From assembly GCF_000336775.1 (NCBI RefSeq), contig NZ_AOLJ01000015.1:124001-188000 (forward strand): a stretch of 64,000 bases of DNA. Direction: 5' to 3'. The stretch comes from Haloferax gibbonsii ATCC 33959 (lineage in GTDB: Archaea; Halobacteriota; Halobacteria; Halobacteriales; Haloferacaceae). The position numbers and the translations under genes were made by a program. Shown here in pieces: positions 1-64,000 of the stretch. Every line of letters begins with the position of its first letter. Position 1 is the stretch's first letter. The notes under the pieces were generated by a model that saw only the letters and a program-made list of their open reading frames with translations, had not been told where the DNA came from and searched no databases.

Positions 1-2012
1 TGCCGAACCGCGAAGACGGGTTCTACAGCGCCTTCCGGTCGATGGCCGCGTACGACGGGCAGATTCCCGACGACGGAATCGTCGCCGACCTACCCGAGTC
101 GCCGGTCGAAACCGTCGAGGCCGCGCTGGAGTCGTATCCCCAGAGCCAGTGGGTCCCGATATTCGAGGAGCAACTCGCCGCGCTCCCCGGCTGGACCGGC
201 TTCATCAAGCAACGCGCCGCCGACGGCGGCGAGTGGCAGTCCACGCACCCGATTACGCTCGAAGGCTACCTCGCGGCACGTCTCGCGCTCCTCGACGCGT
301 TCGGCGTCGATGTCGAGCCGTCGACCGGTCCCGAACGCGGCGAGGCCGATGCGACCGACGAACTCGCCGACGCGTTCCTGAGCGCGTGGGAGGCGAGTTA
401 CCGCGGCGAGGTCGTCGACCGCGTCGCCGCCGAGAGCGAGGCCCTCGACGACAGCGGCTCCGCCGGTCGCCCGGACGCGCAGTTGGTCTTCTGTATCGAC
501 ACGCGCTCCGAGGTCATCCGCCGCCACATCGAGGACACGGGCGACTACGAGACCCACGGCTACGCCGGCTTCTTCGGCATCCCGATGGAGTACCAGGGCT
601 ACGACGCCGAGGTGGCGGTCGACGCCTGTCCCCCGATTCTCGACCCGCAGCACCACGTCTCCGAGGTCCCGACCGACACGGAGACGAAGGCGAGCCACGA
701 CCGCTGGTCGCGCTTCCGCGAGACCGCGGGCGAAGTCATCGAGTCGCTGAAGACCAACCCCGCTACCGCCTTCGGCTTCGTCGAGAGCGCCGGAAGCGGG
801 TACGGACTGGCCCTCGCGGCCCGCACGCTCGTCCCCGGGCGCGTCTCCGACCTGCTGGGAACCGCCGACGACGCGGTCCCCGACAACCACGAGTTCTGCG
901 ACCAGGCCGTCCACCGGCAGCACTCCTACGTCGGCGACCTCCCGGTGGGGCTGACCGACGAGGAGAAAGTCGAGTACGCCGCGAACGCCTTCGGACTGAT
1001 GGGCTGGGAGGAGTTCGGTCGCCTCGTCGTGTTCACCGGCCACGCCAGCGAGACGGCGAACAACCCGTTCGATTCGAGTCTGGACTGCGGTGCCTGCGCC
1101 GGCAACCCCGGCGGACCGAACGCCCGCGTCCTCGCGGCAATCTGCAACGACGAGACCGTCAAAGCCGAACTCCGCGACCGCGGGTTCGACATCCCCGAGG
1201 ACACGGTGTTCGTCGCCGGCGAACACAACACGACGACCGACGAAATCGACCTGTTCGACGGCGACGTGCCCGAGAGCCACGCCGACGGCCTCGACCAGCT
1301 GCGCGCGGACCTCGCGGTCGCCCGGGAGAACGCGACCGCCGAGCGCGCCGAGTCGATGGGAGCCGACGGCTCCGCGGGCGTCAGGGAGACCGAGCGCCGC
1401 GCCGCCGACTGGGCCGAGACGCGTCCCGAGTGGGGACTGGCCGGCAACGCCGGCTTCGTCATCGGCCCCCGCGAACTGACGAGCGACCTCGACCTCGACG
1501 GCCGCGCGTTCCTCCACTCGTACAACCACTCGACGGACCCCGACGGCGACGCGCTCGAAGCGATTCTGACGGGCCCGATGGTCGTCACGCAGTGGATTAA
1601 CGCCCAGTACTACTTCTCGACGGTCGACAACGCCGTCTACGGGAGCGGGTCGAAGGTGACCCAGAACCCCGTCGGCAACGTCGGCGTCTACCAGGGCAAC
1701 GGCGGCGACCTGATGACCGGACTCCCGCTCCAGTCGCTGATGGCCGCTGACGACAGGCCGTACCACCAGCCGCTCCGCCTCTCGACGATTATCCACGCGC
1801 CGGTCGACCGCGTCTCTGACGTGCTGGCCGACCACGCGGAACTGACCGAACTGCTCGACAACGACTGGCTCTCGCTGACGGTCGTCGACCCGACGCAGGA
1901 CCACCGCGCCTTCCACTACGAGGAGGAACTGACGTGGACGCCGGCGTCCGAACAGGTCGAAGCGCGCCCGGAACCAGAGACGCCGACCACGGCCGCCGTC
2001 GCGGACGACTGA
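1..2012 (+). CDS. dabA: DabA-type inorganic carbon transporter subunit (DUF2309/UPF0753), 5' end missing
   Basis: The reading frame is open from base 3, upstream of the first ATG at 42, so this is the C-terminal part (about 669 residues) of a longer protein that starts before the window. DabA works with a membrane NuoL-like partner, DabB, to accumulate bicarbonate by coupling a carbonic-anhydrase-like zinc site to an ion gradient. The expected zinc ligands are visible: Cys (codon 492-494) and Asp (498-500) in FCIDTRSE, His (1041-1043) in GHASE, and Cys (1086-1088) in LDCGAC. The His and second Cys lie 15 residues apart, as I recall for characterised DabA. DabB would be expected upstream, outside the window. 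The family assignment is firm; transport activity in this organism is inferred. Confidence 0.88.
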   Translation, partial: PNREDGFYSAFRSMAAYDGQIPDDGIVADLPESPVETVEAALESYPQSQWVPIFEEQLAALPGWTGFIKQRAADGGEWQSTHPITLEGYLAARLALLDAFGVDVEPSTGPERGEADATDELADAFLSAWEASYRGEVVDRVAAESEALDDSGSAGRPDAQLVFCIDTRSEVIRRHIEDTGDYETHGYAGFFGIPMEYQGYDAEVAVDACPPILDPQHHVSEVPTDTETKASHDRWSRFRETAGEVIESLKTNPATAFGFVESAGSGYGLALAARTLVPGRVSDLLGTADDAVPDNHEFCDQAVHRQHSYVGDLPVGLTDEEKVEYAANAFGLMGWEEFGRLVVFTGHASETANNPFDSSLDCGACAGNPGGPNARVLAAICNDETVKAELRDRGFDIPEDTVFVAGEHNTTTDEIDLFDGDVPESHADGLDQLRADLAVARENATAERAESMGADGSAGVRETERRAADWAETRPEWGLAGNAGFVIGPRELTSDLDLDGRAFLHSYNHSTDPDGDALEAILTGPMVVTQWINAQYYFSTVDNAVYGSGSKVTQNPVGNVGVYQGNGGDLMTGLPLQSLMAADDRPYHQPLRLSTIIHAPVDRVSDVLADHAELTELLDNDWLSLTVVDPTQDHRAFHYEEELTWTPASEQVEARPEPETPTTAAVADD

Positions 2013-2113
2013 CCGTCCTCGCGGACAGGCGGCAGCGACCCCGGTGGCCTCCGCTTTTCTGACTCTCTGTCACCGCCCAGTACGACGCGGATAGCGACCT
2101 CGCGGCGCGTCGC

Positions 2114-2130
2114 AACTCCGTTTCGGAGTT
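2114..2130. repeat. Perfect 7-bp hairpin in the dabA-gcvT gap
   Basis: AACTCCG (2114-2120) and CGGAGTT (2124-2130) are exact inverted copies separated by TTT. The 311-bp gap (2013-2323) holds no convincing gene. It contains a short T-run at 2055-2058 just after dabA, this hairpin and, at its 3' end, the gcvT promoter. The hairpin may end or stabilise the dabA transcript or act as an operator; nothing in the sequence decides between these. Confidence 0.5.
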
Positions 2131-2295
2131 CTGTATCGTAGTAGTCGGTTTATCGCTCCGAGCGCCGTCCAGGCCGCGACCGCTCCCGGACGGCAGATTT
2201 CGCCACCTGGTTGCGGGTTCGTGGTGTTTACCCCCGCAACTCGACCCCGATTAATGCAAGATAATGAACAGACCGAGCGAACAGATACCAAAGCA

Positions 2296-2303
2296 TTACT
2301 TAT
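2296..2303 (+). promoter_or_regulatory. TATA-like box of the gcv operon
   Basis: TTACTTAT is centred about 25 nt before the ATG at 2324. This spacing fits a leaderless haloarchaeal transcript starting at or next to the start codon. It supports 2324, rather than the in-frame ATG at 2264, as the start of gcvT. Confidence 0.55.
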
Positions 2304-2323
2304 CGCAGTTCGCAGGGGCCTGT

Positions 2324-3415
2324 ATGGGCCTTCGCAAGCCGCCGTTGTACGACGTCCACGCGGACGCCGGGGCGACGTTTACCGAGTTCGGCGGATGGGA
2401 CATGCCTGTGGAGTACGACTCCATCAAGGCCGAACACGTGGCCGTCCGAGAATCGGTCGGCATCTTCGACGTTTCGCACATGAGCGAACTCGAGGTGTCC
2501 GGCCCGGACGCGACCGCGCTGATGCAGCGCCTGACGACGAACGACGTGACGGCCCTCGAACCGGGTGATTCGCAGTACTCGGCCATCGTGAACGACGAGG
2601 GCGTCATCATCGACGACACCGTCGTCTACCGACTCCCCGACCGCGACGAGCGGGTCTACCTCTTCATCCCGAACGCCGGCCACGACGAGGAGATGTACGA
2701 CCGCTGGACCTCGTTCCGCGACGACTGGGACCTCGACGCCACCGTCGAAGACGTGACCGAGGACTGGGCGATGTTCGCGGTACAGGGCCCGGACGCTCTC
2801 GATTCGGCCACCGACGCCGCGCCCGACGCCGCCCTCGGCGACCTCTCGAAGTTCCAAGCGACGTTCGCCGACGTGGCGGGCGTCGAGTGCTGGGTTGCCC
2901 GGACGGGCTACACCGGCGAAGACGGCTTCGAGGTCCTCTGTCCGTGGGACGACGCCGAGACCGTCTGGTCGGCGCTCGACGCGACCCCCTGCGGGCTCGG
3001 CTCCCGCGACACGCTCCGACTGGAGATGGGCTACCTGCTCTCGGGACAGGACTTCGACCCCGAGACTGAGCCCCGGACCCCCTACGAGGCCGGCATCGGC
3101 TTCGTCGTCAAGCTCGACACCGAGTTCGTGGGCCGCGACGCCCTCGAACAGCAGTCCGAGGCCGGCGTCGACGAGACGTTCGTCGGCTTCGCCCTCCTCG
3201 ACCGCGGCGTTCCCCGACACGGCTACGACATCGCCGACGCGGACGGCGAGGTCATCGGCGTCGTGACGAGCGGGACGATGAGCCCGACGCTGTCGGAGCC
3301 CATCGGCCTCGGCTACGTCCCCGTCGAGTACGCCGACGACGAGACCGAGATTTCGGTGCTCGTCCGCGGCCGCGAGAAGCGCGCAGTAATCGTGACACCT
3401 CCCTTCATCAACTGA
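2324..3415 (+). CDS. gcvT: Glycine cleavage system aminomethyltransferase (T-protein)
   Basis: A 363-residue protein beginning [12 protein letters not shown], the normal length for T-protein. It takes the aminomethyl group from lipoyl H-protein, transfers the one-carbon unit to a folate-type carrier and releases ammonia. Typical GcvT stretches are present: [10 protein letters not shown] near the N-terminus, FDVSHMSE, the [11 protein letters not shown] segment, the [12 protein letters not shown] folate-site region and a C-terminal barrel with [10 protein letters not shown]. An in-frame ATG 60 nt upstream would add 20 residues that do not look like the family, and the TATA box lies inside that extension, so 2324 is preferred. 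First gene of a tight four-gene operon; the gap to gcvH is 2 nt. Confidence 0.95.
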
Positions 3416-3417
3416 CA

Positions 3418-3798
3418 ATGTTCGAAATCCCTGACGACCGGAAGTACCTGGAATCGCACGAATGGACCACCACCGAGGGCGACGCCGTCAAAATCGGCAT
3501 CTCCGACTTCGCGCAGGACGAACTGGGCGACGTCGTCTTCGTCGAACTCCCCGCCGAGGGCGACGAACTCGCCGCCGGCGAGGAGTTCGGCGTGGTCGAG
3601 AGCATCAAGGCCGTCTCGGACCTCTACGCCCCCATCTCGGGCACGGTCACGGCCGTCAACGAGGAGCTGTTCGACGCCCCGGAACTCCTCAACGACGACC
3701 CCTACGGCGACGGCTGGATGCTCGAAGTCGAACCGGCCGACGCGAGCGAGTTCGACGACCTCCTCTCTCCCGAGGAGTACCGCGAGCAGACGGAGTGA
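3418..3798 (+). CDS. gcvH: Glycine cleavage system H protein
   Basis: A 126-residue lipoyl carrier protein of usual length. The lipoyl-attachment lysine is K64 in [14 protein letters not shown], the classic H-protein signature. It shuttles the aminomethyl group between P-, T- and L-proteins in the cytoplasm. It lies 2 nt after gcvT and 1 nt before gcvPA, so the operon is probably translated as a coupled unit. No lipoate ligase or dihydrolipoyl dehydrogenase gene is in this window, so lipoylation and reoxidation depend on genes elsewhere. Confidence 0.96.
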
Positions 3799-3799
3799 G

Positions 3800-5143
3800 A
3801 TGACGGCTGGAAACGGACGGCGGGTCGGAAGCCCGTACGCCCCACACACCGACGCCGACGAGGAAGCGATGCTGAACGCCGTCGGCGTCGACAGCGCGGA
3901 AGCCCTCTTCGACATTCCCGATGAGGTCCGCTTCGACGGCGAGTTCGGCGTCCCCGGCACCGACGAACAGGAACTCAGGAACGCCATGGCCGACCTGTTC
4001 TCGCGCAACGAGGAGCTGACGGAGTTCCTCGGCCGCGGCCACCACGCTCACTACGTGCCGGCGCTGGTCGACGACCTCTCGCGGCGCTCCGAGTTCCTCA
4101 CCTCGTACACGCAGTACCAGCCCGAAATCGCGCAGGGCTTCCTGCAGGTGCTGTTCGAGTACCAGTCGATGCTGGTCGAACTGACCGGGCTCCCGGTCGC
4201 CAACTGCTCGATGTACGACGCCGCGACGGCGCTCGCCGAGGCCGCGCTCCTCGCGAACCGCCTCCGCCGCGGCGCGAGCGGCCACCGCGTGCTCGTCCCC
4301 GAACACCTCCACGAGGGCCGTCTCGGCGTCTTGGAGAACTACCTCGACGGCGCGGAGATGGAAATCGGCGAGTACCCGATGGACGACGGCGCGGTCGACG
4401 TCGAGGCCCTCGCGGACCTCGTCGACGACGAGACCGTGATGGTCTACGCCGAGACCCCGACGGTCCGCGGCGTCATCGAGGAGCGACTCGCCGACATCGG
4501 CGACCTCGCCCACGACAACGACGCGCTGTTCTGTCTCGGAAGCGACCTCGTTGCGCTCGCCCTGCTCGAAGAGCCCGCGAGCGTCGGTGCCGACGTGGTC
4601 GTCGGCGAGGCCGGCGCGCTCGGCCTCGGAACGTCCTACGGCATGGGCCTCGGTATCTTCGCCACCCGCGAGGAGTACCTCCGGCAGGTCCCCGGCCGGC
4701 TCGTCGGCGTCTCCGAGGACAGCGCGGATATGCGGGCGTTCACGCTGACGCTCCAGACCCGCGAACAGCACATCCGCAAGGAGCGTGCGACCTCGAACAT
4801 CTGTACGAATCAGGCGTGGGTCGCGCTCCGCACCGCCATGCACATGGCGTGGCTCGGCCCCGACCGCCTCGTCGACCTCGCCGAGCGGGCCGTCACCGAC
4901 GCCCGCGACCTCGCGGCCCGGTTGGACGAGCTTTCGGGCGTCAAGGCCCCGCTCTACGACCGCCACCACTTCCGCGAGTTCGTCGTCCGGACGGACCAGC
5001 CCGCGCCCGCCATCACGAACGACCTCGCGGGCCGCGGCTTCGCGGTCCACGCCCTCGACGACCACCGCCTGCAGGTCTGTATCACCGACGCGAACGCCGA
5101 CGCCGCGGACGGACTGGTCGCGGCCTTCGAGGAGGTCATCTGA
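3800..5143 (+). CDS. gcvPA: Glycine dehydrogenase (decarboxylating) subunit 1
   Basis: A 447-residue protein matching the N-terminal half of bacterial/eukaryotic P-protein. Together with GcvPB it forms the PLP-dependent enzyme that decarboxylates glycine and loads the aminomethyl group onto GcvH. Family stretches include [42 protein letters not shown] and [12 protein letters not shown]. The catalytic lysine is carried by subunit 2, so this subunit is expected to lack it. Its TGA shares one base with the ATG of gcvPB (5143), indicating translational coupling in a stoichiometric pair. Confidence 0.95.
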
Positions 5144-6564
5144 TGAACTTCGACCAAGCCCGATTCAGCCGCGACGACGAGTACGAACCGCTCCTGTCCG
5201 AGAAGGACAGCACGACCGTCGAGGTCGATTCCGAGGGCGTCCTCCCCGACGACCTGACCCGCGACGAACTGACGCTGCCGGCGCTGTCTGAGCCGCAACT
5301 GGCGCGCCACTACACGCGCCTGTCGCAGATGAACTACAGCGTCGAACTCGGACCGTACCCGCTGGGGTCGTGTACGATGAAGTACAACCCCTCGTTCACG
5401 GAGGACGTGGCCGCGGACCCCAACGCCGGGGTGCACCCCGACCGCTCCGACCGGACGATTCAGGGGACGCTCGGCCTCCTGCACGGCCTGCAGGAGTACC
5501 TCGCTGACATCGGCGGCATGGACGCCGTGACGCTCCAGCCCCCGGCGGGCGCAGCGGGCGAGTTCACGGGCATCCTCGTCGCCAAGGCCTACCACGAGTC
5601 GCGCGACGACGACCGCTCGGAGATTATCATCCCCTCGTCGGCCCACGGGACGAACTTCGCGTCGGCCGCGATGGCCGGCTACGACGTGGTCGAACTCCCG
5701 TCCGACGACGACGGCCGCGTCGACATGGAGGCGCTCGACGCCGCCATCTCCGAGGAGACGGCCGCGCTCATGCTCACGAACCCCAACACGCTCGGGCTGT
5801 TCGAGCGCGACATCGTCGACATCGCCGAGATGGTCCACGACGCGGGCGGCCTGCTGTACTACGACGGCGCGAACCTCAACGCGCTGCTCGGCCGCGCCCG
5901 CCCCGGCGACATGGGCTTCGACATCATGCACTACAACGTCCACAAGACGTTCGCCACGCCCCACGGCGGCGGCGGCCCCGGTGCGGGCCCGGTCGGCGTG
6001 GTCGAAGAGCTCGCGGAGTTCCTCCCGAGTCCGATGGTCCGCGAGACGGCCGCCGGCTACGAGCAGTACGAACCCGAGTCGTCTATCGGCAAGGTCCACG
6101 GCTTCGCCGGCAACTGGCTCGTCCTCGTGAAGGCGTACGCCTACATCGCCCGCCTCGGCGACGCCGGCCTCGCGGACGCCAGCGCCAAGGCCGTCCTCAA
6201 CGCGAACTACCTCGCCTCGCAGATAGACCTCGAAGTCCCGTACGGGCCGTTCCACCACGAGTTCGCGGCGACCTCGGGCGACCGCGACGCCGCCGACGTG
6301 GCGAAGCGCATGCTCGACTACGGCGTCCACCCGCCGACGACGAAGTGGCCCGAACTCGTCTCGCAGGCGATGCTCACGGAGCCGACGGAAGTCGAGGACA
6401 AGGCGTCGCTCGACGACCTCGCACACGCCTTCAACGCGGCGTACGCCGACTCCGACGAGGCGCTCGAAACCGCGCCCACGAAGACCAGCGCCCGCCGCAT
6501 CGACCAGGTGTCCGCCGCGCGGAACCCGCGACTCTCGTGGCAGGCGCTCGGCGACGACGAATAA
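5143..6564 (+). CDS. gcvPB: Glycine dehydrogenase (decarboxylating) subunit 2, PLP-binding
   Basis: A 473-residue catalytic subunit of split P-protein. The PLP Schiff-base lysine is K268 in HYNVHKTFATPHGGGGPG, with the glycine-rich segment directly after it. Other landmarks are GSCTMKYNP and the LQPPAGAAGEFTG loop. The start chosen is the ATG at 5143, sharing one base with the gcvPA stop; the open frame extends upstream only as a shadow inside gcvPA. Last gene of the gcv operon, followed by a T-rich terminator shared with the convergent zinc-ribbon gene. Confidence 0.96.
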   Translation: MNFDQARFSRDDEYEPLLSEKDSTTVEVDSEGVLPDDLTRDELTLPALSEPQLARHYTRLSQMNYSVELGPYPLGSCTMKYNPSFTEDVAADPNAGVHPDRSDRTIQGTLGLLHGLQEYLADIGGMDAVTLQPPAGAAGEFTGILVAKAYHESRDDDRSEIIIPSSAHGTNFASAAMAGYDVVELPSDDDGRVDMEALDAAISEETAALMLTNPNTLGLFERDIVDIAEMVHDAGGLLYYDGANLNALLGRARPGDMGFDIMHYNVHKTFATPHGGGGPGAGPVGVVEELAEFLPSPMVRETAAGYEQYEPESSIGKVHGFAGNWLVLVKAYAYIARLGDAGLADASAKAVLNANYLASQIDLEVPYGPFHHEFAATSGDRDAADVAKRMLDYGVHPPTTKWPELVSQAMLTEPTEVEDKASLDDLAHAFNAAYADSDEALETAPTKTSARRIDQVSAARNPRLSWQALGDDE

Positions 6565-6565
6565 C

Positions 6566-6582
6566 GAGAAAACCTCTTTTTC
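6566..6582. terminator. Bidirectional U-rich terminator between gcvPB and the zinc-ribbon gene
   Basis: The 23-bp gap between two convergent genes contains GAGAAAAC followed by CTCTTTTT. It gives a U-run at the end of either transcript, the usual termination signal in haloarchaea. Confidence 0.55.
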
Positions 6583-6587
6583 GCGGC

Positions 6588-6764
6588 TTACGCTTCCGCT
6601 TTCGCGTACGTCTCGATGTCGTCCGTGATGTGGATGTAGCCGTAGTCGCACTCCGTGCAGTGCCACTTCGTCTTCGTGCCGAGGTGAATCTCCATGCTGG
6701 CGGCGAGGTAGAACGTGTCGTTGCCGCAAGCCGGGCATTCGCGCTGGATTTCGAGGTCGCTCAT
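6588..6764 (-). CDS. CPxCG zinc-ribbon microprotein
   Basis: A 58-residue protein (MSDLEIQRECPACGN...) with two metal-binding knuckles, CPACG near residue 10 and CTEC near residue 41. This is a single zinc ribbon of the kind called CPxCG zinc-finger microproteins in haloarchaea. The open frame extends 20 residues upstream, but that stretch is not family-like, so the ATG at 6764 is chosen. Convergent with gcvPB. The molecular function of this family is largely unknown; nucleic-acid or protein binding is a guess. Confidence 0.8.
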   Translation of the reverse strand: MSDLEIQRECPACGNDTFYLAASMEIHLGTKTKWHCTECDYGYIHITDDIETYAKAEA

Positions 6765-6956
6765 GGGGTCGAATCCGTGGTAGTCGTTGTTGAAGATATT
6801 GGTTCGCGGGCGGGAGCGAACCACGATAAACCAATTACGACGATATGAAATCCGTCTCGGCGGCCGAATGCCCGCAATGGCGAGCGCCGGCTCCAGCCTC
6901 CGCTGAAACCGTCCCGCCGACGGTAACTATCTGATATGATAATTTGGTACACAGAG

Positions 6957-6962
6957 CTTTAC
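6957..6962 (+). promoter_or_regulatory. TATA-like box of the GAF/DUF7504 operon
   Basis: CTTTAC is centred about 28 nt before the ATG at 6988, consistent with a leaderless transcript. Confidence 0.45.
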
Positions 6963-6987
6963 CCGGTCAGTCGCAGGTCGAGTACAG

Positions 6988-7887
6988 ATGAGTCGGACAA
7001 TTCTGTGCGTCGATAACGCCGACCGAGTCTCCTCGGTCGCCGCCGCAATCGATGCCGAAGAGACGTTCGAGGCAGTCGAAGCGACGACCGTCGAAGCCGC
7101 CCGCACGGCGCTCGACGAGCGCGCTGTCGTCTGCGTCGTGACCGGATACGAACTCGACGACGGGAGCGGGCTCGAAATCGCCCGCGCAATCCGTGAAACC
7201 GCGCCGCAAACGCCCTGCGTGTTGTTCACCGACGTGTCGCCCGGAGCGATAGACACCGCCTCCTTCGAGGAGGTGCTCTTGGAGTACATCAACCGCGACC
7301 TGCCGGACGCGCGCGACCGACTGACGTACGTCGTCGACGACGTTATCAATCACAGCGCACAGGTGGGCTTCCTCAAGCCCGACGACGAAGAAGAGCGCCT
7401 CGACGCGCTCGCGTCCTACGACATCGACGAACTGCCCATCCAAGAGAGCTTCGACAGACTCACCGACCTGATAGCGAGCCACTTCGGGACGGCCATCGCG
7501 TTCATCGGCCTCGTCGAGGCGGAGGCGGAGGACATCGTCGCGTGCCACGGCGGCGACTGGGACCGACTGACCCGCGAAGACACCATCTGTACCCACAGCA
7601 TGCTCCAGGAGGACGTGATGGTCGTCGAAGACATCCGCGAGGACAAGCGGTTCAGCGAGAATCCCCATCTCTCGAACCTCGGTATCCGCTCGTACGCCGG
7701 CGCGAACATGACCACGCCGGACGGGCACGTCATCGGCCAAGTGTGTCTCATCGACGACGTCGTCCGGACCTACGACGCCGAGGAGCGCCGCGAACTCCAG
7801 CAGTTCGCCGAGACCGCGATGGAAGTTCTCGAACTGCGGCAGTCCGTTCTCGAATCCCGCGCCGCGCCGGCGGAGGTCGGCCAGTGA
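6988..7887 (+). CDS. Pseudo-receiver and GAF domain signalling protein
   Basis: A 299-residue cytoplasmic protein. Residues 1-115 have the fold pattern of a response-regulator receiver (ILCVDNADRV start, then VVCVVTGYELDDGSGLEIARAIR), but the phospho-acceptor Asp position is a Thr (VVTGYEL) and the usual lysine loop is not recognisable, so it is a pseudo-receiver. Residues about 135-285 are a GAF domain (ICTHSML, FSENPHLSNLGIRSYAGANM, GQVCLIDD). GAF domains bind small ligands or sense redox or light signals; which one applies here cannot be read. No output domain is present. Its stop overlaps the GTG of the next gene by 4 nt, so the pair probably acts together in one signalling module. Confidence 0.8.
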   Translation: MSRTILCVDNADRVSSVAAAIDAEETFEAVEATTVEAARTALDERAVVCVVTGYELDDGSGLEIARAIRETAPQTPCVLFTDVSPGAIDTASFEEVLLEYINRDLPDARDRLTYVVDDVINHSAQVGFLKPDDEEERLDALASYDIDELPIQESFDRLTDLIASHFGTAIAFIGLVEAEAEDIVACHGGDWDRLTREDTICTHSMLQEDVMVVEDIREDKRFSENPHLSNLGIRSYAGANMTTPDGHVIGQVCLIDDVVRTYDAEERRELQQFAETAMEVLELRQSVLESRAAPAEVGQ

Positions 7888-8537
7888 GCCTCTCGACCGC
7901 GGAGCCGTTCAGCGCCGGCGACATCGCACCGGACGGAATCGACAGCGGGACGAGCATCCTCCTCGTCGGGGACGACTCGGACGCGCTCGAATCGGTGTTC
8001 TATCGACTGGTCGCCGCGGAAGAAGACGAGCGAAGCGTCGTCTTGGCGACCGACGACGGCGGGCGTTCGGTTCGCCGCGCGCTCGACCGACAAGTGCGGG
8101 GTGCCCGTTCGCGCTCGTCTGTTCTCGCCGCCACCGGAGCGACCGGCGAGGGCGTCGAACCGATAAGTGACCTCGCCGACCTCACGAAACTCGGGATGAG
8201 CTACTCGATGCTCCTCTCGGAGTCCCAACAGGAGACCGCCCGGTTCCGGTCGGGAATCTTCCTCTGTTCGTCCATCTGCGAGGCCGTCGACGACGTGCGC
8301 TCGGTCTACCGGCTGTTGAACTCGAACTTCCTGTCCGAACTCCGCCGCGGCGAGGGCATCGGCGTCTGCGCGCTCGATACGAGCAGCGACATCGGCGCGA
8401 GCGTCCAGAGCGTCGTCGCCGGGATGAAGACCTCGTTCGGCGTCTGCATCGAGGTCGAAGCGACCGGCCGACGGGAGGCGACGCTCACCGTCTCGGGACT
8501 CGCCGGCGTCGACGAGACGCTCACCGTCTCGATATAG
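7884..8537 (+). CDS. DUF7504-like RecA-fold protein without a P-loop
   Basis: A 217-residue protein starting at a GTG that overlaps the previous stop (GTGA). It has the strand pattern of the RecA/KaiC core (TSILLVGDDSDALESVFYRL, SVVLATDDGG, SGIFLCSSICEAVDDVRSVYRLLN) but no Walker A GxxxxGKT where one would expect it, so it is not likely to hydrolyse ATP by the standard mechanism. In haloarchaea such proteins often sit next to signalling genes. Coupling to the pseudo-receiver/GAF gene suggests a sensory pair in which both partners have lost the catalytic residues of their fold. Family name given from memory. Confidence 0.65.
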   Translation: MSLSTAEPFSAGDIAPDGIDSGTSILLVGDDSDALESVFYRLVAAEEDERSVVLATDDGGRSVRRALDRQVRGARSRSSVLAATGATGEGVEPISDLADLTKLGMSYSMLLSESQQETARFRSGIFLCSSICEAVDDVRSVYRLLNSNFLSELRRGEGIGVCALDTSSDIGASVQSVVAGMKTSFGVCIEVEATGRREATLTVSGLAGVDETLTVSI

Positions 8538-8597
8538 GCGGCCGACGAGCGAGTGCGACGGGGACCCTGTCGGCCTCGCGCACCTATCCGTGAAGTG

Positions 8598-8603
8598 TTA
8601 TTT
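8598..8603 (+). promoter_or_regulatory. TATA-like box before the 113-residue membrane protein
   Basis: TTATTT is centred 27 nt before the GTG at 8627, which fits a leaderless transcript and supports that start. Confidence 0.45.
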
Positions 8604-8626
8604 CCTTCCGGACACAAGCGACCGAC

Positions 8627-8968
8627 GTGTCCATCACCGCTATCGAGCGACCCCGCGTACTGCTGTTTTCCCTCCTCGCCGTCGTCTTAGGCGGCCTGAC
8701 CGTTCGGGCCACCGTCGGCGGTCACGACCCCGTGCAAGCGCTGCTCCTCGCCTCGCTGACGGGGTACGCGGTGACGGGGCTGTTGTTCCACCGGGTTCCG
8801 AACGTCGAGCGCCTCGCCGCGGTCCCGCTCGGCGTCATCGGCGTCGCCGCCTACGCGGTCGGCGCGCCGACGGACCTCCCGGTGCTGTTGGTTCTTCTCG
8901 GCGTCGGGGGAGCGGTCGACCTCCTGTGGGACCCGACCGGGAACGTCCAGGGGAGCCAGTCGGACTGA
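8627..8968 (+). CDS. Small three- to four-helix membrane protein
   Basis: A 113-residue hydrophobic protein starting at GTG. Helices are at about residues 9-28, 38-54, 62-78 and 84-98, with a short polar tail (WDPTGNVQGSQSD). I do not recognise a family. It lies about 50 bp before the ABC exporter ATPase on the same strand but seems to have its own promoter, so membership of the exporter operon is possible rather than shown. Confidence 0.6.
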   Translation: MSITAIERPRVLLFSLLAVVLGGLTVRATVGGHDPVQALLLASLTGYAVTGLLFHRVPNVERLAAVPLGVIGVAAYAVGAPTDLPVLLVLLGVGGAVDLLWDPTGNVQGSQSD

Positions 8969-9017
8969 GCGCGGGCGAGGAGACAGGTTGAATATCGTGA
9001 CACTCGGTGAACATGAT

Positions 9018-9761
9018 GTGCCGCTAGCAATCGAGACCGAGTCGCTCCGGAAGGAGTACGGCGACACCGTCGCAGTCACAGGGCTGTCTCTCCGAGTGGA
9101 GTCGGGGAGCGTCTACGGATTCCTCGGTCCGAACGGTGCGGGGAAGACGACGACGATGCGCATGCTCACGACGCTGACGGCGCCGACGAGCGGTCGCGCG
9201 CGCGTCGCCGGGGCGTCCATCGAGGACAGGGCGTCGGTGACGAGTCGAATCGGGTTTCTGCCGGACGTTCCGCCGCTGTACGACGAACTCACCGCGCGCG
9301 AGCAGTTGCGGTACGCGGGCGGCATCCGCGACCTGCCCGCCGAGACGATTCGCGAACGGGTTTCGGCGCTTCTCGACCGATTCGACCTGTCCGACGACGC
9401 CGACCGCCGCCTCGGAGAGTACTCCCGCGGGATGCGAAAGCGCGTCGGACTCATTCAGATACTCTTGCACGACCCCGACGTCGTGTTTCTCGACGAGCCG
9501 ACGTCCGGACTGGACCCGCGGTCGGCGCGGACGATGCGCCGCGTCATCGAAGACCTGGCCGACGACGAGACCACCGTGTTCCTCTCGTCGCACCTGCTCA
9601 CCGTCGTCGAGGCGCTCGCGGACCGAGTCGGCGTCATTCAGGACGGACGACTCGTCACCGAGGGACCGCTGGACGCGGTGAAACGCGAAGCGCAGCGCGA
9701 CGGGGAATCGGAAGGGCTCGAAGCCGCCTTCTTGGAGATGACCGAGGGCCGGAGCGAGTGA
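9018..9761 (+). CDS. ABC transporter ATP-binding protein (exporter type)
   Basis: About 247 residues from the GTG at 9018; in-frame TTG (8988) and GTG (8997) starts would add 10 or 7 residues. A TATA-like TGAATATC at 8989-8996 lies about 25 nt before 9018, favouring the later start. Walker A is GPNGAGKT (residues 37-44), the signature region is the degenerate EYSRGMRKRV, Walker B is VVFLDEPTSGLDP, and the switch His is in SSHLL. The sequence type is that of ABC-2 exporters of drugs, lipids or copper-related systems; the substrate is unknown. The next gene, 3 nt downstream, is the permease. Confidence 0.85.
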   Translation: MPLAIETESLRKEYGDTVAVTGLSLRVESGSVYGFLGPNGAGKTTTMRMLTTLTAPTSGRARVAGASIEDRASVTSRIGFLPDVPPLYDELTAREQLRYAGGIRDLPAETIRERVSALLDRFDLSDDADRRLGEYSRGMRKRVGLIQILLHDPDVVFLDEPTSGLDPRSARTMRRVIEDLADDETTVFLSSHLLTVVEALADRVGVIQDGRLVTEGPLDAVKREAQRDGESEGLEAAFLEMTEGRSE

Positions 9762-9764
9762 CCG

Positions 9765-11369
9765 ATGGAGACGATGGTTCGGCAGGTCGGACACGTCGTT
9801 CGCGTCCGCGCCCTCCGCGGGGTCCGACGAGCGCGCGACCGCCCGATGGTGTCTGTGCTCTATCTCGCCGCCGTCTCGTTCGCACTCCTCGCGGTCGTCG
9901 GTCGACTCCCGGTCTCCGGCTACGAGGCGGTCTGGAGCGACTCGGGTGCGTACGCCGCCGGCGTCGCCGTTGCGGATGGGAGGGGTGTCGGCGCGCTCGG
10001 CACCGCGCGCGGGCTGTCGGGACTGTTAGCAGTCGCGACCTGCTACGGTGTGCTCGTGAGAACGGCCCAACGAGAGGACGACGAACGGACTGACCACCGG
10101 CGTCTCGCGCTCTCCCCGACGGCGTTTTTCACCGCGGAGCTCCTCGACCAGCTCGCGTTCGCCGGCCGGCTCGTCGGCGTCGTGGGCGTCGCCGGTGGCG
10201 TCGCGTTCGCCGCCGGGGCGGCGTCACCGACGACGGCCGTGACTACGCTCGTAGCCGTCGCGGCGCTGGTCGCGACGGCCGTCGCGGTGACGTTCCCGGT
10301 CGCGCTGGGAGTCCGATTGGCGTTCCGTCACTATCCGCGAGTGCGACGGCACCGGCTCCTCCTCGGCGCGCTCTTGGTCTCGGTCGTGGGCTTCGCGTTC
10401 GTTCGAACCCGGTCGTCCTTCGCGCTCCTGAGCGGGCTCCCGGTCGGTTGGTACGCCGACCTCGCGCTCGTCGGCGCGGGCGTCGGTGCCTCGGGCGGCC
10501 GCGCCGTCGCCGCCCTCGTCGGGACGCCGGTCGCGTGGTGGCTCGGAATCGCCACGGCGCGCCGGATAACTGACTATCAACGGGCGGACGCTGGAAAGGC
10601 AGGGGAAACGCGGGGAGACCCGGCAATCGTAACCCGGCTTCGGGTCGCCGGCGGCCGCCTCGTCTCCCGCGTCGCCTCGCGGCCGACGGCCGCCGTCGCC
10701 CGCGTCGTGTGGCTCCGACTGTGGCGCGAACCGCGCGCACTACTGTTCAGCGGACTCGTCGTCGGTGCCACCGCGGGGGTGGGTCTCGTGGTCGTCGAGA
10801 CGCTCCCGACCGCACTTCCGGCCGTCGTCGCGACGTACGTCGCGGTCGCGACGGGCGCGGGAGTGACGCTCGACCCGCTCGGCACCGAAGGCACCGCGCT
10901 CCCGCTCACGCTCACGGCACCCCACGGGCGCGAACGAGTCGTGACGGGCTACGCGCTGTCGGCGGCCGTTCCGGGGACCGCGCTGTCGGCGGCGGCCGGA
11001 CTCGGAACCGCGCTCGCGATTGGCGCTTCCCCGGCGGCCTGCGTCGGCGCGGCGCTCGTCGGCTCGATACTGGGTGCGATGGCGCCCGTCGTGTCGCTCG
11101 CGGCCGGTCTTCGGCTTTCGCCGACGGACGCGGCGACCGGCTCGCGGGGCGTCGGACTCCCCCCGCTCGGCGCGCTCTCGGCGTTCTCCGCGGTCGTCGC
11201 GCTCATCGGGATGCCGGCTATCGCCGCGACCGCCGCCATCGAGAGCGGTTCGATGTCTCTCTCGACGGCCATGACGGTCGCCGTCGCCGCGACGGCGCTT
11301 CTCGGACTCGGCGCGGGCTGGTACGCGTTCCGAGACGCGGTCGGGCGACTCGACCGGTACGAACCATGA
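9765..11369 (+). CDS. ABC exporter permease, about 11-12 membrane helices
   Basis: A 534-residue strongly hydrophobic Ala/Val/Leu/Gly-rich protein with repeated 20-residue hydrophobic stretches through its whole length. It begins 3 nt after the ATPase stop and is its obvious membrane partner. There is no recognisable substrate-binding domain. A basic cytoplasmic loop (TARRITDYQRADAGKAGETR) lies near residue 270. Substrate unknown. The ATG of a short open frame (11366) overlaps the stop codon; see the findings. Confidence 0.75.
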   Translation: METMVRQVGHVVRVRALRGVRRARDRPMVSVLYLAAVSFALLAVVGRLPVSGYEAVWSDSGAYAAGVAVADGRGVGALGTARGLSGLLAVATCYGVLVRTAQREDDERTDHRRLALSPTAFFTAELLDQLAFAGRLVGVVGVAGGVAFAAGAASPTTAVTTLVAVAALVATAVAVTFPVALGVRLAFRHYPRVRRHRLLLGALLVSVVGFAFVRTRSSFALLSGLPVGWYADLALVGAGVGASGGRAVAALVGTPVAWWLGIATARRITDYQRADAGKAGETRGDPAIVTRLRVAGGRLVSRVASRPTAAVARVVWLRLWREPRALLFSGLVVGATAGVGLVVVETLPTALPAVVATYVAVATGAGVTLDPLGTEGTALPLTLTAPHGRERVVTGYALSAAVPGTALSAAAGLGTALAIGASPAACVGAALVGSILGAMAPVVSLAAGLRLSPTDAATGSRGVGLPPLGALSAFSAVVALIGMPAIAATAAIESGSMSLSTAMTVAVAATALLGLGAGWYAFRDAVGRLDRYEP

Positions 11370-11404
11370 GCAGCCTCGAAACCGCCGAGCCGACGGACGG
11401 AGCG

Positions 11405-11409
11405 AAAAA
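11405..11409 (-). terminator. U-run after the metal uptake operon
   Basis: Five A residues on the plus strand, 12 nt beyond the stop of the minus-strand permease gene, give UUUUU at the end of its transcript. Confidence 0.4.
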
Positions 11410-11420
11410 CGCGAGCGACG

Positions 11421-12419
11421 TTACAGGTCGGAGGACTCGATACTCCCCAGTTCGGGCGTCGCGTCCTCTCCGGCGCGCGCCTGCAACTTACCGACGGCGA
11501 CGGAGACGACGTAGATGCCGACCGCGAAGAGGACGATGACGCCCCCTGCGGTGGCCTCGCCGTAGTAGGACGCGCCGATGCCGAGGAGCACGGCGAGTTC
11601 GGCGAGAACGACGGAGACCAGAAGCGACTCGGAGAAGCTACGGGAGACCTGCGCCGCGCCCGCGACGGGGACGACGAGCATGGCGGCGACGAGGATGACG
11701 CCCATAATCTGCATCGCGCCGACGACGACCAGCGCGGTCAGCATGACCATCACGCGGTTGTACCACGTCACCGAGATGCCCGAGACGGCGGCGGCCGTCT
11801 CGTCGAACGTCACGTAGAGCAGTTGGTTGCGCGTGAGCGCGACGGTGCCGACGATGACGGCGAACAGCACGAGCAGGATGGCGGCGTTCTCCGCCGAGAC
11901 GGTCGAGAGGTTGCCGAAGAGGTACTGGTTGATGCCGACCGCGAGGCCGCCCGCGTTGAGGCTGATGAGGACCGTGCCCAGCGCGAACCCGGTCGAGAGC
12001 ACGATCGCCATCGACACGTCGTTGTAGGCGTCGGTCGCCTCGGAGATGAGTTCGATGAGGAGCGCCGCGATGACGGCGACGACGACGGCGGTCAGGTACG
12101 GCGAGACGCCGAGGCTGAACACGCCGTTGAGAAAGAGCCCGATGGCGACCCCGGCGAAGGCGGTGTGGGCGAGCGCGTCGCCGATGAGCGCGAGTTGGCG
12201 GTGGACGAGGAACGTCCCGATGAGCGGAGCCATCACGCCGATACAGAGGCCGACGAGGATGGCGCGGTGCATGAACGCGTAGTCGAGGAAGCTGAGGCCG
12301 GTCGCGTCGCCGACGGCGAAAAGCAGGTCGGACCACAGCGCGAGGACCCAGTAGAGTGGCGCGAGGACGGCGTCCAACGGCCCCGCCTGCAACGCGGCGA
12401 ACAGTTCGACGGGTATCAC
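11421..12419 (-). CDS. znuB: Zinc/manganese ABC transporter permease (ZnuB/TroC type)
   Basis: A 332-residue permease starting at GTG with about 8-9 membrane helices. Family features are FMHRAILVGLCIGVMAPLIGTFLVHRQLALIGDALAHTAFAG near the N-terminus, the GINQYLFGNL loop and a C-terminal MQIMGVILVAAMLVVPVAGA segment. It imports divalent metal delivered by the binding protein encoded two genes upstream. The start overlaps the ATPase stop by 4 nt (GTGA). Zinc versus manganese cannot be settled from the permease; the name reflects the most common member. Confidence 0.85.
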   Translation of the reverse strand: MIPVELFAALQAGPLDAVLAPLYWVLALWSDLLFAVGDATGLSFLDYAFMHRAILVGLCIGVMAPLIGTFLVHRQLALIGDALAHTAFAGVAIGLFLNGVFSLGVSPYLTAVVVAVIAALLIELISEATDAYNDVSMAIVLSTGFALGTVLISLNAGGLAVGINQYLFGNLSTVSAENAAILLVLFAVIVGTVALTRNQLLYVTFDETAAAVSGISVTWYNRVMVMLTALVVVGAMQIMGVILVAAMLVVPVAGAAQVSRSFSESLLVSVVLAELAVLLGIGASYYGEATAGGVIVLFAVGIYVVSVAVGKLQARAGEDATPELGSIESSDL

Positions 12420-13258
12420 GCGCGACCACCGCCCGAACCGCCCGCGAACGAGGCCGCCGTCCCGAACGCCCGCGCGAGCGCGTCGCTCTCGACGAACTCG
12501 TCGGTCGGACCGTCGAAGTAGACCTCGCGGTTGAGACAGACGACGCGCCGGGCGTGGTCGGTGACCGCGCCGAGGTCGTGTTCGATGAGGAGAATCGTGA
12601 TGCCCTCCTCGTTGAGCGCTTCGAGCAGGTCGTAGAAGGCGTCGACCGACTCGGCGTCGACGCCGACGGTCGGTTCGTCCAAGACGAGCAGGTCCGCCTC
12701 GCCGGCGAGCGCGCGGGCGATGAAGGCGCGCTGGCGCTGGCCGCCGGAGAGCTTCGTCACCCGACGGTTCGCGAAGTCGGACATCCCGACCGTGGCGAGC
12801 GCCTCGTCGACGATGCGGTGGTCCTCCGCGGAGAGTCGACCGAAGCCGACGTGGGGGAACCGCCCCATCTTCACGACCTCGCGGACCGTGATGGGCATCT
12901 CCTTGGAGGCGCTGGCGTGCTGGGCGACGTAGCCGATTCGCGCGCCGTCGTCGAAGGCGTGCGAGGGCTCACCGAACAGCCGCGCGGTCCCCTCGTCGGG
13001 CCGGAGCAGGCCCAGGATGAGCTTCATCAGCGTCGATTTCCCGGAGCCGTTCGGCCCGACGATGGCGACGTACTCGCCGGGGTCGATGCGGAGCGAGATG
13101 TCCTCCACGACGGGCGTCGCGGTGTACCCGAACTCGACGTCCGCGAGTTCGACGAGCGGGCCGGACGAGCCGCGGCCGTCGTCGGTGGCGTCGTCGGCGA
13201 CGCCGGTGTCGGCGGACTCAGCGGTTTCCGCGGACTCGCCGTTCCGGAGGGCGCTCAT
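12416..13258 (-). CDS. znuC: Zinc/manganese ABC transporter ATP-binding protein (ZnuC type)
   Basis: A 280-residue ATPase. A polar, acidic N-terminal extension of about 33 residues precedes the ABC domain. Walker A is GPNGSGKS (68-75), the signature is LSGGQRQRAFIARALA, Walker B is LLVLDEPTVGVD, and the switch His is in LLIEHDLGAV. The long upstream open frame is only a shadow of the binding-protein gene. The ATG at 13258 overlaps the previous stop (ATGA), so binding protein, ATPase and permease are translationally coupled in that order. Confidence 0.88.
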   Translation of the reverse strand: MSALRNGESAETAESADTGVADDATDDGRGSSGPLVELADVEFGYTATPVVEDISLRIDPGEYVAIVGPNGSGKSTLMKLILGLLRPDEGTARLFGEPSHAFDDGARIGYVAQHASASKEMPITVREVVKMGRFPHVGFGRLSAEDHRIVDEALATVGMSDFANRRVTKLSGGQRQRAFIARALAGEADLLVLDEPTVGVDAESVDAFYDLLEALNEEGITILLIEHDLGAVTDHARRVVCLNREVYFDGPTDEFVESDALARAFGTAASFAGGSGGGRA

Positions 13259-14358
13259 TCGAAGTTCCTCCACGCGTCGGCCCAGCCGTCGGGGCCGACC
13301 TCTTCGGGCGACTTGTTGCCGAGGACGACCTCGAACGTGGGCATGTTGATGTTGTACGCGATTTCCTCGTATCCCCAGTCGTTTTCGACCCAGTCCTCGC
13401 GGACGCCCGCGTAGGGGGTGACGGGGAAGTACGCCTCGACGGGCGTCTCGGCGATGAGCTGTTTCGCGGGGCGGCGCGTCTCGAAGACGCCCGCGCCGAT
13501 GTACTTGATGTCGTTTTCCTCGATGACGCGCTTCGCCTCGGTGATGTCCGAGGGCTTCACGTCGCCGCTGGCGGCGAGGTTGACGACGAGCGGGCGCATC
13601 TCGACGCCGTAGCGGACGCCGATGTACTGGAAGGCGTTGTGGGCCGCCAACTGGACGACCTTGCGCGACGCCCGGTCGAAGATGTCCTGGTAGTCGCGGT
13701 CGATGCGGTCGAGCACGTCGGCCTTGTACGCGTCGGCGTTGTCGCGGAAGGTCTCTTCGTACTCGGGGGCGAGTTCGACCAGCCCCTCGGTGATGTTGTC
13801 GACGGCGGTCTTGGCGCGCCGCGGGTCGAGCCAGAAGTGGGGGTCCTTCCCGCGGCCCTCGCCGACGCCCTCCTCGTCGCGGTCGAGGCTCGCGGCGAGT
13901 TCCACGAGTTCGACGCCCTCGCGGACGTTGATGAGCTGAGTGTCCACGTCGTCGTCCTTCAGCGTCTGGATGGCGCGGTCGGCCCACGGCTGGAAGTCTT
14001 CCCCGACGTGGACGAACGCGTCGGCCTCGATGATGTCGCGCGTGACGCTCGCGTCCGGCTCCCAGCCGTGACCGTGGAGGCCGGTCGGAATGAGGTTCTT
14101 GAGCGTCACCGGCGTGTCGGCCGCGACCTTGCGCGCGAAGTCGTAGAAACTGAAGAACGACGCGACGACGACGAATTCGTCTTCCGACTCGGACCCGCCG
14201 GAGGCGTCGTTCGAGCCGGTGTTCGAGCCATCGCTTCCGCTTCCCGCTCCGCCACCGCCGAGACAGCCGGCGAGGCCGGCCGTCAGCAGACCGGAACCGG
14301 CCGCGACGACCGACCGCCGAGAGAGTTTGGGGTCGGCCGAATCTGCGTTAGTGTTCAT
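13255..14358 (-). CDS. znuA: Zinc/manganese-binding lipoprotein of ABC importer (ZnuA type), Tat-exported
   Basis: A 367-residue cluster A-I binding protein. SRRSVVAAGSGLL followed by LAGC (Cys32) is a Tat signal with lipobox, so it should be a lipid-anchored extracytoplasmic receptor. A Gly/Ser/Asp linker runs to about residue 60. Candidate metal ligands are His95/His97 (GLHGHGWEPD), His174 (DPHFWLDP) and His240 (AAHNAFQY). It lacks the long His-rich loop of many ZnuA proteins, having instead a short acidic stretch (DRDEEGVGEGRGKD), so Mn or Zn are both possible. The ATG at 14358 is chosen; the upstream frame overlaps promoter DNA. Confidence 0.87.
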   Translation of the reverse strand: MNTNADSADPKLSRRSVVAAGSGLLTAGLAGCLGGGGAGSGSDGSNTGSNDASGGSESEDEFVVVASFFSFYDFARKVAADTPVTLKNLIPTGLHGHGWEPDASVTRDIIEADAFVHVGEDFQPWADRAIQTLKDDDVDTQLINVREGVELVELAASLDRDEEGVGEGRGKDPHFWLDPRRAKTAVDNITEGLVELAPEYEETFRDNADAYKADVLDRIDRDYQDIFDRASRKVVQLAAHNAFQYIGVRYGVEMRPLVVNLAASGDVKPSDITEAKRVIEENDIKYIGAGVFETRRPAKQLIAETPVEAYFPVTPYAGVREDWVENDWGYEEIAYNINMPTFEVVLGNKSPEEVGPDGWADAWRNFE

Positions 14359-14372
14359 CACTATGTGAGATA

Positions 14373-14431
14373 GATACAGGCCACCATATAGATTTGTTGC
14401 TCTAAGGTTGAATTTTGACGTGTCTAATTCA
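14373..14431 (-). promoter_or_regulatory. Promoter region of the metal uptake operon with a TGAATT/AATTCA inverted repeat
   Basis: Upstream of znuA the DNA turns AT-rich. A TATA-like ATCTATATGG (minus strand) lies near 14385-14394. About 15 bp further out an inverted repeat TGAATT (14409-14414) / AATTCA (14426-14431) is spaced by 11 bp. Metal uptake operons are usually controlled by DtxR- or ArsR-type repressors, so this is a candidate operator; no regulator gene is adjacent. Confidence 0.4.
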
Positions 14432-14545
14432 TCGCGTGGCGAACCGCAACGGCTCGCGGGACACCGACGACGCGACGGCCGAGACGCGGCGGTCGGGCCC
14501 ATCGGCGTGCAAATCTCTTTGAGTCGGCGCGCCCAACGGCGGGGC

Positions 14546-14785
14546 ATGGGAATTGAACTCTACGCGCTCGACGGCTGTCCGTACTGCGAGAAGGTCCACG
14601 ACGCGCTGTCCGAGGCGGGCGTCGACTACGAGACGCAGTGGGTCGACGCGCTCCACTCGGACCGAAACGAGGTCAAGCGCGTGAGCGGCCAGCGCGGCGT
14701 CCCCGTTCTCGTTGACGGCGACCGCGGCGTGACGATGTCCGAGAGCGAGAACATCCTCCGGTTCGTCGACCAGACGCTGGCATGA
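14546..14785 (+). CDS. Glutaredoxin-like thiol-disulfide protein
   Basis: A 79-residue single-domain glutaredoxin fold with the active-site CPYC at residues 11-14, a cis-Pro loop (RGVPVLVDGDRGV) and the GSH-site-like end SESENILRFV. Haloarchaea use gamma-glutamylcysteine rather than glutathione, so the physiological thiol is probably that one (established for the group, inferred here). The ATG at 14546 gives a standard N-terminus (MGIELYALDG); longer in-frame starts do not. The stop overlaps the next ATG by 4 nt (ATGA), linking it to the cobalamin adenosyltransferase. Confidence 0.85.
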   Translation: MGIELYALDGCPYCEKVHDALSEAGVDYETQWVDALHSDRNEVKRVSGQRGVPVLVDGDRGVTMSESENILRFVDQTLA

Positions 14786-15315
14786 AGATATACACCGGCC
14801 GCGGCGACGAGGGGATGACCGACCTGCGGGACATGACCCGCGTGTCGAAGACGAGCCACCGCATCGAGGCCTACGGGACGGTCGACGAGGTGAACGCCCT
14901 CGTCGGGACCGTCCGCCCGACCGGCCACGACGACGTGGACGACGTGTTAGAGGCCGTGCAGAACCACCTCCACATCGTGCAGGCCGACCTCGCGAACCCC
15001 GACCCCGACGAGGACGACCCGCAGATAGCCGCCGACCACGTCGACGAACTCGAAGCGTGGATAGACGAGGCCGACGAGGAACTCGACCCGCTCACGTCGT
15101 TTATCCTCCCCGGCGGGAGCGAGACGGGAGCCAAGCTTCACCACGCCCGCGCGGTGTCGCGGCGGGCCGAGCGCCGCGTCGTCTCGCTCGCGGCCGAAGA
15201 ACCGGTCAACGAGGAAGTCGTCGCGTACCTCAACCGCCTCTCCGACGCGCTGTTCGTCTTCGCGCGACTGGTCAACAAGCGCGACGGCGTGCCCGAGGAG
15301 TCGCCGACGTACTGA
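14782..15315 (+). CDS. pduO: Cob(I)alamin adenosyltransferase, PduO type
   Basis: A 177-residue four-helix-bundle enzyme that transfers the adenosyl group of ATP to cob(I)alamin or cob(I)yrinic acid diamide. PduO hallmarks are the N-terminal MKIYTGRGDEGMTDL ATP-binding stretch, RIEAYGTVDEVNALVG, the central TSFILPGGSETGAKLHHARAVSRRAERRVV block and the C-terminal AYLNRLSDALFVFARLVN. Translational overlap with a glutaredoxin-like gene is notable because the corrinoid must be reduced before adenosylation. No cobalamin riboswitch is visible upstream. Confidence 0.93.
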   Translation: MKIYTGRGDEGMTDLRDMTRVSKTSHRIEAYGTVDEVNALVGTVRPTGHDDVDDVLEAVQNHLHIVQADLANPDPDEDDPQIAADHVDELEAWIDEADEELDPLTSFILPGGSETGAKLHHARAVSRRAERRVVSLAAEEPVNEEVVAYLNRLSDALFVFARLVNKRDGVPEESPTY

Positions 15316-15429
15316 GTCCGAGCGCCCGCTTCACCCGCCGGAGTCGGCGCGGTCGCTCACGAGGATAATGGGACCAGGACGGACGAATCGTGCCCACGGT
15401 ATCGCCGTCCCGGAAAGGGGCCAGACGCT

Positions 15430-15471
15430 AACTGGAACCGACCACGAAGCGTGGCCTGCGTTCCCAGTTTT
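15430..15471 (+). terminator. Compound hairpin followed by a T-run in a noncoding stretch
   Basis: AACTGG (15430-15435) pairs with CCAGTT (15464-15469), extended by AAC/GTT with a one-base bulge, and inside it CCACG (15442-15446) pairs with CGTGG (15450-15454) around AAG. TTTT overlaps the 3' edge. It lies 115 nt beyond the cobalamin gene, rather far for that gene's terminator. A further 6-bp pair GGACGG (15377-15382)/CCGTCC (15405-15410) precedes it. The 260-bp gap (15316-15575) has no protein-coding frame I believe. Confidence 0.45.
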
Positions 15472-15483
15472 AGGTATGCCTAA
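15470..15483. promoter_or_regulatory. Palindrome TTAGG-N4-CCTAA, candidate operator
   Basis: TTAGGTATGCCTAA is a near-perfect 14-bp inverted repeat (half-sites TTAGGTA and TTAGGCA). The TTAGG half-site resembles iron-box sequences bound by DtxR-family repressors. It lies 93 bp before the small gene at 15576. Its overlap with the preceding hairpin's T-run is unusual. Confidence 0.4.
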
Positions 15484-15575
15484 GAATCACTAAAGTGTAT
15501 CGCTCTTTCCCAGACAAATGACTCTCGGTAACACGTGACATAATCGTTTTCTCGTCGCCGTGGCTATCCAGAGGT

Positions 15576-15827
15576 ATGAACCGACACTTCACCGACGCGC
15601 GGTACTACTTCCGACGGGGATTCGAGCACCTGTACGCCGGTCTGGACGAGGAGACGGCACCGCTCCGTCGCCGCCTCATGGCGGCGCTCGGGCGCGAGGT
15701 TGAGGACGAGGAGGAGTCCGAGCCGCAGACGCGACGGGAGCGCGTCGAGTACGGCGCGCGCCGGGCGGCGACGCGGAGTCGACGGGCCGCCGGGCGGGTT
15801 CGCCGTCGCGTGCAGCGACCCGAGTAG
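15576..15827 (+). CDS. Small Arg-rich haloarchaeal protein (DUF7553-like)
   Basis: An 83-residue protein. The first half (MNRHFTDARYYFRRGFEHLYAG, then LDEETAPLRRRLMAALG) resembles short haloarchaeal proteins that I remember as DUF7553. A short acidic patch (EVEDEEESE) is followed by a very basic Arg-rich tail (RRAATRSRRAAGRVRRRVQRP), unusual in this acidic proteome and suggestive of nucleic-acid or membrane-surface binding. CATAATCG at 15540-15547 may be its TATA element. Function unknown. Confidence 0.6.
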   Translation: MNRHFTDARYYFRRGFEHLYAGLDEETAPLRRRLMAALGREVEDEEESEPQTRRERVEYGARRAATRSRRAAGRVRRRVQRPE

Positions 15828-15898
15828 GCTCGTTCGTGCCCCGAATCGGGGCACAACGTAAGTCTTAATTGGCGGCGCGGAAAATCGAAATCGTAGTC

Positions 15899-15973
15899 GG
15901 GTTGGTGGTCTAGCCAGGTTATGACGGCTCCTTCACACGGAGCAGGCCGGCGGTTCGAATCCGCCCCAACCCA
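15899..15973 (+). tRNA. tRNA-Val (anticodon CAC)
   Basis: A full cloverleaf. The acceptor stem GGGTTGG (15899-15905) pairs with CCAACCC (15966-15972) and the discriminator A is at 15973. The anticodon stem GCTCC/GGAGC encloses the loop TTCACAC, giving anticodon CAC. The T arm is GGCGG-TTCGAAT-CCGCC. No CCA is encoded, as usual in archaea, and no intron is visible. A T-run (TTTTC) follows directly. The sequence just downstream contains a mutated copy of the tRNA 3' end. Confidence 0.95.
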
Positions 15974-16133
15974 TTTTCTGATTCCTCGCAACGACGAGCG
16001 ACAGCGAGGAGTCCGTGGAATCGAAAATTGTCACGGCGGATTCGAAGCAGGGAGCGAACGAAGTGAGCGACCGAGGTTCGAATCCGCTCCAATCCATACC
16101 ACACAACAACGAGCGACAGCGAGGGGTCCGCGG
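15952..16133 (+). repeat. Imperfect tandem duplication of the tRNA-Val 3' end and its flank
   Basis: The last 22 nt of the tRNA plus one base (15952-15974) recur at 16075-16097 with 21 of 23 identical positions. A second shared block, GAGCGACAGCGAGG with neighbours, follows each copy (15991-16018 and 16106-16133, differing at 3 of 28 positions). The second copy cannot form a T stem and has no tRNA body, so it is not a tRNA gene. Duplicated tRNA 3' ends are the usual footprint of integrase-type elements that insert at tRNA genes. Confidence 0.65.
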
Positions 16134-16191
16134 TGCTAAATCGGACACTAGCAGTCAAACACCGAAAACAGAAACGCCGCCCGCCGAGCGC

Positions 16192-16380
16192 CTACGCGAT
16201 GTCGTCGAGCGAGACGGCGCTTCCGCGGTCGACCGTTATCCACGAGGTCGTCAGCTCATCCGACTTCGGGGAAAAAACCGTCAGTTCGGTCGGGTTCTCC
16301 GGGTCGTCGTAGATGCATTCGAGGTCGAACACCGGCGCGTCAGCCAACTCGTCGGAACTGTGTGGTGCGGCCGTGCTCAT
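16192..16380 (-). CDS. DUF7511-like microprotein
   Basis: A 62-residue protein (MSTAAPHSSDELADAP...) ending with the pattern LECIYDDPENPTELTVFSP...TTSWITVDRGSAVSL. This matches the short haloarchaeal DUF7511 domain as I remember it: a small beta-sheet domain with a conserved W-I/L-T motif. Function unknown. The open frame extends 56 residues upstream, but that part is a shadow of the overlapping zinc-ribbon gene; the ATG at 16380 shares a base with that gene's stop, so the two are a coupled pair. Confidence 0.68.
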   Translation of the reverse strand: MSTAAPHSSDELADAPVFDLECIYDDPENPTELTVFSPKSDELTTSWITVDRGSAVSLDDIA

Positions 16381-16529
16381 CAGATGGATACGTCCGTCTT
16401 GCAACTCGCACACAGCGCGTCGGCGACCGCCTCCTTCGGGACGGACGTCCCGCATCGAGGGCACCGCGAACGGGTGCGCGAGTACTCCGTGTACGGTGCA
16501 ATCCGCGAATTCTCGTTGGATTCGCTCAT
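16380..16529 (-). CDS. Two-knuckle zinc-ribbon microprotein
   Basis: A 49-residue protein with CPRC and CASC knuckles about 15 residues apart at its C-terminus (CPRCGTSVPKEAVADALCASC), enough for one zinc site. The N-terminal half is polar. The stop overlaps the start of the DUF7511-like gene by one base. Upstream DNA is AT-rich, with a TATA-like element (TAATTATACTCG on the minus strand) near 16575-16590. Too short for homology to decide function; perhaps a regulator or stabiliser of its partner. Confidence 0.65.
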   Translation of the reverse strand: MSESNENSRIAPYTEYSRTRSRCPRCGTSVPKEAVADALCASCKTDVSI

Positions 16530-16760
16530 ACACGACCAAATAGGACACGAGTACAAGAAGTTTTGGATATTACGAGTATAATTACCCAAATTCGAACTCG
16601 TATGTAACGACAATTCTGATTGTATTGCCCACTCCTCAACGTCGAGAGGAAAATCGGTACCCGGGTGGGAAGTCGGGTGTGGCTACTCGAACGACACGCG
16701 GAACAGCCAGCGATTCGACACCGTTCCGTTTTCGAAACGCTCAGCCGACCCCGTCTCTCA

Positions 16761-16833
16761 AACTGTCAAGAACTTCGAATAAACGAGAAGCTACCACGTT
16801 AGCTTCGGCGACCGACTCGCTTTTCTGACAGTT
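16761..16833. repeat. Nested inverted repeats with three-stem folding potential
   Basis: The outer arms AACTGTCA (16761-16768) and TGACAGTT (16826-16833) are exact complements, extended by GAA/TTC (16770-16772 with 16823-16825) after a one-base bulge. Inside are a perfect 7-bp hairpin GAAGCTA/TAGCTTC (16787-16793 with 16800-16806) and a 4-bp hairpin GCGA/TCGC (16808-16811 with 16817-16820). One closed outer stem with two inner hairpins looks like a structured RNA or a recombination/regulatory site. Strand unknown. Confidence 0.55.
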
Positions 16834-16849
16834 AAATCGTAGCGTCTCG

Positions 16850-16870
16850 CGTGAAACATCGTGTTTCGCG
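16850..16870. repeat. Nine-bp hairpin with a three-base loop
   Basis: CGTGAAACA (16850-16858) pairs with TGTTTCGCG (16862-16870) around TCG; eight Watson-Crick pairs and one G-T. It lies 16 bp beyond the nested inverted repeat and may be part of the same element. Confidence 0.5.
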
Positions 16871-17029
16871 AACTGTTGCAGAAAAACTAGTCAACAAGCC
16901 CCCAGTATCGAAATCAGAGACAGACTAACCGCCTATACCATCAGGTAAGTTGACAGCCGTCACGCGAAACTATTGAAACTATCTCGTCAGCTTTTGCCCG
17001 CGGCGTCGGTAGATTGTCATCGCAGACAC

Positions 17030-18544
17030 ATGAGCACACGAACACGTATCGCCGGCGTTCTCGTCGTCGTCGCCCTCGTCGCGGCGGCGGCGACGGGGAC
17101 CGGTTTGGCGGCGTCCGACGGCGTACAGTCGGTCGCCCAGCCGAACGCGCCGGCGGTCGACACACGGCAGGCACAGGTACAGCAACAGACACAGACGCAG
17201 ATGCAGGCGGAGTACTGCACGTATCCGAACAACGCGACCTACGACTCGTTCGCGGTGAGCAACCTCTCCGCGCCGTCCGGCGTCGAAGCCGGTGAGCCGG
17301 TGACGGTGTCGGCGGACATCACCAACCCGAACGACGTGCCGATGATTCAGTGCGTCGAGTTCCGGCTCGAGGGCGACGTGGTCGTCCGAACCGGCTGGGC
17401 GCTGAACCCGAACGAGACGGAGACCATCGCGTTCGAGGTCAACACGACGGGCCTCGAAGACGGGACGTACATCCACGGCATCGAGACGCGCGACTTCGGC
17501 GAACTGACGACGCTCACCGTGGGCGAACAACCTGAGCCCGAACCCGAGGAGCCGACCGCGTCGCTCCAGTTCGACGACCAGGAGTCCGACGGGAGTAGCG
17601 TGACCGTCGCGAGCGCGAACCTCTCTGACGGCGGCTACATCGCTATCCTCGACGAGAACGGCTCGGTCGTCGGTGCGACCGACTACCTCGAACCCGGCGA
17701 GCAGGAGAACGTCTCCGTGCCGCTCCTCGAATCGCTCAACGAGAGTGCCACGCTGACTGCACAGGCGCACCTCGATACCAACGACAACCAGACGCTCGAC
17801 TTCCTCACGTCCAACGGGACCGAGGACGGCCCGTACACGGTCAACGGGACGCCCGTCACCGACGACGCTGACGTGACCGTCGGCGAGGAGCCGACCACCG
17901 AAGAACCGACGACCGAAGAGCCAACGACTGAGGAACCGACCACCGAAGAGCCAACTACGGAAGAGCCAACGACTGAGGAACCGACCACCGACGAACCGAC
18001 CGAAGAACCGACAGCGACCGTCGAGTTCGAAGACCAGAACTCCGACGGGGCCACCGTGACCGTCGCGAGCGCGACCCTCTCTGAGGGCGGCTTCGTCGTG
18101 ATTCACAACGAGAGCGGCGACGTCGTCGGGATATCGAACTACATCGAAGAGAGCGACAGTAACATCCGAATCTTCCTCACCGAGTCGCTGAGCGAGAGCG
18201 CCACCCTGACCGCCATGGCGCATCTGGATACGAACAACAACCAACAGCTCGATTTCCTCTCGTCCGACGGCGCTGAGGACGGCCCGTACACGATGGACGG
18301 GTCGCCCATCACCGACGACGCGGAGATAACCGTCGGTGGCGAGCCGACGACTGAGGAACCAACGACCGAGGAGCCAACTACGGAAGAACCGACGACTGAG
18401 GAACCAACGACCGAAGAACCAACGACTGAAGAACCAACGACTGAGGAACCGACGACAGAGGAGCCAACGACTGAAGAACCGACCAACGAGACGGAGACTC
18501 CGCCGCCGACCGAGACGCCCATCGACAACGGAACGGAGAACTGA
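17030..18544 (+). CDS. Secreted protein with two DUF7282-like domains and TTEEP repeats
   Basis: A 504-residue exported protein with a Sec-type signal peptide (STRTRIAGVLVVVALVAAAATG). Residues about 55-165 form a CARDB-like beta domain with two Cys (EYCTYP, IQCVEF). Two DUF7282-like domains follow, each with VTVASxxLSxGG, DVVG, LTAxAHLDTN-N and EDGPYT motifs. They are separated by a run of PTTEEP units (17887-18010), and a second run (18340-18483) leads to the C-terminus. The linkers are Thr/Glu/Pro-rich and a likely target for O-glycosylation. There is no C-terminal membrane anchor or PGF motif, so it is probably released or bound non-covalently. Function unknown. Confidence 0.8.
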   Translation: MSTRTRIAGVLVVVALVAAAATGTGLAASDGVQSVAQPNAPAVDTRQAQVQQQTQTQMQAEYCTYPNNATYDSFAVSNLSAPSGVEAGEPVTVSADITNPNDVPMIQCVEFRLEGDVVVRTGWALNPNETETIAFEVNTTGLEDGTYIHGIETRDFGELTTLTVGEQPEPEPEEPTASLQFDDQESDGSSVTVASANLSDGGYIAILDENGSVVGATDYLEPGEQENVSVPLLESLNESATLTAQAHLDTNDNQTLDFLTSNGTEDGPYTVNGTPVTDDADVTVGEEPTTEEPTTEEPTTEEPTTEEPTTEEPTTEEPTTDEPTEEPTATVEFEDQNSDGATVTVASATLSEGGFVVIHNESGDVVGISNYIEESDSNIRIFLTESLSESATLTAMAHLDTNNNQQLDFLSSDGAEDGPYTMDGSPITDDAEITVGGEPTTEEPTTEEPTTEEPTTEEPTTEEPTTEEPTTEEPTTEEPTTEEPTNETETPPPTETPIDNGTEN

Positions 18545-18594
18545 GACGACGACCGCCGGCCGACCCGGTCCCACCGCCGAGTCGGCTCGAACTA

Positions 18595-18599
18595 TTTTT
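18595..18599 (+). terminator. T-run after the secreted repeat protein
   Basis: TTTTT lies 50 nt after the stop, in the gap between two convergent genes. A 19-20-nt near-identical direct repeat starting ACGACGACCGCCG flanks it (from 18546 and from 18601). Confidence 0.4.
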
Positions 18600-18628
18600 C
18601 ACGACGACCGCCGACCGACCGGCCGCAG

Positions 18629-19000
18629 TCACCGACCGAGCGCCGCGAGCAGACCGTCGGGAACGGTGAGGAAGCCGAACCAGACCAACAGGACCACGAG
18701 CGCAGTGTAACCGATAGAGATGGCGAAGTCCTTGGCGAATCGTCGGGTCGTGTACGGATGCGATTCGGCGGACACCGCGTCGACAGCGCCCTTGTGGAGC
18801 AGGACGAAGCCGACCACGTTCGTCAGCCAGTAGCCGGCGACGACGCCCGGGAGGAACCAGCTTCTGGAGACGAGGCTCACCGCGACGCCGAACGCGTAGG
18901 CCAGCGGGAGGTTGACCACGAGGTCGTTCCACCACGAAAGCGGGGACAGAACGAACCCGATAGCCGCCAAGATTCCGCCTTTCACGCGCCGGCGTTCCAT
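18629..19000 (-). CDS. Small membrane protein, about three helices
   Basis: A 123-residue protein starting MERRRVKGG. Hydrophobic segments are at about residues 8-22, 30-66 (probably two helices) and 98-118, and a polar loop contains SAESHPYTTRRFAKDF. Earlier in-frame starts would add an Arg-rich, non-protein-like stretch, so the ATG at 19000 is chosen. I do not recognise the family. Convergent with the secreted protein and about 80 bp downstream of the HAD gene on the same strand. Confidence 0.62.
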   Translation of the reverse strand: MERRRVKGGILAAIGFVLSPLSWWNDLVVNLPLAYAFGVAVSLVSRSWFLPGVVAGYWLTNVVGFVLLHKGAVDAVSAESHPYTTRRFAKDFAISIGYTALVVLLVWFGFLTVPDGLLAALGR

Positions 19001-19080
19001 CCAACTAGATGAACGGCCAGCGACAATAGTATTGTGAGCATCCGGCGCGCAGTTCCCGCGAGCGGGTGCGAGCCGCGGGG

Positions 19081-19785
19081 TCAGTCCGCCGTCCCGCTTT
19101 CGTCGCCGACGAGCGTGTCGACGAGCGCCGTGAGGTCGGAGACAGAGAGGTCGGGCTCCGGTCCGAACGGTTCCCACGGCGAGTCCTTCCGGTCGACCCA
19201 GACGCCCTGCATCCCGGCGTGTTGGGCCCCCATCACGTCGAACCAGCCGGCGGTCGCGTGGGCGATTTCGTCGATTGGCGTCCCGGTGCGGGCGGCCGCG
19301 TGGCGGTAGAGTTCCGCGTCGGGTTTGAACACCCCGACCTCGTCGGCGCTGACGACCCCGTCGAGGAGGTCGCGGATGTCGGCGTGGTCGACCATCGAGT
19401 CGAGCATCTCCGGGTTCCCGTTCGAGACGACGTAGCAGTCGTAGCCGGCGTCGCGGAGGCGGCCGACCGCGTCGCGCACGTCGTCGAACACGTCGAGTTC
19501 GTGGTAGACCGAGAGAATCTCGTCGCGCTCGGTCGCCGAGACCGACGCGCCGTGGGCCTCCAGCGCGTACTGGAGCGCCGCGCGGTTGACCTCGTAGAAG
19601 GGCTCGTACTCGTCGATGTGGTTGCCGACGAAGGTGTATTCGAGCGACCGCGACCGCCAGAGCTTCGAGACGGGTTCGGGGTCGTCGACGCGCTCGGCGA
19701 GCGCCTTCTCGGCGGCGTCGACGTCCACGAGGGTGCTGTACGAGTCGAACGTGACCGTCGAGACGCGGTCCGGGTCGAACGACAT
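19081..19785 (-). CDS. HAD-superfamily hydrolase, haloacid dehalogenase type II-like
   Basis: A 234-residue enzyme with HAD motifs: I, TFDSYSTLVD (nucleophile Asp14); II, VVSNGNPEML; III, KPDAELY; and a C-terminal HATAGWFDVMGAQHAG loop typical of type II haloacid dehalogenases. In dehalogenases the residue two after the nucleophile is not Asp, and here it is Tyr, which favours a dehalogenase-type rather than phosphatase active site. The real substrate is unknown; many archaeal members are not dehalogenases. Probably monocistronic. Confidence 0.82.
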   Translation of the reverse strand: MSFDPDRVSTVTFDSYSTLVDVDAAEKALAERVDDPEPVSKLWRSRSLEYTFVGNHIDEYEPFYEVNRAALQYALEAHGASVSATERDEILSVYHELDVFDDVRDAVGRLRDAGYDCYVVSNGNPEMLDSMVDHADIRDLLDGVVSADEVGVFKPDAELYRHAAARTGTPIDEIAHATAGWFDVMGAQHAGMQGVWVDRKDSPWEPFGPEPDLSVSDLTALVDTLVGDESGTAD

Positions 19786-19905
19786 GCGCGACCCTACGTC
19801 GACGCGGGTGTTAACGATGCGGCGGTCGTGCGAACCCGGCGGGAAAAAAGACCGAAGAATGGGGTTGGCGCTCCTGACGAGCGCGGCGGGAGGGAAGCGG
19901 CCTAC

Positions 19906-21696
19906 TCAGTCGTCCTCCCAGAGGGTCACGAGGACGACCACGTCCTGCATGTCGAAGGCGTTGCTCCGCGTGTTCGTCGTGCCGAGTTCGAACAGGAAGA
20001 TGGCCTGGTTGCTGTCGAGCGCCATCGTCTCCCCGTCGTCGCTGATGTAGGGGGCGACGAACTCGGCGGCGTCGTCCTGTCCGTTGTAGCCCTTTATCTC
20101 CGGGACCGGGTCGCCGTCGCGGAGGACCGCGACCTGTCGGTGGTCGACAGACGAGTCGGCCGTGACGTAGCCGTCGGCGGCGGCGACGATGGAGAGGGCG
20201 TCGCCGGCGTCGCCCGCCACGCTGAACGAGTGCGACACGCCGTCGTTCACGTTGTCCCAGTCGGCCGGGTTGTGCGACGCGCCGTCGACGACGAAGGTGA
20301 CGGAGACGGGCACGTCGTACCACCCGTTCTTGATGGCGCTGCCGAGCAGTTCGAACTCGCCAGTGAAGTCGTCGGAGGGGACGACCTCGCCGTCGTCGAT
20401 GGTGAAGTCATCCTCGGGCTCCGGCGTCGGGGTCGGCGTGGGTGTTGGCGTTGGTGACGGCGTCGGCGTTGGAGTTGGCGTCGGGGTCGGGGTCGGCGTC
20501 GAGGTGACGACGTTTCTGACCTCGTAGGTCTCGCCCATCCCGCGGACTTCCAGCGGGAAGGTGACGGTCGCGCCGGGGCCGGACGCCCCGTCGAGGGTGA
20601 CGGTGACCGTGTCGTGTTCGATTTCGGTCACGCCGTCGGGCGCGGTGTACGTGAAGCTCGCGCGGCCCGACTCGTCGGTGACGGCGGTCGCCCCGTCGGT
20701 GGGGGCGACGGTGCCGCCGAGCGAGGTCGGCGATGCGACGGTCAGCGTCGCGCCCGCGGCGGGCGCGCCGTACCGGTCGAACGCGCGGACGACGAGCGTC
20801 TCGCGGCCGCCGGAGGGGACCGCGGCGTCCTCGCCTTCGACCGCGATGGCGTAGGCGGCGGGGTCGGGTTCGACGGCCTCGCCGACGCCGAGGCGAGCGA
20901 CGCGGAAGTCGTAGCGGACGCCCGCGTCGAGTTCGATAGTGACGACCGCGTGGTCGCCGCTGGAGACGTAGGAGACGACCCGCGCGTGGGGCTCCTCGGC
21001 CATGAGGTCGACCCACGCGTCCTCGGAGAGGTAGGTCGGCACCGAGATGTGAACCGGGTCGGTGGCGCTGTAGACCGGCAGCGACTCGGTTCGGACGGAG
21101 ACGGGCGCGAGCGCCACGGTGTCGCCCGCGGTCGTGTGGCCGTCGAGGTCGCCTTCGAAGAAGACGAGCGTGACGGTCGTGCCGCGGACGAGCGACTGGC
21201 GGTGGACGACGGGGGTGCCGTCGGTTTCGAGGTACGAGACGCCGCTTTCGAGCACCATCCGGGCCTCGTCGCGCTCGGCGTAGTCGGGTTCGTAGACGAT
21301 GGCCCCGGTCGCGTAGGTGTGCGTCGAGCCGTTCCAGAAGACCCGCTCGGGGCCGACCGCGGAGACGCCCGTGACGGTCACGGCGTCCGCGCCGGCGACC
21401 CGGAACGTCCCGACGCTGTCGGGCGGTGAGACCACGAGGTAGCGCTCGGGGTACGACACGTCGGAGTCGACCGCGACGCGGCTGCCGGCGTCGACGCCGG
21501 AGGCGCGGAACACCTGCGAGTCGAGCGACGCGAGGTCGGTCGAGACGCTGGCGCTGTGGTCGGCTTCGTCGCCGGCGGTCCAGACGGGCGTGCCCGCGAG
21601 TTGGACCATGGCGATGACCGACACGACGAGGCCGAACGCGAAGACGAGCCCGAGGATTTCGGACACGCCGCGGGAGTCGAGAGAGAGGCGAGACAC
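19906..21696 (-). CDS. Large pilin-like surface protein with Big-1-like domain and TP-repeat linker
   Basis: A 596-residue protein starting at GTG. The N-terminus SRGVSEILGLVFAFGLVVSVIAMVQ is an archaeal type III/IV prepilin signal: a basic residue and Gly before the cut, then a hydrophobic helix for assembly. Residues about 40-290 are shared with the next protein upstream (LSEDAWxDLxAxEP and following). Then comes an Ig/Big-1-like domain (VVRAFDRYGAPAAGATLTV, GRASFTYTAPDG), a (TP)n linker (about 20417-20507) and a C-terminal domain of about 165 residues. It lies 3 nt after its paralogue in the pilB-pilC operon, so it is likely exported and assembled or anchored by that machinery. Confidence 0.75.
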   Translation of the reverse strand: MSRLSLDSRGVSEILGLVFAFGLVVSVIAMVQLAGTPVWTAGDEADHSASVSTDLASLDSQVFRASGVDAGSRVAVDSDVSYPERYLVVSPPDSVGTFRVAGADAVTVTGVSAVGPERVFWNGSTHTYATGAIVYEPDYAERDEARMVLESGVSYLETDGTPVVHRQSLVRGTTVTLVFFEGDLDGHTTAGDTVALAPVSVRTESLPVYSATDPVHISVPTYLSEDAWVDLMAEEPHARVVSYVSSGDHAVVTIELDAGVRYDFRVARLGVGEAVEPDPAAYAIAVEGEDAAVPSGGRETLVVRAFDRYGAPAAGATLTVASPTSLGGTVAPTDGATAVTDESGRASFTYTAPDGVTEIEHDTVTVTLDGASGPGATVTFPLEVRGMGETYEVRNVVTSTPTPTPTPTPTPTPSPTPTPTPTPTPEPEDDFTIDDGEVVPSDDFTGEFELLGSAIKNGWYDVPVSVTFVVDGASHNPADWDNVNDGVSHSFSVAGDAGDALSIVAAADGYVTADSSVDHRQVAVLRDGDPVPEIKGYNGQDDAAEFVAPYISDDGETMALDSNQAIFLFELGTTNTRSNAFDMQDVVVLVTLWEDD

Positions 21697-21699
21697 GGC

Positions 21700-23871
21700 T
21701 CAGACCTCCACGTCGGGCGCGTTCAGTTCGGGCGAGTCCTCGTCCTCGATGGCGGAGTCGGGCAGGTAGATGCGGGTCGCCGCGGTGATGACCACGTCGT
21801 CTTCGGCGGAGATGGCGGCCTCGCGGCCGCTGACCATGCCGCTGTCGGAGGTTATCTCCACGTCCGTCTTCGCCGAGGCGATGTTCGCGCCGACGACGAA
21901 GATGTTGCCCTCGGCGTCGACGAGGATGTCGCCGTCGCCGAGCATGACCACGCCGTTGAGGTTGACGCCGCCGCGGGCGGAGTCGATTTCGAGGTCGGCG
22001 TTGTCCTTGACGCCCGAGAGGCCGGCCCCGGCGAGGTCGACGCCGTCCGCGCCGTCGATGCGGACGTCGCCCTTGCCGCTGATGTCGGCGCTCCGGGCGC
22101 TGACGAAGCCGTTCGTCGAGGTGACCGAGAGGAGGTTGCGGTCCTGCGTGAGCGTCACCCCGGCGTTGTCGAGGTCGATGTCGCCGCCGGCCTCGATGGT
22201 GAGGTCGGCGTTGCTGCCCTGCGTGACCGACGCGCCGGAGAGGTCGATTTCGTCTCCCGCGGTCACGTCGATGTTCTTGCCCGAGACCGAGGTGACGCTC
22301 ACGCCGACCGCGGCCAGAGAGCCGCTTCCGGCGTCGATGTCGATTCGGCTGTTCGAGCCGGTCGCGACGACGTCGACGTGGAGCGAGACCCCGTCGCCCG
22401 CGAGGGTGATGTCCTCGTCGGAGACGATGGTTCGGACGCTCGGCGGGACGACGAGCCGGTCGGAGCCGGCGTCGTAGACGATGTCGCCGCCCGTGCCGGT
22501 GTTGTTGACGCGGTAGTCCGCGCCGTCGAACTCGCCGTTGCCGTCCACGTCAGCGTAGACGAAGCCGGGGTCGCCGATGGCGGCCACGAGCCCGCGGAGC
22601 GGGTCGGTGACGCCGCCCTCGCGGAGCTGCACGTCGAAGGTCACGCGGTCGACGTTCGCGCCCGCGGAGTCCTCGACGACCACGTCGAACTCGTCGGAGA
22701 CGACGCCGTCGACGCTGCTCGTCGCGGTGTAGACGAACGTCGCGCGGCCGTCGCCGTCGGTGACGGTCGAGATGGTGCCGGTGTCGCGCGCGACGATGCG
22801 CCCGCTCTCGGCGGTCAGGCCGGGGCTGGCCTTGACGACCGCGTTGGGGACGGGGTTGTTCTGCGCGTCGCGGACCTCGACGACGGCCCGGTGGGTCGCA
22901 CCGGGCGGGACGACGGCGTTGTCGCCCGCGACGTCGACGATGTAGGCGGGTTCTTGGAGCGCGCCGGGGGTGTCGATGCCGACCCGCGAGAGCCGCAGGT
23001 CGTACGTCTTGCCGGGCGCGAGTTCGACCGTCAGGGTGTTGTAGTCGGCTCCGGTCGCGTAGGCGATAGAGCGGACGTTGGGTTCGTCGGCCAGCAGGTC
23101 GCGCCACGCGTCTTCGGAGAGCCGAGTGGGGACCGAGATGGTGATGGGCGTGCCCGCGTCGGTGACCGTGATGTAGTCGGTGCCGGCGCTCAGGGGGACG
23201 ACGCTGAAGGTCGCCGCCTCGCCCGTCGCGGTGTCGATGTCGCCTTCGAGGAAGACGAGAGACACCTTGGTCCCGTCGACGAGCGACTGGGTCGCGCCGA
23301 CCTCGCCGCCGCCGTAGGCGGTGTACTGCGCGGTCCCCTCGTGGACGAGCGAGGGTTCGCTCTGGAGGTACCGGTAGTCGGGTCGGTAGACGAACTGCTG
23401 GGTGTCGAACGCGTGTTCGGAGCCGTCCCAGTAGGTGCCGGTCTCGCCGGTCGCGACCGCGCCGGAGATGCGGGCCGTCGCGGGGTCGGTCGTCCGGAGG
23501 CTGCCGGAGCCGGCGGCGGGCGAGACGAACAGCGCGCGGGTCGGGTAGTCGACGCCGGCGTCGAGGGTCGCGCGGGTCTGCCGGCCGTCGACGGCCTTGG
23601 CGACGCTCTCGTCGAACGCGGCGAAGTCGGTCTCGGCCGCGGTGAGGTGTTCGAATTCGGTCTGTTGGTTCCACGCGGGGACCGCCGAAACCTGCACCAT
23701 CGCGACGAGCGAGACGACGAGCGCGAACGCGAGCATCGTGCCGAGGATGGCCGAGGCTCCGCGGCGGTCACCGCGGAGGTGCGAGCCGCGGCGGGCCTCG
23801 CCCGCGACGAACCCGCGCAGTACGTGCCTGAGGGGCGATTGCGTGTGTTGGTTGGGAGTGTTGTGAGTCAT
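21700..23871 (-). CDS. Large pilin-like surface protein with repetitive beta-helix-like C-terminus
   Basis: A 723-residue protein. A polar basic leader of about 37 residues precedes RRGASAILGTMLAFALVVSLVAMVQV, a prepilin-type signal and assembly helix. Residues about 60-310 are paralogous to the protein encoded downstream. A Big-1-like domain follows (VVEVRDAQNNPVPNAVV, GRATFVYTAT), then an EF-hand-like DVDGNGEFDGADY and a C-terminal region of about 250 residues made of short repeats with pattern I/V-D-I/L-x-A-G-G. The repeats are typical of parallel beta-helix or adhesin stalks. Likely an adhesive or filament-tip protein. Same operon as pilB and pilC; gaps of 3-4 nt on either side. Confidence 0.75.
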   Translation of the reverse strand: MTHNTPNQHTQSPLRHVLRGFVAGEARRGSHLRGDRRGASAILGTMLAFALVVSLVAMVQVSAVPAWNQQTEFEHLTAAETDFAAFDESVAKAVDGRQTRATLDAGVDYPTRALFVSPAAGSGSLRTTDPATARISGAVATGETGTYWDGSEHAFDTQQFVYRPDYRYLQSEPSLVHEGTAQYTAYGGGEVGATQSLVDGTKVSLVFLEGDIDTATGEAATFSVVPLSAGTDYITVTDAGTPITISVPTRLSEDAWRDLLADEPNVRSIAYATGADYNTLTVELAPGKTYDLRLSRVGIDTPGALQEPAYIVDVAGDNAVVPPGATHRAVVEVRDAQNNPVPNAVVKASPGLTAESGRIVARDTGTISTVTDGDGRATFVYTATSSVDGVVSDEFDVVVEDSAGANVDRVTFDVQLREGGVTDPLRGLVAAIGDPGFVYADVDGNGEFDGADYRVNNTGTGGDIVYDAGSDRLVVPPSVRTIVSDEDITLAGDGVSLHVDVVATGSNSRIDIDAGSGSLAAVGVSVTSVSGKNIDVTAGDEIDLSGASVTQGSNADLTIEAGGDIDLDNAGVTLTQDRNLLSVTSTNGFVSARSADISGKGDVRIDGADGVDLAGAGLSGVKDNADLEIDSARGGVNLNGVVMLGDGDILVDAEGNIFVVGANIASAKTDVEITSDSGMVSGREAAISAEDDVVITAATRIYLPDSAIEDEDSPELNAPDVEV

Positions 23872-23875
23872 GGCC

Positions 23876-26008
23876 TTACACCAGTGCGAAGGCGACGAGC
23901 GCCAGCGCGGACAGTCCGAGGGCGTACTTCAGCCCGCTGAGGGCGCTGTTGTCTGCCAGTTTTCCGGCGAGGAGTCCGCTTCCGACCGCCTGAATCAGCG
24001 CGGAGTGGAAGAACACCACGTGGAAGTTCGCCAGCGGCACCGACGAGATGCCGATGGGGAGCGACTGTCCGTCCATCGACGCGGACGCCGACGGCCCGGT
24101 CATCTCGGCGAGGGGGCCGAGGTAGCTCGCACCGAGCATCAGGATGACGAACAGGTAGACGAAGTACCCGATGACGACGATGGCGATGTAGGAACCCATC
24201 GCGCGACGGCGGGACTTTTCGAGCTTGTACCGGTTGCGGGTGTCCTCCGCGGCGACGCTGAGGACGCGCGAGAGGTCGCCGCTGGTGCGGCCGCCGCTGG
24301 CGATGAGCCGGATGACCCGCGAGAGCTGCGGGACGTTGAGCCGGCTGGCGAACGCCATGAGCGCCGAGTGGGCGTCGTGGTTCCAGCGGATGTCGTTGCG
24401 GAGCGCGCGGAGTTCGTCCGCGAGCGCGCCGTTCGACCACCGGGAGACGAGCGCGAGCGCCTCGACCAGCGAGATACCCATCTGGTTGGCGCTCGACAGC
24501 AGGTTCAGCGTGTCGGGGAAGCGCCGTTCGAGCGTGCGCTCGCGGCGGGTCCGAAGCTCGTGGAAGACCGTCAGGGGGACCGCGACGATGGCGAACGGGA
24601 GGACGACGAACCAGACCGTCGTGTTGTACGGGTTCGCGAGCATGGCGTCGAGCGTCGGCGTCGCGAGGCCGAGCACGAAGACGCCGACGACCGACAGGAC
24701 CGCGAGGGGCACCGTGACGACCGCCGAGAGGTACGGCTGGCGGCGCATGATGTCGAGCGGGTCGCCGACGAGCGTCCGAAGCTCGTACACCGCGTTTTCC
24801 CGGCGGTAGTCGTCGAGTCGTTCGTCGACGAAGCCGCCGTCGGAGGCGACCTTGCCGCCGCCCCAGCGGGCCTCGCGGGCGCGCTGGACTTCGCGGCGCA
24901 TCGCGCCGAGGAAGTTGGCCACGACCGTCCGAATCTCTTCGAGGACGGTCACGTCGTGTTTCGTCCGGACCGTGTCCTGCGTGTACGGCGAGGAGAGCAC
25001 GTCCACGAGGAGCAGGAACAACGCCATCCCCAGCGGGAAGATGAGGTAGTTCAGGGCGTACAGCTGGACGAGCGTGTCGCCGCCGAGGAAGCTGATGACC
25101 ATCAGGGTGACGATGAGCAGCAGCGGCGCGGCGACGAACGCGGCGACGAACACCTCGGAGAGCATCGACAGCGTCTCGATGAAGTCCTCCTGCTCGTCGC
25201 GGGCCTCTTCGAGGTACGTCGCGGACTCGCGGTCGAGGAAGGCGGTCACATCGCCGCCGGAGTCGAGGACCGAAAGGAGGTCGTCGAGGAACTGCTCGAA
25301 GTTAATCGAGGGCGTCAGGTTCCGGGAGTTGCGGAGCGCCGTGAACAGGTCGTTGCCGAACAGGTCCATGTCGCGGGCGATCATCTCGAACTCGCGGGAC
25401 ACCTCGCCGTAGTCGGGCGCGTCGGCGACGGAGCGGATGACTTCGAGGAAGCTCATCCCGCCGTGGCTGAGCGCGTACATGTAGACGATGGCGTGCGGGA
25501 GCAGGATGTCGATGCTCCGGCCGCGCATCTCGGCGCGGCTCTTGGGGAGGTAGTACCGGGCGTAGTAGGTCCCGGCGGCCGCCAATCCGCCGACGAGGCC
25601 GACGAGGGCCGCGCCGAGGATGGGCACCTTGTAGGGGAGCAGGGGAACGACGTACTGCGCCGCGATGCCGAAGCTCACGGGGCTCGACGCGTTCGCCAGC
25701 ACGCCCGCGCGGGCGAGGACGAAGGTGAGCGCGAGCCCGACGAGCGAGCCGAACACCGCGGTGACGAACGCCAGTTTGAGCGACTGCGTGAGGTACAGGT
25801 CGTAGGTCGTACCCACGCGGGTCTGGTTCAGCCAGCGCTGGAGGTCGCGGTGGCCCGCCGGGTTACGCTTGAAGTACGTGCGGACGTACCCGTAGCGCTG
25901 GCGGAGCCGCTTGACCTCCTCGGGCGACTCGTCGAAGTGTTCGCGCGGGAAGTACTGCTCGACCTCGTAGTCGGGCAGGGGAACCGAGGACGACGAGTCA
26001 GCGGGCAT
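23876..26008 (-). CDS. pilC: Type IV pilus assembly membrane protein (PilC/TadC family)
   Basis: A 710-residue platform protein with two T2SSF-type domains: one around residues 190-330 (YALSHGGMSFLEVIRSVADAPDYG, ending in hydrophobic AAFVAAPLLLIVTLMVIS) and one around 500-640 (LLSSANQMGISLVEALALVSRWSNG, RLIASGGRTSGDLSRVLS). Extra membrane helices lie between and at the C-terminus. It would anchor the PilB ATPase and pull pilin subunits out of the membrane. Its start overlaps the pilB stop by 11 nt. Haloferax-type genomes carry several pilB-pilC pairs, so the symbol denotes the family, not a specific paralogue. Confidence 0.87.
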   Translation of the reverse strand: MPADSSSSVPLPDYEVEQYFPREHFDESPEEVKRLRQRYGYVRTYFKRNPAGHRDLQRWLNQTRVGTTYDLYLTQSLKLAFVTAVFGSLVGLALTFVLARAGVLANASSPVSFGIAAQYVVPLLPYKVPILGAALVGLVGGLAAAGTYYARYYLPKSRAEMRGRSIDILLPHAIVYMYALSHGGMSFLEVIRSVADAPDYGEVSREFEMIARDMDLFGNDLFTALRNSRNLTPSINFEQFLDDLLSVLDSGGDVTAFLDRESATYLEEARDEQEDFIETLSMLSEVFVAAFVAAPLLLIVTLMVISFLGGDTLVQLYALNYLIFPLGMALFLLLVDVLSSPYTQDTVRTKHDVTVLEEIRTVVANFLGAMRREVQRAREARWGGGKVASDGGFVDERLDDYRRENAVYELRTLVGDPLDIMRRQPYLSAVVTVPLAVLSVVGVFVLGLATPTLDAMLANPYNTTVWFVVLPFAIVAVPLTVFHELRTRRERTLERRFPDTLNLLSSANQMGISLVEALALVSRWSNGALADELRALRNDIRWNHDAHSALMAFASRLNVPQLSRVIRLIASGGRTSGDLSRVLSVAAEDTRNRYKLEKSRRRAMGSYIAIVVIGYFVYLFVILMLGASYLGPLAEMTGPSASASMDGQSLPIGISSVPLANFHVVFFHSALIQAVGSGLLAGKLADNSALSGLKYALGLSALALVAFALV

Positions 26009-28193
26009 CGTCGGCCTCCCGGTCGTCGTCGTCGCTCACGGCTTCGTCCGCGTCCGAGGCGTCATCGGCCGGCGCGGGGCCAGCCTCCGCGATATCGTCG
26101 AACTCGGTGGCGTCGTCGCTGTCGACGACTTCGGAGTCGTCAGCGTCCGAGGCGTCGTCAGCGACGGCATCGGCATCGTCATCGCCGACGACTTCCCAGC
26201 CATCGGCGGCAGCGTCAGCGTCAGCGTCAGCGTCGCCGTCGCCGTCCGCGCCGTCGTCCAACTCGATGTCGAACAGGTCAGCGAGCAGGCGCTCGGTCTC
26301 GGGCGAGACCTCGATTTCGTCGTCGTCGAGGTCGTCCCCCGCGGCGTCGTCCTCGTCACCCTCGTCGACGGAGACCAGCGAGGTCTCGGCGTAGACGTGC
26401 GCGAGGAGGCCTTCGCGGTCGCGCTCGAAGCGGCGAATCATCGCGGAGACCGTCAGGTAGTCGTCGACGCCCGAGGCGGCGATGTACCGGAGCACGTCGG
26501 CGCGAACGTCGAGTTCGTACTGCAGGTCTGCCTTGGTCCAGCCGCGCTCGGCGGCGATTTCGTCGAGGACGACCGAGTCGCCGACGCGCTCGTGGGCGTC
26601 GTTCTCGGGGTTGCGCTTGAACACGTCGCGGAGTTCGACCTCGCCGTCGTCGTCGACGCCGGCGATTTCGGTGACGGCGATGTTCCGGCGGGTCCGGTCG
26701 CCGTCGAGGTGAATCTGCTTTTGCACCGAGATGATGTCGAGGTCCGAGAGCATCTGGGCGGGCACGCCGAGGGGCTCGTTGCGCATGCGGTGGACCACGC
26801 CCTCCGAGGAGTCGGCGTGGAACGTCGTGTACGCGGTGTGGCCCGTGGCGATGGAGTGGAAGAACGTCAGTGCGACGCGTTCTTCCGTGCGAATCTCACC
26901 GACCAGCAGGTACTCGGGGCGCTGTCGGAGCGCGGCCTGCAGGAGCGCGTACATCGACACCTCGCCGCGGCCGTCGGCCGTGAACGTGTCGCGGGTGACG
27001 GACTGAATCCAGTTGTCGTGCGGGAGGGTGATTTCGCGCGTGTCCTCGATGGAGACGACCTTCGCGTGGCCGGGGACGAAGAAGGACACCGCGTTCATCG
27101 AGGTGGTCTTCCCGGAGCCCGTGCCGCCCGCGAAGATGAGCGAGCGGTTGTTCTCGATGGCGAGCCAGAAGTACGCCATCTGCTCGACGCTGAAGGTGTT
27201 CCAGCGCACGAGGTCGACCGGCGACAGCGGCACGTCCGAGAACTTCCGGATGGTGAAGTTCGACCCGCGGGTGGCGACGTCGGAGCCGAGAGTCAACTGG
27301 ACGCGGGAGCCGTCCGGGAGGCTCGCGTCGACGAGCGGGTCGGAGACGGTCACCTGCTTGCCCGCGCGTTGCGCGAGGCGGATGGTGAACGACGAGAGGT
27401 CGCCGTCGTCGAAGACGACGTTCGTCGGCACGTCCCGGTAGACGCTGTGGAAGACGTAGACCGGCACGTCGTCGCCGTCACAGGAGATGTCTTCGATACC
27501 CGGGTCCCGCATCACGGGGTCGATGCGGCCGAAGTGGATGAAGTCGCGGAGCAGGAAGTAAAACAGCTTCCAGAGCGACCCCTCTTCGACCGTCGCCGCG
27601 TGTTCGGTGATTATCTCGCGGGCCTCGTCGTCGAACACGTCCTCGCGGTCGCCGTCGGCGTCGAGGTCGCGGTACAGGAGGCTGTTGCGCAGAATCTTCG
27701 TCAGGTCGTCGCGCACGAAGTCCTCGAAGTCGTCGAGGCGCGGTTCGCTCACGTGGTACCGGTGTTCGCGCTTCTCGTGGTCGTACAGGATGGAGACGAA
27801 CGCGAAGGGCTTGTTCACCCAGTAGTGTTCGACGGCCTCGACGCCCTCGAGGAACGAGAAGTCGAAGAACTGGTCTTCGATGAACGCCTCCGAGGGCGTC
27901 GGCGCGAACGCCGTCTCGTCGTCGATTTCGGCGAAGAACGCCTTCACCTCGCGGAGGACGGCCTCCCGGAGCGTTTCCGGGCGGTCTTCGTCCGCCGCTT
28001 CGTCGTCGGTGGGGTCTTCGACGGGGCCGTATTCGATGCGGTCCGACGCGGGGACCGGTAGTTCACTCGCGCGGGCGGCCATCGCCTCCGGACCGGTCGT
28101 GGGGACCAGTTCGGCGGTGCCGGCACCGTCTGCTCGGAACGATTCTTCGCCATCGAGGCGGTCAGTCTGGGAGTTCTTGTCAGGAGACGCCAT
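25998..28193 (-). CDS. pilB: Type IV pilus assembly ATPase (PilB/TadA-VirB11 family)
   Basis: A 731-residue secretion ATPase. Walker A is GGTGSGKT (356-363), the Asp box is SIEDTREI (about 381), Walker B YLLVGEIR (428-435) and the His box GHTAYTTFHAD (451-461). The N-terminal 90 residues are acidic and probably disordered, and the C-terminal 110 or so are an Asp/Ala/Glu-rich low-complexity tail. It powers assembly of the pilin-like proteins encoded downstream, on the cytoplasmic face. First gene of the operon; upstream DNA carries only a weak TATA candidate (CATACTTAC on the minus strand, 28225-28233). No prepilin peptidase is in the window. Confidence 0.9.
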   Translation of the reverse strand: MASPDKNSQTDRLDGEESFRADGAGTAELVPTTGPEAMAARASELPVPASDRIEYGPVEDPTDDEAADEDRPETLREAVLREVKAFFAEIDDETAFAPTPSEAFIEDQFFDFSFLEGVEAVEHYWVNKPFAFVSILYDHEKREHRYHVSEPRLDDFEDFVRDDLTKILRNSLLYRDLDADGDREDVFDDEAREIITEHAATVEEGSLWKLFYFLLRDFIHFGRIDPVMRDPGIEDISCDGDDVPVYVFHSVYRDVPTNVVFDDGDLSSFTIRLAQRAGKQVTVSDPLVDASLPDGSRVQLTLGSDVATRGSNFTIRKFSDVPLSPVDLVRWNTFSVEQMAYFWLAIENNRSLIFAGGTGSGKTTSMNAVSFFVPGHAKVVSIEDTREITLPHDNWIQSVTRDTFTADGRGEVSMYALLQAALRQRPEYLLVGEIRTEERVALTFFHSIATGHTAYTTFHADSSEGVVHRMRNEPLGVPAQMLSDLDIISVQKQIHLDGDRTRRNIAVTEIAGVDDDGEVELRDVFKRNPENDAHERVGDSVVLDEIAAERGWTKADLQYELDVRADVLRYIAASGVDDYLTVSAMIRRFERDREGLLAHVYAETSLVSVDEGDEDDAAGDDLDDDEIEVSPETERLLADLFDIELDDGADGDGDADADADAAADGWEVVGDDDADAVADDASDADDSEVVDSDDATEFDDIAEAGPAPADDASDADEAVSDDDDREADDAR

Positions 28194-28581
28194 TCTCTGG
28201 AAATACTGAACGGTAGGAACGGCTGTAAGTATGGTGCGACTAGATGAGCGAATTCGGCCGGTTAGGCCCGAACTACCGGCGTATTCCGGAATTCATCTGG
28301 TCCGTTCTCGACGGGGAATCGAGGTGGGGTGGTCACCAACCCCGCCCGCGAGAGAGTGGCAATTGAGTTACAGTATTCGGCCGCGCGCACCGTTCACGGC
28401 CGACGCGTCGGCGAGAAACGACGATATTCAGCGTAAGAACAGTGTTACCAATAGGCACAGGCCGTCTGTCGTCGGAATTCCATCCTTCAGCCCCGTCGTG
28501 GCCTTGCGATTTCGGTCCTTCCTAGCGGGTGGAAACGGGACGAACCTTCAAGAGAAGCGGCGTTGTATGTAAGGATGTATT
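28194..28581. other. 388-bp intergenic region, no gene seen
   Basis: It separates divergent pilB and the CBS gene and should carry both promoters. An open frame at 28231-28572 has poor haloarchaeal codon usage and no recognisable motif, and I do not call it. A cruciform-like GGGGTGGT-C-ACCAACCCC lies at 28325-28342. CGGAATTC occurs twice (near 28290 and 28476). Confidence 0.5.
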
Positions 28582-29724
28582 ATGGATATTGCTGATATCG
28601 CCACTCCTGATTTCATCGAGGTCGACGTTGACGAGCGATTAGGCAAAGTCCGCTCCATCTTCGAGCGGGAAAACCCTAAGGGCATCATCGTCCAGGACGA
28701 CGGCGAGTACGCGGGCGTCATCGGTGAGAAGCAGCTCATCAACTCGCACGTCGAAGACAACACCAAAGCGGCCGCGCTGACGAAGGCCGTCCCCAAGATA
28801 GACCGTCACGAGAACGTGCGCGAGGTCGCGCGCATGCTCGTCGAGGGCAACACGAAGGTCGCGCCGGTCTACGAGGGCGAAAAACAGTACGGCATCATCA
28901 CGCAGGACGCCATCCTCGAGGCCGTCCTCGACAACCTCGACGCGCTGACCGTCGAGCAGATTTACACCGACGACGTGGTCACCATCGGCGAGCGCGACCA
29001 CCTCGGACAGGCCATCAACCGCCTCCGCGAACACGGCGTCTCGCGGCTGCCGGTCGTCGACCGGGACGGCCGCCTCGCGGGCATCCTGACCACGTACGAC
29101 CTCGTCGAGTTCATGGTGCGCGACGAGGGTCGGCAGGGCAAACAGGACCGCCGCGGCGACACCGACCGCATGCTCGACCTCCCGGTCTACGACCTGATGA
29201 GCAGCCCGGCGCGCACGGCGACGCCCGAAGAGAGCGTCCGCGACGCGGTCGCGCGCATGCTGGAACACGACATCGCCGGGCTCGTCGTCACGCCCGCCGA
29301 CGACGACGGCGAGGTCCTCGGTGTGGTGACCAAGACCGACGTGCTCCGCGCGCTCACCTACACCGAAGAAGAGCAGATGGACGTGCAGGTCACGAACATC
29401 GGCCTCCTCGAGACGCTGAGCCGCGCCGACATCAACTCGGCCATCACCGAGGTCGCGGACAAGTACCAGCGGATGAGCGTGCTCCACGCCCACGTCCGCT
29501 TCCACGAGCACAAGGAGAAGCTCCGCGGCACGCCGCTCATCCAGTGCCAGATTCGGCTCCGCACGAGCCACGGCCAACTGGCCGGCAGCGGCGAGGGCTA
29601 CGGCGCGGAACACGCGTTCCACGTCGCGCTCGACAAGCTCGAACGCAACGTGCTCGAAGTCAAGGGCTTCGAGGCCGACGAGCGCTACCGCGGTCAGCTC
29701 CTCCGGAAGCTGAACGAGCTGTAA
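28582..29724 (+). CDS. Four-CBS-domain protein with C-terminal S30AE/HPF-like domain
   Basis: A 380-residue protein. Four CBS motifs are visible at about residues 1-55, 65-120, 125-185 and 200-262 (for example GVSRLPVVDRDGRLAGILTTYDLVEF and IAGLVVTPADDDGEVLGVVTKTDVLRAL). Paired CBS domains bind AMP/ATP-type ligands and report energy state. Residues about 280-365 follow the S30AE (HPF/RaiA/YfiA) pattern: an N-terminal helix (DINSAITEVADKYQRM), then paired strands including QIRLRTSHGQLAGSGEG, then YGAEHAFHVALDKLERNVLE. A role in energy-controlled ribosome hibernation is therefore plausible (inference). A weak purine-rich AAGGATG precedes the ATG. Confidence 0.82.
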   Translation: MDIADIATPDFIEVDVDERLGKVRSIFERENPKGIIVQDDGEYAGVIGEKQLINSHVEDNTKAAALTKAVPKIDRHENVREVARMLVEGNTKVAPVYEGEKQYGIITQDAILEAVLDNLDALTVEQIYTDDVVTIGERDHLGQAINRLREHGVSRLPVVDRDGRLAGILTTYDLVEFMVRDEGRQGKQDRRGDTDRMLDLPVYDLMSSPARTATPEESVRDAVARMLEHDIAGLVVTPADDDGEVLGVVTKTDVLRALTYTEEEQMDVQVTNIGLLETLSRADINSAITEVADKYQRMSVLHAHVRFHEHKEKLRGTPLIQCQIRLRTSHGQLAGSGEGYGAEHAFHVALDKLERNVLEVKGFEADERYRGQLLRKLNEL

Positions 29725-29821
29725 CGCCGACGCACCGGTCACACCGGTACGCCCGAAATCGAAACGCGAACGGAACACAGGAGCAGGATCGGGCCGGGTC
29801 GTCCGCCCGGTCGCGTCGACC

Positions 29822-29826
29822 TTTTT
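29822..29826 (+). terminator. T-run between the CBS gene and radB
   Basis: TTTTT lies about 98 nt after the CBS gene stop and directly beside the stop codon of convergent radB. Confidence 0.4.
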
Positions 29827-30516
29827 CTACACGTCAGTCGCCGAGAGCCCGCGGTCCGTTATCTTGAACGTCGCCGTCTCCCCGGCGGGTTTCGCGCGGT
29901 GCTTTTCGAGCGTCGCCCGGCGGTTGCCGCCGCGGAAGCGGTCGAGGCGGACGACGGTGCCGGTCCAGTGTTCGAGGGTGTGGCCGCCGAGCGCCCGCGT
30001 CCGGTCGGTGTCGGGGTCGGAGTACACCTGATTCGTCAGGACGACCGCGAGGTCGTGTTTGCGCGCGAGCGACAGCAGGTGCGTGACCTGCCGGGCGACC
30101 CGACGGAGCGCCTCGCCGCCGTCGCCCTCGGCGGTCCGTTCGAGCCGGTAGAAGCCGGTCGCGGAGTCGAGGACGATGAGGTCGGCGTTGGGGGCGAACT
30201 CCTCGGCGTCGCGGACGGCCTGTTCCTGGTCCTCGAAGTCGTACGCCTCGCTTATCATCAGCCGCGAGGTCACAGACTCCACGTCCTCGGGGGCGACCGC
30301 CTCCGCGAGCTGTTGGAAACGGTCGACCGACAGTCCCTCGGTGTCGATGTAGACGACGGTGCCGCCCGCCGCGGCGACCCGGACCGCCGCCGAGAGCGCG
30401 ACGTTGGTCTTGCCGGCCGCGGAGGGGCCGTACACCTGCGTGACGGTGCCGCGTTCGAACCCGCCGTCGAGGAGGTCGTCGAGCGCCGTGCACCCGGTGG
30501 AGACTGACTCTGTCAC
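29827..30516 (-). CDS. radB: DNA repair and recombination protein RadB
   Basis: A 229-residue RecA-family ATPase lacking the N-terminal HhH domain of RadA, the normal RadB architecture. Walker A is GPSAAGKT (30-37) and Walker B LIVLDSATG; VVLTNQVYSD and the LGGHTLEHWTGTVVRL loop are RadB/RadA-like. The start is the GTG at 30516, giving MTESVSTGCTALDDLLDGG; the upstream extension is an Arg-rich shadow. RadB is a recombination mediator helping RadA load on ssDNA. It is divergent from an RNase H-fold protein, possibly functionally linked. Confidence 0.92.
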   Translation of the reverse strand: MTESVSTGCTALDDLLDGGFERGTVTQVYGPSAAGKTNVALSAAVRVAAAGGTVVYIDTEGLSVDRFQQLAEAVAPEDVESVTSRLMISEAYDFEDQEQAVRDAEEFAPNADLIVLDSATGFYRLERTAEGDGGEALRRVARQVTHLLSLARKHDLAVVLTNQVYSDPDTDRTRALGGHTLEHWTGTVVRLDRFRGGNRRATLEKHRAKPAGETATFKITDRGLSATDV

Positions 30517-30625
30517 GTCAGGTGGTGGGTGCCACCGGCCGAAAAAGACCCCGGTCGCCCGCCGCGGTACGGGCCGCCGCTTCGGCGCCAGTCCGCGACC
30601 GTCGAGGGCGACCCGCGCACGACGG

Positions 30626-30630
30626 TTTAT
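30626..30630 (+). promoter_or_regulatory. TATA-like box of the RNase H-fold gene
   Basis: TTTAT is centred 28 nt before the GTG at 30656. This fits a leaderless start and supports that start codon. Confidence 0.5.
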
Positions 30631-30655
30631 TCGTCGCCGTCGCCAAGGGAGGGAC

Positions 30656-31402
30656 GTGATAGTCGTCGCCACCGCGGACTTCGACCTCTACCACGAGGCC
30701 GTGTCCGAACTCCGGAGCCGAGGAGTCGCCTTTACCACCGTCGAGCCGGGCGACCCGCTTCCCGAGCGGGCGCGGGTCCTCCTTACCGGCCCGGACGACG
30801 ACCTCGACGGCGTCGATACCGGCGGCGACGTGACCCGCGTGACCGCGACCGGCGACGACGCGCGCCGCGCCGTCGACGAGGCGCTCGCGAGCCTCCGCGG
30901 CGGCGACGGACGGACCGTCGTCGGGGTGGACCCCGGAACCAGACCCGGCGTCGCCGTCCTCTCGGGCGAGACGGTCGTCGCCGCGTTCCACGTCCCGCTT
31001 TCGGACGCCGTCGAGGTCATCCGCCGCGAGACCGAGGACGCGGTCGACCCCGTGGTCCGCATCGGCGACGGCGCGCGCCTGCAGGGCGCGAAGCTCATCA
31101 ACGACCTCGACGACGTCGCGGTCGAACTCGTCGACGAGACCGGAACGACGCCGTACCTCGGGACCGGCGCGCGCGGCATGGGCGACGTGCTCGCCGCGGT
31201 GAACATCGCCCGCCGGGACGGCGAGCGCATCGAATCCCGCGAGATAGAACCGACCGAGGGCGAACTCACGCGCATCAAGGCGCGCTCGCGCGAGGCGTCC
31301 GAGGACAACCGCACCATCGACGACGCGCTCGCGCGCCGCGTCGCCGGCGGGGAACTGAGCATCGACGAAGCGCTGGACGAACACCGCTCGCGCGAGGAGT
31401 GA
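30656..31402 (+). CDS. RNase H-fold (RuvC-like) protein of unknown function
   Basis: A 248-residue protein starting at GTG. Residues 1-80 form a small domain of their own. From residue 87 the sequence TVVGVDPGTRPGVAVLSGETVVAAF is the first-strand signature of RuvC/YqgF-type RNase H folds, with Asp92 as first acidic residue. Further acidic candidates are Asp138 (VVRIGDGA), Glu157/Asp160/Glu161 (ELVDE) and Asp177 (GMGDVLAAVNIA). A basic helix (LTRIKARSREASEDNRTIDDALARR) ends the protein. It could be a structure-specific nuclease, and its divergent position next to radB fits DNA repair. Neither activity nor role is proven by sequence. Confidence 0.7.
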   Translation: MIVVATADFDLYHEAVSELRSRGVAFTTVEPGDPLPERARVLLTGPDDDLDGVDTGGDVTRVTATGDDARRAVDEALASLRGGDGRTVVGVDPGTRPGVAVLSGETVVAAFHVPLSDAVEVIRRETEDAVDPVVRIGDGARLQGAKLINDLDDVAVELVDETGTTPYLGTGARGMGDVLAAVNIARRDGERIESREIEPTEGELTRIKARSREASEDNRTIDDALARRVAGGELSIDEALDEHRSREE

Positions 31403-31583
31403 GCGTCGCGGCGGCGGTTTCGACGCCGTTAACGGCCGCCTAACGGTGCTCTACGCGACCGGTCGAGTGGGCCGTGATTCGAGCGGTCGACGGGGAAAGA
31501 ACGCTATTAACGTGACTCTCGGTTTATGAGACGCACCCTCCCCGATTCATACCTACGTTCTCCCGACGCGTATCTCGTGTCGC

Positions 31584-32123
31584 ATGAGCACATCACGCAC
31601 CCCCGAAGTCGGGCGACGGACGTACCTGAAGGCACTCGGCGTCGGCGCGCTCTCGCTCGGCGCGTTCGCCTCGCCCGCGGCGGCGCACCGCGGGGCGCTC
31701 CAGCGCGAACTCGCGTCGGTTCGGGCGGCCACGTCGAAGTACGCCGACGTTCGGAAGGCCATCGCGGACGGCTACGTCCTCGGCAGTCCGTTCGTGCCGG
31801 GCATGGGCTACCACTACGTGAACCACCACTACATCATCGAGAACTACGACGACGAGGTCGATATCACGAAGCCCGCCGCGCTCGTCTACGGGAAAAACGA
31901 GGGCAACGGCAAGGAGGAACTCGTGCTCGGCGCGGCCGAGTACCTGTTCGACGAAGTGCAAGAATACGAGGGGCCGTTCCCGGACCCGTTCCACGGCGAC
32001 AGCGACGACGGCATGTGGGGCTTCGCCGGTGGCCACTGGGGCCTCCACGCGTGGGTCCACGTGAACAACCCCGCGGGGACGTTCGCGCCGTTCAACTCCC
32101 GGCCGCAGTTCAACGAGAAGTGA
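31584..32123 (+). CDS. Tat-exported His/aromatic-rich protein of unknown function
   Basis: A 179-residue protein with a clear Tat signal (GRRTYLKALGVGALSLGAFASPAAA) and no lipobox, so probably secreted or cell-surface soluble. The mature part matches a loosely defined family found in bacteria and archaea: GMGYHYVNH, a short LVYG...ELVLGAAEYL segment, then GHWGLHAWVHVNNPAGTFAPFN near the C-terminus. Conserved His and Trp suggest metal or cofactor binding, but no function is known to me. Folding before export (Tat) would suit a cofactor protein. Monocistronic, facing larC tail to tail. Confidence 0.7.
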   Translation: MSTSRTPEVGRRTYLKALGVGALSLGAFASPAAAHRGALQRELASVRAATSKYADVRKAIADGYVLGSPFVPGMGYHYVNHHYIIENYDDEVDITKPAALVYGKNEGNGKEELVLGAAEYLFDEVQEYEGPFPDPFHGDSDDGMWGFAGGHWGLHAWVHVNNPAGTFAPFNSRPQFNEK

Positions 32124-32189
32124 CCTGACGGGTCGGCCGCGGCCGCTTTTTTCGGCGAATCGTTCCGGACGGTGAGCCTCGCGAATCGC

Positions 32190-33680
32190 TTATTCGCCGT
32201 CGTTAGACGCCACCGCGTCCACGGCGCAGCGCATGACCTCGCGGACGGGAAGTCCCGTCTCGGTCGCCACGGCGAGCGCGTCGTCGTACTCTGCGCTTCG
32301 GTCGTAGACGACGCCGTCGGCGTCGCTTCCGACCTTGACGCTCACCTCGTACTCGTCGCCGTCGACAGCGAGCGTCGCCGTCTCGAACTCGCGGCGGGCG
32401 GTCCAGCGGTGCCCCGCCCCGTGTTCGCGGATTCCGAGCGTGCCGGTCTCGACCGCGAGGCGATAGGCGACGCGCTCGGCGTCCTCGGGCTTGACGACGA
32501 CCTTGACGAGGTGGCCGGGGCGGGACTTCTTCATCGTCGTCGGAATGATGGTCACGTCGCGCGCGCCGGCGTCCTTCAGGGTCTCCTGTAGCCCGCCGAG
32601 GACTTCGGGCGTCGCGTCGTCGAGGTTCGTCTCGAGGACGGAAATCTCGTCGCGGACGAGCCGGGAGCCGCCGTCGCCGACGACCGCGCGGAGGACGTTC
32701 GGCCGGTCCGGGAAGTCCCAGCCGCCGGCCCCGTAGCCGGACGACTCGACCGACATCGACGGGAGCGTCTCGACGCCCTCGGCGAGGTGCGCGAGGATGG
32801 CCGCGCCCGTGGGGGTGAGCAGTTCGGCCTCGACGGGGCCGCCGCGGACCGACCAGTCGGCCGCCGCGGTGATGTTGAGCACGGCGGGCGCGGGGACCGG
32901 GTAGGACCCGTGGCTCATCTCGGCCTCGCCGCCGCCGACGGCGACCGGGCCGGTGACGACGCGGTCGACGCCGAGGTCGTCGAGGAGGAGACAGACCCCG
33001 ACCACGTCGGCGATGGCGTCGTCCGCGCCGACCTCGTGGAAGTGGGTCTCGTCGAGGTCCGTGCCGTGGACCTCGGCTTCTGCCTCGCCGAGCACGCGGA
33101 AGATGGCCGTCGCGTCCTCGACCACGCCCGCCGGGAGGCCCATCGACTCGACGAGTTCGACGACCTCGGGGTAGGTCCGGTGCGGGCCGTGACCTTCGGC
33201 GTGGGTGTGGCCGTCGTGAGAGTGCGAGTGACCGTGGTCGTGCGAATGCTCGTGGTCGTCGTGGGAGTGCGAGTGACCGTGGTCGTGCGAGTGCTCGTGG
33301 CCGTCGTCGTGGTGGTGAGTGTGCTCCTCGTCGTGAGCGTGGTCGTGGTGGCGGTACTGATGTTGGTGGCTGTGCTCGTCTTCGCCGTCGCCGTCGGCGT
33401 CGTTGTCGGAGTCGCCCCCGTCGTCGCCGTCGGCGCGCAGGCGTCGGTGGTCGTCGCCGTGGCCCTCGCCGCGGGGGTCGCCGCCGTCGGTCTCCGCGAG
33501 GAGCACGTCCACCTTGGTCGCGAGGATGCCGTTTTTGTCGACCTCGTGGACGCGGTAGGTCACGTCGAGGGCGTCTTCGACGGGCGAGAGGACGGACGGG
33601 TCGGCACCGGCGGCGACGAGCGCGCCGAGGAGCATGTCGCCGCTGGCACCCATCCGGCCGTCGAACGCGAGGAGTCGCAT
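32190..33680 (-). CDS. larC: LarC: nickel insertion protein for the NPN cofactor, with His-rich insert
   Basis: A 496-residue protein; start at [16 protein letters not shown] (33680). LarC is the CTP-dependent cyclometallase that inserts Ni into the pyridinium dithiocarboxylate nucleotide (NPN) used by lactate racemase. The core motifs [47 protein letters not shown] and [15 protein letters not shown] are present. Residues about 73-167 are an insert with about 30 His and many Asp ([12 protein letters not shown] repeated), encoded by tandemly repeated DNA near 33210-33340, a probable nickel store. A single frame covers both LarC1 and LarC2 parts. LarA, LarB and LarE are not in the window. Confidence 0.88.
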
Positions 33681-33826
33681 GCGTGAACCGTCGTGTTCGA
33701 GAGTAAAAACGCCAGCCATCGACGCGCCGAGGCCTGTCCAGTCGGTAGGGATTAGTAGCCGCCCGCCCTACGGTGTGCTAGGCTGTAACCACGGGAGGAC
33801 GGTGCCTCGGGCCGACCGGGGAAGGA

Positions 33827-33869
33827 CTTATCCGATGGCCTCTCACAGGTATCAGCATCCCCGCGAGGT
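33827..33869 (+). promoter_or_regulatory. Promoter and Shine-Dalgarno of the Cdc48-type gene
   Basis: A TATA-like CTTAT is at 33827-33831 and GAGGT at 33865-33869, just before the ATG at 33874. Unlike most genes here, this one appears to have a short leader with a ribosome-binding site. Confidence 0.45.
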
Positions 33870-33873
33870 AATC

Positions 33874-36105
33874 ATGAACGAAGTCCAACTCGAAGTGGCG
33901 AAAGCGTACCCGAACGACTCGGGGCGCGGTATCGCCCGTCTTGATCCGGACACCTTGCTCCATCTCAAGCTCTCGCCGGGAGACATCATCGAGATAGAGG
34001 GAGGAAAAACGACCGCCGCGAAGGTGTGGCGGGCAGACCGGCAGGACTGGAACACGGATACGGTCCGCATCGACGGGTTCACTCGGCAGAACGCCGACGT
34101 GGGCATCGGAGAGCGGGTCACCATCCGCAAGGCAGAGGCAACGAAGGCCGACAAACTCGTGTTGGCGCCGCCCGAAGAGGCGAGCGTCCAGTTCGGGTCC
34201 GACGCGGCCGGCATGGTCAAACGGCAGATTCTCAAGCGGCCCGTGGTCGAACGCGACATCGTCCCGGTGATGTCGAGTACGAACCACCCGTTCATGCGGT
34301 CGCCCGGACAGGCGATTCCGCTCATCGCCGTCGAGACGAAGCCCGACGGCGTCGTCCTCGTCACCGAGGACACCGACGTCGAACTCCGCGAGGAGCCCAT
34401 CTCGGGCTTCGAGAAGGCCGGCGGCGGCATCACCTACGAAGACATCGGCGGGCTGACCAACGAGATTCAGCGCGTCCGCGAGATGGTCGAACTGCCGATG
34501 AAGCACCCCCAGATATTCAAGAAGCTGGGCATCGAGCCCCCGCAGGGGGTGTTGCTCCACGGCCCGCCGGGCACCGGGAAGACGCTTCTCGCCCGCGCGG
34601 TCGCCAACGAGACTTCGGCGAGTTTCTTCTCTATCGCAGGGCCGGAGATCATCTCGAAGTACTACGGCGAGTCAGAACAGCAGCTCCGCGAGATATTCGA
34701 GGACGCCAAAGAGGAGTCGCCGAGCATCATCTTCATCGACGAGCTCGACTCCATCGCGCCCAAGCGCGAGGACGTGACCGGCGAGGTCGAACGCCGGGTC
34801 GTCGCCCAGCTGCTGACGATGATGGACGGGCTCGAAGCCCGCGGACAGGTCATCGTCATCGCGGCGACGAACCGCGTCGACTCGGTCGACCCCGCGCTCC
34901 GCCGCCCCGGTCGCTTCGACCGCGAAATCGAAATCGGCGTGCCGGACGAGGAGGGCCGCAAGGAAATCCTCCAGATTCACACCCGCGGCATGCCGCTTTC
35001 GGACGACGTCGACCTCGACGACCTCGCCGACGACACCCACGGCTTCGTCGGTGCCGACATCGAGGCGCTGACGAAGGAAGCCGCGATGAAGGCGCTTCGG
35101 CGCTACCTCCCCGAAATCGACCTCGACAGGGAGGACATCCCGCCGAGCCTCATCGACCGCATGGTCGTCAAGAACGACGACTTCGGCGGCGCGCTCGGCG
35201 AGGTCGAGCCCTCGGCGATGCGCGAGGTGCTCGTCGAGATTCCGAAGGTGACGTGGGAGGACGTCGGCGGTCTCGAAGGGCCCAAACAGAAGGTCCAAGA
35301 GAGCGTCGAGTGGCCGCTGACGACGCCCGAGAAGTTCGAGCGGATGGGCATCGAGGCCCCGAAGGGCGTGCTCCTCTACGGGCCGCCCGGCACGGGGAAG
35401 ACCCTGATAGCGAAGGCCGTCGCCAACGAGACGAACGCGAACTTCATCTCGGTGCGCGGTCCGCAGCTGCTCTCGAAGTGGGTCGGCGAGTCGGAGAAGG
35501 CGATTCGGCAGACGTTCCGCAAGGCGCGGCAGGTCTCGCCGACCATCATCTTCTTCGACGAGCTGGACGCGCTCGCCCCCGCCCGCGGCAACGACATGGG
35601 CAACAACGTCTCCGAGCGCGTCGTCAACCAGCTCCTGACGGAGTTAGACGGCCTCGAAGACGCGGGTAACGTCATGGTCATCGCGGCGACGAACCGCCCG
35701 GACATGATCGACCCCGCGCTCATCCGCTCGGGTCGGTTCGACCGCCTCGTGCTCATCGGCCAGCCCGCAGAGGAGGGCCGCGAGCAGATTCTCGACATCC
35801 ACACGCAGCGGAGCCCGCTCGCGCCCGACGTGAGCCTCCGCGAAATCGCGGAGATAACCGACGGCTACGTCGGCTCCGACCTCGAATCCATCTGCCGCGA
35901 GGCGGCCATCGAGGCGCTCCGCGAGGACTCCGACGCCGAGGAAATCGAGATGCGCCACTTCCGGAAGGCGATGGAGTCGGTCCGGCCGACCATCACCGAG
36001 GAACTGATGCGCTACTACGAGGACATCCAAGACCAGTTCAAGGGCGGTTCCCGCGAGGGCCTGTCGCCCGACACCCGCGACGGCGGCCGTATCGGCTTCC
36101 AGTAA
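33874..36105 (+). CDS. cdc48: Cdc48/VCP-type AAA+ ATPase
   Basis: A 743-residue double-ring AAA ATPase. The N-domain (residues 1-180) has the double-psi barrel start [19 protein letters not shown]. The D1 ring has Walker A GPPGTGKT (230-237) and Walker B IIFIDE (about 285-290). D2 has Walker A GPPGTGKT (503-510) and Walker B IIFFDE, with arginine-finger regions RRPGRFDRE and RSGRFDRL. It unfolds and extracts proteins, in archaea feeding the proteasome. The C-terminus (DGGRIGFQ) lacks an HbYX motif. An essential housekeeping gene, probably monocistronic, with a strong shared terminator downstream. Confidence 0.95.
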
Positions 36106-36120
36106 GCCGGACGGTCGGCG

Positions 36121-36165
36121 GTCGCTTGTCTGGTTTTTCTTCTTATCTCCCGAAAAAGAAGCGAC
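36121..36165. terminator. Bidirectional terminator between cdc48 and phoU
   Basis: GTCGCTT (36121-36127) pairs with AAGCGAC (36159-36165), and inside it TTTTTC (36134-36139) pairs with GAAAAA (36152-36157). The inner arms supply a U-run to each of the two convergent transcripts. Confidence 0.65.
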
Positions 36166-36186
36166 GCGTCGGTGTGTGGCGCGCGC

Positions 36187-36867
36187 TCAGAACAGCAGCG
36201 AGTCGTCGTTGTCTATCATGTAGAGCGTCCGCGCCGCCACGTTGACGGCGTGGTCGCCGATGCGTTCGAGGTCGCGCACCGTAAGCAGGAGGCGGCGCAC
36301 GTCGACGAGGGCGGTCTCGGGTTCGAGGTCGCCGTCGCCCTCGAAGTCGTCGCCGCTCATGAGGTCGCGGACGATGCTCTGCGACGCGTTGTCACACATC
36401 GTGTCGAGGCTGTCGTCGCGCTCCGCCACGGACCGACAGAGGTCGGTGTCTTCGGTCTCGTAGGCGTCCATCGCCTGGTCGACCATGTCGAGCGCGGCGT
36501 CGCCGATGCGGCGGATGTCGACTTCCGTGTACACGTCGTTTTCGGCGTCGATGGCGTACTGCGCGAGGTTGGTCGCGAGGTCGCCGATGCGTTCGAGGTC
36601 GGTGATGATCTTGAACGACGCCGCGATGAATCGCAGGTCGCCCGCGACGGGCTGTTGGAGCGCGAGCAGGTCGATGCAGTCCTGCTCCAAGTCGAGGTAG
36701 ATGCGGTTGATCTCGTGGTCGCCCTCGATGACCTCCTGGGCCTTCCGCTCGTCTTTGTCTTCGAGCGCGTCGAGGGCGTACCGAACTCGCTCCGAGACGA
36801 GTTCGCTGAGATACAACACGTCCTCTTCGAGCTGATTGAGGCGAGATTGGTACGTGTTTCTGGCCAT
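36187..36867 (-). CDS. phoU: Phosphate signalling protein PhoU
   Basis: A 226-residue all-helical protein with two PhoU repeats, each with an E/DxxxD-type metal motif region (FKIITDLERIGDLATNLAQYA and VRDLERIGDHAVNVAARTLY). PhoU restrains the Pst transporter when phosphate is plentiful. It follows pstB after 174 bp, and a TATA-like GGAATTTC (minus strand, 36892-36899) sits about 28 nt before its ATG, so it may be transcribed on its own as well as with pst. Confidence 0.93.
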   Translation of the reverse strand: MARNTYQSRLNQLEEDVLYLSELVSERVRYALDALEDKDERKAQEVIEGDHEINRIYLDLEQDCIDLLALQQPVAGDLRFIAASFKIITDLERIGDLATNLAQYAIDAENDVYTEVDIRRIGDAALDMVDQAMDAYETEDTDLCRSVAERDDSLDTMCDNASQSIVRDLMSGDDFEGDGDLEPETALVDVRRLLLTVRDLERIGDHAVNVAARTLYMIDNDDSLLF

Positions 36868-36891
36868 ACGTGACGTTCCGGCAGGCGAAGT

Positions 36892-36899
36892 GAAATTCC
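36892..36899 (-). promoter_or_regulatory. Possible internal promoter of phoU
   Basis: GGAATTTC read on the minus strand lies about 25-32 nt before the phoU ATG at 36867, the expected spacing for a leaderless start. Confidence 0.4.
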
Positions 36900-37041
36900 T
36901 TGTGATGGTTTCGGTGACTGAGCCGCCGATACGTCCCGAACGACCGTGTCCGATACGCGACGCCGAAACGCGGGCGTCCGGTCGGCGATGCGGACCGAGC
37001 GTGGCACAAAACGAGCCGCGAACCGCGCGAGCGAGAGCGGG

Positions 37042-37932
37042 TTATCCGAACTTGCCGGTGATGTAGTCTTCGACGCGCTGGCTCTCGGGGTTCTCGAAGA
37101 TCTTCTGGGTGTCGTTGAACTCGACGAGTTCGCCGCCGGTGAGGAAGACGGCGGTCTTGTCGGAGATACGCGCCGCCTGTTGCATGTTGTGGGTGACGAT
37201 GACGACGGTGTAGTCCTCGGCGAGTTCCTCGACGAGGTCTTCGATTTGCGAGGTCGCCACGGGGTCGAGCGCCGAGGCGGGCTCGTCCATGAGCAGCACC
37301 TCGGGGTCGGTGGCGATGGCGCGGGCGATACAGAGGCGCTGTTGTTGACCGCCAGAGAGGTCGAGACCGGACTCGTGGAGGCGGTCTTTCACCTCGTCCC
37401 AGAGGGCGGCGCGCTTGAGCGACTCCTCGACGACCTCGTCGTAGTCGGCGTCGATGCCCTGAATCTTCAGGCCGTAGACGACGTTCTCGTAGATGCTCTT
37501 CGGGAACGGGTTCGGCTTCTGGAACACCATACCGACGCGGCGGCGGAGCGCGACGGGGTCGACGTCGTCGTCGTAGACGTTCTTGCCGCGGAGCGTGAGT
37601 CCCCCCTCGACGCGGGCGACGTCGATGAGGTCGTTCATGCGGTTGATACAGCGGAGGAACGTGGACTTCCCGCAGCCGGAGGGACCGATCATGGCGGTCA
37701 CGCTGTTTTCGGGGATGTCCATCGAGATGTCGGTGAGCGCGTGGTCGTCGCCGTACCAGACGTTGATGTTATCCGAGCTGATGACGGTCTCGGCGTCCCG
37801 CCCCACCGAACTCTCCGACGCAGAGAGCCCGTCGCTCACGTCGGTTTCGACGAGCATCTCGTCGTTCGTCGGGTCCTCTGTTCCGTTCATGGCTTGCTGT
37901 TCTCCCTCGGGTGCTTTGTCTCTTTGGCTCAT
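37042..37932 (-). CDS. pstB: Phosphate ABC transporter ATP-binding protein
   Basis: A 296-residue ATPase. An acidic N-terminal extension of about 48 residues precedes the ABC domain. Walker A is GPSGCGKST (83-91), the signature [16 protein letters not shown], Walker [13 protein letters not shown], and the switch region [20 protein letters not shown]. PstB-type sequences ([29 protein letters not shown]) make the phosphate assignment firm. It lies 9 nt after pstA. Confidence 0.96.
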
Positions 37933-37941
37933 TGGTGGTGT

Positions 37942-39570
37942 TCAGTTTTCACTTTCGAACTTGTTGCGCAGGACGATGGCGATGGAGTTCATGGCGAGGA
38001 GGACCGCCAGGAGGACGACGACGCCCGCCGGGACGGCCTTCGTGTAGAAGTCCTCGCTGGCGAACAGGCTGGACCACGCGTACACCTGCAGGGGCATGGC
38101 GCTCACCTTCGAAGTGAGCTCCGTCGGCAGGCTGAAAAGCACGTTCGGCGCGCCGATCATGATGAGCGGCGCGGTCTCGCCGATAGCCCGGCCGAGCGCG
38201 AGGATGGTCCCGGTCAGGATGCCGGGGAACGCCTCCGGGAGGACGACGTTCTTCACCGTCTGCCAGCGCGTCGCGCCCATGCCGTAGGACGCCTGCCGCA
38301 TGTCGCTGGGAACCGCCCGAATCGCCTCGCGCGAGGAGATGATGACGATGGGCAGGATGAGGAGCGCGAGCGTCGCGCCGCCGATGAGGACCGTCCCCGT
38401 CGGCTGGCCGAGGTAGGTGACGAACACGCCGAGTCCGAGCAGGCCGTAGACGACCGAGGGGACGCCGGCGAGGTTCGAGATGTTCACGTCGATGAATCGG
38501 GTGAAGGCGTTGTCCGGGGCGTACTCCTCGAGGTACACCGCCGCGCCGACGCCGAGCGGGAACGAGAGGGCGGCGACCGTCGCCATCAGCAGGATGGAGC
38601 CGCCGATGGCCGGGTAGAGGCCGGCGTTCTCCGCGGTCCCGCTGTGGGCGCTCGTGAGGAACTGCCAGTCGACCCACGACTGCGGGCCGGCGAAGCCGAG
38701 CGCGTCGACCGCGACCGCGCCGACGAGCGACCCGCCGATGACGACCGCGGCCAACAGGAGGCCGATTCGCTCCTGTTCGCGGGTGACCGCCGCGCCGCCG
38801 GCGTAGGCCAGCGTCGGGACGAACGCGACCGACGTGACGACGGCGGCGGCGTTGGCGTCGACGCCGAGCGTCGGACCGACGACGGCCGCGAGACCGGTCA
38901 GGACGAGCGCGGACGCGCCCGCGGCGAGGCCCGCGGTGGTGTCCTCACGGATGCGGGCGACGTACTGACCGACGACGACCGCGGCCACGCCGCCAAGGAC
39001 GAGCGTCAGAATCATCCAGTCGGCGGGGACCACGGGGAGTTGACGGACGATTTCGGGGATGCTGTGGAAGTACCCCGGCACGCCGACGAGCGAGAGAATA
39101 AACGCGGCACCGGTCGCGGCGACGCGGAGGGTAAAGGGAATCTGCTGTTCGTACTTGGTCAGGACGACCGTGAGCGCCGCCGGAACGAGGAGGCCGACGA
39201 CGTACGACAGGCCGGTCAGCGGCGGGACGATGTCGACGAAGACGATGGCGACGCCGCCACTGAACAGCAGGAACACCCCGAGCATCCCGATGACCATCCC
39301 TCCGAGCTTGAGCGCCGGGACGTTCCGGCGGGCGAGATAGCCGCCGACGACCGCCGTGGGGACGACGAGCGTCAGGAAGAAGGTGAGATGCCAGCCGAGG
39401 TCGGCGGTGAGCGGGCGAATCGCGTCGTTGGCGACGTAGACGAGGAGGACGGCGAGCGTGACGATGCCGAACATCGTCGCGCCCAAAAGCAGGTACCGGA
39501 AGACGGTTCCGGCGGTCCGACTGACCTGTCCGAACCCGTCTGCGTAACTCGATTCGGTGTCGGTCGACAT
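37942..39570 (-). CDS. pstA: Phosphate ABC transporter permease PstA, with long N-terminal membrane extension
   Basis: 542 residues, nearly twice a usual PstA. The C-terminal 250 or so are the classical permease: GGSILLMATVAALSFPLGVGAAVYLEEYAP, NLAGVPSVVYGLLGLGVFV and the coupling loop EAIRAVPSDMRQASYGMGATRWQTVKNVVLPEAFPGILTG. Between the first helix (residues about 22-45) and this core lie about 250 extra residues with some seven more hydrophobic helices and no recognisable motif. Nothing suggests a frameshift or a fused neighbour. It sits 1 nt after pstC. Confidence 0.93.
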   Translation of the reverse strand: MSTDTESSYADGFGQVSRTAGTVFRYLLLGATMFGIVTLAVLLVYVANDAIRPLTADLGWHLTFFLTLVVPTAVVGGYLARRNVPALKLGGMVIGMLGVFLLFSGGVAIVFVDIVPPLTGLSYVVGLLVPAALTVVLTKYEQQIPFTLRVAATGAAFILSLVGVPGYFHSIPEIVRQLPVVPADWMILTLVLGGVAAVVVGQYVARIREDTTAGLAAGASALVLTGLAAVVGPTLGVDANAAAVVTSVAFVPTLAYAGGAAVTREQERIGLLLAAVVIGGSLVGAVAVDALGFAGPQSWVDWQFLTSAHSGTAENAGLYPAIGGSILLMATVAALSFPLGVGAAVYLEEYAPDNAFTRFIDVNISNLAGVPSVVYGLLGLGVFVTYLGQPTGTVLIGGATLALLILPIVIISSREAIRAVPSDMRQASYGMGATRWQTVKNVVLPEAFPGILTGTILALGRAIGETAPLIMIGAPNVLFSLPTELTSKVSAMPLQVYAWSSLFASEDFYTKAVPAGVVVLLAVLLAMNSIAIVLRNKFESEN

Positions 39571-39571
39571 C

Positions 39572-40531
39572 TCAGTACGCCTCCCGGTAGCGTCGCGAGA
39601 CGTAGTCGCTGATGACGTTCATGATGAGTGTGATGACGAAGAGCACGAGGCCGATGGCGAACAGGCTGCGGTAGGCCAGGCCACCGCCGGTGATGTCACC
39701 GGTGAGAAGCTGGACCATCGCGGCGGTCATGGGCAGCGCGCCTTCGAGGTACGACGCGGGGTTGAGCGGGTTGAGGAACTTCGCCTGCGCGCCCGCGGCG
39801 ACGGTGACGGCCATCGTCTCGCCGATGGCGCGCGAGAGCGCGAGGATGAACGAAGAGAAGATACCGGAGAGCGCGGCGGGGACGACGATGCCGGTCGAGA
39901 CGTCGAACTTCGTCGCGCCCATGCCGTAGCCCGCCTGTCGGAGTTCGTCGGGGACGGCGGACATCGCGTCCTCGCTGATGGAGGCGACCATCGGGATGAT
40001 CATGATGCCGACGACGATGCTCGCAGAGAGCATGTTGAACGTCCCGATGCCGGGGAAGACGACTTCCAGCGCCGGCGTGATGTAGATAAGCGCGAAGAAG
40101 CCGTAGACGACGGTCGGGACGCCGGCGAGGATCTCCAGCGCGGGTTTGAGAATCGAGCGCGCCTGTGCGCTCGCGTACTCGCTGAGGTAGATGGCGGTGG
40201 CGACGCCGAGCGGGAGCGCGATGACGGCCGACCCGATGGTGACCATCAGGGTCGCCGACACGAGCGCCAGCACGCCGAACTCTTGGCTGTGTATCTGCCA
40301 GGTGGTTCCGGTGAGGAAGTCGACGATAGACGCCGTCTCTCCCGCTACTCCCATCAGCGGGGCTGTCAGCGTGAAGAACTTGGACGCCTCCGTGATGAGG
40401 AGCCCGACGATACTGAGGGTCGTCACGACGGACAACGCCGCGCACAGGAAGAAGAACGACCGCGTCAGTAGCTCACGCGGAGAATTCTCCGTGTTCCGCG
40501 TGAGGTCGGTTTCGAGGTCATCTGTGCTCAT
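39572..40531 (-). CDS. pstC: Phosphate ABC transporter permease PstC
   Basis: A 319-residue permease of standard length with about six helices. The core segments are LVSATLMVTIGSAVIALPLGVATAIYLSEYAS, EILAGVPTVVYGFFALIYITP and the coupling loop AMSAVPDELRQAGYGMGATKFDVSTGIVVPAALSGIFSSFILALSRAIGETMAV. It pairs with PstA to form the membrane channel. pstS lies 63 nt upstream and pstA 1 nt downstream. Confidence 0.95.
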   Translation of the reverse strand: MSTDDLETDLTRNTENSPRELLTRSFFFLCAALSVVTTLSIVGLLITEASKFFTLTAPLMGVAGETASIVDFLTGTTWQIHSQEFGVLALVSATLMVTIGSAVIALPLGVATAIYLSEYASAQARSILKPALEILAGVPTVVYGFFALIYITPALEVVFPGIGTFNMLSASIVVGIMIIPMVASISEDAMSAVPDELRQAGYGMGATKFDVSTGIVVPAALSGIFSSFILALSRAIGETMAVTVAAGAQAKFLNPLNPASYLEGALPMTAAMVQLLTGDITGGGLAYRSLFAIGLVLFVITLIMNVISDYVSRRYREAY

Positions 40532-40594
40532 TGGTTGGATTGAATCGTGGTATATGAAAAAGCGCTTCGTTAGCTGATTCTGTCGGGGAAGCGG

Positions 40595-41635
40595 CTAGTT
40601 GGCTTCCTCGATGGCCGCGTTGAGCGTGTCGAGCATCTCCTGTTGCTCGTCGTCGCCGAGCGGGACGTAGCCGACCTCGTCGGCGACGATTTCGCGGCTG
40701 GTGGAGTTCTCCATCCAGTAGCGGGCGAACTCCGCGACGTGTTCCTCCGCGAGCGACTCGCGGGCGGGGTAGGTGAACAGCGGGCGGGAAAGCGGGTTGT
40801 ACTCGCCGGACAGCGCCGTGTCGAGCGACGGCTCGACGAACTCGCCGGCGTCGTTCTCGATGGGGACGGCCTGCACGGCGTCGGTGCTCTCGCTGTAGTA
40901 CGCGAAGCCCATGTAGCCGATGGCGTACTCGGAGCCCTGGACGCCCTGGATGATGGTGCGGTCCTGTTCGGTTGCCGAGTAGTCCTGGCGGTGCCCCGGC
41001 CCTTCCTCGCCGATGATGGCCTCGATGAAGTAGTCGTACGTGCCGGAGGCGTCGGTGGGGCCGTAGATCTGAATCTCCTCGTCGGGCCACTCGGAGTTGA
41101 CGTCCGACCACGTCGTCGGAGTCGACTCGGCCGAGAAGATGGTCTGGAGTTGCTCGACGGTGAGGCCCTCGCCGATGAAGTCGTTGTCGTTGTTGACGAT
41201 GACCGTCAGCGCGTCGGTGGCGACTTTGAGTTCGACGGGGGTCACGTCGTTGTCCTCACACTGCGTCTCTTCTTCGCCCTTGATGGGGCGCGAGGCGTTG
41301 TTGAAGTCGGTCTGACCCGTACAGAAGTAGTTCGCGAAGCCGCCACCGGAGCCGGTGGACTGGAGGTTGATATTGACCTCGGAGTGCTCGGTCTGGAAGC
41401 GCTCGCCCATCGCGGTCGCGAGCGGGAACACCGTCGAGGAGCCGGCGATGTCGATGGTTCCCGAGAGCTCGTTGCTCCCGTCGCCTGACGAGTCCCCACC
41501 CTCGGAGTCGCCGCCGGAGCCGCCCTCACCGTCGGTGTTGTTCTCCGTACACCCGGCGAGTCCAGCGAGACCGGCCGCGCCCGAGGCAATCAGGAACTTA
41601 CGCCGCGAAAGACCACTGTCCGAGTTACGCGTCAT
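40595..41635 (-). CDS. pstS: Phosphate-binding lipoprotein PstS, Tat-exported
   Basis: A 346-residue receptor. LSRRKFLIASGAAGLAGLAGC is a Tat signal with lipobox (Cys29). A Gly/Ser/Glu-rich linker follows. The phosphate-site loops are visible: IDIAGSSTVFPLA near the start of the mature part, then STGSGGGFANYFCTGQTDFNNASRPI, and ASGTYDYFIEAI. It captures phosphate outside the cell for PstCAB. First gene of the pst operon; its leaderless promoter and an upstream box shared with the divergent regulator lie at 41661-41693. Confidence 0.95.
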   Translation of the reverse strand: MTRNSDSGLSRRKFLIASGAAGLAGLAGCTENNTDGEGGSGGDSEGGDSSGDGSNELSGTIDIAGSSTVFPLATAMGERFQTEHSEVNINLQSTGSGGGFANYFCTGQTDFNNASRPIKGEEETQCEDNDVTPVELKVATDALTVIVNNDNDFIGEGLTVEQLQTIFSAESTPTTWSDVNSEWPDEEIQIYGPTDASGTYDYFIEAIIGEEGPGHRQDYSATEQDRTIIQGVQGSEYAIGYMGFAYYSESTDAVQAVPIENDAGEFVEPSLDTALSGEYNPLSRPLFTYPARESLAEEHVAEFARYWMENSTSREIVADEVGYVPLGDDEQQEMLDTLNAAIEEAN

Positions 41636-41660
41636 CGATTTTGACGAGCCGATTTTGGCG

Positions 41661-41693
41661 TAAATACCCTGCTATGACAACTATATAGAGATA
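41661..41693 (-). promoter_or_regulatory. pst operon promoter with shared upstream box
   Basis: On the minus strand GGGTATTTA (41661-41669) is a TATA element about 28 nt before the pstS ATG. Twelve bp further out, 41682-41693 carries TATATAGAGATA on the plus strand, identical to a 12-bp sequence before the divergent AbrB-PhoU gene. The box is a candidate activator site for phosphate starvation. Confidence 0.6.
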
Positions 41694-41932
41694 TGTTCCG
41701 GTATATCCACAACGGTTGATAACGTGTGACAAGAACGGGGCGAAATCGGCGAAAGCAGCCGATTGTTCCATTCGCGACCGTCTCGTGCGCGAACTTTCGC
41801 CGACGTGTCAGAAAACGCGGGGGCACGGGCCGACAGGCGCGGCGCAAAACAACTACTGAGTGGGCAGTGTTTCGAGCCCGAATCGGCACGAATCACGTTC
41901 GGTAGCGCTCATCACATAAAATACGACTTCGA

Positions 41933-41955
41933 TATATAGAGATAGACAGTTTTAT
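41933..41955 (+). promoter_or_regulatory. AbrB-PhoU gene promoter with shared upstream box
   Basis: TATATAGAGATA (41933-41944) lies 6 bp before the TATA element TTTAT (41951-41955), which is centred about 28 nt before the ATG at 41981. The same 12-mer occurs at 41682-41693 before pstS. The 345-bp divergent region holds no gene. Its middle part (about 41700-41880) shows no clear motif beyond an AT-rich GATATGTTCCGGTATATC stretch at 41689-41706. Confidence 0.6.
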
Positions 41956-41980
41956 TGTGTATTGAGAACCACCCACGGAC

Positions 41981-42982
41981 ATGGTCGAAACCCGAAAGGT
42001 GCAGGTGACGGGCGGTTCCACCTACACCGTCTCGATTCCCAAAGATTGGGCGACGGACAACGGCGTCTCGGCGGGGAGCGAAGTCGAGTTCTACCCGGAG
42101 GGGGACTCGCTGTTCTTGACTCCTCGCTCGGAGGAAGAACGCACCGAGGGCACCCTCGACATCGCGACCCTCGAAGGGGACGAACTCACCCGCGCCGTCA
42201 TGACGATGTACGTGAGCGGGTTCGACATCATCGCGCTGGAGAGTTCGCGCATCACGACCGACCAGCGCCGGACCATCCGCGAGGCGACCCAGAGCCTCGT
42301 CGGCCTCGAAGTGCTCGAAGAGACGCGCGACCGGGTCGTCATCCGCGACCTGCTCGACTCCTCCGAGCTCTCCATCCACAACGCGGTCACCCGGATGCGG
42401 CTCATCTCGCTTTCGATGCTCGAAGACGCCATCGCGGCCATCGCCGAGCAGGACGACGACATGGCCCGCGACGTCATCCAGCGCGACGACGACGTCGACC
42501 GCCTCTGGATGGTCGTCTCCCGAATCTTCCGGGCGACGCTCCGGACTCCGAAGGCCGCGGAAGAACTCGGCCTGCCCCGCGAAATCTGCTTCGACTACCA
42601 GTCCGCCGCCCGGCAACTGGAGCGCATCGGCGACCACGCGACCAAAATCGCCCACCTCTCTTTGAACTTCGAAGAGCCCGTCGACGGCGAAATCGTCGAG
42701 GCGATTCAGGAGCTGTTCGAGGAGGCGAAGGCCGTCGTCAACGGCGGTATGGACGCGCTGTTCGCCGAGGAGAGTGACGAGGCGAGCCGCCTCGCCAACG
42801 AGTCCCGCGAGGCCGTCCAGGCCATCGACGCGAGCGCCCGCGGCATCGACGAACACCTCCGCGGCCTCGACCCGGCCCGGGCGCAACTGCTCGGTCTCAT
42901 CGTCGACTCCGTCTCCCGGAGCGCCGACTACGGCGGCAACATCGCCGAGACGGCGCTCCAGAAGGCCGCGCCGACGCCCTGA
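41981..42982 (+). CDS. AbrB-PhoU fusion protein, likely phosphate uptake regulator
   Basis: 333 residues. Residues about 4-50 are a SpoVT/AbrB swapped-hairpin DNA-binding domain (RKVQVTGGSTYTVSIPKDWATDNGVSAGSEVEFYPEGD). The rest is PhoU-like, with FDYQSAARQLERIGDHATKIAHLS and SRSADYGGNIAETAL repeats. The combination of a DNA-binding end with a phosphate-signalling body, divergent from the pst operon and under an identical upstream box, makes a transcriptional regulator of phosphate uptake the best guess. Established for the family: annotation as phosphate uptake regulator; target genes here are inferred. Confidence 0.88.
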   Translation: MVETRKVQVTGGSTYTVSIPKDWATDNGVSAGSEVEFYPEGDSLFLTPRSEEERTEGTLDIATLEGDELTRAVMTMYVSGFDIIALESSRITTDQRRTIREATQSLVGLEVLEETRDRVVIRDLLDSSELSIHNAVTRMRLISLSMLEDAIAAIAEQDDDMARDVIQRDDDVDRLWMVVSRIFRATLRTPKAAEELGLPREICFDYQSAARQLERIGDHATKIAHLSLNFEEPVDGEIVEAIQELFEEAKAVVNGGMDALFAEESDEASRLANESREAVQAIDASARGIDEHLRGLDPARAQLLGLIVDSVSRSADYGGNIAETALQKAAPTP

Positions 42983-43135
42983 CCGACCACGAGCGACCAG
43001 CCGCGACGCCGCTTTTGTCGCTCACTTCTTGTTCCGGATTCGACTTCGACCGAACCACGCCCGCGAGCGACGGCCGGGGGGCTCACGGGGTAAAACAGTC
43101 GAGCCGCGCCGAAACGACGACGCGGGGAGAGAGAC

Positions 43136-43513
43136 TTACTCTTCGTCGACGACGACGGCGTTGACCTGCCCGTCCTGACCGGGGCGGGAGGTGACGCGGG
43201 CGCGGCCGGCGCTCGTGTCGATGATGGAGCCCTTCGTGATGATGTTCCGGCGGGCGTAGTTGACGTTCGACGGGTTGTCGATGACGCCTTCGATGTCTGC
43301 CTGCGTCACGTCGGAGCCGTCGGCGACCTGCGCGACGTTCGTCGAGAGGGCGCGGACCTTCTCGTTGTTACCGCGGGAGTCGATGATCTGGAACCGGGGC
43401 TCGCCGACCGTCGTGGCGGCGGGTTCGCGGCCCAGCTGGTAGCGCTTCTTGTTTCGGGACGGCTTGCGCCGACCGCCGGTCCGCTTCCGCTTGGAGCGTC
43501 CTTGGTCCTTCAT
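43136..43513 (-). CDS. rps8e: Small-subunit ribosomal protein eS8
   Basis: 125 residues, the length of archaeal S8e. A basic N-terminus (RSKRKRTGGRRKPSRNKKRYQLGREP) is followed by the family motifs KVRALSTNVAQVAD and NPSNVNYARRNIITKGSII. A component of the 30S subunit. It faces the AbrB-PhoU gene tail to tail. TTTTTACC lies just before the ATG on the minus strand but too close to be a TATA box for a leaderless start, so the promoter is not certain. Confidence 0.96.
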   Translation of the reverse strand: MKDQGRSKRKRTGGRRKPSRNKKRYQLGREPAATTVGEPRFQIIDSRGNNEKVRALSTNVAQVADGSDVTQADIEGVIDNPSNVNYARRNIITKGSIIDTSAGRARVTSRPGQDGQVNAVVVDEE

Positions 43514-43642
43514 ACGGGGTAAAAACCTCGGTGACTACTTGAATCGCTCGAATCGGTGCTCGGCGGAGACGGGTGACACCACGTCTCTCGGGCGCGATGG
43601 CAACGCAAACCGTTTAGTTCGCCCGCGCCCGCCGTCGAACCG

Positions 43643-44089
43643 ATGAGTCTCGACGTCACCGTCGCCGTCCCCTTCCGGCAACACGGCTCGACCCGCCTCG
43701 GCGAGGGCGAGTTCGTCGTCGCCCTGTCGCTCGACCGCGACTGGTTCTCCCCGGACCAGGCGAAGCGCCTCATCGACCTCGCCGCGGGCCGCGGCCTCGT
43801 CGAGCGCGACGACGGCGAGGTCGTCGCGACGTTCGACCCCGCCGAGGTACGGATACCCGAGGAGTTCGAACCCGACGCCTCCGTCCTCCGCGAGCAGTCG
43901 GCGTTCGAGCAGATTCTCGACGCCTGCGTCGCCGCCGGCATCGAAAAACAGGCCGCCGTCGCCGGCATCAACGAGCGACAGTCCCGCCTCGGCGTCACCG
44001 CCGAGGCCGCCGCGGTCCTCTTCGCACGCGCGAACGAGGTGAACGTGGACGACGCGGCCGAGAAAGCAAAGCGGTCGCTGGCCGAGTAG
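43643..44089 (+). CDS. DUF2240 family protein
   Basis: A 148-residue archaeal protein. FVVALSLDRDWFSPDQAKRLIDLAAGRGLV near the N-terminus looks like a winged-helix half, and the C-terminal AAVAGINERQSRLGVTAEAAAVLFARANEVNVDDAAEKA is strongly conserved in DUF2240. Function unknown; DNA or RNA binding is plausible from the winged-helix pattern. GTTTAGTTC at 43611-43619 is a TATA element about 28 nt before the ATG. Confidence 0.8.
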   Translation: MSLDVTVAVPFRQHGSTRLGEGEFVVALSLDRDWFSPDQAKRLIDLAAGRGLVERDDGEVVATFDPAEVRIPEEFEPDASVLREQSAFEQILDACVAAGIEKQAAVAGINERQSRLGVTAEAAAVLFARANEVNVDDAAEKAKRSLAE

Positions 44090-44160
44090 GCCGTTCGCAC
44101 GCCGGCTCGCGCCCGCCAGCGAAGCGACACCCCGAAACCGTCCGGGCGCGAACGCCCGGC

Positions 44161-44556
44161 ATGGTCGTCGATTCGCTCTCCGACGGGACACGCATCGCTC
44201 AACTGCTCGCCTCGGAGGTAACGGGCCACGAAGACGCCTTTTCCGTTCTCTCCGTCGTCGACGCCGACCCCGACGTGGAACCGACCGACGACGGCGCGCT
44301 CGCCTACGCGGTCGCCGCCGGCGACGAGCGCGTCGCCGAGGTGTACGTCCAGCCCGACCGCGCCCGCGTCGAGTTCCTCGCCCACCCCGACGTGACCGCC
44401 GAGGCCGCCTCCGAGGAGGGGCTTCGCGTCCGCCCGAAGGCGGTCCGACCGCCGCGGACGCTCGTGTTCGTCGAGGACGGCGCGCAGGTGAAGTGGACGC
44501 TCCCGGCGTTCCGCGCGCTGGTCGCGGCGCTCGAAGCCGAGGACCGAGACGAGTAA
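44161..44556 (+). CDS. Conserved haloarchaeal protein of unknown function
   Basis: A 131-residue acidic, soluble protein. N-terminal VVDSLSDGTRIAQLLASEV looks like an amphipathic helix. The middle alternates strands (LAYAVAAGDERVAEVYVQPDRARVEF), and the C-terminal RTLVFVEDGAQVKWTLPAFRALVAAL has a conserved look. No motif allows a functional call. It lies 71 bp after the DUF2240 gene on the same strand and is convergent with the HAD gene; no clear TATA element. Confidence 0.65.
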   Translation: MVVDSLSDGTRIAQLLASEVTGHEDAFSVLSVVDADPDVEPTDDGALAYAVAAGDERVAEVYVQPDRARVEFLAHPDVTAEAASEEGLRVRPKAVRPPRTLVFVEDGAQVKWTLPAFRALVAALEAEDRDE

Positions 44557-44579
44557 AACCCGCCCGCCGCGCGACCGAC

Positions 44580-45239
44580 TCAGAGGTCCGCGACGAGTTC
44601 CGGAAGCGCCGTCGGCAGGTCGTCGTGGTGGATGTGCGCGACCGCCCGCGGGTCGGGGTCGTCACAGCCTTCGCCGAGCACCTGCACCGGGAGCAGTCCG
44701 GCGTCGTGCGCGCCGGCGATGTCGTGGTGGACGCTGTCGCCGACGTAGACGGTCTCTTCGGGCTCGGTTCCGAGCTCGTCGAGCAGGGCATCGAACGCCC
44801 GCCGGTCCGGCTTTCCGGCGGGGAGCGCGCCCGTCACGAGCGCCGTGTCGAAGTGGTCGCGCCAGCCGAGTTTATCGATTTTCGCCTCTTGGGCCACGAC
44901 CGGCCCGTTGGTGAGGAGGCCGACGCGGTAGGTCGTCCGCAGGCCGGCGAGCATCGCCTCGACGCCCTCGACGGGGACGACCGCGTCGGTGATTCGTTCT
45001 CTGTACGCCGTCGCGACGTGCTCCGGGTCGACGGTGGAGTCGTGCTCGTCGAGGAGGGTCTCGAAGATGGGCGCGCGGGTCTCGCGCGTGAGGTTCTCTT
45101 GATGTGCCCGGAGATACGCCTCTCGGGTCAGCGGGGGCGCGCCCGCCGCCGCCGCCGCCTCCGAGAGAATCGTCTCGCGGTCCCGCGTCGGGACCGCGAG
45201 TGTGTAGTCGAGGTCGAACCCGACCGCGCTGACAGACAT
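44580..45239 (-). CDS. HAD-superfamily phosphatase
   Basis: A 219-residue enzyme with complete HAD phosphatase motifs: FDLDYTL (Asp9 and Asp11), LLTNGPV, the Lys of AGKPDRRAFDAL and VYVGDSVHHDIAGAHDAG. A helical cap lies between motifs I and II. Asp at the +2 position indicates phosphatase rather than dehalogenase chemistry, in contrast to the HAD protein at 19.1 kb. It resembles house-cleaning or phosphoglycolate-type phosphatases; the substrate is not readable. Confidence 0.85.
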   Translation of the reverse strand: MSVSAVGFDLDYTLAVPTRDRETILSEAAAAAGAPPLTREAYLRAHQENLTRETRAPIFETLLDEHDSTVDPEHVATAYRERITDAVVPVEGVEAMLAGLRTTYRVGLLTNGPVVAQEAKIDKLGWRDHFDTALVTGALPAGKPDRRAFDALLDELGTEPEETVYVGDSVHHDIAGAHDAGLLPVQVLGEGCDDPDPRAVAHIHHDDLPTALPELVADL

Positions 45240-45361
45240 TCTCGGCGAAGCGTTGGCAACGGAGCGATATGAGCGTGCCGGGACCTGTCGAGGGGGCGAC
45301 CCGTCGCGCGGCGGCTCGCGGCGGGCCAGTCCGAACGACCCCTCACCGGCGACGACAACCA

Positions 45362-45367
45362 CTATAC
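45362..45367 (+). promoter_or_regulatory. TATA-like box of nurA
   Basis: CTATAC is centred about 26 nt before the ATG at 45390. Confidence 0.45.
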
Positions 45368-45389
45368 CCGTCGGCGACGACGCCGAGAT

Positions 45390-46664
45390 ATGACCCTCGA
45401 CCCCGTCCACGTGGACGACATCGCGTCCATGGCGAGTTCCATCGCCGACTCGGTCGACGACGCCGACTACGACGACCTCGCGCGGACGGTCTGGGAATCG
45501 TGGCTCGACCCCCTCGAATCGCCCGACGGGGGACTTCCCATCGTCGAACCGCTCGGGGAACAGCGCCTCCACGCCGCCGCCATCGACGACGTGGCGCTCA
45601 CCGAGTCGCCGTTTCCGACCGTCCACGGCCTCGACTCGGGGACCATCAACCCGACGACGTTCAAAAACGGGCTCGTCCTCGACGTGGCCCACGCCGCGAT
45701 GGCCGCCGAGCCGTCGGACCTCGACCTCCACCGACACCGCTCTATCGTCATGGCGGCCCACACCCACGACCCGGTCCAGTTTTTCGACACCGACGAGTGG
45801 CTCCGGTCCGACGAGGGCTACGGCCGCCGGCGCGTCCTGAGCGTCCCGCGGGTCAACCGCTACGCCGAGGGCGTCGTCCACGCGCTCGCGCTCTACCTCG
45901 CCGAGAGCGCCCACGCGCTCGAACACGCCGACGCCGTCTCCGACCTGCTCATCCTCGACGGGCCGGTGTACCCGAAGGAACTCCTGAACTGGCGCGACCG
46001 CGACGCCGAGCTGAAGGACCTCGCGCGCGACGCGAAGCCGAAGGCGGTCGTCGAGAACTACATCCGACTCGTCGAGCGCTTCGTCGAGCGGGACGTGCCG
46101 CTCGCCGGCTTCGTGAAGAACCCCGGCGCGAAACACGTCGTCCGCACGGTCAGAAAACAGCTCGACGGGAACGACGCCGGCAGGCGACCGTGGGTCGACG
46201 ACGCCGCCTTCTTCGTCAACCTGCTCGAACGCCGGGAGGGCCCCGACGGCGACGAGCGCCGCACCGAGGAGCTCACGTTCACGAGCTGGTTCGTCTCGCG
46301 CGGCGGGTCGGACCGACAACTGAGCGCCGAGGGCGAGGCGTTCGGCATCGAGCGGAAGCTCGACCCCGAGGCGTACACGGTGACGTTCTTCGTGCTGTAC
46401 GACCCCCGAACCGACGTGTGCTACCGGGTCGAAGCGCCCTACGCGTTCACGAAGGACTCCGAGCGCCGCGCCGACCTGATGCACCACGTCGTCCGCGACG
46501 TGGCCGCCACGCGCGGGCCGCCGCTGGCGGTCGAGAAGGCCGACGAACTCGCGCGGGTGAGCGTCGGCGAGAAGGCCGCGCTCAGACGAAAGCTCTCGGA
46601 GAAACTCGACTCGGACCAGATGAAGAGCTACGACAACATCCGCTGGGTCGACGCCGACGAGTGA
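45390..46664 (+). CDS. nurA: NurA-type 5'-3' nuclease
   Basis: A 424-residue NurA-domain protein. First catalytic strand: HGLDSGTINP (Asp82); second: LLILDGPVYPKEL (Asp190). The long C-terminal part has FTSWFVSRGG, VTFFVLYDPRTDVCYRVEAPYAF and KADELARVSVGEK. NurA works with the HerA helicase and Mre11-Rad50 to resect DNA ends before homologous recombination. The HerA gene lies 590 bp downstream on the same strand, separated by an antisense gene. mre11 and rad50 are not in the window. Confidence 0.87.
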   Translation: MTLDPVHVDDIASMASSIADSVDDADYDDLARTVWESWLDPLESPDGGLPIVEPLGEQRLHAAAIDDVALTESPFPTVHGLDSGTINPTTFKNGLVLDVAHAAMAAEPSDLDLHRHRSIVMAAHTHDPVQFFDTDEWLRSDEGYGRRRVLSVPRVNRYAEGVVHALALYLAESAHALEHADAVSDLLILDGPVYPKELLNWRDRDAELKDLARDAKPKAVVENYIRLVERFVERDVPLAGFVKNPGAKHVVRTVRKQLDGNDAGRRPWVDDAAFFVNLLERREGPDGDERRTEELTFTSWFVSRGGSDRQLSAEGEAFGIERKLDPEAYTVTFFVLYDPRTDVCYRVEAPYAFTKDSERRADLMHHVVRDVAATRGPPLAVEKADELARVSVGEKAALRRKLSEKLDSDQMKSYDNIRWVDADE

Positions 46665-46706
46665 GAGTGGCGCGCCCGAAGCGCGCGCCCCGGCGACCGA
46701 CCGCCC

Positions 46707-47120
46707 TCAGAGCGACGCGTCGCCCTCGGGAGAGCCTTCGTCGGCGGAGCGGTCCGCCGCGTCCGGCTGTTCGTCCTCCGGGGTTCCCTCCTCTTCGGGC
46801 CGGACGACCTCCACTCGCACGTCGGCGGCGGAGACGCCGACCCGCGCGAACTGCGTCCTGACGTGTTCTTTCGCCGCCGACAGCGCCTGCTCGCGGGTGT
46901 CGAAGCCGCGGGGAAGCGGCGTGTCGAAGGCGACCCGAATCGTCCGGCCGTCGATTTCGGTCTCCGACCCGCCGCTTTCGACCTCGTAGAACTCGTCGCA
47001 GACCCAGACGTAGGGCGCGTCCTCGTCCGGCGCGCCGCGGTAGGTCGGCGCTTGCTCCCCCCGTTCGAATATCGTACCGGTGAGTGCCGTGCCGCCGCCG
47101 TGACCGCGGACCAATAACAT
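46707..47120 (-). CDS. DUF7113-like haloarchaeal protein
   Basis: A 137-residue acidic protein. The beginning MLLVRGHGGGTALTGTIFERG, YVWVCDEFYEVESGG in the middle and DTREQALSAAKEHVRTQFARVGV form a recognisable haloarchaeal family that I recall as DUF7113; the last 35 or so residues are Glu/Asp/Pro-rich and disordered. Function unknown. It lies on the opposite strand exactly between nurA and herA; whether this placement is meaningful is unclear. Confidence 0.7.
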   Translation of the reverse strand: MLLVRGHGGGTALTGTIFERGEQAPTYRGAPDEDAPYVWVCDEFYEVESGGSETEIDGRTIRVAFDTPLPRGFDTREQALSAAKEHVRTQFARVGVSAADVRVEVVRPEEEGTPEDEQPDAADRSADEGSPEGDASL

Positions 47121-47224
47121 AGCCGGGCTAGGTGCGCGACACGGAAAAGTCGTACGCGACGCCCCGAGAGCGCGTCATTCGGGACCGTTCGACAGGGGAA
47201 CCGCGCGCCGTCGCCGACGCGTGG

Positions 47225-47232
47225 CTTTTTAC
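47225..47232 (+). promoter_or_regulatory. TATA-like box of herA
   Basis: CTTTTTAC is centred about 28 nt before the ATG at 47256, which supports that start and shows herA has its own promoter despite the nurA link. Confidence 0.5.
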
Positions 47233-47255
47233 TCGCCGCCCGCAAGCGTTGGAAC

Positions 47256-49217
47256 ATGACCGATTTGGGGGATTTCAGCGACTTCGCCGGCGACGACCCC
47301 GACGACTCGTCCGACGCGGACCGAGACGGGCCGGCCGCTGACGCCGCCGGAAACGGGCGCTCGGAGCGTTCCGAGGCCGCCGCGGGAGCCGAAACTGCGG
47401 CCGCCGCGAGCGCCGCCGACGGCGATGGCGTCGAAACCGACTCCGGCGAGCGCGACGACGCCGGTTCGACTGACACGGGCGGCGTGACCGACGAGGCGGA
47501 CGACCTGCAGTTCGACGACTACGACGCCGACCCCGTCGGCGACGAGCGTGGCGTCGGCGCGATTGCGGTCTCGCAGGGCCTGCGCGTGTCGGAGGACCCC
47601 GAGCGGACGGCGCTCCGGGCGTTCGTGACCGCGGGCAACCGCGAGCGCGTTCGCCTCGGAAAGTACCTCGTCGTCCCCTATCCCGACGACGAACTGCTGT
47701 TCTGTCGCATCGTCGGCTTGGAGTACGCCCAGGAGTTCCAGGCCGACGACGCGACCGAGATTCACGCCCGCCGGGCGATGCGCCGCCCCGCCGACGAGTT
47801 CGAGGAGCGCGATTTCAAGTTCATGGCGGAACTCGAACCCATCGCCGTCCTCTTTTCCGACCGCGGCGACCTCAAACGGCGGATGGTCGACCGCGTGCCG
47901 AAACCGCAGGCGACGGTCGGTGAGGCCACCGACGCGACGCAGATCAAGACCGGCCTGAAGATTCCCGAGGAGGGCGTCTTCCTCGGCCACCTCTCGGTCG
48001 GCGGCGAGAAGGTCCGAACCGCGGCCCGACCGCCGACCATCGACTACCGCCTGAACGACGACTACACCGACGGCGACCCGCTCGTGTTCCGCCACACGCT
48101 CGTCGCCGGCGGCACCGGGTCGGGGAAGACCCACGCCTCGAAGAACATCCTGCGGCAGTACCTCTCGGCGGAACGGAGCTACGAGATGGACGACGGCCGC
48201 GAGGTCCAGACCGCGGTCGTCCAGTTCGACCCGCAGGACGAGTACGCCCAGATGCACGACGACAACCCCGACATGGACGACGAGACGGCCCGGCGCTACG
48301 AGCGCGAGGGCGTCGCCCACGGCGGCCACGACGACACCGTCGCGCTCGTCCCCAAGATGGCCGGGTCGTCGTACCCCGGCGCGAACCACCGCGCCGAGCA
48401 GTTGGAGTTCACCATCCCCTTCTCGATGGCGCGGGACCTCCCGTGGCTCGTCGCCGGCAGCAGCCTCAACGACAACCAGTACCCGGCGCTCACCGAACTC
48501 CTGAACCGCTTCTTCCGGAACTACGGCGATTCGGGGACGTATCAGGAGTTCCTGACGTTCCTCGACGACCCGGCGCTGAAAGAGGAACTCCACGAGTCGG
48601 GCCGGGTCCACGAGGCGACCTTCGACGCGGTGAAGCGCCGAGTTCGCGGCGTGCCGAGCGGCGTCTTCGACCAAGATGCCCGGCCGATAACCGAACTCGA
48701 CCACCAGCTCGTCCGGCCCGGCGGGCTGACGGTCGTGCCGACCTACCACCTCTCGTCGAGTCGGGCGAAGGAGCTGTTCGTCCTCGCGGTCTCGGCGCTG
48801 CTCATCGACGACAAGCTCTCGAACGACCCGTCGAGCGACCGCATCAAGGAGACGCCGGTCGTCCTCGGGATGGACGAGGCGCACAACTTCCTCACCGACG
48901 CCGACACCGTACAGGCGCGGAAGGTCATCCAGAAGTTCACCGAGGCGGCCAAGCAGGGCCGAAAGGAGCGACTCGGCCTGTTCCTCATCACGCAGGACCC
49001 GCAGGACATCGCCGACCCGGTGTTCAAGCAGGTGAACACGAAGGTCGTGCTCAACCTCGGCGACGAAGACGCCATCAAGAGCGTCAACATCCCGCCGAAC
49101 CTCGAAGACAAGGTGCCGTACATGGAGAAAGGGCAGATGGTCGTCTACTCGCCCGACAACTCCGAGCCCGTCGAGCTGACGGGGCTTTCGACCTGCGTGA
49201 CGCGACACGGCGACTGA
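47256..49217 (+). CDS. herA: HerA-type DNA helicase/translocase
   Basis: 653 residues. The first 95 or so are Asp/Ala/Gly/Glu-rich and disordered, an unusually long extension. A HAS-barrel-like domain follows (residues about 98-260), then the FtsK/HerA ATPase: Walker A GGTGSGKT (285-292), Walker B TPVVLGMDEAHNF, and FLITQDPQDIADPVFKQVNTKVVLNL near the C-terminus. HerA is a hexameric bidirectional helicase that drives NurA in DNA end resection. The pairing with nurA in the same direction supports the assignment. Confidence 0.88.
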   Translation: MTDLGDFSDFAGDDPDDSSDADRDGPAADAAGNGRSERSEAAAGAETAAAASAADGDGVETDSGERDDAGSTDTGGVTDEADDLQFDDYDADPVGDERGVGAIAVSQGLRVSEDPERTALRAFVTAGNRERVRLGKYLVVPYPDDELLFCRIVGLEYAQEFQADDATEIHARRAMRRPADEFEERDFKFMAELEPIAVLFSDRGDLKRRMVDRVPKPQATVGEATDATQIKTGLKIPEEGVFLGHLSVGGEKVRTAARPPTIDYRLNDDYTDGDPLVFRHTLVAGGTGSGKTHASKNILRQYLSAERSYEMDDGREVQTAVVQFDPQDEYAQMHDDNPDMDDETARRYEREGVAHGGHDDTVALVPKMAGSSYPGANHRAEQLEFTIPFSMARDLPWLVAGSSLNDNQYPALTELLNRFFRNYGDSGTYQEFLTFLDDPALKEELHESGRVHEATFDAVKRRVRGVPSGVFDQDARPITELDHQLVRPGGLTVVPTYHLSSSRAKELFVLAVSALLIDDKLSNDPSSDRIKETPVVLGMDEAHNFLTDADTVQARKVIQKFTEAAKQGRKERLGLFLITQDPQDIADPVFKQVNTKVVLNLGDEDAIKSVNIPPNLEDKVPYMEKGQMVVYSPDNSEPVELTGLSTCVTRHGD

Positions 49218-49317
49218 GCACCCGGAACGCGCCGCCCGTCGCAGGCGACCGGGTCGCGGCTGTCCCGGCCCGCGCCCGCCGGGCGGATTTTTAGCCCGCG
49301 ACCGAGTAGGCCGCGAC

Positions 49318-49761
49318 ATGGCCGAACACGTGCTCGTTCCGACCGACGGGTCGCCGCAGTCAGTCGCCGCGGTCCGCTTCGCCGCCACGGAGTGGCCCGA
49401 CGCGGAACTCACGCTTTTGAACGTCATCAACCCCGCCGACGCCGACTATCGAGAGCGGGCGCTCAGCGGCTCCGAAGAGTGGTTTCAAGCGGAGAAACGA
49501 AAGTCGAGAGAGACGTTCGCCGAGGTGAAAGCCGAGGTGGGGCTCGTCGACACCGACAGGTCGGTCACCGACCGCATCGAGGTCGGCAGCCCGCAGAAAG
49601 TCATCGTCGAGGTGCTGGACGGCGACGGTGACGACGACGCCGGCTACGACCACGTCGTGATGGGGAGCCACGGCCGAACCGGCGTCTCGCGCATCCTGCT
49701 CGGAAGCGTCGCCGAGGAGGTCCTCCGGCGGTCGCCGGTGCCGGTGACGATCGTCAGGTGA
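49318..49761 (+). CDS. Universal stress protein (UspA family, ATP-binding type)
   Basis: 147 residues, one Usp domain. VLVPTDGSPQSVAAVRFAA starts the fold, and the nucleotide motif G-2x-G-9x-G-S/T is present at the C-terminus (GSHGRTGVSRILLGSVAE). Members of this type bind ATP and respond to stress; the specific role is unknown. ATTTTTAGC at 49287-49295 is a TATA element about 28 nt before the ATG. Confidence 0.88.
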   Translation: MAEHVLVPTDGSPQSVAAVRFAATEWPDAELTLLNVINPADADYRERALSGSEEWFQAEKRKSRETFAEVKAEVGLVDTDRSVTDRIEVGSPQKVIVEVLDGDGDDDAGYDHVVMGSHGRTGVSRILLGSVAEEVLRRSPVPVTIVR

Positions 49762-49922
49762 GTCGCGGCGAGCGGACGCCGCCACAGAACCGTGTCTCCG
49801 ACCTCGCGGTGACACGGTCGTCACCCAGTAGCGTGATGATACGAGTACTGCGAGCACACCGGAATCGGCCGGTTCGACCGGATTGCAACGCCCTATTTCG
49901 GTGCCGCCCTTGGCGGGCATCA

Positions 49923-50594
49923 ATGGAATTCACAGAGGTCGTAACGACTCGCCGCTCGGTTCACGACTACGCCGACGAGTCGCTCGACGACGAGACCCTC
50001 CGAACGATATTCGAGAACGCGGTGCAGGCACCGTCGAGCTACAACCTCCAGCCGTGGGAGTTCGTCGTGCTGCGCGAAGACGAGACACAGCAGGCGCTCC
50101 GCGAGGCGGCGTACGACCAAGAACACGTCACCGGTGCCGCCGCGTCGGTCATCGTGCTCGGTAACAAGGACCCCGAGGCCCACGCCGAGACCGTCACCGA
50201 CGACATGCTGGAGAAGGGCTACCTGCCGAGCGAGGAGGTCCGCGAGGGCATCCTCGAAAACATCGCCGGCATGGCGGACCTCCCCGAACAGGAGCGCCGC
50301 GTCTGGACCGTCCGCTCGACGTCGCTGGTCGCCATGTCGCTCATGTACGCCGCGTGGGACGAGGGCGTGGCCTCCTGCCCCATCGGCGGATTCGACGCCG
50401 ACGCCGTCCTCGACGCGTTCGACATCGACGGCGAGCGGTACGAGCCCGTGATGCTCCTGACGATGGGCATCCCCGCCGACGACGCCGACGAGTTGCAGGC
50501 GGAGCGCAAGTACCGCCGCCCCGTCGACGAGGTCGTCCACTTCGAGGAGTTCGCGCCGGAGCGAGAGGTCGCCGCGACGCCCGCCGACGACTGA
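49923..50594 (+). CDS. Nitroreductase family FMN-dependent oxidoreductase
   Basis: 223 residues. The FMN-binding start TTRRSVHDYADE, the QAPSSYNLQPWEFVVL loop and C-terminal EPVMLLTMGIPADD are those of the nitroreductase/NADH-oxidase fold. The ATG at 49923 is chosen because the upstream in-frame extension is low-quality sequence; CTATTTCG lies about 30 nt before it. The natural substrate of such enzymes is usually unknown (quinones, flavins, nitro compounds). Confidence 0.85.
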   Translation: MEFTEVVTTRRSVHDYADESLDDETLRTIFENAVQAPSSYNLQPWEFVVLREDETQQALREAAYDQEHVTGAAASVIVLGNKDPEAHAETVTDDMLEKGYLPSEEVREGILENIAGMADLPEQERRVWTVRSTSLVAMSLMYAAWDEGVASCPIGGFDADAVLDAFDIDGERYEPVMLLTMGIPADDADELQAERKYRRPVDEVVHFEEFAPEREVAATPADD

Positions 50595-50747
50595 CTCGAA
50601 CGCTCCACCACACCCCCGAAATCCCCCGATTTTCCCGCCGTTCACGCCCCGACGAGGCGTCCCTCACGAGCGCCGATTCTCGGTCCGTGAGGAACGACAA
50701 CCTCGGCTATTTCGGTTCCCCTCGTACCTGTCTCTGGTGACTTGGTG

Positions 50748-51599
50748 ATGAGAACCCGCATTCGACGCTGGCAGGTCGTCGCGACGAGTGGCGTCGGCGT
50801 CCTGTCGGTCGTCGCGTCCCTCCTCGGACTGTTCCGGCCCGGACACTATCTCGACGCCCCGGCGTTCCGCCCACAGCTGTTCGCACAGGACGTGACGATG
50901 CTCGTGGTCGGTGTCCCCGCCTTGGCAATCGGCCTCTGGTTTACCGTTCAGGGGTCGCACCGCGGCCGGTTCGTCTGGCTCGGTGCGCTCGCCTACATGA
51001 CCTACATGTGGGCGTCGATAGGCCTGCAAGTCGCGTTCAACCAGTTCTTCCTCGGGTACGTCGCCCTGTTTTGTCTCTCGGTTTTCACTTTCGTCGGCGG
51101 CGTCGTGACGACGGACGCCGACGAGGTGGCCGAAACGCTCGTCGGCGACCTCCCGAAACGACTCTACGCCGGGTTCTTGCTGTTCGTCGCAGCGGGACTG
51201 GCGTTCCTGTGGCTCTCCGAACTCGTCCCGGCGACCCTCGCGGGGACGACGCCGCGTCTCGTCGAGGAGGTCGGCCCACAGGCCATGGCGTCTCACTTCA
51301 TCGACCTCAGCATCGTCGTTCCCGCCCTCGGACTGTCCAGCCTCTGGCTCTGGCAGGGTCGTCCGTGGGGGTACGTCCTCGCCGGCGTCGGCGTCGTGTT
51401 CGGTGCGGTCCTCGCACCGACGCTCACGCTCGGGACGTTCCTCCTCGCCACCGGCGGTGCTGTCACCGTTTCGTTCGTCTCTCTCGCGTTCACCGTGGTT
51501 CCCGCGCTCGTCGCCGCGGCGCTCGCTGTCACGTACGTGACCGCGCTCCCCAGTAACTCGGGGAGCGAGGGCGTCGGAGAGGTCGGAGGAAGAGCCTGA
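50748..51599 (+). CDS. Membrane protein with about eight helices
   Basis: 283 residues from the ATG at 50748; TTG and GTG codons directly before it could add one or two residues. Evenly spaced hydrophobic segments cover the protein, with short loops such as GLFRPGHYLDAPAFRPQLFAQD between helices 1 and 2. No transporter or enzyme motif is recognised. The 3' end of the gene contains an 8-bp hairpin (CGCTCCCC/GGGGAGCG, 51544-51551 with 51560-51567). Confidence 0.7.
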   Translation: MRTRIRRWQVVATSGVGVLSVVASLLGLFRPGHYLDAPAFRPQLFAQDVTMLVVGVPALAIGLWFTVQGSHRGRFVWLGALAYMTYMWASIGLQVAFNQFFLGYVALFCLSVFTFVGGVVTTDADEVAETLVGDLPKRLYAGFLLFVAAGLAFLWLSELVPATLAGTTPRLVEEVGPQAMASHFIDLSIVVPALGLSSLWLWQGRPWGYVLAGVGVVFGAVLAPTLTLGTFLLATGGAVTVSFVSLAFTVVPALVAAALAVTYVTALPSNSGSEGVGEVGGRA

Positions 51600-51608
51600 A
51601 TGCGTTCC

Positions 51609-51626
51609 CCGCGAGCAGGCTCGCGG
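51609..51626. terminator. Hairpin between convergent genes
   Basis: CCGCGAG (51609-51615) and CTCGCGG (51620-51626) form a perfect 7-bp stem with loop CAGG, just after the membrane-protein gene and before the end of the KaiC-like gene. No T-run follows, so termination is a guess. Confidence 0.4.
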
Positions 51627-51694
51627 AAAGCCAGTTGGTGAGCGGGGACACGGCTCGAAACGAGGCTCGCTGGGCGACCTCAACGAGGCGGGTT

Positions 51695-52816
51695 CTAGAA
51701 AATATTCGCCTGCTGGTAGACGCTGATACCCTCGTTCGTGAGTTCGTAGGGCTTGGTCTCGCGGGAGTGGTTGGCGTCGCGTATCTTCTGAATTTCGATT
51801 GCGAGCCGCGTCTCGCGGAAGTCGTCGTTTCGGACGTACTGGAGAACGAACACGGCGTCAGAGAGGTACTCGACGATACCGTGTCTGGAGACGTAGGGGT
51901 TGGACTGGTCCGCCTCGGAGGTGAGCATCGTCGTCACGCCCGCGTCCTTCAGCGACCGCGTGAAGTTGAACACCTCGCTGCGGCGCTTCGAGGGGTGGTC
52001 GTACATCATCTCCAAAAGCGAGACGGAGTCGAGGACGAGCCGGTCGGCACCGAACTCCTCGACCAGCCGCGGGAGGTCGTTTCGGATGCTCGACAGGCTG
52101 TTCGCCATCTCCACGGGGTCGAGGTCCACGACGGCCAGTCGACCCTCGGACTCGTGTTTCGAAAAGTCCCACCCCTTCTCGTCGGCGGTGTCGAGGATGC
52201 GCTCGCGGCTCTCTTCGAGCGTGATGTAGACGCCGCTGTCGCCGTCTTCGAGCGCCTTCCGGAGGAACTGTAGGCCGAACGTCGTCTTGCCGGTCCCGGC
52301 GCTCCCGATTGTGACCATGAGCGACCGCTCCGGGACGCCGCCGAGAATCATGTCGTCGAGGCCCTCGATGCCGATGTCGATGCGGTCGATGTCGGAATCG
52401 AGCTCCTCGTCGTCGAACGACGGCGGCTCCGACTCCCCCGGACCGGGGCCGAATCCGAACTCGTCGCCGGACTGCTCGCCGCCGAGGCCGCCGCCCGCGT
52501 CGGGCATCGGCGCGTTCTCGAACGCCGTGGCGAAGTCGGTCGAAAACGGGTCGTCGTCACCGTCGAAGGGGGCGTCATCGCCGTCAAGTGGGTCGCCGTC
52601 CTCGAACGACAGAGGCTCTCCGACGCCGCCGGTCCCGTTCTCGGGGGTGTCTTCCGACGGCTCGTCCGCGGGGTTCGCGACCGCATCGCTCCCGGGAGAC
52701 CCGTCGGTCTCGCCGTCGTCGCGCTGCTCGCTTTCGTCCGGGTCCGCGTCGTCTGCGTCGGTCTCGCCGTCGTCGCGCTCGCGGAGTGCCCGCTCGAACC
52801 AGTCGTCGTCACTCAC
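51695..52816 (-). CDS. HTR-like KaiC-domain ATPase with long acidic N-terminus
   Basis: 373 residues from the GTG at 52816 (MSDDDWFERALRERDDG). Residues 10-145 are Asp/Glu/Gly/Pro-rich and probably disordered. Residues 147-373 are one KaiC/RecA domain: GIEGLDDMILGGVPERS, Walker A GSAGTGKT (171-178), YITLEESRERIL (catalytic Glu pair), DRLVLDSVSLLEMMY (Walker B) and TMLTSEADQSN. Haloarchaeal single-domain KaiC proteins are often called HTR-like and suspected of signalling or motility control; the role is not established. Confidence 0.83.
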   Translation of the reverse strand: MSDDDWFERALRERDDGETDADDADPDESEQRDDGETDGSPGSDAVANPADEPSEDTPENGTGGVGEPLSFEDGDPLDGDDAPFDGDDDPFSTDFATAFENAPMPDAGGGLGGEQSGDEFGFGPGPGESEPPSFDDEELDSDIDRIDIGIEGLDDMILGGVPERSLMVTIGSAGTGKTTFGLQFLRKALEDGDSGVYITLEESRERILDTADEKGWDFSKHESEGRLAVVDLDPVEMANSLSSIRNDLPRLVEEFGADRLVLDSVSLLEMMYDHPSKRRSEVFNFTRSLKDAGVTTMLTSEADQSNPYVSRHGIVEYLSDAVFVLQYVRNDDFRETRLAIEIQKIRDANHSRETKPYELTNEGISVYQQANIF

Positions 52817-52991
52817 GGGAGCCACCACCGAACGACAGCGCGGCCGGCGTCCGTGCCTGCCATCACCTCAAGGTAGGCAGGCGTCGTGATGAACGTTTCC
52901 CGTGCGCGGAGCTACCGCGCGGCGTCGAGCAGGAGACGGGGGCGGGCGACGTGACGGTGGGCTTTTGCCCGGGGACGCCAAACCGCGGGGC

Positions 52992-53813
52992 ATGAAGGTC
53001 GGCATCGTCGCACAGAAGGGCAACAGCCGGGCCGCGTACCTCGCCGCGGACGCGAGCGAGGCGCTCGCCGAGGTCGACGCCGAGGCGGTCGTCGACGCGG
53101 CGACCGCCGAGGAGTTGGGCGTCGAGGGCGTCCCCGTCGAGTCGCTCGACGACTGCGACCTCGTGGTGAGCATCGGCGGCGACGGAACGTTTCTCTACGC
53201 CGCCCGCGGTGCCGACGGCGTCCCCATCCTCGGCGTCAACCTCGGCGAGGTCGGCTTCCTGAACGCGGTCTCGCCCGACGACGCCATCGACGAGGTGTTG
53301 GCCGAGGTCGCCGCGTTCCGCGAGGGGAGCCAGTCGATTCGGGAGGTCCCCCGCATCGTCGCCAGCGGCGACGGCTGGGAGATGGACCCGTCGATGAACG
53401 AGGTCGTCGTCCACGGGCCGCGCCGGGGTCACGGCGGCGGCGCGGACTTGGAAGTCCGCGTGAACGGCTCCGTGTACTCCGGCGGCCACGCCGACGGCGT
53501 GCTCGTCACGACGCCCGCGGGGAGCTCCGCCTACAACCTCAGCGAGGGCGGCCCGCTCGTCCACCCCGGCGTCGAGGGACTCGTCGTCACCGAGATGGCC
53601 GCCGCCGAGGGGATGCCGCCGCTCGTCGTCCCGCTCGATGCGGCCGTGACCGTCAGCGTCACCGACGCGGCGTCGGCGGTCGTCGTCGGCGACGGGCGGA
53701 CCCGGCGGACGGTGTCGCCGCCGACGGAGATACGTATCGAGCGGTCCGACTCGCCGGTTCGACTCGCCGGTCCGACCTCAGACTTCTTCGAAGCGCTCGG
53801 AAAACTCGACTGA
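52992..53813 (+). CDS. nadK: NAD kinase
   Basis: A 273-residue enzyme phosphorylating NAD to NADP. GGDGT (62-66) is the catalytic motif in VVSIGGDGTFLYAARG; NEVVVHGP and TPAGSSAYNLSEGGPLVHP form the NAD-binding site. The ATG at 52992 gives the standard start MKVGIVAQKGN; CTTTTGCC lies about 28 nt upstream as TATA element. Monocistronic. Confidence 0.92.
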   Translation: MKVGIVAQKGNSRAAYLAADASEALAEVDAEAVVDAATAEELGVEGVPVESLDDCDLVVSIGGDGTFLYAARGADGVPILGVNLGEVGFLNAVSPDDAIDEVLAEVAAFREGSQSIREVPRIVASGDGWEMDPSMNEVVVHGPRRGHGGGADLEVRVNGSVYSGGHADGVLVTTPAGSSAYNLSEGGPLVHPGVEGLVVTEMAAAEGMPPLVVPLDAAVTVSVTDAASAVVVGDGRTRRTVSPPTEIRIERSDSPVRLAGPTSDFFEALGKLD

Positions 53814-53831
53814 GCGCGCCGCCGCGGTCGG

Positions 53832-54584
53832 CTACTCCGCGAGTTCTCGTTCGCCCTCGTCGCCCGACGCCTCGGCGCGGGGGAGCGGCGTCCAGTCGAT
53901 GTCGACCACGTTGTCCGGCCGGCCGCGGAGTCCGGGTCGGGAGACGACCTCGAACGTCCGGTTTTCGGTCTCGCGGGTGAAAAGCGAGTGCGCGAGGACG
54001 TTCGCCACGTCAGCGCGCGGGACGCTCCCGCAGACCGAGTCGCCGCCCTCGCCGACGACCACGTCGGCGGTCGCGGGGGCGTCGGTGAGCGCGCCGGGCC
54101 TGATAATCGTGTGGTCGAGCGGCGCGTCTCGAAGCCGCGTCTCGCTTCGTTCCTTCGCCGAGAGGACGCCCGACGCGGTGAGAATCGCGCGGAGCGACAG
54201 CGGGAGTCCGCCCTTCGAGTCGCCGACGCCGATAGAAGACATGAGAACGAACCGCTGCGCGCCGGAGGCGGTCGCGGCGTCCACGAGGTTCTCGACGCCC
54301 GCGCCGTCGACGAGGTCGCCGCGGATTGCGTCGAATCCCGCCGAGACGCCGACCGCGGAGACGACGGCGTCGGCGTCGAGGACCGCCCGCCGGGCGTCGT
54401 CGGGGTCGAGGAGGTCGCCGACGGCGACCTCGTCCGCACCGCGCGCTCGGAGGTCGGATTCGGCGTCGGCGTCGCGGGTCAGCGCCCTGACGACGAGAGG
54501 CGTGTCCGCCAACGCGTCGAGGACGTGTCGGCCCGTCCGACCCGTCGCACCGGCGAGGAGGACGCGACCGCGATTGCGTGCCAT
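53832..54584 (-). CDS. NAD(P)-binding atypical short-chain dehydrogenase-like protein
   Basis: 250 residues. The N-terminal LLAGATGRTGRHVLDAL is the GxxGxxG dinucleotide site of the NmrA/atypical SDR group. AVVSAVGVSAGF, FVLMSSIGVGDSKGG (no YxxxK catalytic pair) and DHTIIRPGALTDAPA follow. It is likely an NAD(P)-binding sensor or isomerase-type enzyme rather than a classical dehydrogenase. Convergent with nadK; a link to NADP supply is tempting but unsupported. Confidence 0.8.
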   Translation of the reverse strand: MARNRGRVLLAGATGRTGRHVLDALADTPLVVRALTRDADAESDLRARGADEVAVGDLLDPDDARRAVLDADAVVSAVGVSAGFDAIRGDLVDGAGVENLVDAATASGAQRFVLMSSIGVGDSKGGLPLSLRAILTASGVLSAKERSETRLRDAPLDHTIIRPGALTDAPATADVVVGEGGDSVCGSVPRADVANVLAHSLFTRETENRTFEVVSRPGLRGRPDNVVDIDWTPLPRAEASGDEGERELAE

Positions 54585-54730
54585 ACCCGCGCATGGGTGC
54601 GGGGCTCAATAACCTTCGGGAACGCGTCAAAAGTCCGGGGCGGCGGCGGTCGCCGGCCGGGAGAACAGACGAGGCGAGTCGGTGAGAAATCGAGGAATCG
54701 AGTCGGGGGTTCGCGTGCGTTATCGGCTCG

Positions 54731-57700
54731 TTACTGACCCCAGTTGGCGACGACGCGCGGGCGCTCGCCGACCGGGAGCACGTCGATGTCCTCGTCGGCC
54801 GCGCCGCGCGCTTCGAGGGCCGCCTTCGCGGAGGCGTACGTCGAGAAGTAGCTGACCTCCTCTTCGACGCAGTCGATGAGCGTCTCGCGGTCGCGGGAGA
54901 CGACGAAGTCGAAGTTGTCCTCGCGGAGCATCGTGAGGAAGTCGTCGACGTCCTCGGGCGTGAGCACCTCGTAGTACTCGCCGAAGGCGTCGAGCAGTTC
55001 CTGTCCGGCCTCGCTGTCGGCGTCGGGGAACTCGGGGTCCGCGAGGTCCACGTAGATGGTGCCGTCGGCCGGAATCGGGTCGTTAGCGGCCGACTGGGCC
55101 TTCTCGTAGGCCTTCCCGAACGAGGTCGCGGTTCCCATGACCTCGCCCGTGGACTTCATCTCCGGGCCGAGACGCGGGTCCGAACCCGGCAGGCGGTCGA
55201 ACGGGAGGACGACCTCCTTGACCGACACCTGCTCGGGAATCTGCTCGCTCACGTCGAGGTCGGCAAGCGAGTTGCCGGCCATGACCTTCGCCGCGAGCTT
55301 GGCGATCGGGACGCCCGTCGCCTTCGAGACGAACGGGACGGTGCGCGAGGAACGCGGGTTGGCTTCGAGGACGTACACGTCGTTCGCACCCTCGTCGTTC
55401 TGCTTGACCGCGAGCTGGACGTTCATCAGGCCGACCGTGTCGAGGGCGCTGGCGATGTCCTCCGTGACCTCGCGGACGCGGGCCATCGTCTCGTCGTCGA
55501 GCGAGCGCGGCGGAATCATACAGGCGGAGTCGCCGGAGTGGACGCCGGCGGCCTCGACGTGTTCCATCACGCCGCCGATGAGGACGTTCTCGCCGTCGGA
55601 GACGGCGTCGACGTCGAGTTCGACGCCGTCGGCGAGGAACTCGTCGATGAGGATGGGCTTGTCGGGGGAGACGCGAACTGCCTCCTCGATGTACTCCTTG
55701 AGCTCCGCGTCGGAGTGGACGATTTCCATCGCGCGGCCGCCGAGGACGTACGACGGGCGGACCAACACGGGGTAACCGAGGTCGTTGGCGAGGTCGAGCG
55801 CCTCTGTTTCGCTGGTCGCGGAGCCGCCTTCGGGCTGGAGGATACCGAGGTCGTCCATCAGCCGGTTGAAGCGGTCGCGGTCCTCGGCGAGGTCCATCGC
55901 GTCGATGGTCGTGCCGAGAATCTCGCAGTCGACGCCGCGGCGGTCGAGTTCGGATTCGAGCGGGTGGCCGATGTTGACCGAGGTCTGCCCGCCGAACTGG
56001 AGCATGACGCCGTCGGCGTCGATGGCCTCGATGACGTCGGCGACCTCTTCTGCCGTGATGGGCTCGAAGAAGAGGCCGTCGGAGGTGTCGTAGTCCGTCG
56101 ACACCGTCTCGGGGTTGTTGTTGACGACGTGCGCGTCGATGCCCATGTCGCGGAGCGCCTGCACCGCGTGGACCGAGCAGTAGTCGAACTCGACTCCCTG
56201 CCCGATGCGGATGGGACCGCCGCCGACGACGACGACGCTCTCCATGTCGCGGTCGACGCGGAGTTCGTTACCGGCCGAGTCGCCCTCGAAGGGGCCGCGG
56301 AAGAACTCCGGTTTGCGCGCGGAGTAGTAGTACGGCGTCTGCGCGGCGAACTCGCCGGCGCAGGTGTCTACCTGCTTGTAGGTGCGGCCGGGGACGTTCT
56401 GTTCGACCTCGCCGACGCTCGTGCCGGTCGCCGCGGCGATGCTGGCGTTGGTGTGGCCGGCGGAGGCGGCGGCGGCGAAGTCGCCCTCGGAGGCGGCCTC
56501 GACCGCCTCGACGACGCGGCCGAAGCGCTCGACGTACCACTCGTGGATGTCGGTCAGTTCGACCACGTCCTCCGTGGTGTAGCCGCGTTCGAACGCCTCG
56601 AAGATGGCGTACGGGCGGTCGGGGGTCGGCGTTTCGAGGTACTCGGCTTCGAGTTCCTCGTCGGACACCTCGTCCCAGTCGGCGGCGGGGTCGTACTCGG
56701 ACGAGCGGAGCGCCTTCAGAAGCGACTCCTCGAAGGTGCGCCCGATGGACATCGCCTCGCCGGTGGACTTCATGGCCGTCGAGAGCTCGAAGTCCACGTC
56801 GGTGAACTTGTCCTTGGGCCACCGCGGGACCTTCGTGACCACGTAGTCGATTGCGGGCTCGAAGGCGGCGGTGGTCTCGCCGGTGATTTCGTTGGTAATC
56901 TCGTGGAGGCGCTTGCCGAGGGCGACCTTCGCCGTGACGCGGGCGATGGGGTAGCCGGTCGCCTTCGAGGCGAGCGCGGAGGAGCGCGAGACGCGCGGGT
57001 TCACCTCGACGACGCGGTACTCGCCGCCGGGGGTGCCGTCGTCGTGCCACGCGAACTGGATGTTACAGCCGCCCTGGATACCGAGTTCGCGGATGACGCC
57101 GAGCGCGGCGTCGCGCATCTCCTGGTGACCCTCGTCGGGGATGACCTGCGAGGGCGTGACGACCGTGGACTCGCCGGTGTGAATCCCCATCGGGTCGATG
57201 TTCTCCATGTTGCAGATGATGATACACGAGTCGTCGGCGTCGCGCATCACCTCGTATTCGAGTTCGACCCACCCGGAGATGGACTCCGTGATGAGCACCT
57301 CGCTGTTGCGCGAGAGGCGAAGTCCCTTGCGGACGCGGGAGACGAGTTCGTCCATCTCGTGGACGACGCCGGAGCCGGAGCCGCCGAGCGTGTAGGTCGT
57401 CCGCGAGATGACCGGCAGGCCGCCGACGGCGTCGACGGAGGCTTCCACGCGCTCTTCGAGGGCCTCCTCGGTGATGTTCTCGACCGCCTCGTCTTCCTCC
57501 AGCGAGATGGTCGTCGACTTCGGGACGGGCTGACCGATTTTCTCCATGCGCTGGCGGAAGAGGTCGCGGTCCTCCGTCGCGTAGATGGTGTCGAGCGGCG
57601 TGCCCATGATGTCCACGTCGAACTCCTCTAAGACGCCTTCCTCTGCGAGTTCGGCCGTGACGTTGAGTCCGGTCTGACCGCCCAGTCCGGCGATGACGCC

Positions 57701-57979
57701 GTCGGGGCGCTCGCGTTCGATAATCTCGGAGATGGCCTCGGTCGTGATGGGTTCGATGTAGACCTTGTCGGCCATCTCGGGGTCGGTCATGATGGTCGCG
57801 GGGTTCGAGTTGACGAGGACAACTCGCGCGCCTTCCTCTCGGAGCGCGCGGCAGGCCTGCGCGCCGGAGTAGTCGAATTCCGCCGCCTGTCCAATCTGGA
57901 TTGGGCCGCTTCCGATGAGCAAAATCGTCCGGTCCTCTGTACCTTGCTGAGGTCCGGTCGAGGTGTCCTCGTCAGTCAT
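54731..57979 (-). CDS. carB: Carbamoyl-phosphate synthase large subunit
   Basis: 1082 residues, full length. Two homologous ATP-grasp halves are present (LLIGSGPIQIGQAAEFDYSG and VVVGGGPIRIGQGVEFDYCS), plus the C-terminal regulatory MGS-like domain. It makes carbamoyl phosphate from bicarbonate, ammonia and ATP for pyrimidine and arginine synthesis. CarA is not adjacent, so the small subunit is encoded elsewhere. CTTATTACG on the minus strand (58002-58010) is the TATA element about 28 nt before the ATG, indicating a leaderless monocistronic gene. Confidence 0.97.
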   Translation of the reverse strand: MTDEDTSTGPQQGTEDRTILLIGSGPIQIGQAAEFDYSGAQACRALREEGARVVLVNSNPATIMTDPEMADKVYIEPITTEAISEIIERERPDGVIAGLGGQTGLNVTAELAEEGVLEEFDVDIMGTPLDTIYATEDRDLFRQRMEKIGQPVPKSTTISLEEDEAVENITEEALEERVEASVDAVGGLPVISRTTYTLGGSGSGVVHEMDELVSRVRKGLRLSRNSEVLITESISGWVELEYEVMRDADDSCIIICNMENIDPMGIHTGESTVVTPSQVIPDEGHQEMRDAALGVIRELGIQGGCNIQFAWHDDGTPGGEYRVVEVNPRVSRSSALASKATGYPIARVTAKVALGKRLHEITNEITGETTAAFEPAIDYVVTKVPRWPKDKFTDVDFELSTAMKSTGEAMSIGRTFEESLLKALRSSEYDPAADWDEVSDEELEAEYLETPTPDRPYAIFEAFERGYTTEDVVELTDIHEWYVERFGRVVEAVEAASEGDFAAAASAGHTNASIAAATGTSVGEVEQNVPGRTYKQVDTCAGEFAAQTPYYYSARKPEFFRGPFEGDSAGNELRVDRDMESVVVVGGGPIRIGQGVEFDYCSVHAVQALRDMGIDAHVVNNNPETVSTDYDTSDGLFFEPITAEEVADVIEAIDADGVMLQFGGQTSVNIGHPLESELDRRGVDCEILGTTIDAMDLAEDRDRFNRLMDDLGILQPEGGSATSETEALDLANDLGYPVLVRPSYVLGGRAMEIVHSDAELKEYIEEAVRVSPDKPILIDEFLADGVELDVDAVSDGENVLIGGVMEHVEAAGVHSGDSACMIPPRSLDDETMARVREVTEDIASALDTVGLMNVQLAVKQNDEGANDVYVLEANPRSSRTVPFVSKATGVPIAKLAAKVMAGNSLADLDVSEQIPEQVSVKEVVLPFDRLPGSDPRLGPEMKSTGEVMGTATSFGKAYEKAQSAANDPIPADGTIYVDLADPEFPDADSEAGQELLDAFGEYYEVLTPEDVDDFLTMLREDNFDFVVSRDRETLIDCVEEEVSYFSTYASAKAALEARGAADEDIDVLPVGERPRVVANWGQ

Positions 57980-58001
57980 CGTCGGAATCCAATCCGCACA
58001 T

Positions 58002-58010
58002 CGTAATAAG
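58002..58010 (-). promoter_or_regulatory. TATA box of carB
   Basis: CTTATTACG on the minus strand, centred about 27 nt before the carB ATG at 57979. Confidence 0.5.
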
Positions 58011-58123
58011 TCCGGCGAAAAATTACGAGGTCCGAAACTCGATTGCGAATTTCGAAAATGTTGCCGAACGCCGCTGTCGCGGCCGGGGAAGGCTTTTGAC
58101 GGGTATCCGAGTACCGGCTACGC

Positions 58124-59146
58124 ATGCCCGCGGTATTCACGACGCCGCCGCCGCTCGACTCCGGGAGCCGGGTCGCGGTCGTCGCGCCGTCGCGCCCCAT
58201 CGACGAACCGCACTTGGACCGCGCGTGCGCGCGTCTCCGCGACGTGTTCTCGCTCGACCCCGTCGTCTTCGAGTCCGCCCGCCGCGACTGGGAGTGGCTC
58301 CGGGACAACCCGGCGGCGCGCGCGGAGGACGTGATGGAGGCCTTCGAGGACCCGTCGATACGCGGCGTCATCGCCGTCACCGGCGGCGACGACCAGCTTC
58401 GAATCCTCCCGCACCTCGACCCTGCGCGGCTGACCGCGTCGCCGACGCGCTTCTTCGGCTTCAGCGACAACGACAACCTCCGGCTGTTCCTCTGGACCCA
58501 CGGCGTCGTGAGCTACGGCGCGACGCTCCACCCGACGCTCACCGTCGACCCCGAGCTACACCCGTACGTCGAGAGATACCTCCGCCGGGCGTTCTTCGAG
58601 CGCTCCATCGGCGTCGTCGAACCCGCCCCGGAGTGGACCGACGACTGGTTCGACTTCGACACCGAAGAACCGAGAGAGTGGCACGACAATCCGGGTCGGA
58701 CGTGGCGTGGCGACGAACGCGTGACCGGGCGACTCTGGGGCGGCAGCTTCAGCATCTTGAAGTGGCACCTCCAGACCGACCGCTACCTCCCAGACCCCGA
58801 GGAACTCGACGGGGCGGTGCTCGCGCTCGAAACCTCGGAGGACGTGCCGCTCCCACGGGAGGTCCGGTACACCCTGCGGTCGATGGGCGAACGCGGGCTG
58901 TTAGCGCGGTTCGACGGGCTCGTGGTGGGTCGCCCGCGGACGTACTCGCCCGGACTGGAGTGGGAGCCGCCGGCAGACTACGGCGCGCAGCTCCGCGCGG
59001 AGGTGCTGTCGGTCCTCGACGCGTACAACCCCGACGCGACGGCGGTGTTCGACGTGGAGTTCGGCCACGCCGACCCGACGGTTCCGCTTCCGCTCGGCGC
59101 GAAGGCGACCCTCGACCCGACGGTGGAGCGGCTTCGAATCGATTGA
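58124..59146 (+). CDS. S66 family peptidase (LD-carboxypeptidase/MccF-like)
   Basis: 340 residues with the Ser-Glu-His triad of family S66: Ser114 in FFGFSDN, Glu236 in ALETSED and His315 in FGHADP. In bacteria members trim peptidoglycan tetrapeptides or cleave microcin C7-type aminoacyl nucleotides. Haloarchaea have no peptidoglycan, so a MccF-like detoxifying or peptide-recycling role is more likely (inference). GCTTTTGAC lies about 28 nt before the ATG. Confidence 0.88.
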   Translation: MPAVFTTPPPLDSGSRVAVVAPSRPIDEPHLDRACARLRDVFSLDPVVFESARRDWEWLRDNPAARAEDVMEAFEDPSIRGVIAVTGGDDQLRILPHLDPARLTASPTRFFGFSDNDNLRLFLWTHGVVSYGATLHPTLTVDPELHPYVERYLRRAFFERSIGVVEPAPEWTDDWFDFDTEEPREWHDNPGRTWRGDERVTGRLWGGSFSILKWHLQTDRYLPDPEELDGAVLALETSEDVPLPREVRYTLRSMGERGLLARFDGLVVGRPRTYSPGLEWEPPADYGAQLRAEVLSVLDAYNPDATAVFDVEFGHADPTVPLPLGAKATLDPTVERLRID

Positions 59147-59169
59147 AAAGCGGGCGCTCGGCCCGCGCG

Positions 59170-59700
59170 CTACATGTACGGTTCGGGGTCGAGGTCGCGC
59201 TGGGCGCGGTACTGGTCGACGAACTCGCTCACGTCGAACTGGAGCATCTTCGACTCGAACTCCGAGACGACCTCGTCGTCGTCGGCGTGGCTGACGGCGT
59301 GTTCCATCAGTTCCACGACGAGTTCGACGATTATCTCGTGGAGTCTTCGAGAGTCGAAGTCGGTCACCCAGACGATGCCCGCGCCGAGTTCGCCGTCCTC
59401 GGAGACGTCCTCGGAGACGACGGCCTCGGGGAACTCCTCGAGGACGATGCCCATGAGGTGGGCCGTCCCGAACTCGGGCATGTCGTCGCTCGTGGTCTCG
59501 ATGGTCTCCTGGAGGATTTCGACGAGGAACTCCGGGAGAAATCGGTCGGGCGGGTGGACGTCCATGACGACGGCGTGGCTGTCCCCGCACGGACAGTCGA
59601 ACTCCCGTTTGCCCAAGTCGAGTTCCCGGACGCGCTTCGTCTCGCCGCAGGGGAGGTCCAAGACGGCCCCGCGGCCGCCGGGAACGCTCGGTTCAGACAT
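59170..59700 (-). CDS. DUF5815 family protein
   Basis: A 176-residue haloarchaeal protein. Three Cys (LPCGETKRV and FDCPCGDSH) form a possible metal site near the N-terminus; the rest is acidic and helical (LVEILQETIETTSDDMPEFGTAHLMGIVLEEFPE). The ATG at 59700 gives a sensible start; the longer frame is Arg-rich. Function unknown. Convergent with the S66 gene. Confidence 0.75.
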   Translation of the reverse strand: MSEPSVPGGRGAVLDLPCGETKRVRELDLGKREFDCPCGDSHAVVMDVHPPDRFLPEFLVEILQETIETTSDDMPEFGTAHLMGIVLEEFPEAVVSEDVSEDGELGAGIVWVTDFDSRRLHEIIVELVVELMEHAVSHADDDEVVSEFESKMLQFDVSEFVDQYRAQRDLDPEPYM

Positions 59701-59856
59701 ACCCGTGGGTTGCGGTTCTCTCCGTTTAAACGTCGCGTTCTTCGGAATCGTCGCGAGAGAAAAACGAGACGCCGACCGTCGGTTGCGGTCGGTCAGTCCG
59801 TCGTACTGTCGCAAAAAGCGGCGGTGACCCGGGCCGAAACGCCCGGCGGCGTCCCC

Positions 59857-60108
59857 TCAGCGGCGGCCCGAGACGTAGACGATGGGGCCGACAATGAGGA
59901 GCGCAATCCCGAGGAACAGGTAGTGAGCCTTGCCCAGCGACACCGGGGTCAGAAGGAAGATGAGCCCGAACACCGTGGTGTTGATACCGAGGACGTGCCG
60001 GGACTTCAGCGGCAGCGTTCCAACCGTCGACAGGATGAACACGAGCAACAGCGCCTGCCCGATGTTGTAGTCGAGCAGGAAGGTGTCTACGAGCTGAAGG
60101 GGAAGCAT
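59857..60108 (-). CDS. Small membrane protein with three helices
   Basis: 83 residues: LVDTFLLDYNIGQALLLVFIL, VLGINTTVFGLIFLLTPVSLG and YLFLGIALLIVGPIVYVSGRR are hydrophobic segments. It ends in two Arg on the cytoplasmic side. I do not recognise a named family. A similar-sized membrane gene lies 164 bp upstream on the same strand. Confidence 0.7.
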   Translation of the reverse strand: MLPLQLVDTFLLDYNIGQALLLVFILSTVGTLPLKSRHVLGINTTVFGLIFLLTPVSLGKAHYLFLGIALLIVGPIVYVSGRR

Positions 60109-60271
60109 TCTTGTTTTCTCGGTCGGTTCGAATCGACTATCAAAGTTCCGTTATTCTCGTTGGAAACCGGCGGTCGGTCCCCCCGATATTGGGGCGACCG
60201 GGCTGTCGGGGCGGTTCCCCCTGGGTCTGCACCGCTGTCGGCGCGGAGCGGCGTCCGGTGGTCGGCGCGCG

Positions 60272-60493
60272 CTACTGGGACGGGCCGGTGATGTCGAGCG
60301 GCCGAATCCACCCGTACCAGACGACGAAGACCATGCCCGCGTAGCCGAGGACGAACACGACCATTCCGAGGTCGGTGTAGCCAGCCTCGCCGAGGAAGCG
60401 GCGTGCCACGCCCGGGATGACGATGCCGAGCGTCACGACGGCCGCGAGGAGGAGGTTCCCCCGCGATACCAACGACTGCTTCGTCTCGCTCAT
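60272..60493 (-). CDS. Small membrane protein with two helices
   Basis: 73 residues starting MSETKQSLVSRGNLLLAAVVTLG, with hydrophobic segments at about residues 14-30 and 40-60. The open frame continues 48 residues upstream but is Arg-rich and unlike a protein, so the ATG at 60493 is used. No family recognised. The 163 bp between this gene and the next membrane gene hold no gene; CCCCGATATTGGGG (60180-60193) is a short palindrome there. Confidence 0.65.
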   Translation of the reverse strand: MSETKQSLVSRGNLLLAAVVTLGIVIPGVARRFLGEAGYTDLGMVVFVLGYAGMVFVVWYGWIRPLDITGPSQ

Positions 60494-60633
60494 GTGCAGG
60501 GCTCGGGACCGAGACGACGTGAATCGCACGGTTCGAAGAGCGGCCCGCGAAGGGCGTTCTCGTCGCGCCGTCGGCCTCCGCCGTCGGTCTCGTCGCGTCG
60601 TAATCGCCCGCCTGCGAGCCCGCGGCACCGAAA

Positions 60634-60641
60634 ACATATAC
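60634..60641 (+). promoter_or_regulatory. TATA box of the acetyltransferase gene
   Basis: ACATATAC is centred about 27 nt before the ATG at 60664, a good match for a leaderless haloarchaeal promoter. Confidence 0.55.
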
Positions 60642-60663
60642 CGTCCCCCGACGCACCGCGGGT

Positions 60664-61887
60664 ATGCACCTGCGTTCCCTCCCCGAGGAGCACCGCGAGA
60701 CCTACCGCGAGTTCCTCAACTACGCCTTCCGCCCCGAGAACGGCCCCGATTGGTCGGACGAGCGACTGCCGGACCCGGAGAGCTACCGTCCGCGAGGGTT
60801 CTACGACGCCCCGCCCGACGCGCCCGTCGAGGACCTCGACGCGGCCGACCTGCGGACGGTGTGTGCCTTCTACGACTTCACGGCTCGCGTCCGCGGCGAG
60901 TGGCACCCGCTGCCCGGTATCTCGGCGGTCGCGTCGCCGCCGGAGGCGCGCCGACGGGGCCACGTCGGCGCGATGCTCGACGACCTCCTCGCGGAGTTCC
61001 GCGACACCGGCCGGTATCTCTCGGCGCTCTGGCCGTTCGAGTACGACTTCTACCGCCGGTTCGGCTGGGCGACGGCGAACAACTACGCGAAGACGACGGT
61101 GCCGCCCGACGAACTCGGGGCGGTCGCCGCAGACCCGGCCGGGGAGTTCGTCCGCCTCGACGCCGACGACTGGGCCCGGGTCAAGGACGTGTACGCGACC
61201 GCGGCGACGGAAGACCTCGCGGTGGACCGAAGCGAGGGCTGGATTCGCCACCGGCTGTTCCGCGGCTGGGACGGCGACCCGTTCGTCTACGGCTGGGAAC
61301 GGGACGGCGACCTCCGCGGCTACGTCGTCTACGACGTGAGCGGCGACTGGGAGTCGCGGACGCTGTCCGTGAACGAACTCGTCGCCGTCGACGCCGAGGC
61401 TCGCGCACAGCTGTTTCGGTTCCTGCGGGACCACGACTCGCAGGTCGACGAGGTCGTTCTCTCGTCGGAACGCGAATCGACCCGGCTCATCGACGGCCTG
61501 ACCGACCCGCGGGCGGCGACGGTCGAAATCAAGCCCGGGCCGATGGTCCGCATCGTGGACGTGCCGGCCGCCCTCGAAGCCGTCTCGTTCCCCGGCGACG
61601 CCGCCTGCGACCTCGTCCTCGCGGTCGCCGACGACCGATGTGACTGGAACGACGAGTCGTTCCGGGTCGTCGTCGGTGACGGCGAGGCGCGCGTCGAACC
61701 GGACGGTGACGACGCCGACCCGGACGCGACCGTCGAAATCGGGGCGCTCTCGCAACTCCTCGTCGGCGCGCGCTCCGTCGAGTCGCTCGCCCGCACCGAC
61801 CGCCTCTCGGTCGCCCGGGAGGAGGCGGCCGACGCCCTCGCGTCGGTGTTCTCCGCGCGGGACCCGTACCTGCGCGAGGGGTTCTGA
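60664..61887 (+). CDS. Eis-like GNAT family N-acetyltransferase
   Basis: 407 residues, three-domain layout as in mycobacterial Eis: an N-terminal GNAT domain (LPGISAVASPPEARRRGHVGAMLDDLLAEFRD carries the acetyl-CoA loop, and LWPFEYDFYRRFGWATANNY the substrate side), a second GNAT-like domain (WIRHRLFRGWDGDPFVYGW) and a C-terminal SCP2-like domain (LSQLLVGARSVESLARTDRL). Eis proteins acetylate amines at several positions. The physiological substrate in archaea is unknown. Confidence 0.87.
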   Translation: MHLRSLPEEHRETYREFLNYAFRPENGPDWSDERLPDPESYRPRGFYDAPPDAPVEDLDAADLRTVCAFYDFTARVRGEWHPLPGISAVASPPEARRRGHVGAMLDDLLAEFRDTGRYLSALWPFEYDFYRRFGWATANNYAKTTVPPDELGAVAADPAGEFVRLDADDWARVKDVYATAATEDLAVDRSEGWIRHRLFRGWDGDPFVYGWERDGDLRGYVVYDVSGDWESRTLSVNELVAVDAEARAQLFRFLRDHDSQVDEVVLSSERESTRLIDGLTDPRAATVEIKPGPMVRIVDVPAALEAVSFPGDAACDLVLAVADDRCDWNDESFRVVVGDGEARVEPDGDDADPDATVEIGALSQLLVGARSVESLARTDRLSVAREEAADALASVFSARDPYLREGF

Positions 61888-61963
61888 GCGGACGGGTCGG
61901 GCCGAAATCGGCCGACGCGGCCAGTCGGGTCGGTTTTTTCCCACCGGCCGCCGAAGTGCGGGC

Positions 61964-62986
61964 GTGGCATCAGTTCCGGTTCTCGTCGCGTTCACGGCCG
62001 CCGGCGCGATTCTCGCGTGGAAGGGCGGCGACATGCTCGTGCAGGCCTCCGACCGCTTGGGCGCGTACTACGGGCTCCCCGCCATCGTGCAGGGAGCCAT
62101 CATCGCCGCCGTGGGGTCGAGTTTTCCCGAGCTATCGAGCATCGTCATCGCCACGGTCCGGTACCAGTCGTTCGACATCGGCGTCGGCGCGGTCGTCGGG
62201 TCGGCCGTCTACAACATCCTCATCATCCCGTCCGTGTCGGCGATGGTCGGCGAGGGCGGACGGCTCGCCTCGAACCGCGACCTCGTCTACAAGGAGGCGC
62301 AGTTCTACCTGCTTTCTATCGCCGTCCTCGTGCTCACCTTCTCGCTCGCGGTCATCTACCGACCCGCCACCGACACCGCGAGCCTCGACGGGTTCGTGAG
62401 CCCCGCGCTCGCGCTCATCCCGCTGGCGCTGTACGGCCTGTACCTGTTCATGCAGTACCACGACACGCTGGAGCACCGCGCCGGACTCACCGCCGTCGTC
62501 AACGACGTGGACCCGAGACGCGAATGGGTGGCGCTGGTGGCGTCGCTCGCGGTCATCCTCGTCGGAGCCGAACTGCTCGTCCGCGCGGCGGTCGGCCTCG
62601 GCGACGCCTTCGGCACGTCGCCGTTCCTCTGGGGGCTGACGGTCGTCGCCGCCGGCACGAGCCTCCCCGACACGTTCGTCAGCGTCGCGGCCGCCCGGCA
62701 GGGCAACGCGCCGATGAGCCTCGCCAACGTCTTCGGGAGCAACGTGTTCGCGCTCCTCGTCGCCCTCCCGGTCGGCATCCTCGTCGCCGGGGGCGCGGTC
62801 ATCGCCTTCGAGGAAGTCGTCCCGATGATGAGCTTCCTCACGGGCGCGTCGGTCGTCTTCTTCGCCGTCCTCCGGACCGAGATGGCGCTGACGCGTGCCG
62901 AGTCGTACCTCCTCCTCGGGACCTACGCGCTGTTCATCGCGTGGCTGGTCGCAGAAAGCCTCGGCGTGACGAGGTTCCTCGCCTGA
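61964..62986 (+). CDS. Cation/Ca2+ antiporter (CaCA family)
   Basis: 340 residues from the GTG at 61964 with about ten helices in two inverted halves. The alpha-repeat motifs are visible: AAVGSSFPELSSIVIATV in the first and VVAAGTSLPDTFVSVAAARQGNAPMSLANVFGSNVF in the second, with the acidic residues that bind the cation (Glu in SFPEL, Asp in SLPDT). It probably exchanges Na+ or H+ for Ca2+. A T-run TTTTTT about 30 nt upstream may serve as TATA element. Confidence 0.86.
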   Translation: MASVPVLVAFTAAGAILAWKGGDMLVQASDRLGAYYGLPAIVQGAIIAAVGSSFPELSSIVIATVRYQSFDIGVGAVVGSAVYNILIIPSVSAMVGEGGRLASNRDLVYKEAQFYLLSIAVLVLTFSLAVIYRPATDTASLDGFVSPALALIPLALYGLYLFMQYHDTLEHRAGLTAVVNDVDPRREWVALVASLAVILVGAELLVRAAVGLGDAFGTSPFLWGLTVVAAGTSLPDTFVSVAAARQGNAPMSLANVFGSNVFALLVALPVGILVAGGAVIAFEEVVPMMSFLTGASVVFFAVLRTEMALTRAESYLLLGTYALFIAWLVAESLGVTRFLA

Positions 62987-63028
62987 GAGGTCGCCCGGCC
63001 GCGAGCGGGGTCGCCGCGGCCGCCTCGC

Positions 63029-64000
63029 TCAGTCCGGCGGTTCGACCCAGACCGGGCCCACCCACGCGGTCCCGGGGAACTCGCAGTCCCGCGGGACCTG
63101 GGTGACCCGGAGGTAGTACGCGTCGGCCGCCGAGCGCCGGTCGTCGTCCCAGACCGTCCCCTCGACCGGGTCGCCGTCGGTCCACGAGACAGACGTCGTG
63201 TACGCCGAAAGCGGCGCGTCGGGGTCCGAGGTAATCGCCTGCGACCGCCACGTCTCGCCGTTTTTGACGATTTCGACGCGTTCGAGCGGGGCGGTCCCCG
63301 CGACCTCGACGTCGACCTCGCGGGGTTCGTCGCGGGCGTCGAGGCGGAGCAAACTGTCGTTCTCGCCGGGTTCGACGCCGCCGACTGAGAGGGACGCGAG
63401 GATGCGGTGCGGCTGGGTCGTCCCGTAGACGCGGCGGCTCCGGAGGCTCTCGAACACCGCCTCGCGGGTGAGTTCGGGCGCTCGGAACGCCGAGAGACCG
63501 CCGGGATAGCTCCGCTCGTTCCAGACGCGCCAGATGCTCGACCAGCCGACGCCGTCTTCGACCCACTCGCGAACGGAGGGGAGGTGCGGGTCGGCGTGGA
63601 TGAGCGAGTGGCCGGGGTGCGGGCCGTGGTAGTCCGCGCCCGCGACGAGGCCGACCCGGTGGCCCATCGACAGCGCGTCGCGGACGAAGTGACCCGGTTC
63701 GTCGGTCTCGCCGCGACCCATCGCCAGTGGAAACGGGTTCCCCTCGTCGCCCGGCAGTTCGCCGGACCCCCACTGCGAGTACACCTCGACGAGCGGCGCG
63801 AGCTCGTCGTCGTACTCGACAGCCGAGAAGTCGAAGGGGTACATGCGCTCTGTCGGGTGGTGCGGAATCGTCACGACCCGCGAGTCGCGGGTCGACTCGA
63901 ACTCGCGGAGGCGGCTCCAGAGCTTCTCGTAGGTGTCCGTCGTCCCGCCGCGGGAGTCGAGAAGGACGGCGTCGTCGGCGTCCTCGAAGTAGACGTTGAC
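63029..64000 (-). CDS. DUF3604-like (PHP-type metal hydrolase) protein, 5' end missing
   Basis: The frame is open from the stop at 63029 to the end of the window, so the N-terminal part lies beyond it; a GTG at 63874 within the frame is internal, since VNVYFEDADDAVLLDSRGG precedes it with good coding quality. Visible are VTIPHHPTER, VEVYSQWGSGE, LVAGADYHGPHPG and RSRRVYGTTQ: His-rich metal-binding stretches of the DUF3604/PHP-like amidohydrolase fold. The C-terminal 130 residues form beta domains (VDVEVAGTAPLERVEIVKNGETW). Substrate unknown. Confidence 0.78.
   Translation of the reverse strand, partial: VNVYFEDADDAVLLDSRGGTTDTYEKLWSRLREFESTRDSRVVTIPHHPTERMYPFDFSAVEYDDELAPLVEVYSQWGSGELPGDEGNPFPLAMGRGETDEPGHFVRDALSMGHRVGLVAGADYHGPHPGHSLIHADPHLPSVREWVEDGVGWSSIWRVWNERSYPGGLSAFRAPELTREAVFESLRSRRVYGTTQPHRILASLSVGGVEPGENDSLLRLDARDEPREVDVEVAGTAPLERVEIVKNGETWRSQAITSDPDAPLSAYTTSVSWTDGDPVEGTVWDDDRRSAADAYYLRVTQVPRDCEFPGTAWVGPVWVEPPD

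Follow-up and report, generated by a model that had tools for sequence, protein, structure and literature searches.

We analyzed a 64,000-nucleotide stretch of Haloferax DNA (hereafter the window), in which a single open reading frame with an ATG start, hibA, encodes a protein with four CBS stretches in its N-terminal ~270 residues (E 4.7e-43 in a Pfam search of the protein) followed by a domain of the S30AE (HPF/RaiA) type (Table 1). The protein has a mass of 42,504 Da and a pI of 4.93, and its charges are unevenly distributed, with a strongly acidic CBS part (31 K+R vs 55 D+E) and a C-terminal domain of zero net charge (16 K+R vs 16 D+E). To judge from composition, a neutral domain beside an acidic one may suit RNA contact within an acidic proteome, which is a weak hint at such a role. 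Confidence in the full-length model is middling (pLDDT 79, pTM 0.58), so the arrangement of the domains relative to each other is unsure, and its pLDDT falls below 50 at residues 186-189 within the loop between CBS3 and CBS4.

Table 1. Features of the hibA locus; coordinates refer to the window.
Feature	Position	Strand	Basis and remarks
hibA (HibA1 type), CBS-S30AE protein, likely HVO_2384 ortholog	28582..29724	+	380 aa; domains, homology, mass/pI
CBS1, residues ~1-55, degenerate nucleotide motif	28582..28746	+	Pfam; approximate limits from model secondary structure; motif counts
CBS2, residues ~62-118, degenerate nucleotide motif	28765..28935	+	Pfam, model secondary structure, motif counts; approximate limits
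CBS3, residues ~122-179, motif G167-x-x-T170-x-x-D173	28945..29118	+	Best Pfam stretch 124-179; motif counts
CBS3-CBS4 loop, residues 180-199, candidate counterpart of the P. abyssi PTC loop (190-207)	29119..29178	+	Low-confidence model stretch; conserved length
CBS4, residues ~200-259, motif G247-x-x-T250-x-x-D253	29179..29358	+	Pfam, model, motif counts
S30AE (HPF/RaiA) domain, residues 265-361, predicted filler of the 30S mRNA/tRNA channel	29374..29664	+	Pfam, profiles, fold
C-terminal helix/tail, residues 362-380, resembling P. abyssi and other non-halophile HibA, unlike HibA2/HibA3	29665..29721	+	
radB-like recombinase, convergent neighbour, no hibernation role claimed	29827..30672	-	Pfam Rad51, E 4e-31

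Several other features surround or overlap the gene. A type IV pilus-like pair of genes for a PilB3-like ATPase and a T2SS-F membrane protein adjoins hibA in divergent orientation (23876-28193, minus strand), and a LarC-like nickel insertion protein with a long histidine/aspartate-rich insert is encoded at 32190-33719 (minus strand). Long antisense open reading frames overlap hibA, which we take as by-products of high G+C content.

The S30AE domain at the C-terminus

Taken as a single sequence, the window protein matches the Pfam S30AE model at residues 284-361 (E 9e-4) with a score of 20.3 bits, which falls just below the curated cut-off of 23.7 bits. The same model is matched at E<=0.01 by 24 of the 28 aligned family members, the window protein included, while the other four show no match. 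A genome-wide Pfam S30AE search of the Haloferax genome itself did not report hibA and returned two weak places elsewhere instead, because the Pfam model is too bacterial for this family. A profile of the C-terminal domain built from 18 sequences matches one of nine bacterial HPF/RaiA proteins over 63 columns with a probability of 82% (E 1e-5). In this alignment, the archaeal domain is longer than bacterial HPF by about six residues, inserted between two strands. For HibA, an archaeal family discussed below, two insertions specific to archaea are reported within the HPF domain (PMC13324472).

Fold searches with the full-length model returned only CBS-domain chains among the matches listed (AMPK gamma, AcuB, CBS-type ribosome factors, and others). 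These searches are blind to the S30AE domain because CBS chains fill the list, and residues 265-380 were therefore modelled separately with AlphaFold before the fold searches were run. Foldseek against the PDB then ranked HPF/RaiA/protein Y/RafH-type chains at positions 1-27 (best E 1e-5), counting among them 5mmj_y, whose title mentions the chloroplast small subunit only, with a double-stranded-RNA-binding domain at rank 28 (E 2e-3). VIA-align superimposed the model on E. coli HPF (6h4n_x) with a Z-score of 12.3 and an rmsd of 2.5 over 94 aligned residues; the first row from outside the family scored 7.5, level with the weakest family rows (7.1-7.8). The HibA chains 9sr9 and 9l96 were absent among the structure-search matches listed, which is no argument against the fold.

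The resemblance of the C-terminal domain to S30AE is thus well beyond chance. The original prediction had read four CBS repeats followed by the S30AE order of elements from the translation, and this is borne out by Pfam, by the profile comparison, and by the fold of the C-terminal domain; the two peptides that it had quoted are present at residues 323-339 and 340-356. From its sequence, the window protein appears as a distant relative of the bacterial HPF/RaiA proteins covered by Pfam S30AE and not as an HPF of the bacterial type.

A chromosomal-type HibA and its putative mode of action

A sequence search against the PDB identified 9l96_a (E 2e-69) and 9sr9_H (E 8e-47, residues 3-377) as the closest solved relatives of the window protein, and entry 9SR9 is listed as P. 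abyssi HibA-ATP (PMC13324472). HibA was published in April 2026 in Nat Commun as a protein that joins a CBS module to an HPF/RaiA domain, with Pab0961 of Pyrococcus abyssi and TK1186 of Thermococcus kodakarensis as examples and with PDB entries 9SR9, 9SRA-9SRF, and 9T7H (PMC13324472). According to this study, cryo-EM finds P. abyssi HibA in three positions on idle 70S ribosomes, and in vitro the protein acts as an inhibitor of translation; T. barophilus cells lacking hibA contain about 60% less 70S in stationary phase and resume growth with a delay (PMC13324472). In October 2025, HVO_2384 of Haloferax volcanii had been described as tandem CBS domains with a ribosome-hibernation-like domain, with a printed mass of 42,521 Da and a pI of 4.87 (PMC12607858). 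Based on mass, pI, domains, and genus, the window gene is likely the ortholog of HVO_2384. Copies of the window protein in other Haloferax genomes are 90-99% identical, with H. prahovense nearest to the window genome in our scan (99%).

Domain content, predicted fold, family relationship, and conserved nucleotide motifs were all computed here, and the window gene is an ordinary, near-universal ortholog of an already published family. By analogy to P. abyssi and T. barophilus, we infer that its product binds ribosomes, inhibits translation, and preserves 70S particles. We therefore read the gene, with a probability of about 0.88, as the chromosomal-type HibA of this Haloferax, which would keep empty 70S ribosomes inactive and protected until regrowth. 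Following the P. abyssi model, the S30AE domain would block the mRNA/tRNA channel of the 30S subunit, the disk of four CBS domains would span to the vacant tRNA sites of the 50S subunit, and the loop of residues 180-199 could reach the peptidyl-transferase centre; an empty 70S ribosome might thereby be held inactive and protected until growth restarts. The accessible parts of the published work on HibA and HVO_2384 describe no hibernation test in any haloarchaeon, and in the literature accessible to us we found no experiment that places a window-type haloarchaeal protein on a ribosome.

The CBS module raises the question of whether ribosome binding follows the energy state of the cell. In the HibA1 alignment (HibA1 being the window type, 59 rows), the G-x-x-T-x-x-D motif is kept in CBS3 and CBS4 alike (G 59/59, T 58/59, and D 59/59 in each) and mostly not kept in CBS1 and CBS2. 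The stretch from D173 to D199, which contains the loop, measures 27-28 residues in these 59 rows and 25-27 in the non-halophile outgroup (10 rows). ATP or AMP has been located at the CBS3/4 interface of P. abyssi HibA, and its CBS module favours AMP (Kd 12 uM) over ADP (65) and ATP (113) (PMC13324472). Conserved motifs and this preference would be expected of an energy-gated hibernation factor in which AMP on the CBS module turns ribosome binding on and ATP turns it off, but the bound states of the P. abyssi protein were largely the same with AMP or ATP, ribosome binding showed no clear response, and the native complexes revealed no nucleotide (PMC13324472). A direct AMP/ATP switch is thus unproven and in our view unlikely, though the HibA authors leave a nucleotide role in engagement or release possible (PMC13324472). 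For the hibernation factor proposed here, we consider that CBS3 and CBS4 probably bind AMP at the putative site, and tuning of availability or partner choice would be likelier than on/off switching.

The original prediction had joined two ideas that fared differently: homology to HibA upholds the fusion of a CBS module to a hibernation domain as the haloarchaeal equivalent of HPF, whereas the direct link from AMP/ATP levels to ribosome inactivation finds no such backing in P. abyssi HibA, which binds AMP with no clear effect on its binding to the ribosome. With HibA and HVO_2384 published, the idea of a haloarchaeal HPF equivalent is itself no longer new (PMC13324472, PMC12607858).

Distribution and the radB neighbourhood

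HibA is nearly universal in haloarchaea, a group thought by the original prediction to have no obvious hibernation factors. Among 146 genomes drawn from the order, 140 have a match at E<=1e-40, as do 121 of the 122 genomes of good quality. The window type (>=59% identity) is present in 134 of the 146, six have only a more distant match (G002, G009, G011, G025, G037, G048), and six have none; within the genus, all 15 genomes carry a window-type protein. Across the phylum, 65 of 120 genomes match at E<=1e-15, a count that includes haloarchaea and CBS-only matches. This near-universality makes the question of hibernation testable in the tractable Haloferax volcanii.

The radB neighbourhood of hibA recurs in several haloarchaeal families. 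In the 68 loci of our genome scan (from Haloferax, Halorubrum, Halobellus, and others), radB was found in 63 and every time on the opposite strand, within 400 nt in 47 and at 478-4036 nt in 16, with distances measured to where the BLAST match ends; it was not found in the other five, at least one of which (L041) has a short flank. Forty hand-picked loci of other families, two of them (L171, L173) not of the window type, have radB in 27 cases, convergent in 25 and within 400 nt in 17, and no radB was found in the ~13-kb stretch around the remaining 13. In H. volcanii, the radB neighbour of HVO_2384 is HVO_2383. A hibA-radB operon was considered and rejected given that the two genes are convergent.

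Beyond the neighbourhood, physical contacts have been printed: Pab0961 interacts with RadB and GINS23, and Hvo_2384 with both RadA and RadB, the latter as a personal communication (PMC3820547). The RadA/RadB interaction points to partners other than the ribosome, and it could be argued that the main role of the protein lies in DNA recombination, as a CBS regulator of RadA/RadB (and of GINS in Thermococcales) that is perhaps moonlighting or sequestered and released to ribosomes under stress. The HibA authors do suggest a sequestering partner (PMC13324472), and convergent radB within 400 nt of 47/68 scan loci and 17/40 hand-picked loci is in line with such a connection. However, the S30AE domain and the relatives solved on ribosomes agree with a role in translation, convergent genes share no operon, radB goes unfound at the 13 hand-picked and five scan loci described above, and the Haloferax interaction is known from a personal communication only (PMC3820547), so we give a primarily recombinational role little credence. 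Still less plausible is a partnership with the Pat2 lysine-acetylation pathway that would tie glycerol metabolism to translation, since HVO_2384 did co-purify with the Pat2 variant Y154A but in the accessible text was reported with this one of four variants only (PMC12607858), and an abundant protein could have been carried over in such a purification. We retain the reading of the window gene as a chromosomal-type HibA, to which the near-universality in haloarchaea and the frequent convergence with radB are new additions.

Plasmid-borne paralogs and comparison with known systems

The Haloferax genome under study encodes a second HibA (HibA2) on contig C3 (4253-5458, minus strand; L002, L187), which has 402 residues and is 39-41% identical to the window protein. 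In a family tree of 94 rows (174 before thinning at 90% identity), whose rows had been labelled by identity beforehand, HibA1 (59 rows) is separated by one branch with support of 96/98 that recurs in 94% of bootstrap trees, and HibA2 (nine rows) sits on another with support of 100/100. Sixteen further haloarchaeal rows are neither; ten of them group in a quick tree with the solved chain 9l96_a at 67-74% identity (one at 63%), and we named these HibA3. The paralogs stand out by their CBS3-CBS4 loop, which is Gly/Ser/Arg-rich and nearly double in length: the D173-D199 stretch spans 45-50 residues in HibA2 (nine rows), 45-52 in HibA3 (10 rows), and 42-45 in the other six. Their tails differ as well, at least in the rows shown, where the tail of HibA1 resembles that of the outgroup and P. 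abyssi while those of HibA2 and HibA3 do not.

HibA2 is patchily distributed and frequently found on plasmids. Seven of the 15 Haloferax genomes carry it (84-100% identical to our own copy), and two of 15 carry a HibA3-like copy at >=70% identity. Forty-two plasmid records match our own HibA2 at E<=1e-40, including 23 at >=80% identity; with the window protein as query, one of 41 reaches >=60% identity (a Natronorubrum megaplasmid) and 40 stay below. In seven genomes present in both searches, HibA2 is closer to our own copy than HibA1 is to its counterpart (HibA2/HibA1 identity in %: G084 86/74, G104 85/74, G005 85/66, G022 83/69, G100 82/67, G109 78/68, G043 73/69), which suggests horizontal spread.

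Some further observations concern the surroundings and variety of these paralogs. Six of the 15 Haloferax genomes (L238-L241, L246, L247) carry a further HibA type beyond those in the tree, with identities of 45-47% to HibA2 and of 49-50% to the HibA3 sequence used as query. On contig C11 of genome G067 (L123/L202), a hibA of the window type and a gene of the HibA3 type stand in tandem on one strand, less than 60 nt apart by match coordinates. Across six annotated plasmid stretches with HibA2 (L207-L212), a magnesium transporter gene lies nearby in three (L207-L209) and a universal stress protein gene in three (L209, L210, L212), and a diadenylate cyclase is encoded in L209 too. In L251, the gene next to HibA3 likewise encodes a universal stress protein.

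The HibA3 protein of L251 equals the only haloarchaeal HibA that we found in the PDB. Chain 9l96_a and this protein of the Haloferax mediterranei plasmid pHME505 (WP_004060604.1; L251, 6001-7221), annotated as a CBS domain-containing protein, show 100% identity over 405 residues, and the chain is 38% identical to the window protein over 386 columns. Eight entries (9L94, 9L95, 9L96, 9L98, 9L9C, 9L9J, 9L9K, 9L9V) share Haloferax-like uL2 and uL4, the latter identical to our own uL4 at 242 of 247 positions, and the HibA paralog is chain a in four of them (9L96, 9L98, 9L9C, 9L9V). Of two 30S proteins tried, our own uS12 found no haloarchaeal chain in the PDB (60 matches at E<=1e-30, all listed) and our own uS7 none among the best 60 of 64 matches. 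We therefore set aside 9L96 as a 70S ribosome and, as uL2 and uL4 were matched while uS7 and uS12 were not, regard a 50S as the better reading. By their protein sequences, we infer that the 9L96 group are 50S particles bearing a plasmid-encoded HibA paralog. The accessible part of the P. abyssi study reports that HibA was not seen on 50S alone (PMC13324472), so a paralog bound to the 50S would differ from P. abyssi. Our literature search, with most subscription journals outside its reach, found no publication on hibernation structures from haloarchaea or on such factors carried by plasmids.

Haloarchaeal hibernation may thus have two tiers, with a near-universal HibA of the chromosomal type and patchy, horizontally spread paralogs of which the plasmid kind would be ribosome-bound and might silence free 50S as well, a proposal on which we would place even odds. 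New here, too, are the divergent paralogs with a longer CBS3-CBS4 loop on many haloarchaeal megaplasmids, which prompt the question why a plasmid would bring its own ribosome-silencing protein. Together with the radB neighbourhood, these paralogs are leads worth following.

Among known systems, Dri (9E6Q/9E7F) and Sri of Methanosarcina acetivorans (9ZNF, 9ZNG, 9ZNI) resemble the HibA family as CBS modules on archaeal ribosomes, as judged by entry titles; our literature search found no publication on Sri proteins. Dri of Pyrobaculum calidifontis is described as two CBS modules in a CM-1 + CM-5 fusion, with no HPF domain mentioned in the accessible text (PMC13324472), while the window protein is one four-CBS module with S30AE and falls outside the Dri definition. 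Bacterial HPF/RaiA/protein Y have the S30AE fold in common with its C-terminal ~100 residues but come without a CBS module. Chain a of 9L96 is of the same family and domain order, yet it belongs to another paralog clade with 45-52 instead of 27-28 residues between D173 and D199 and with another tail. With HVO_2384 (UniProt D4GWN2), the window protein shares domain content and a near-equal mass and pI. Like P. abyssi HibA, it has four CBS domains and S30AE in the same order, a similar length (380 vs 392 aa), and a similar tail; unlike it, the haloarchaeal protein is acidic (pI 4.9) and its loop sequence at residues 180-199 is not shared.
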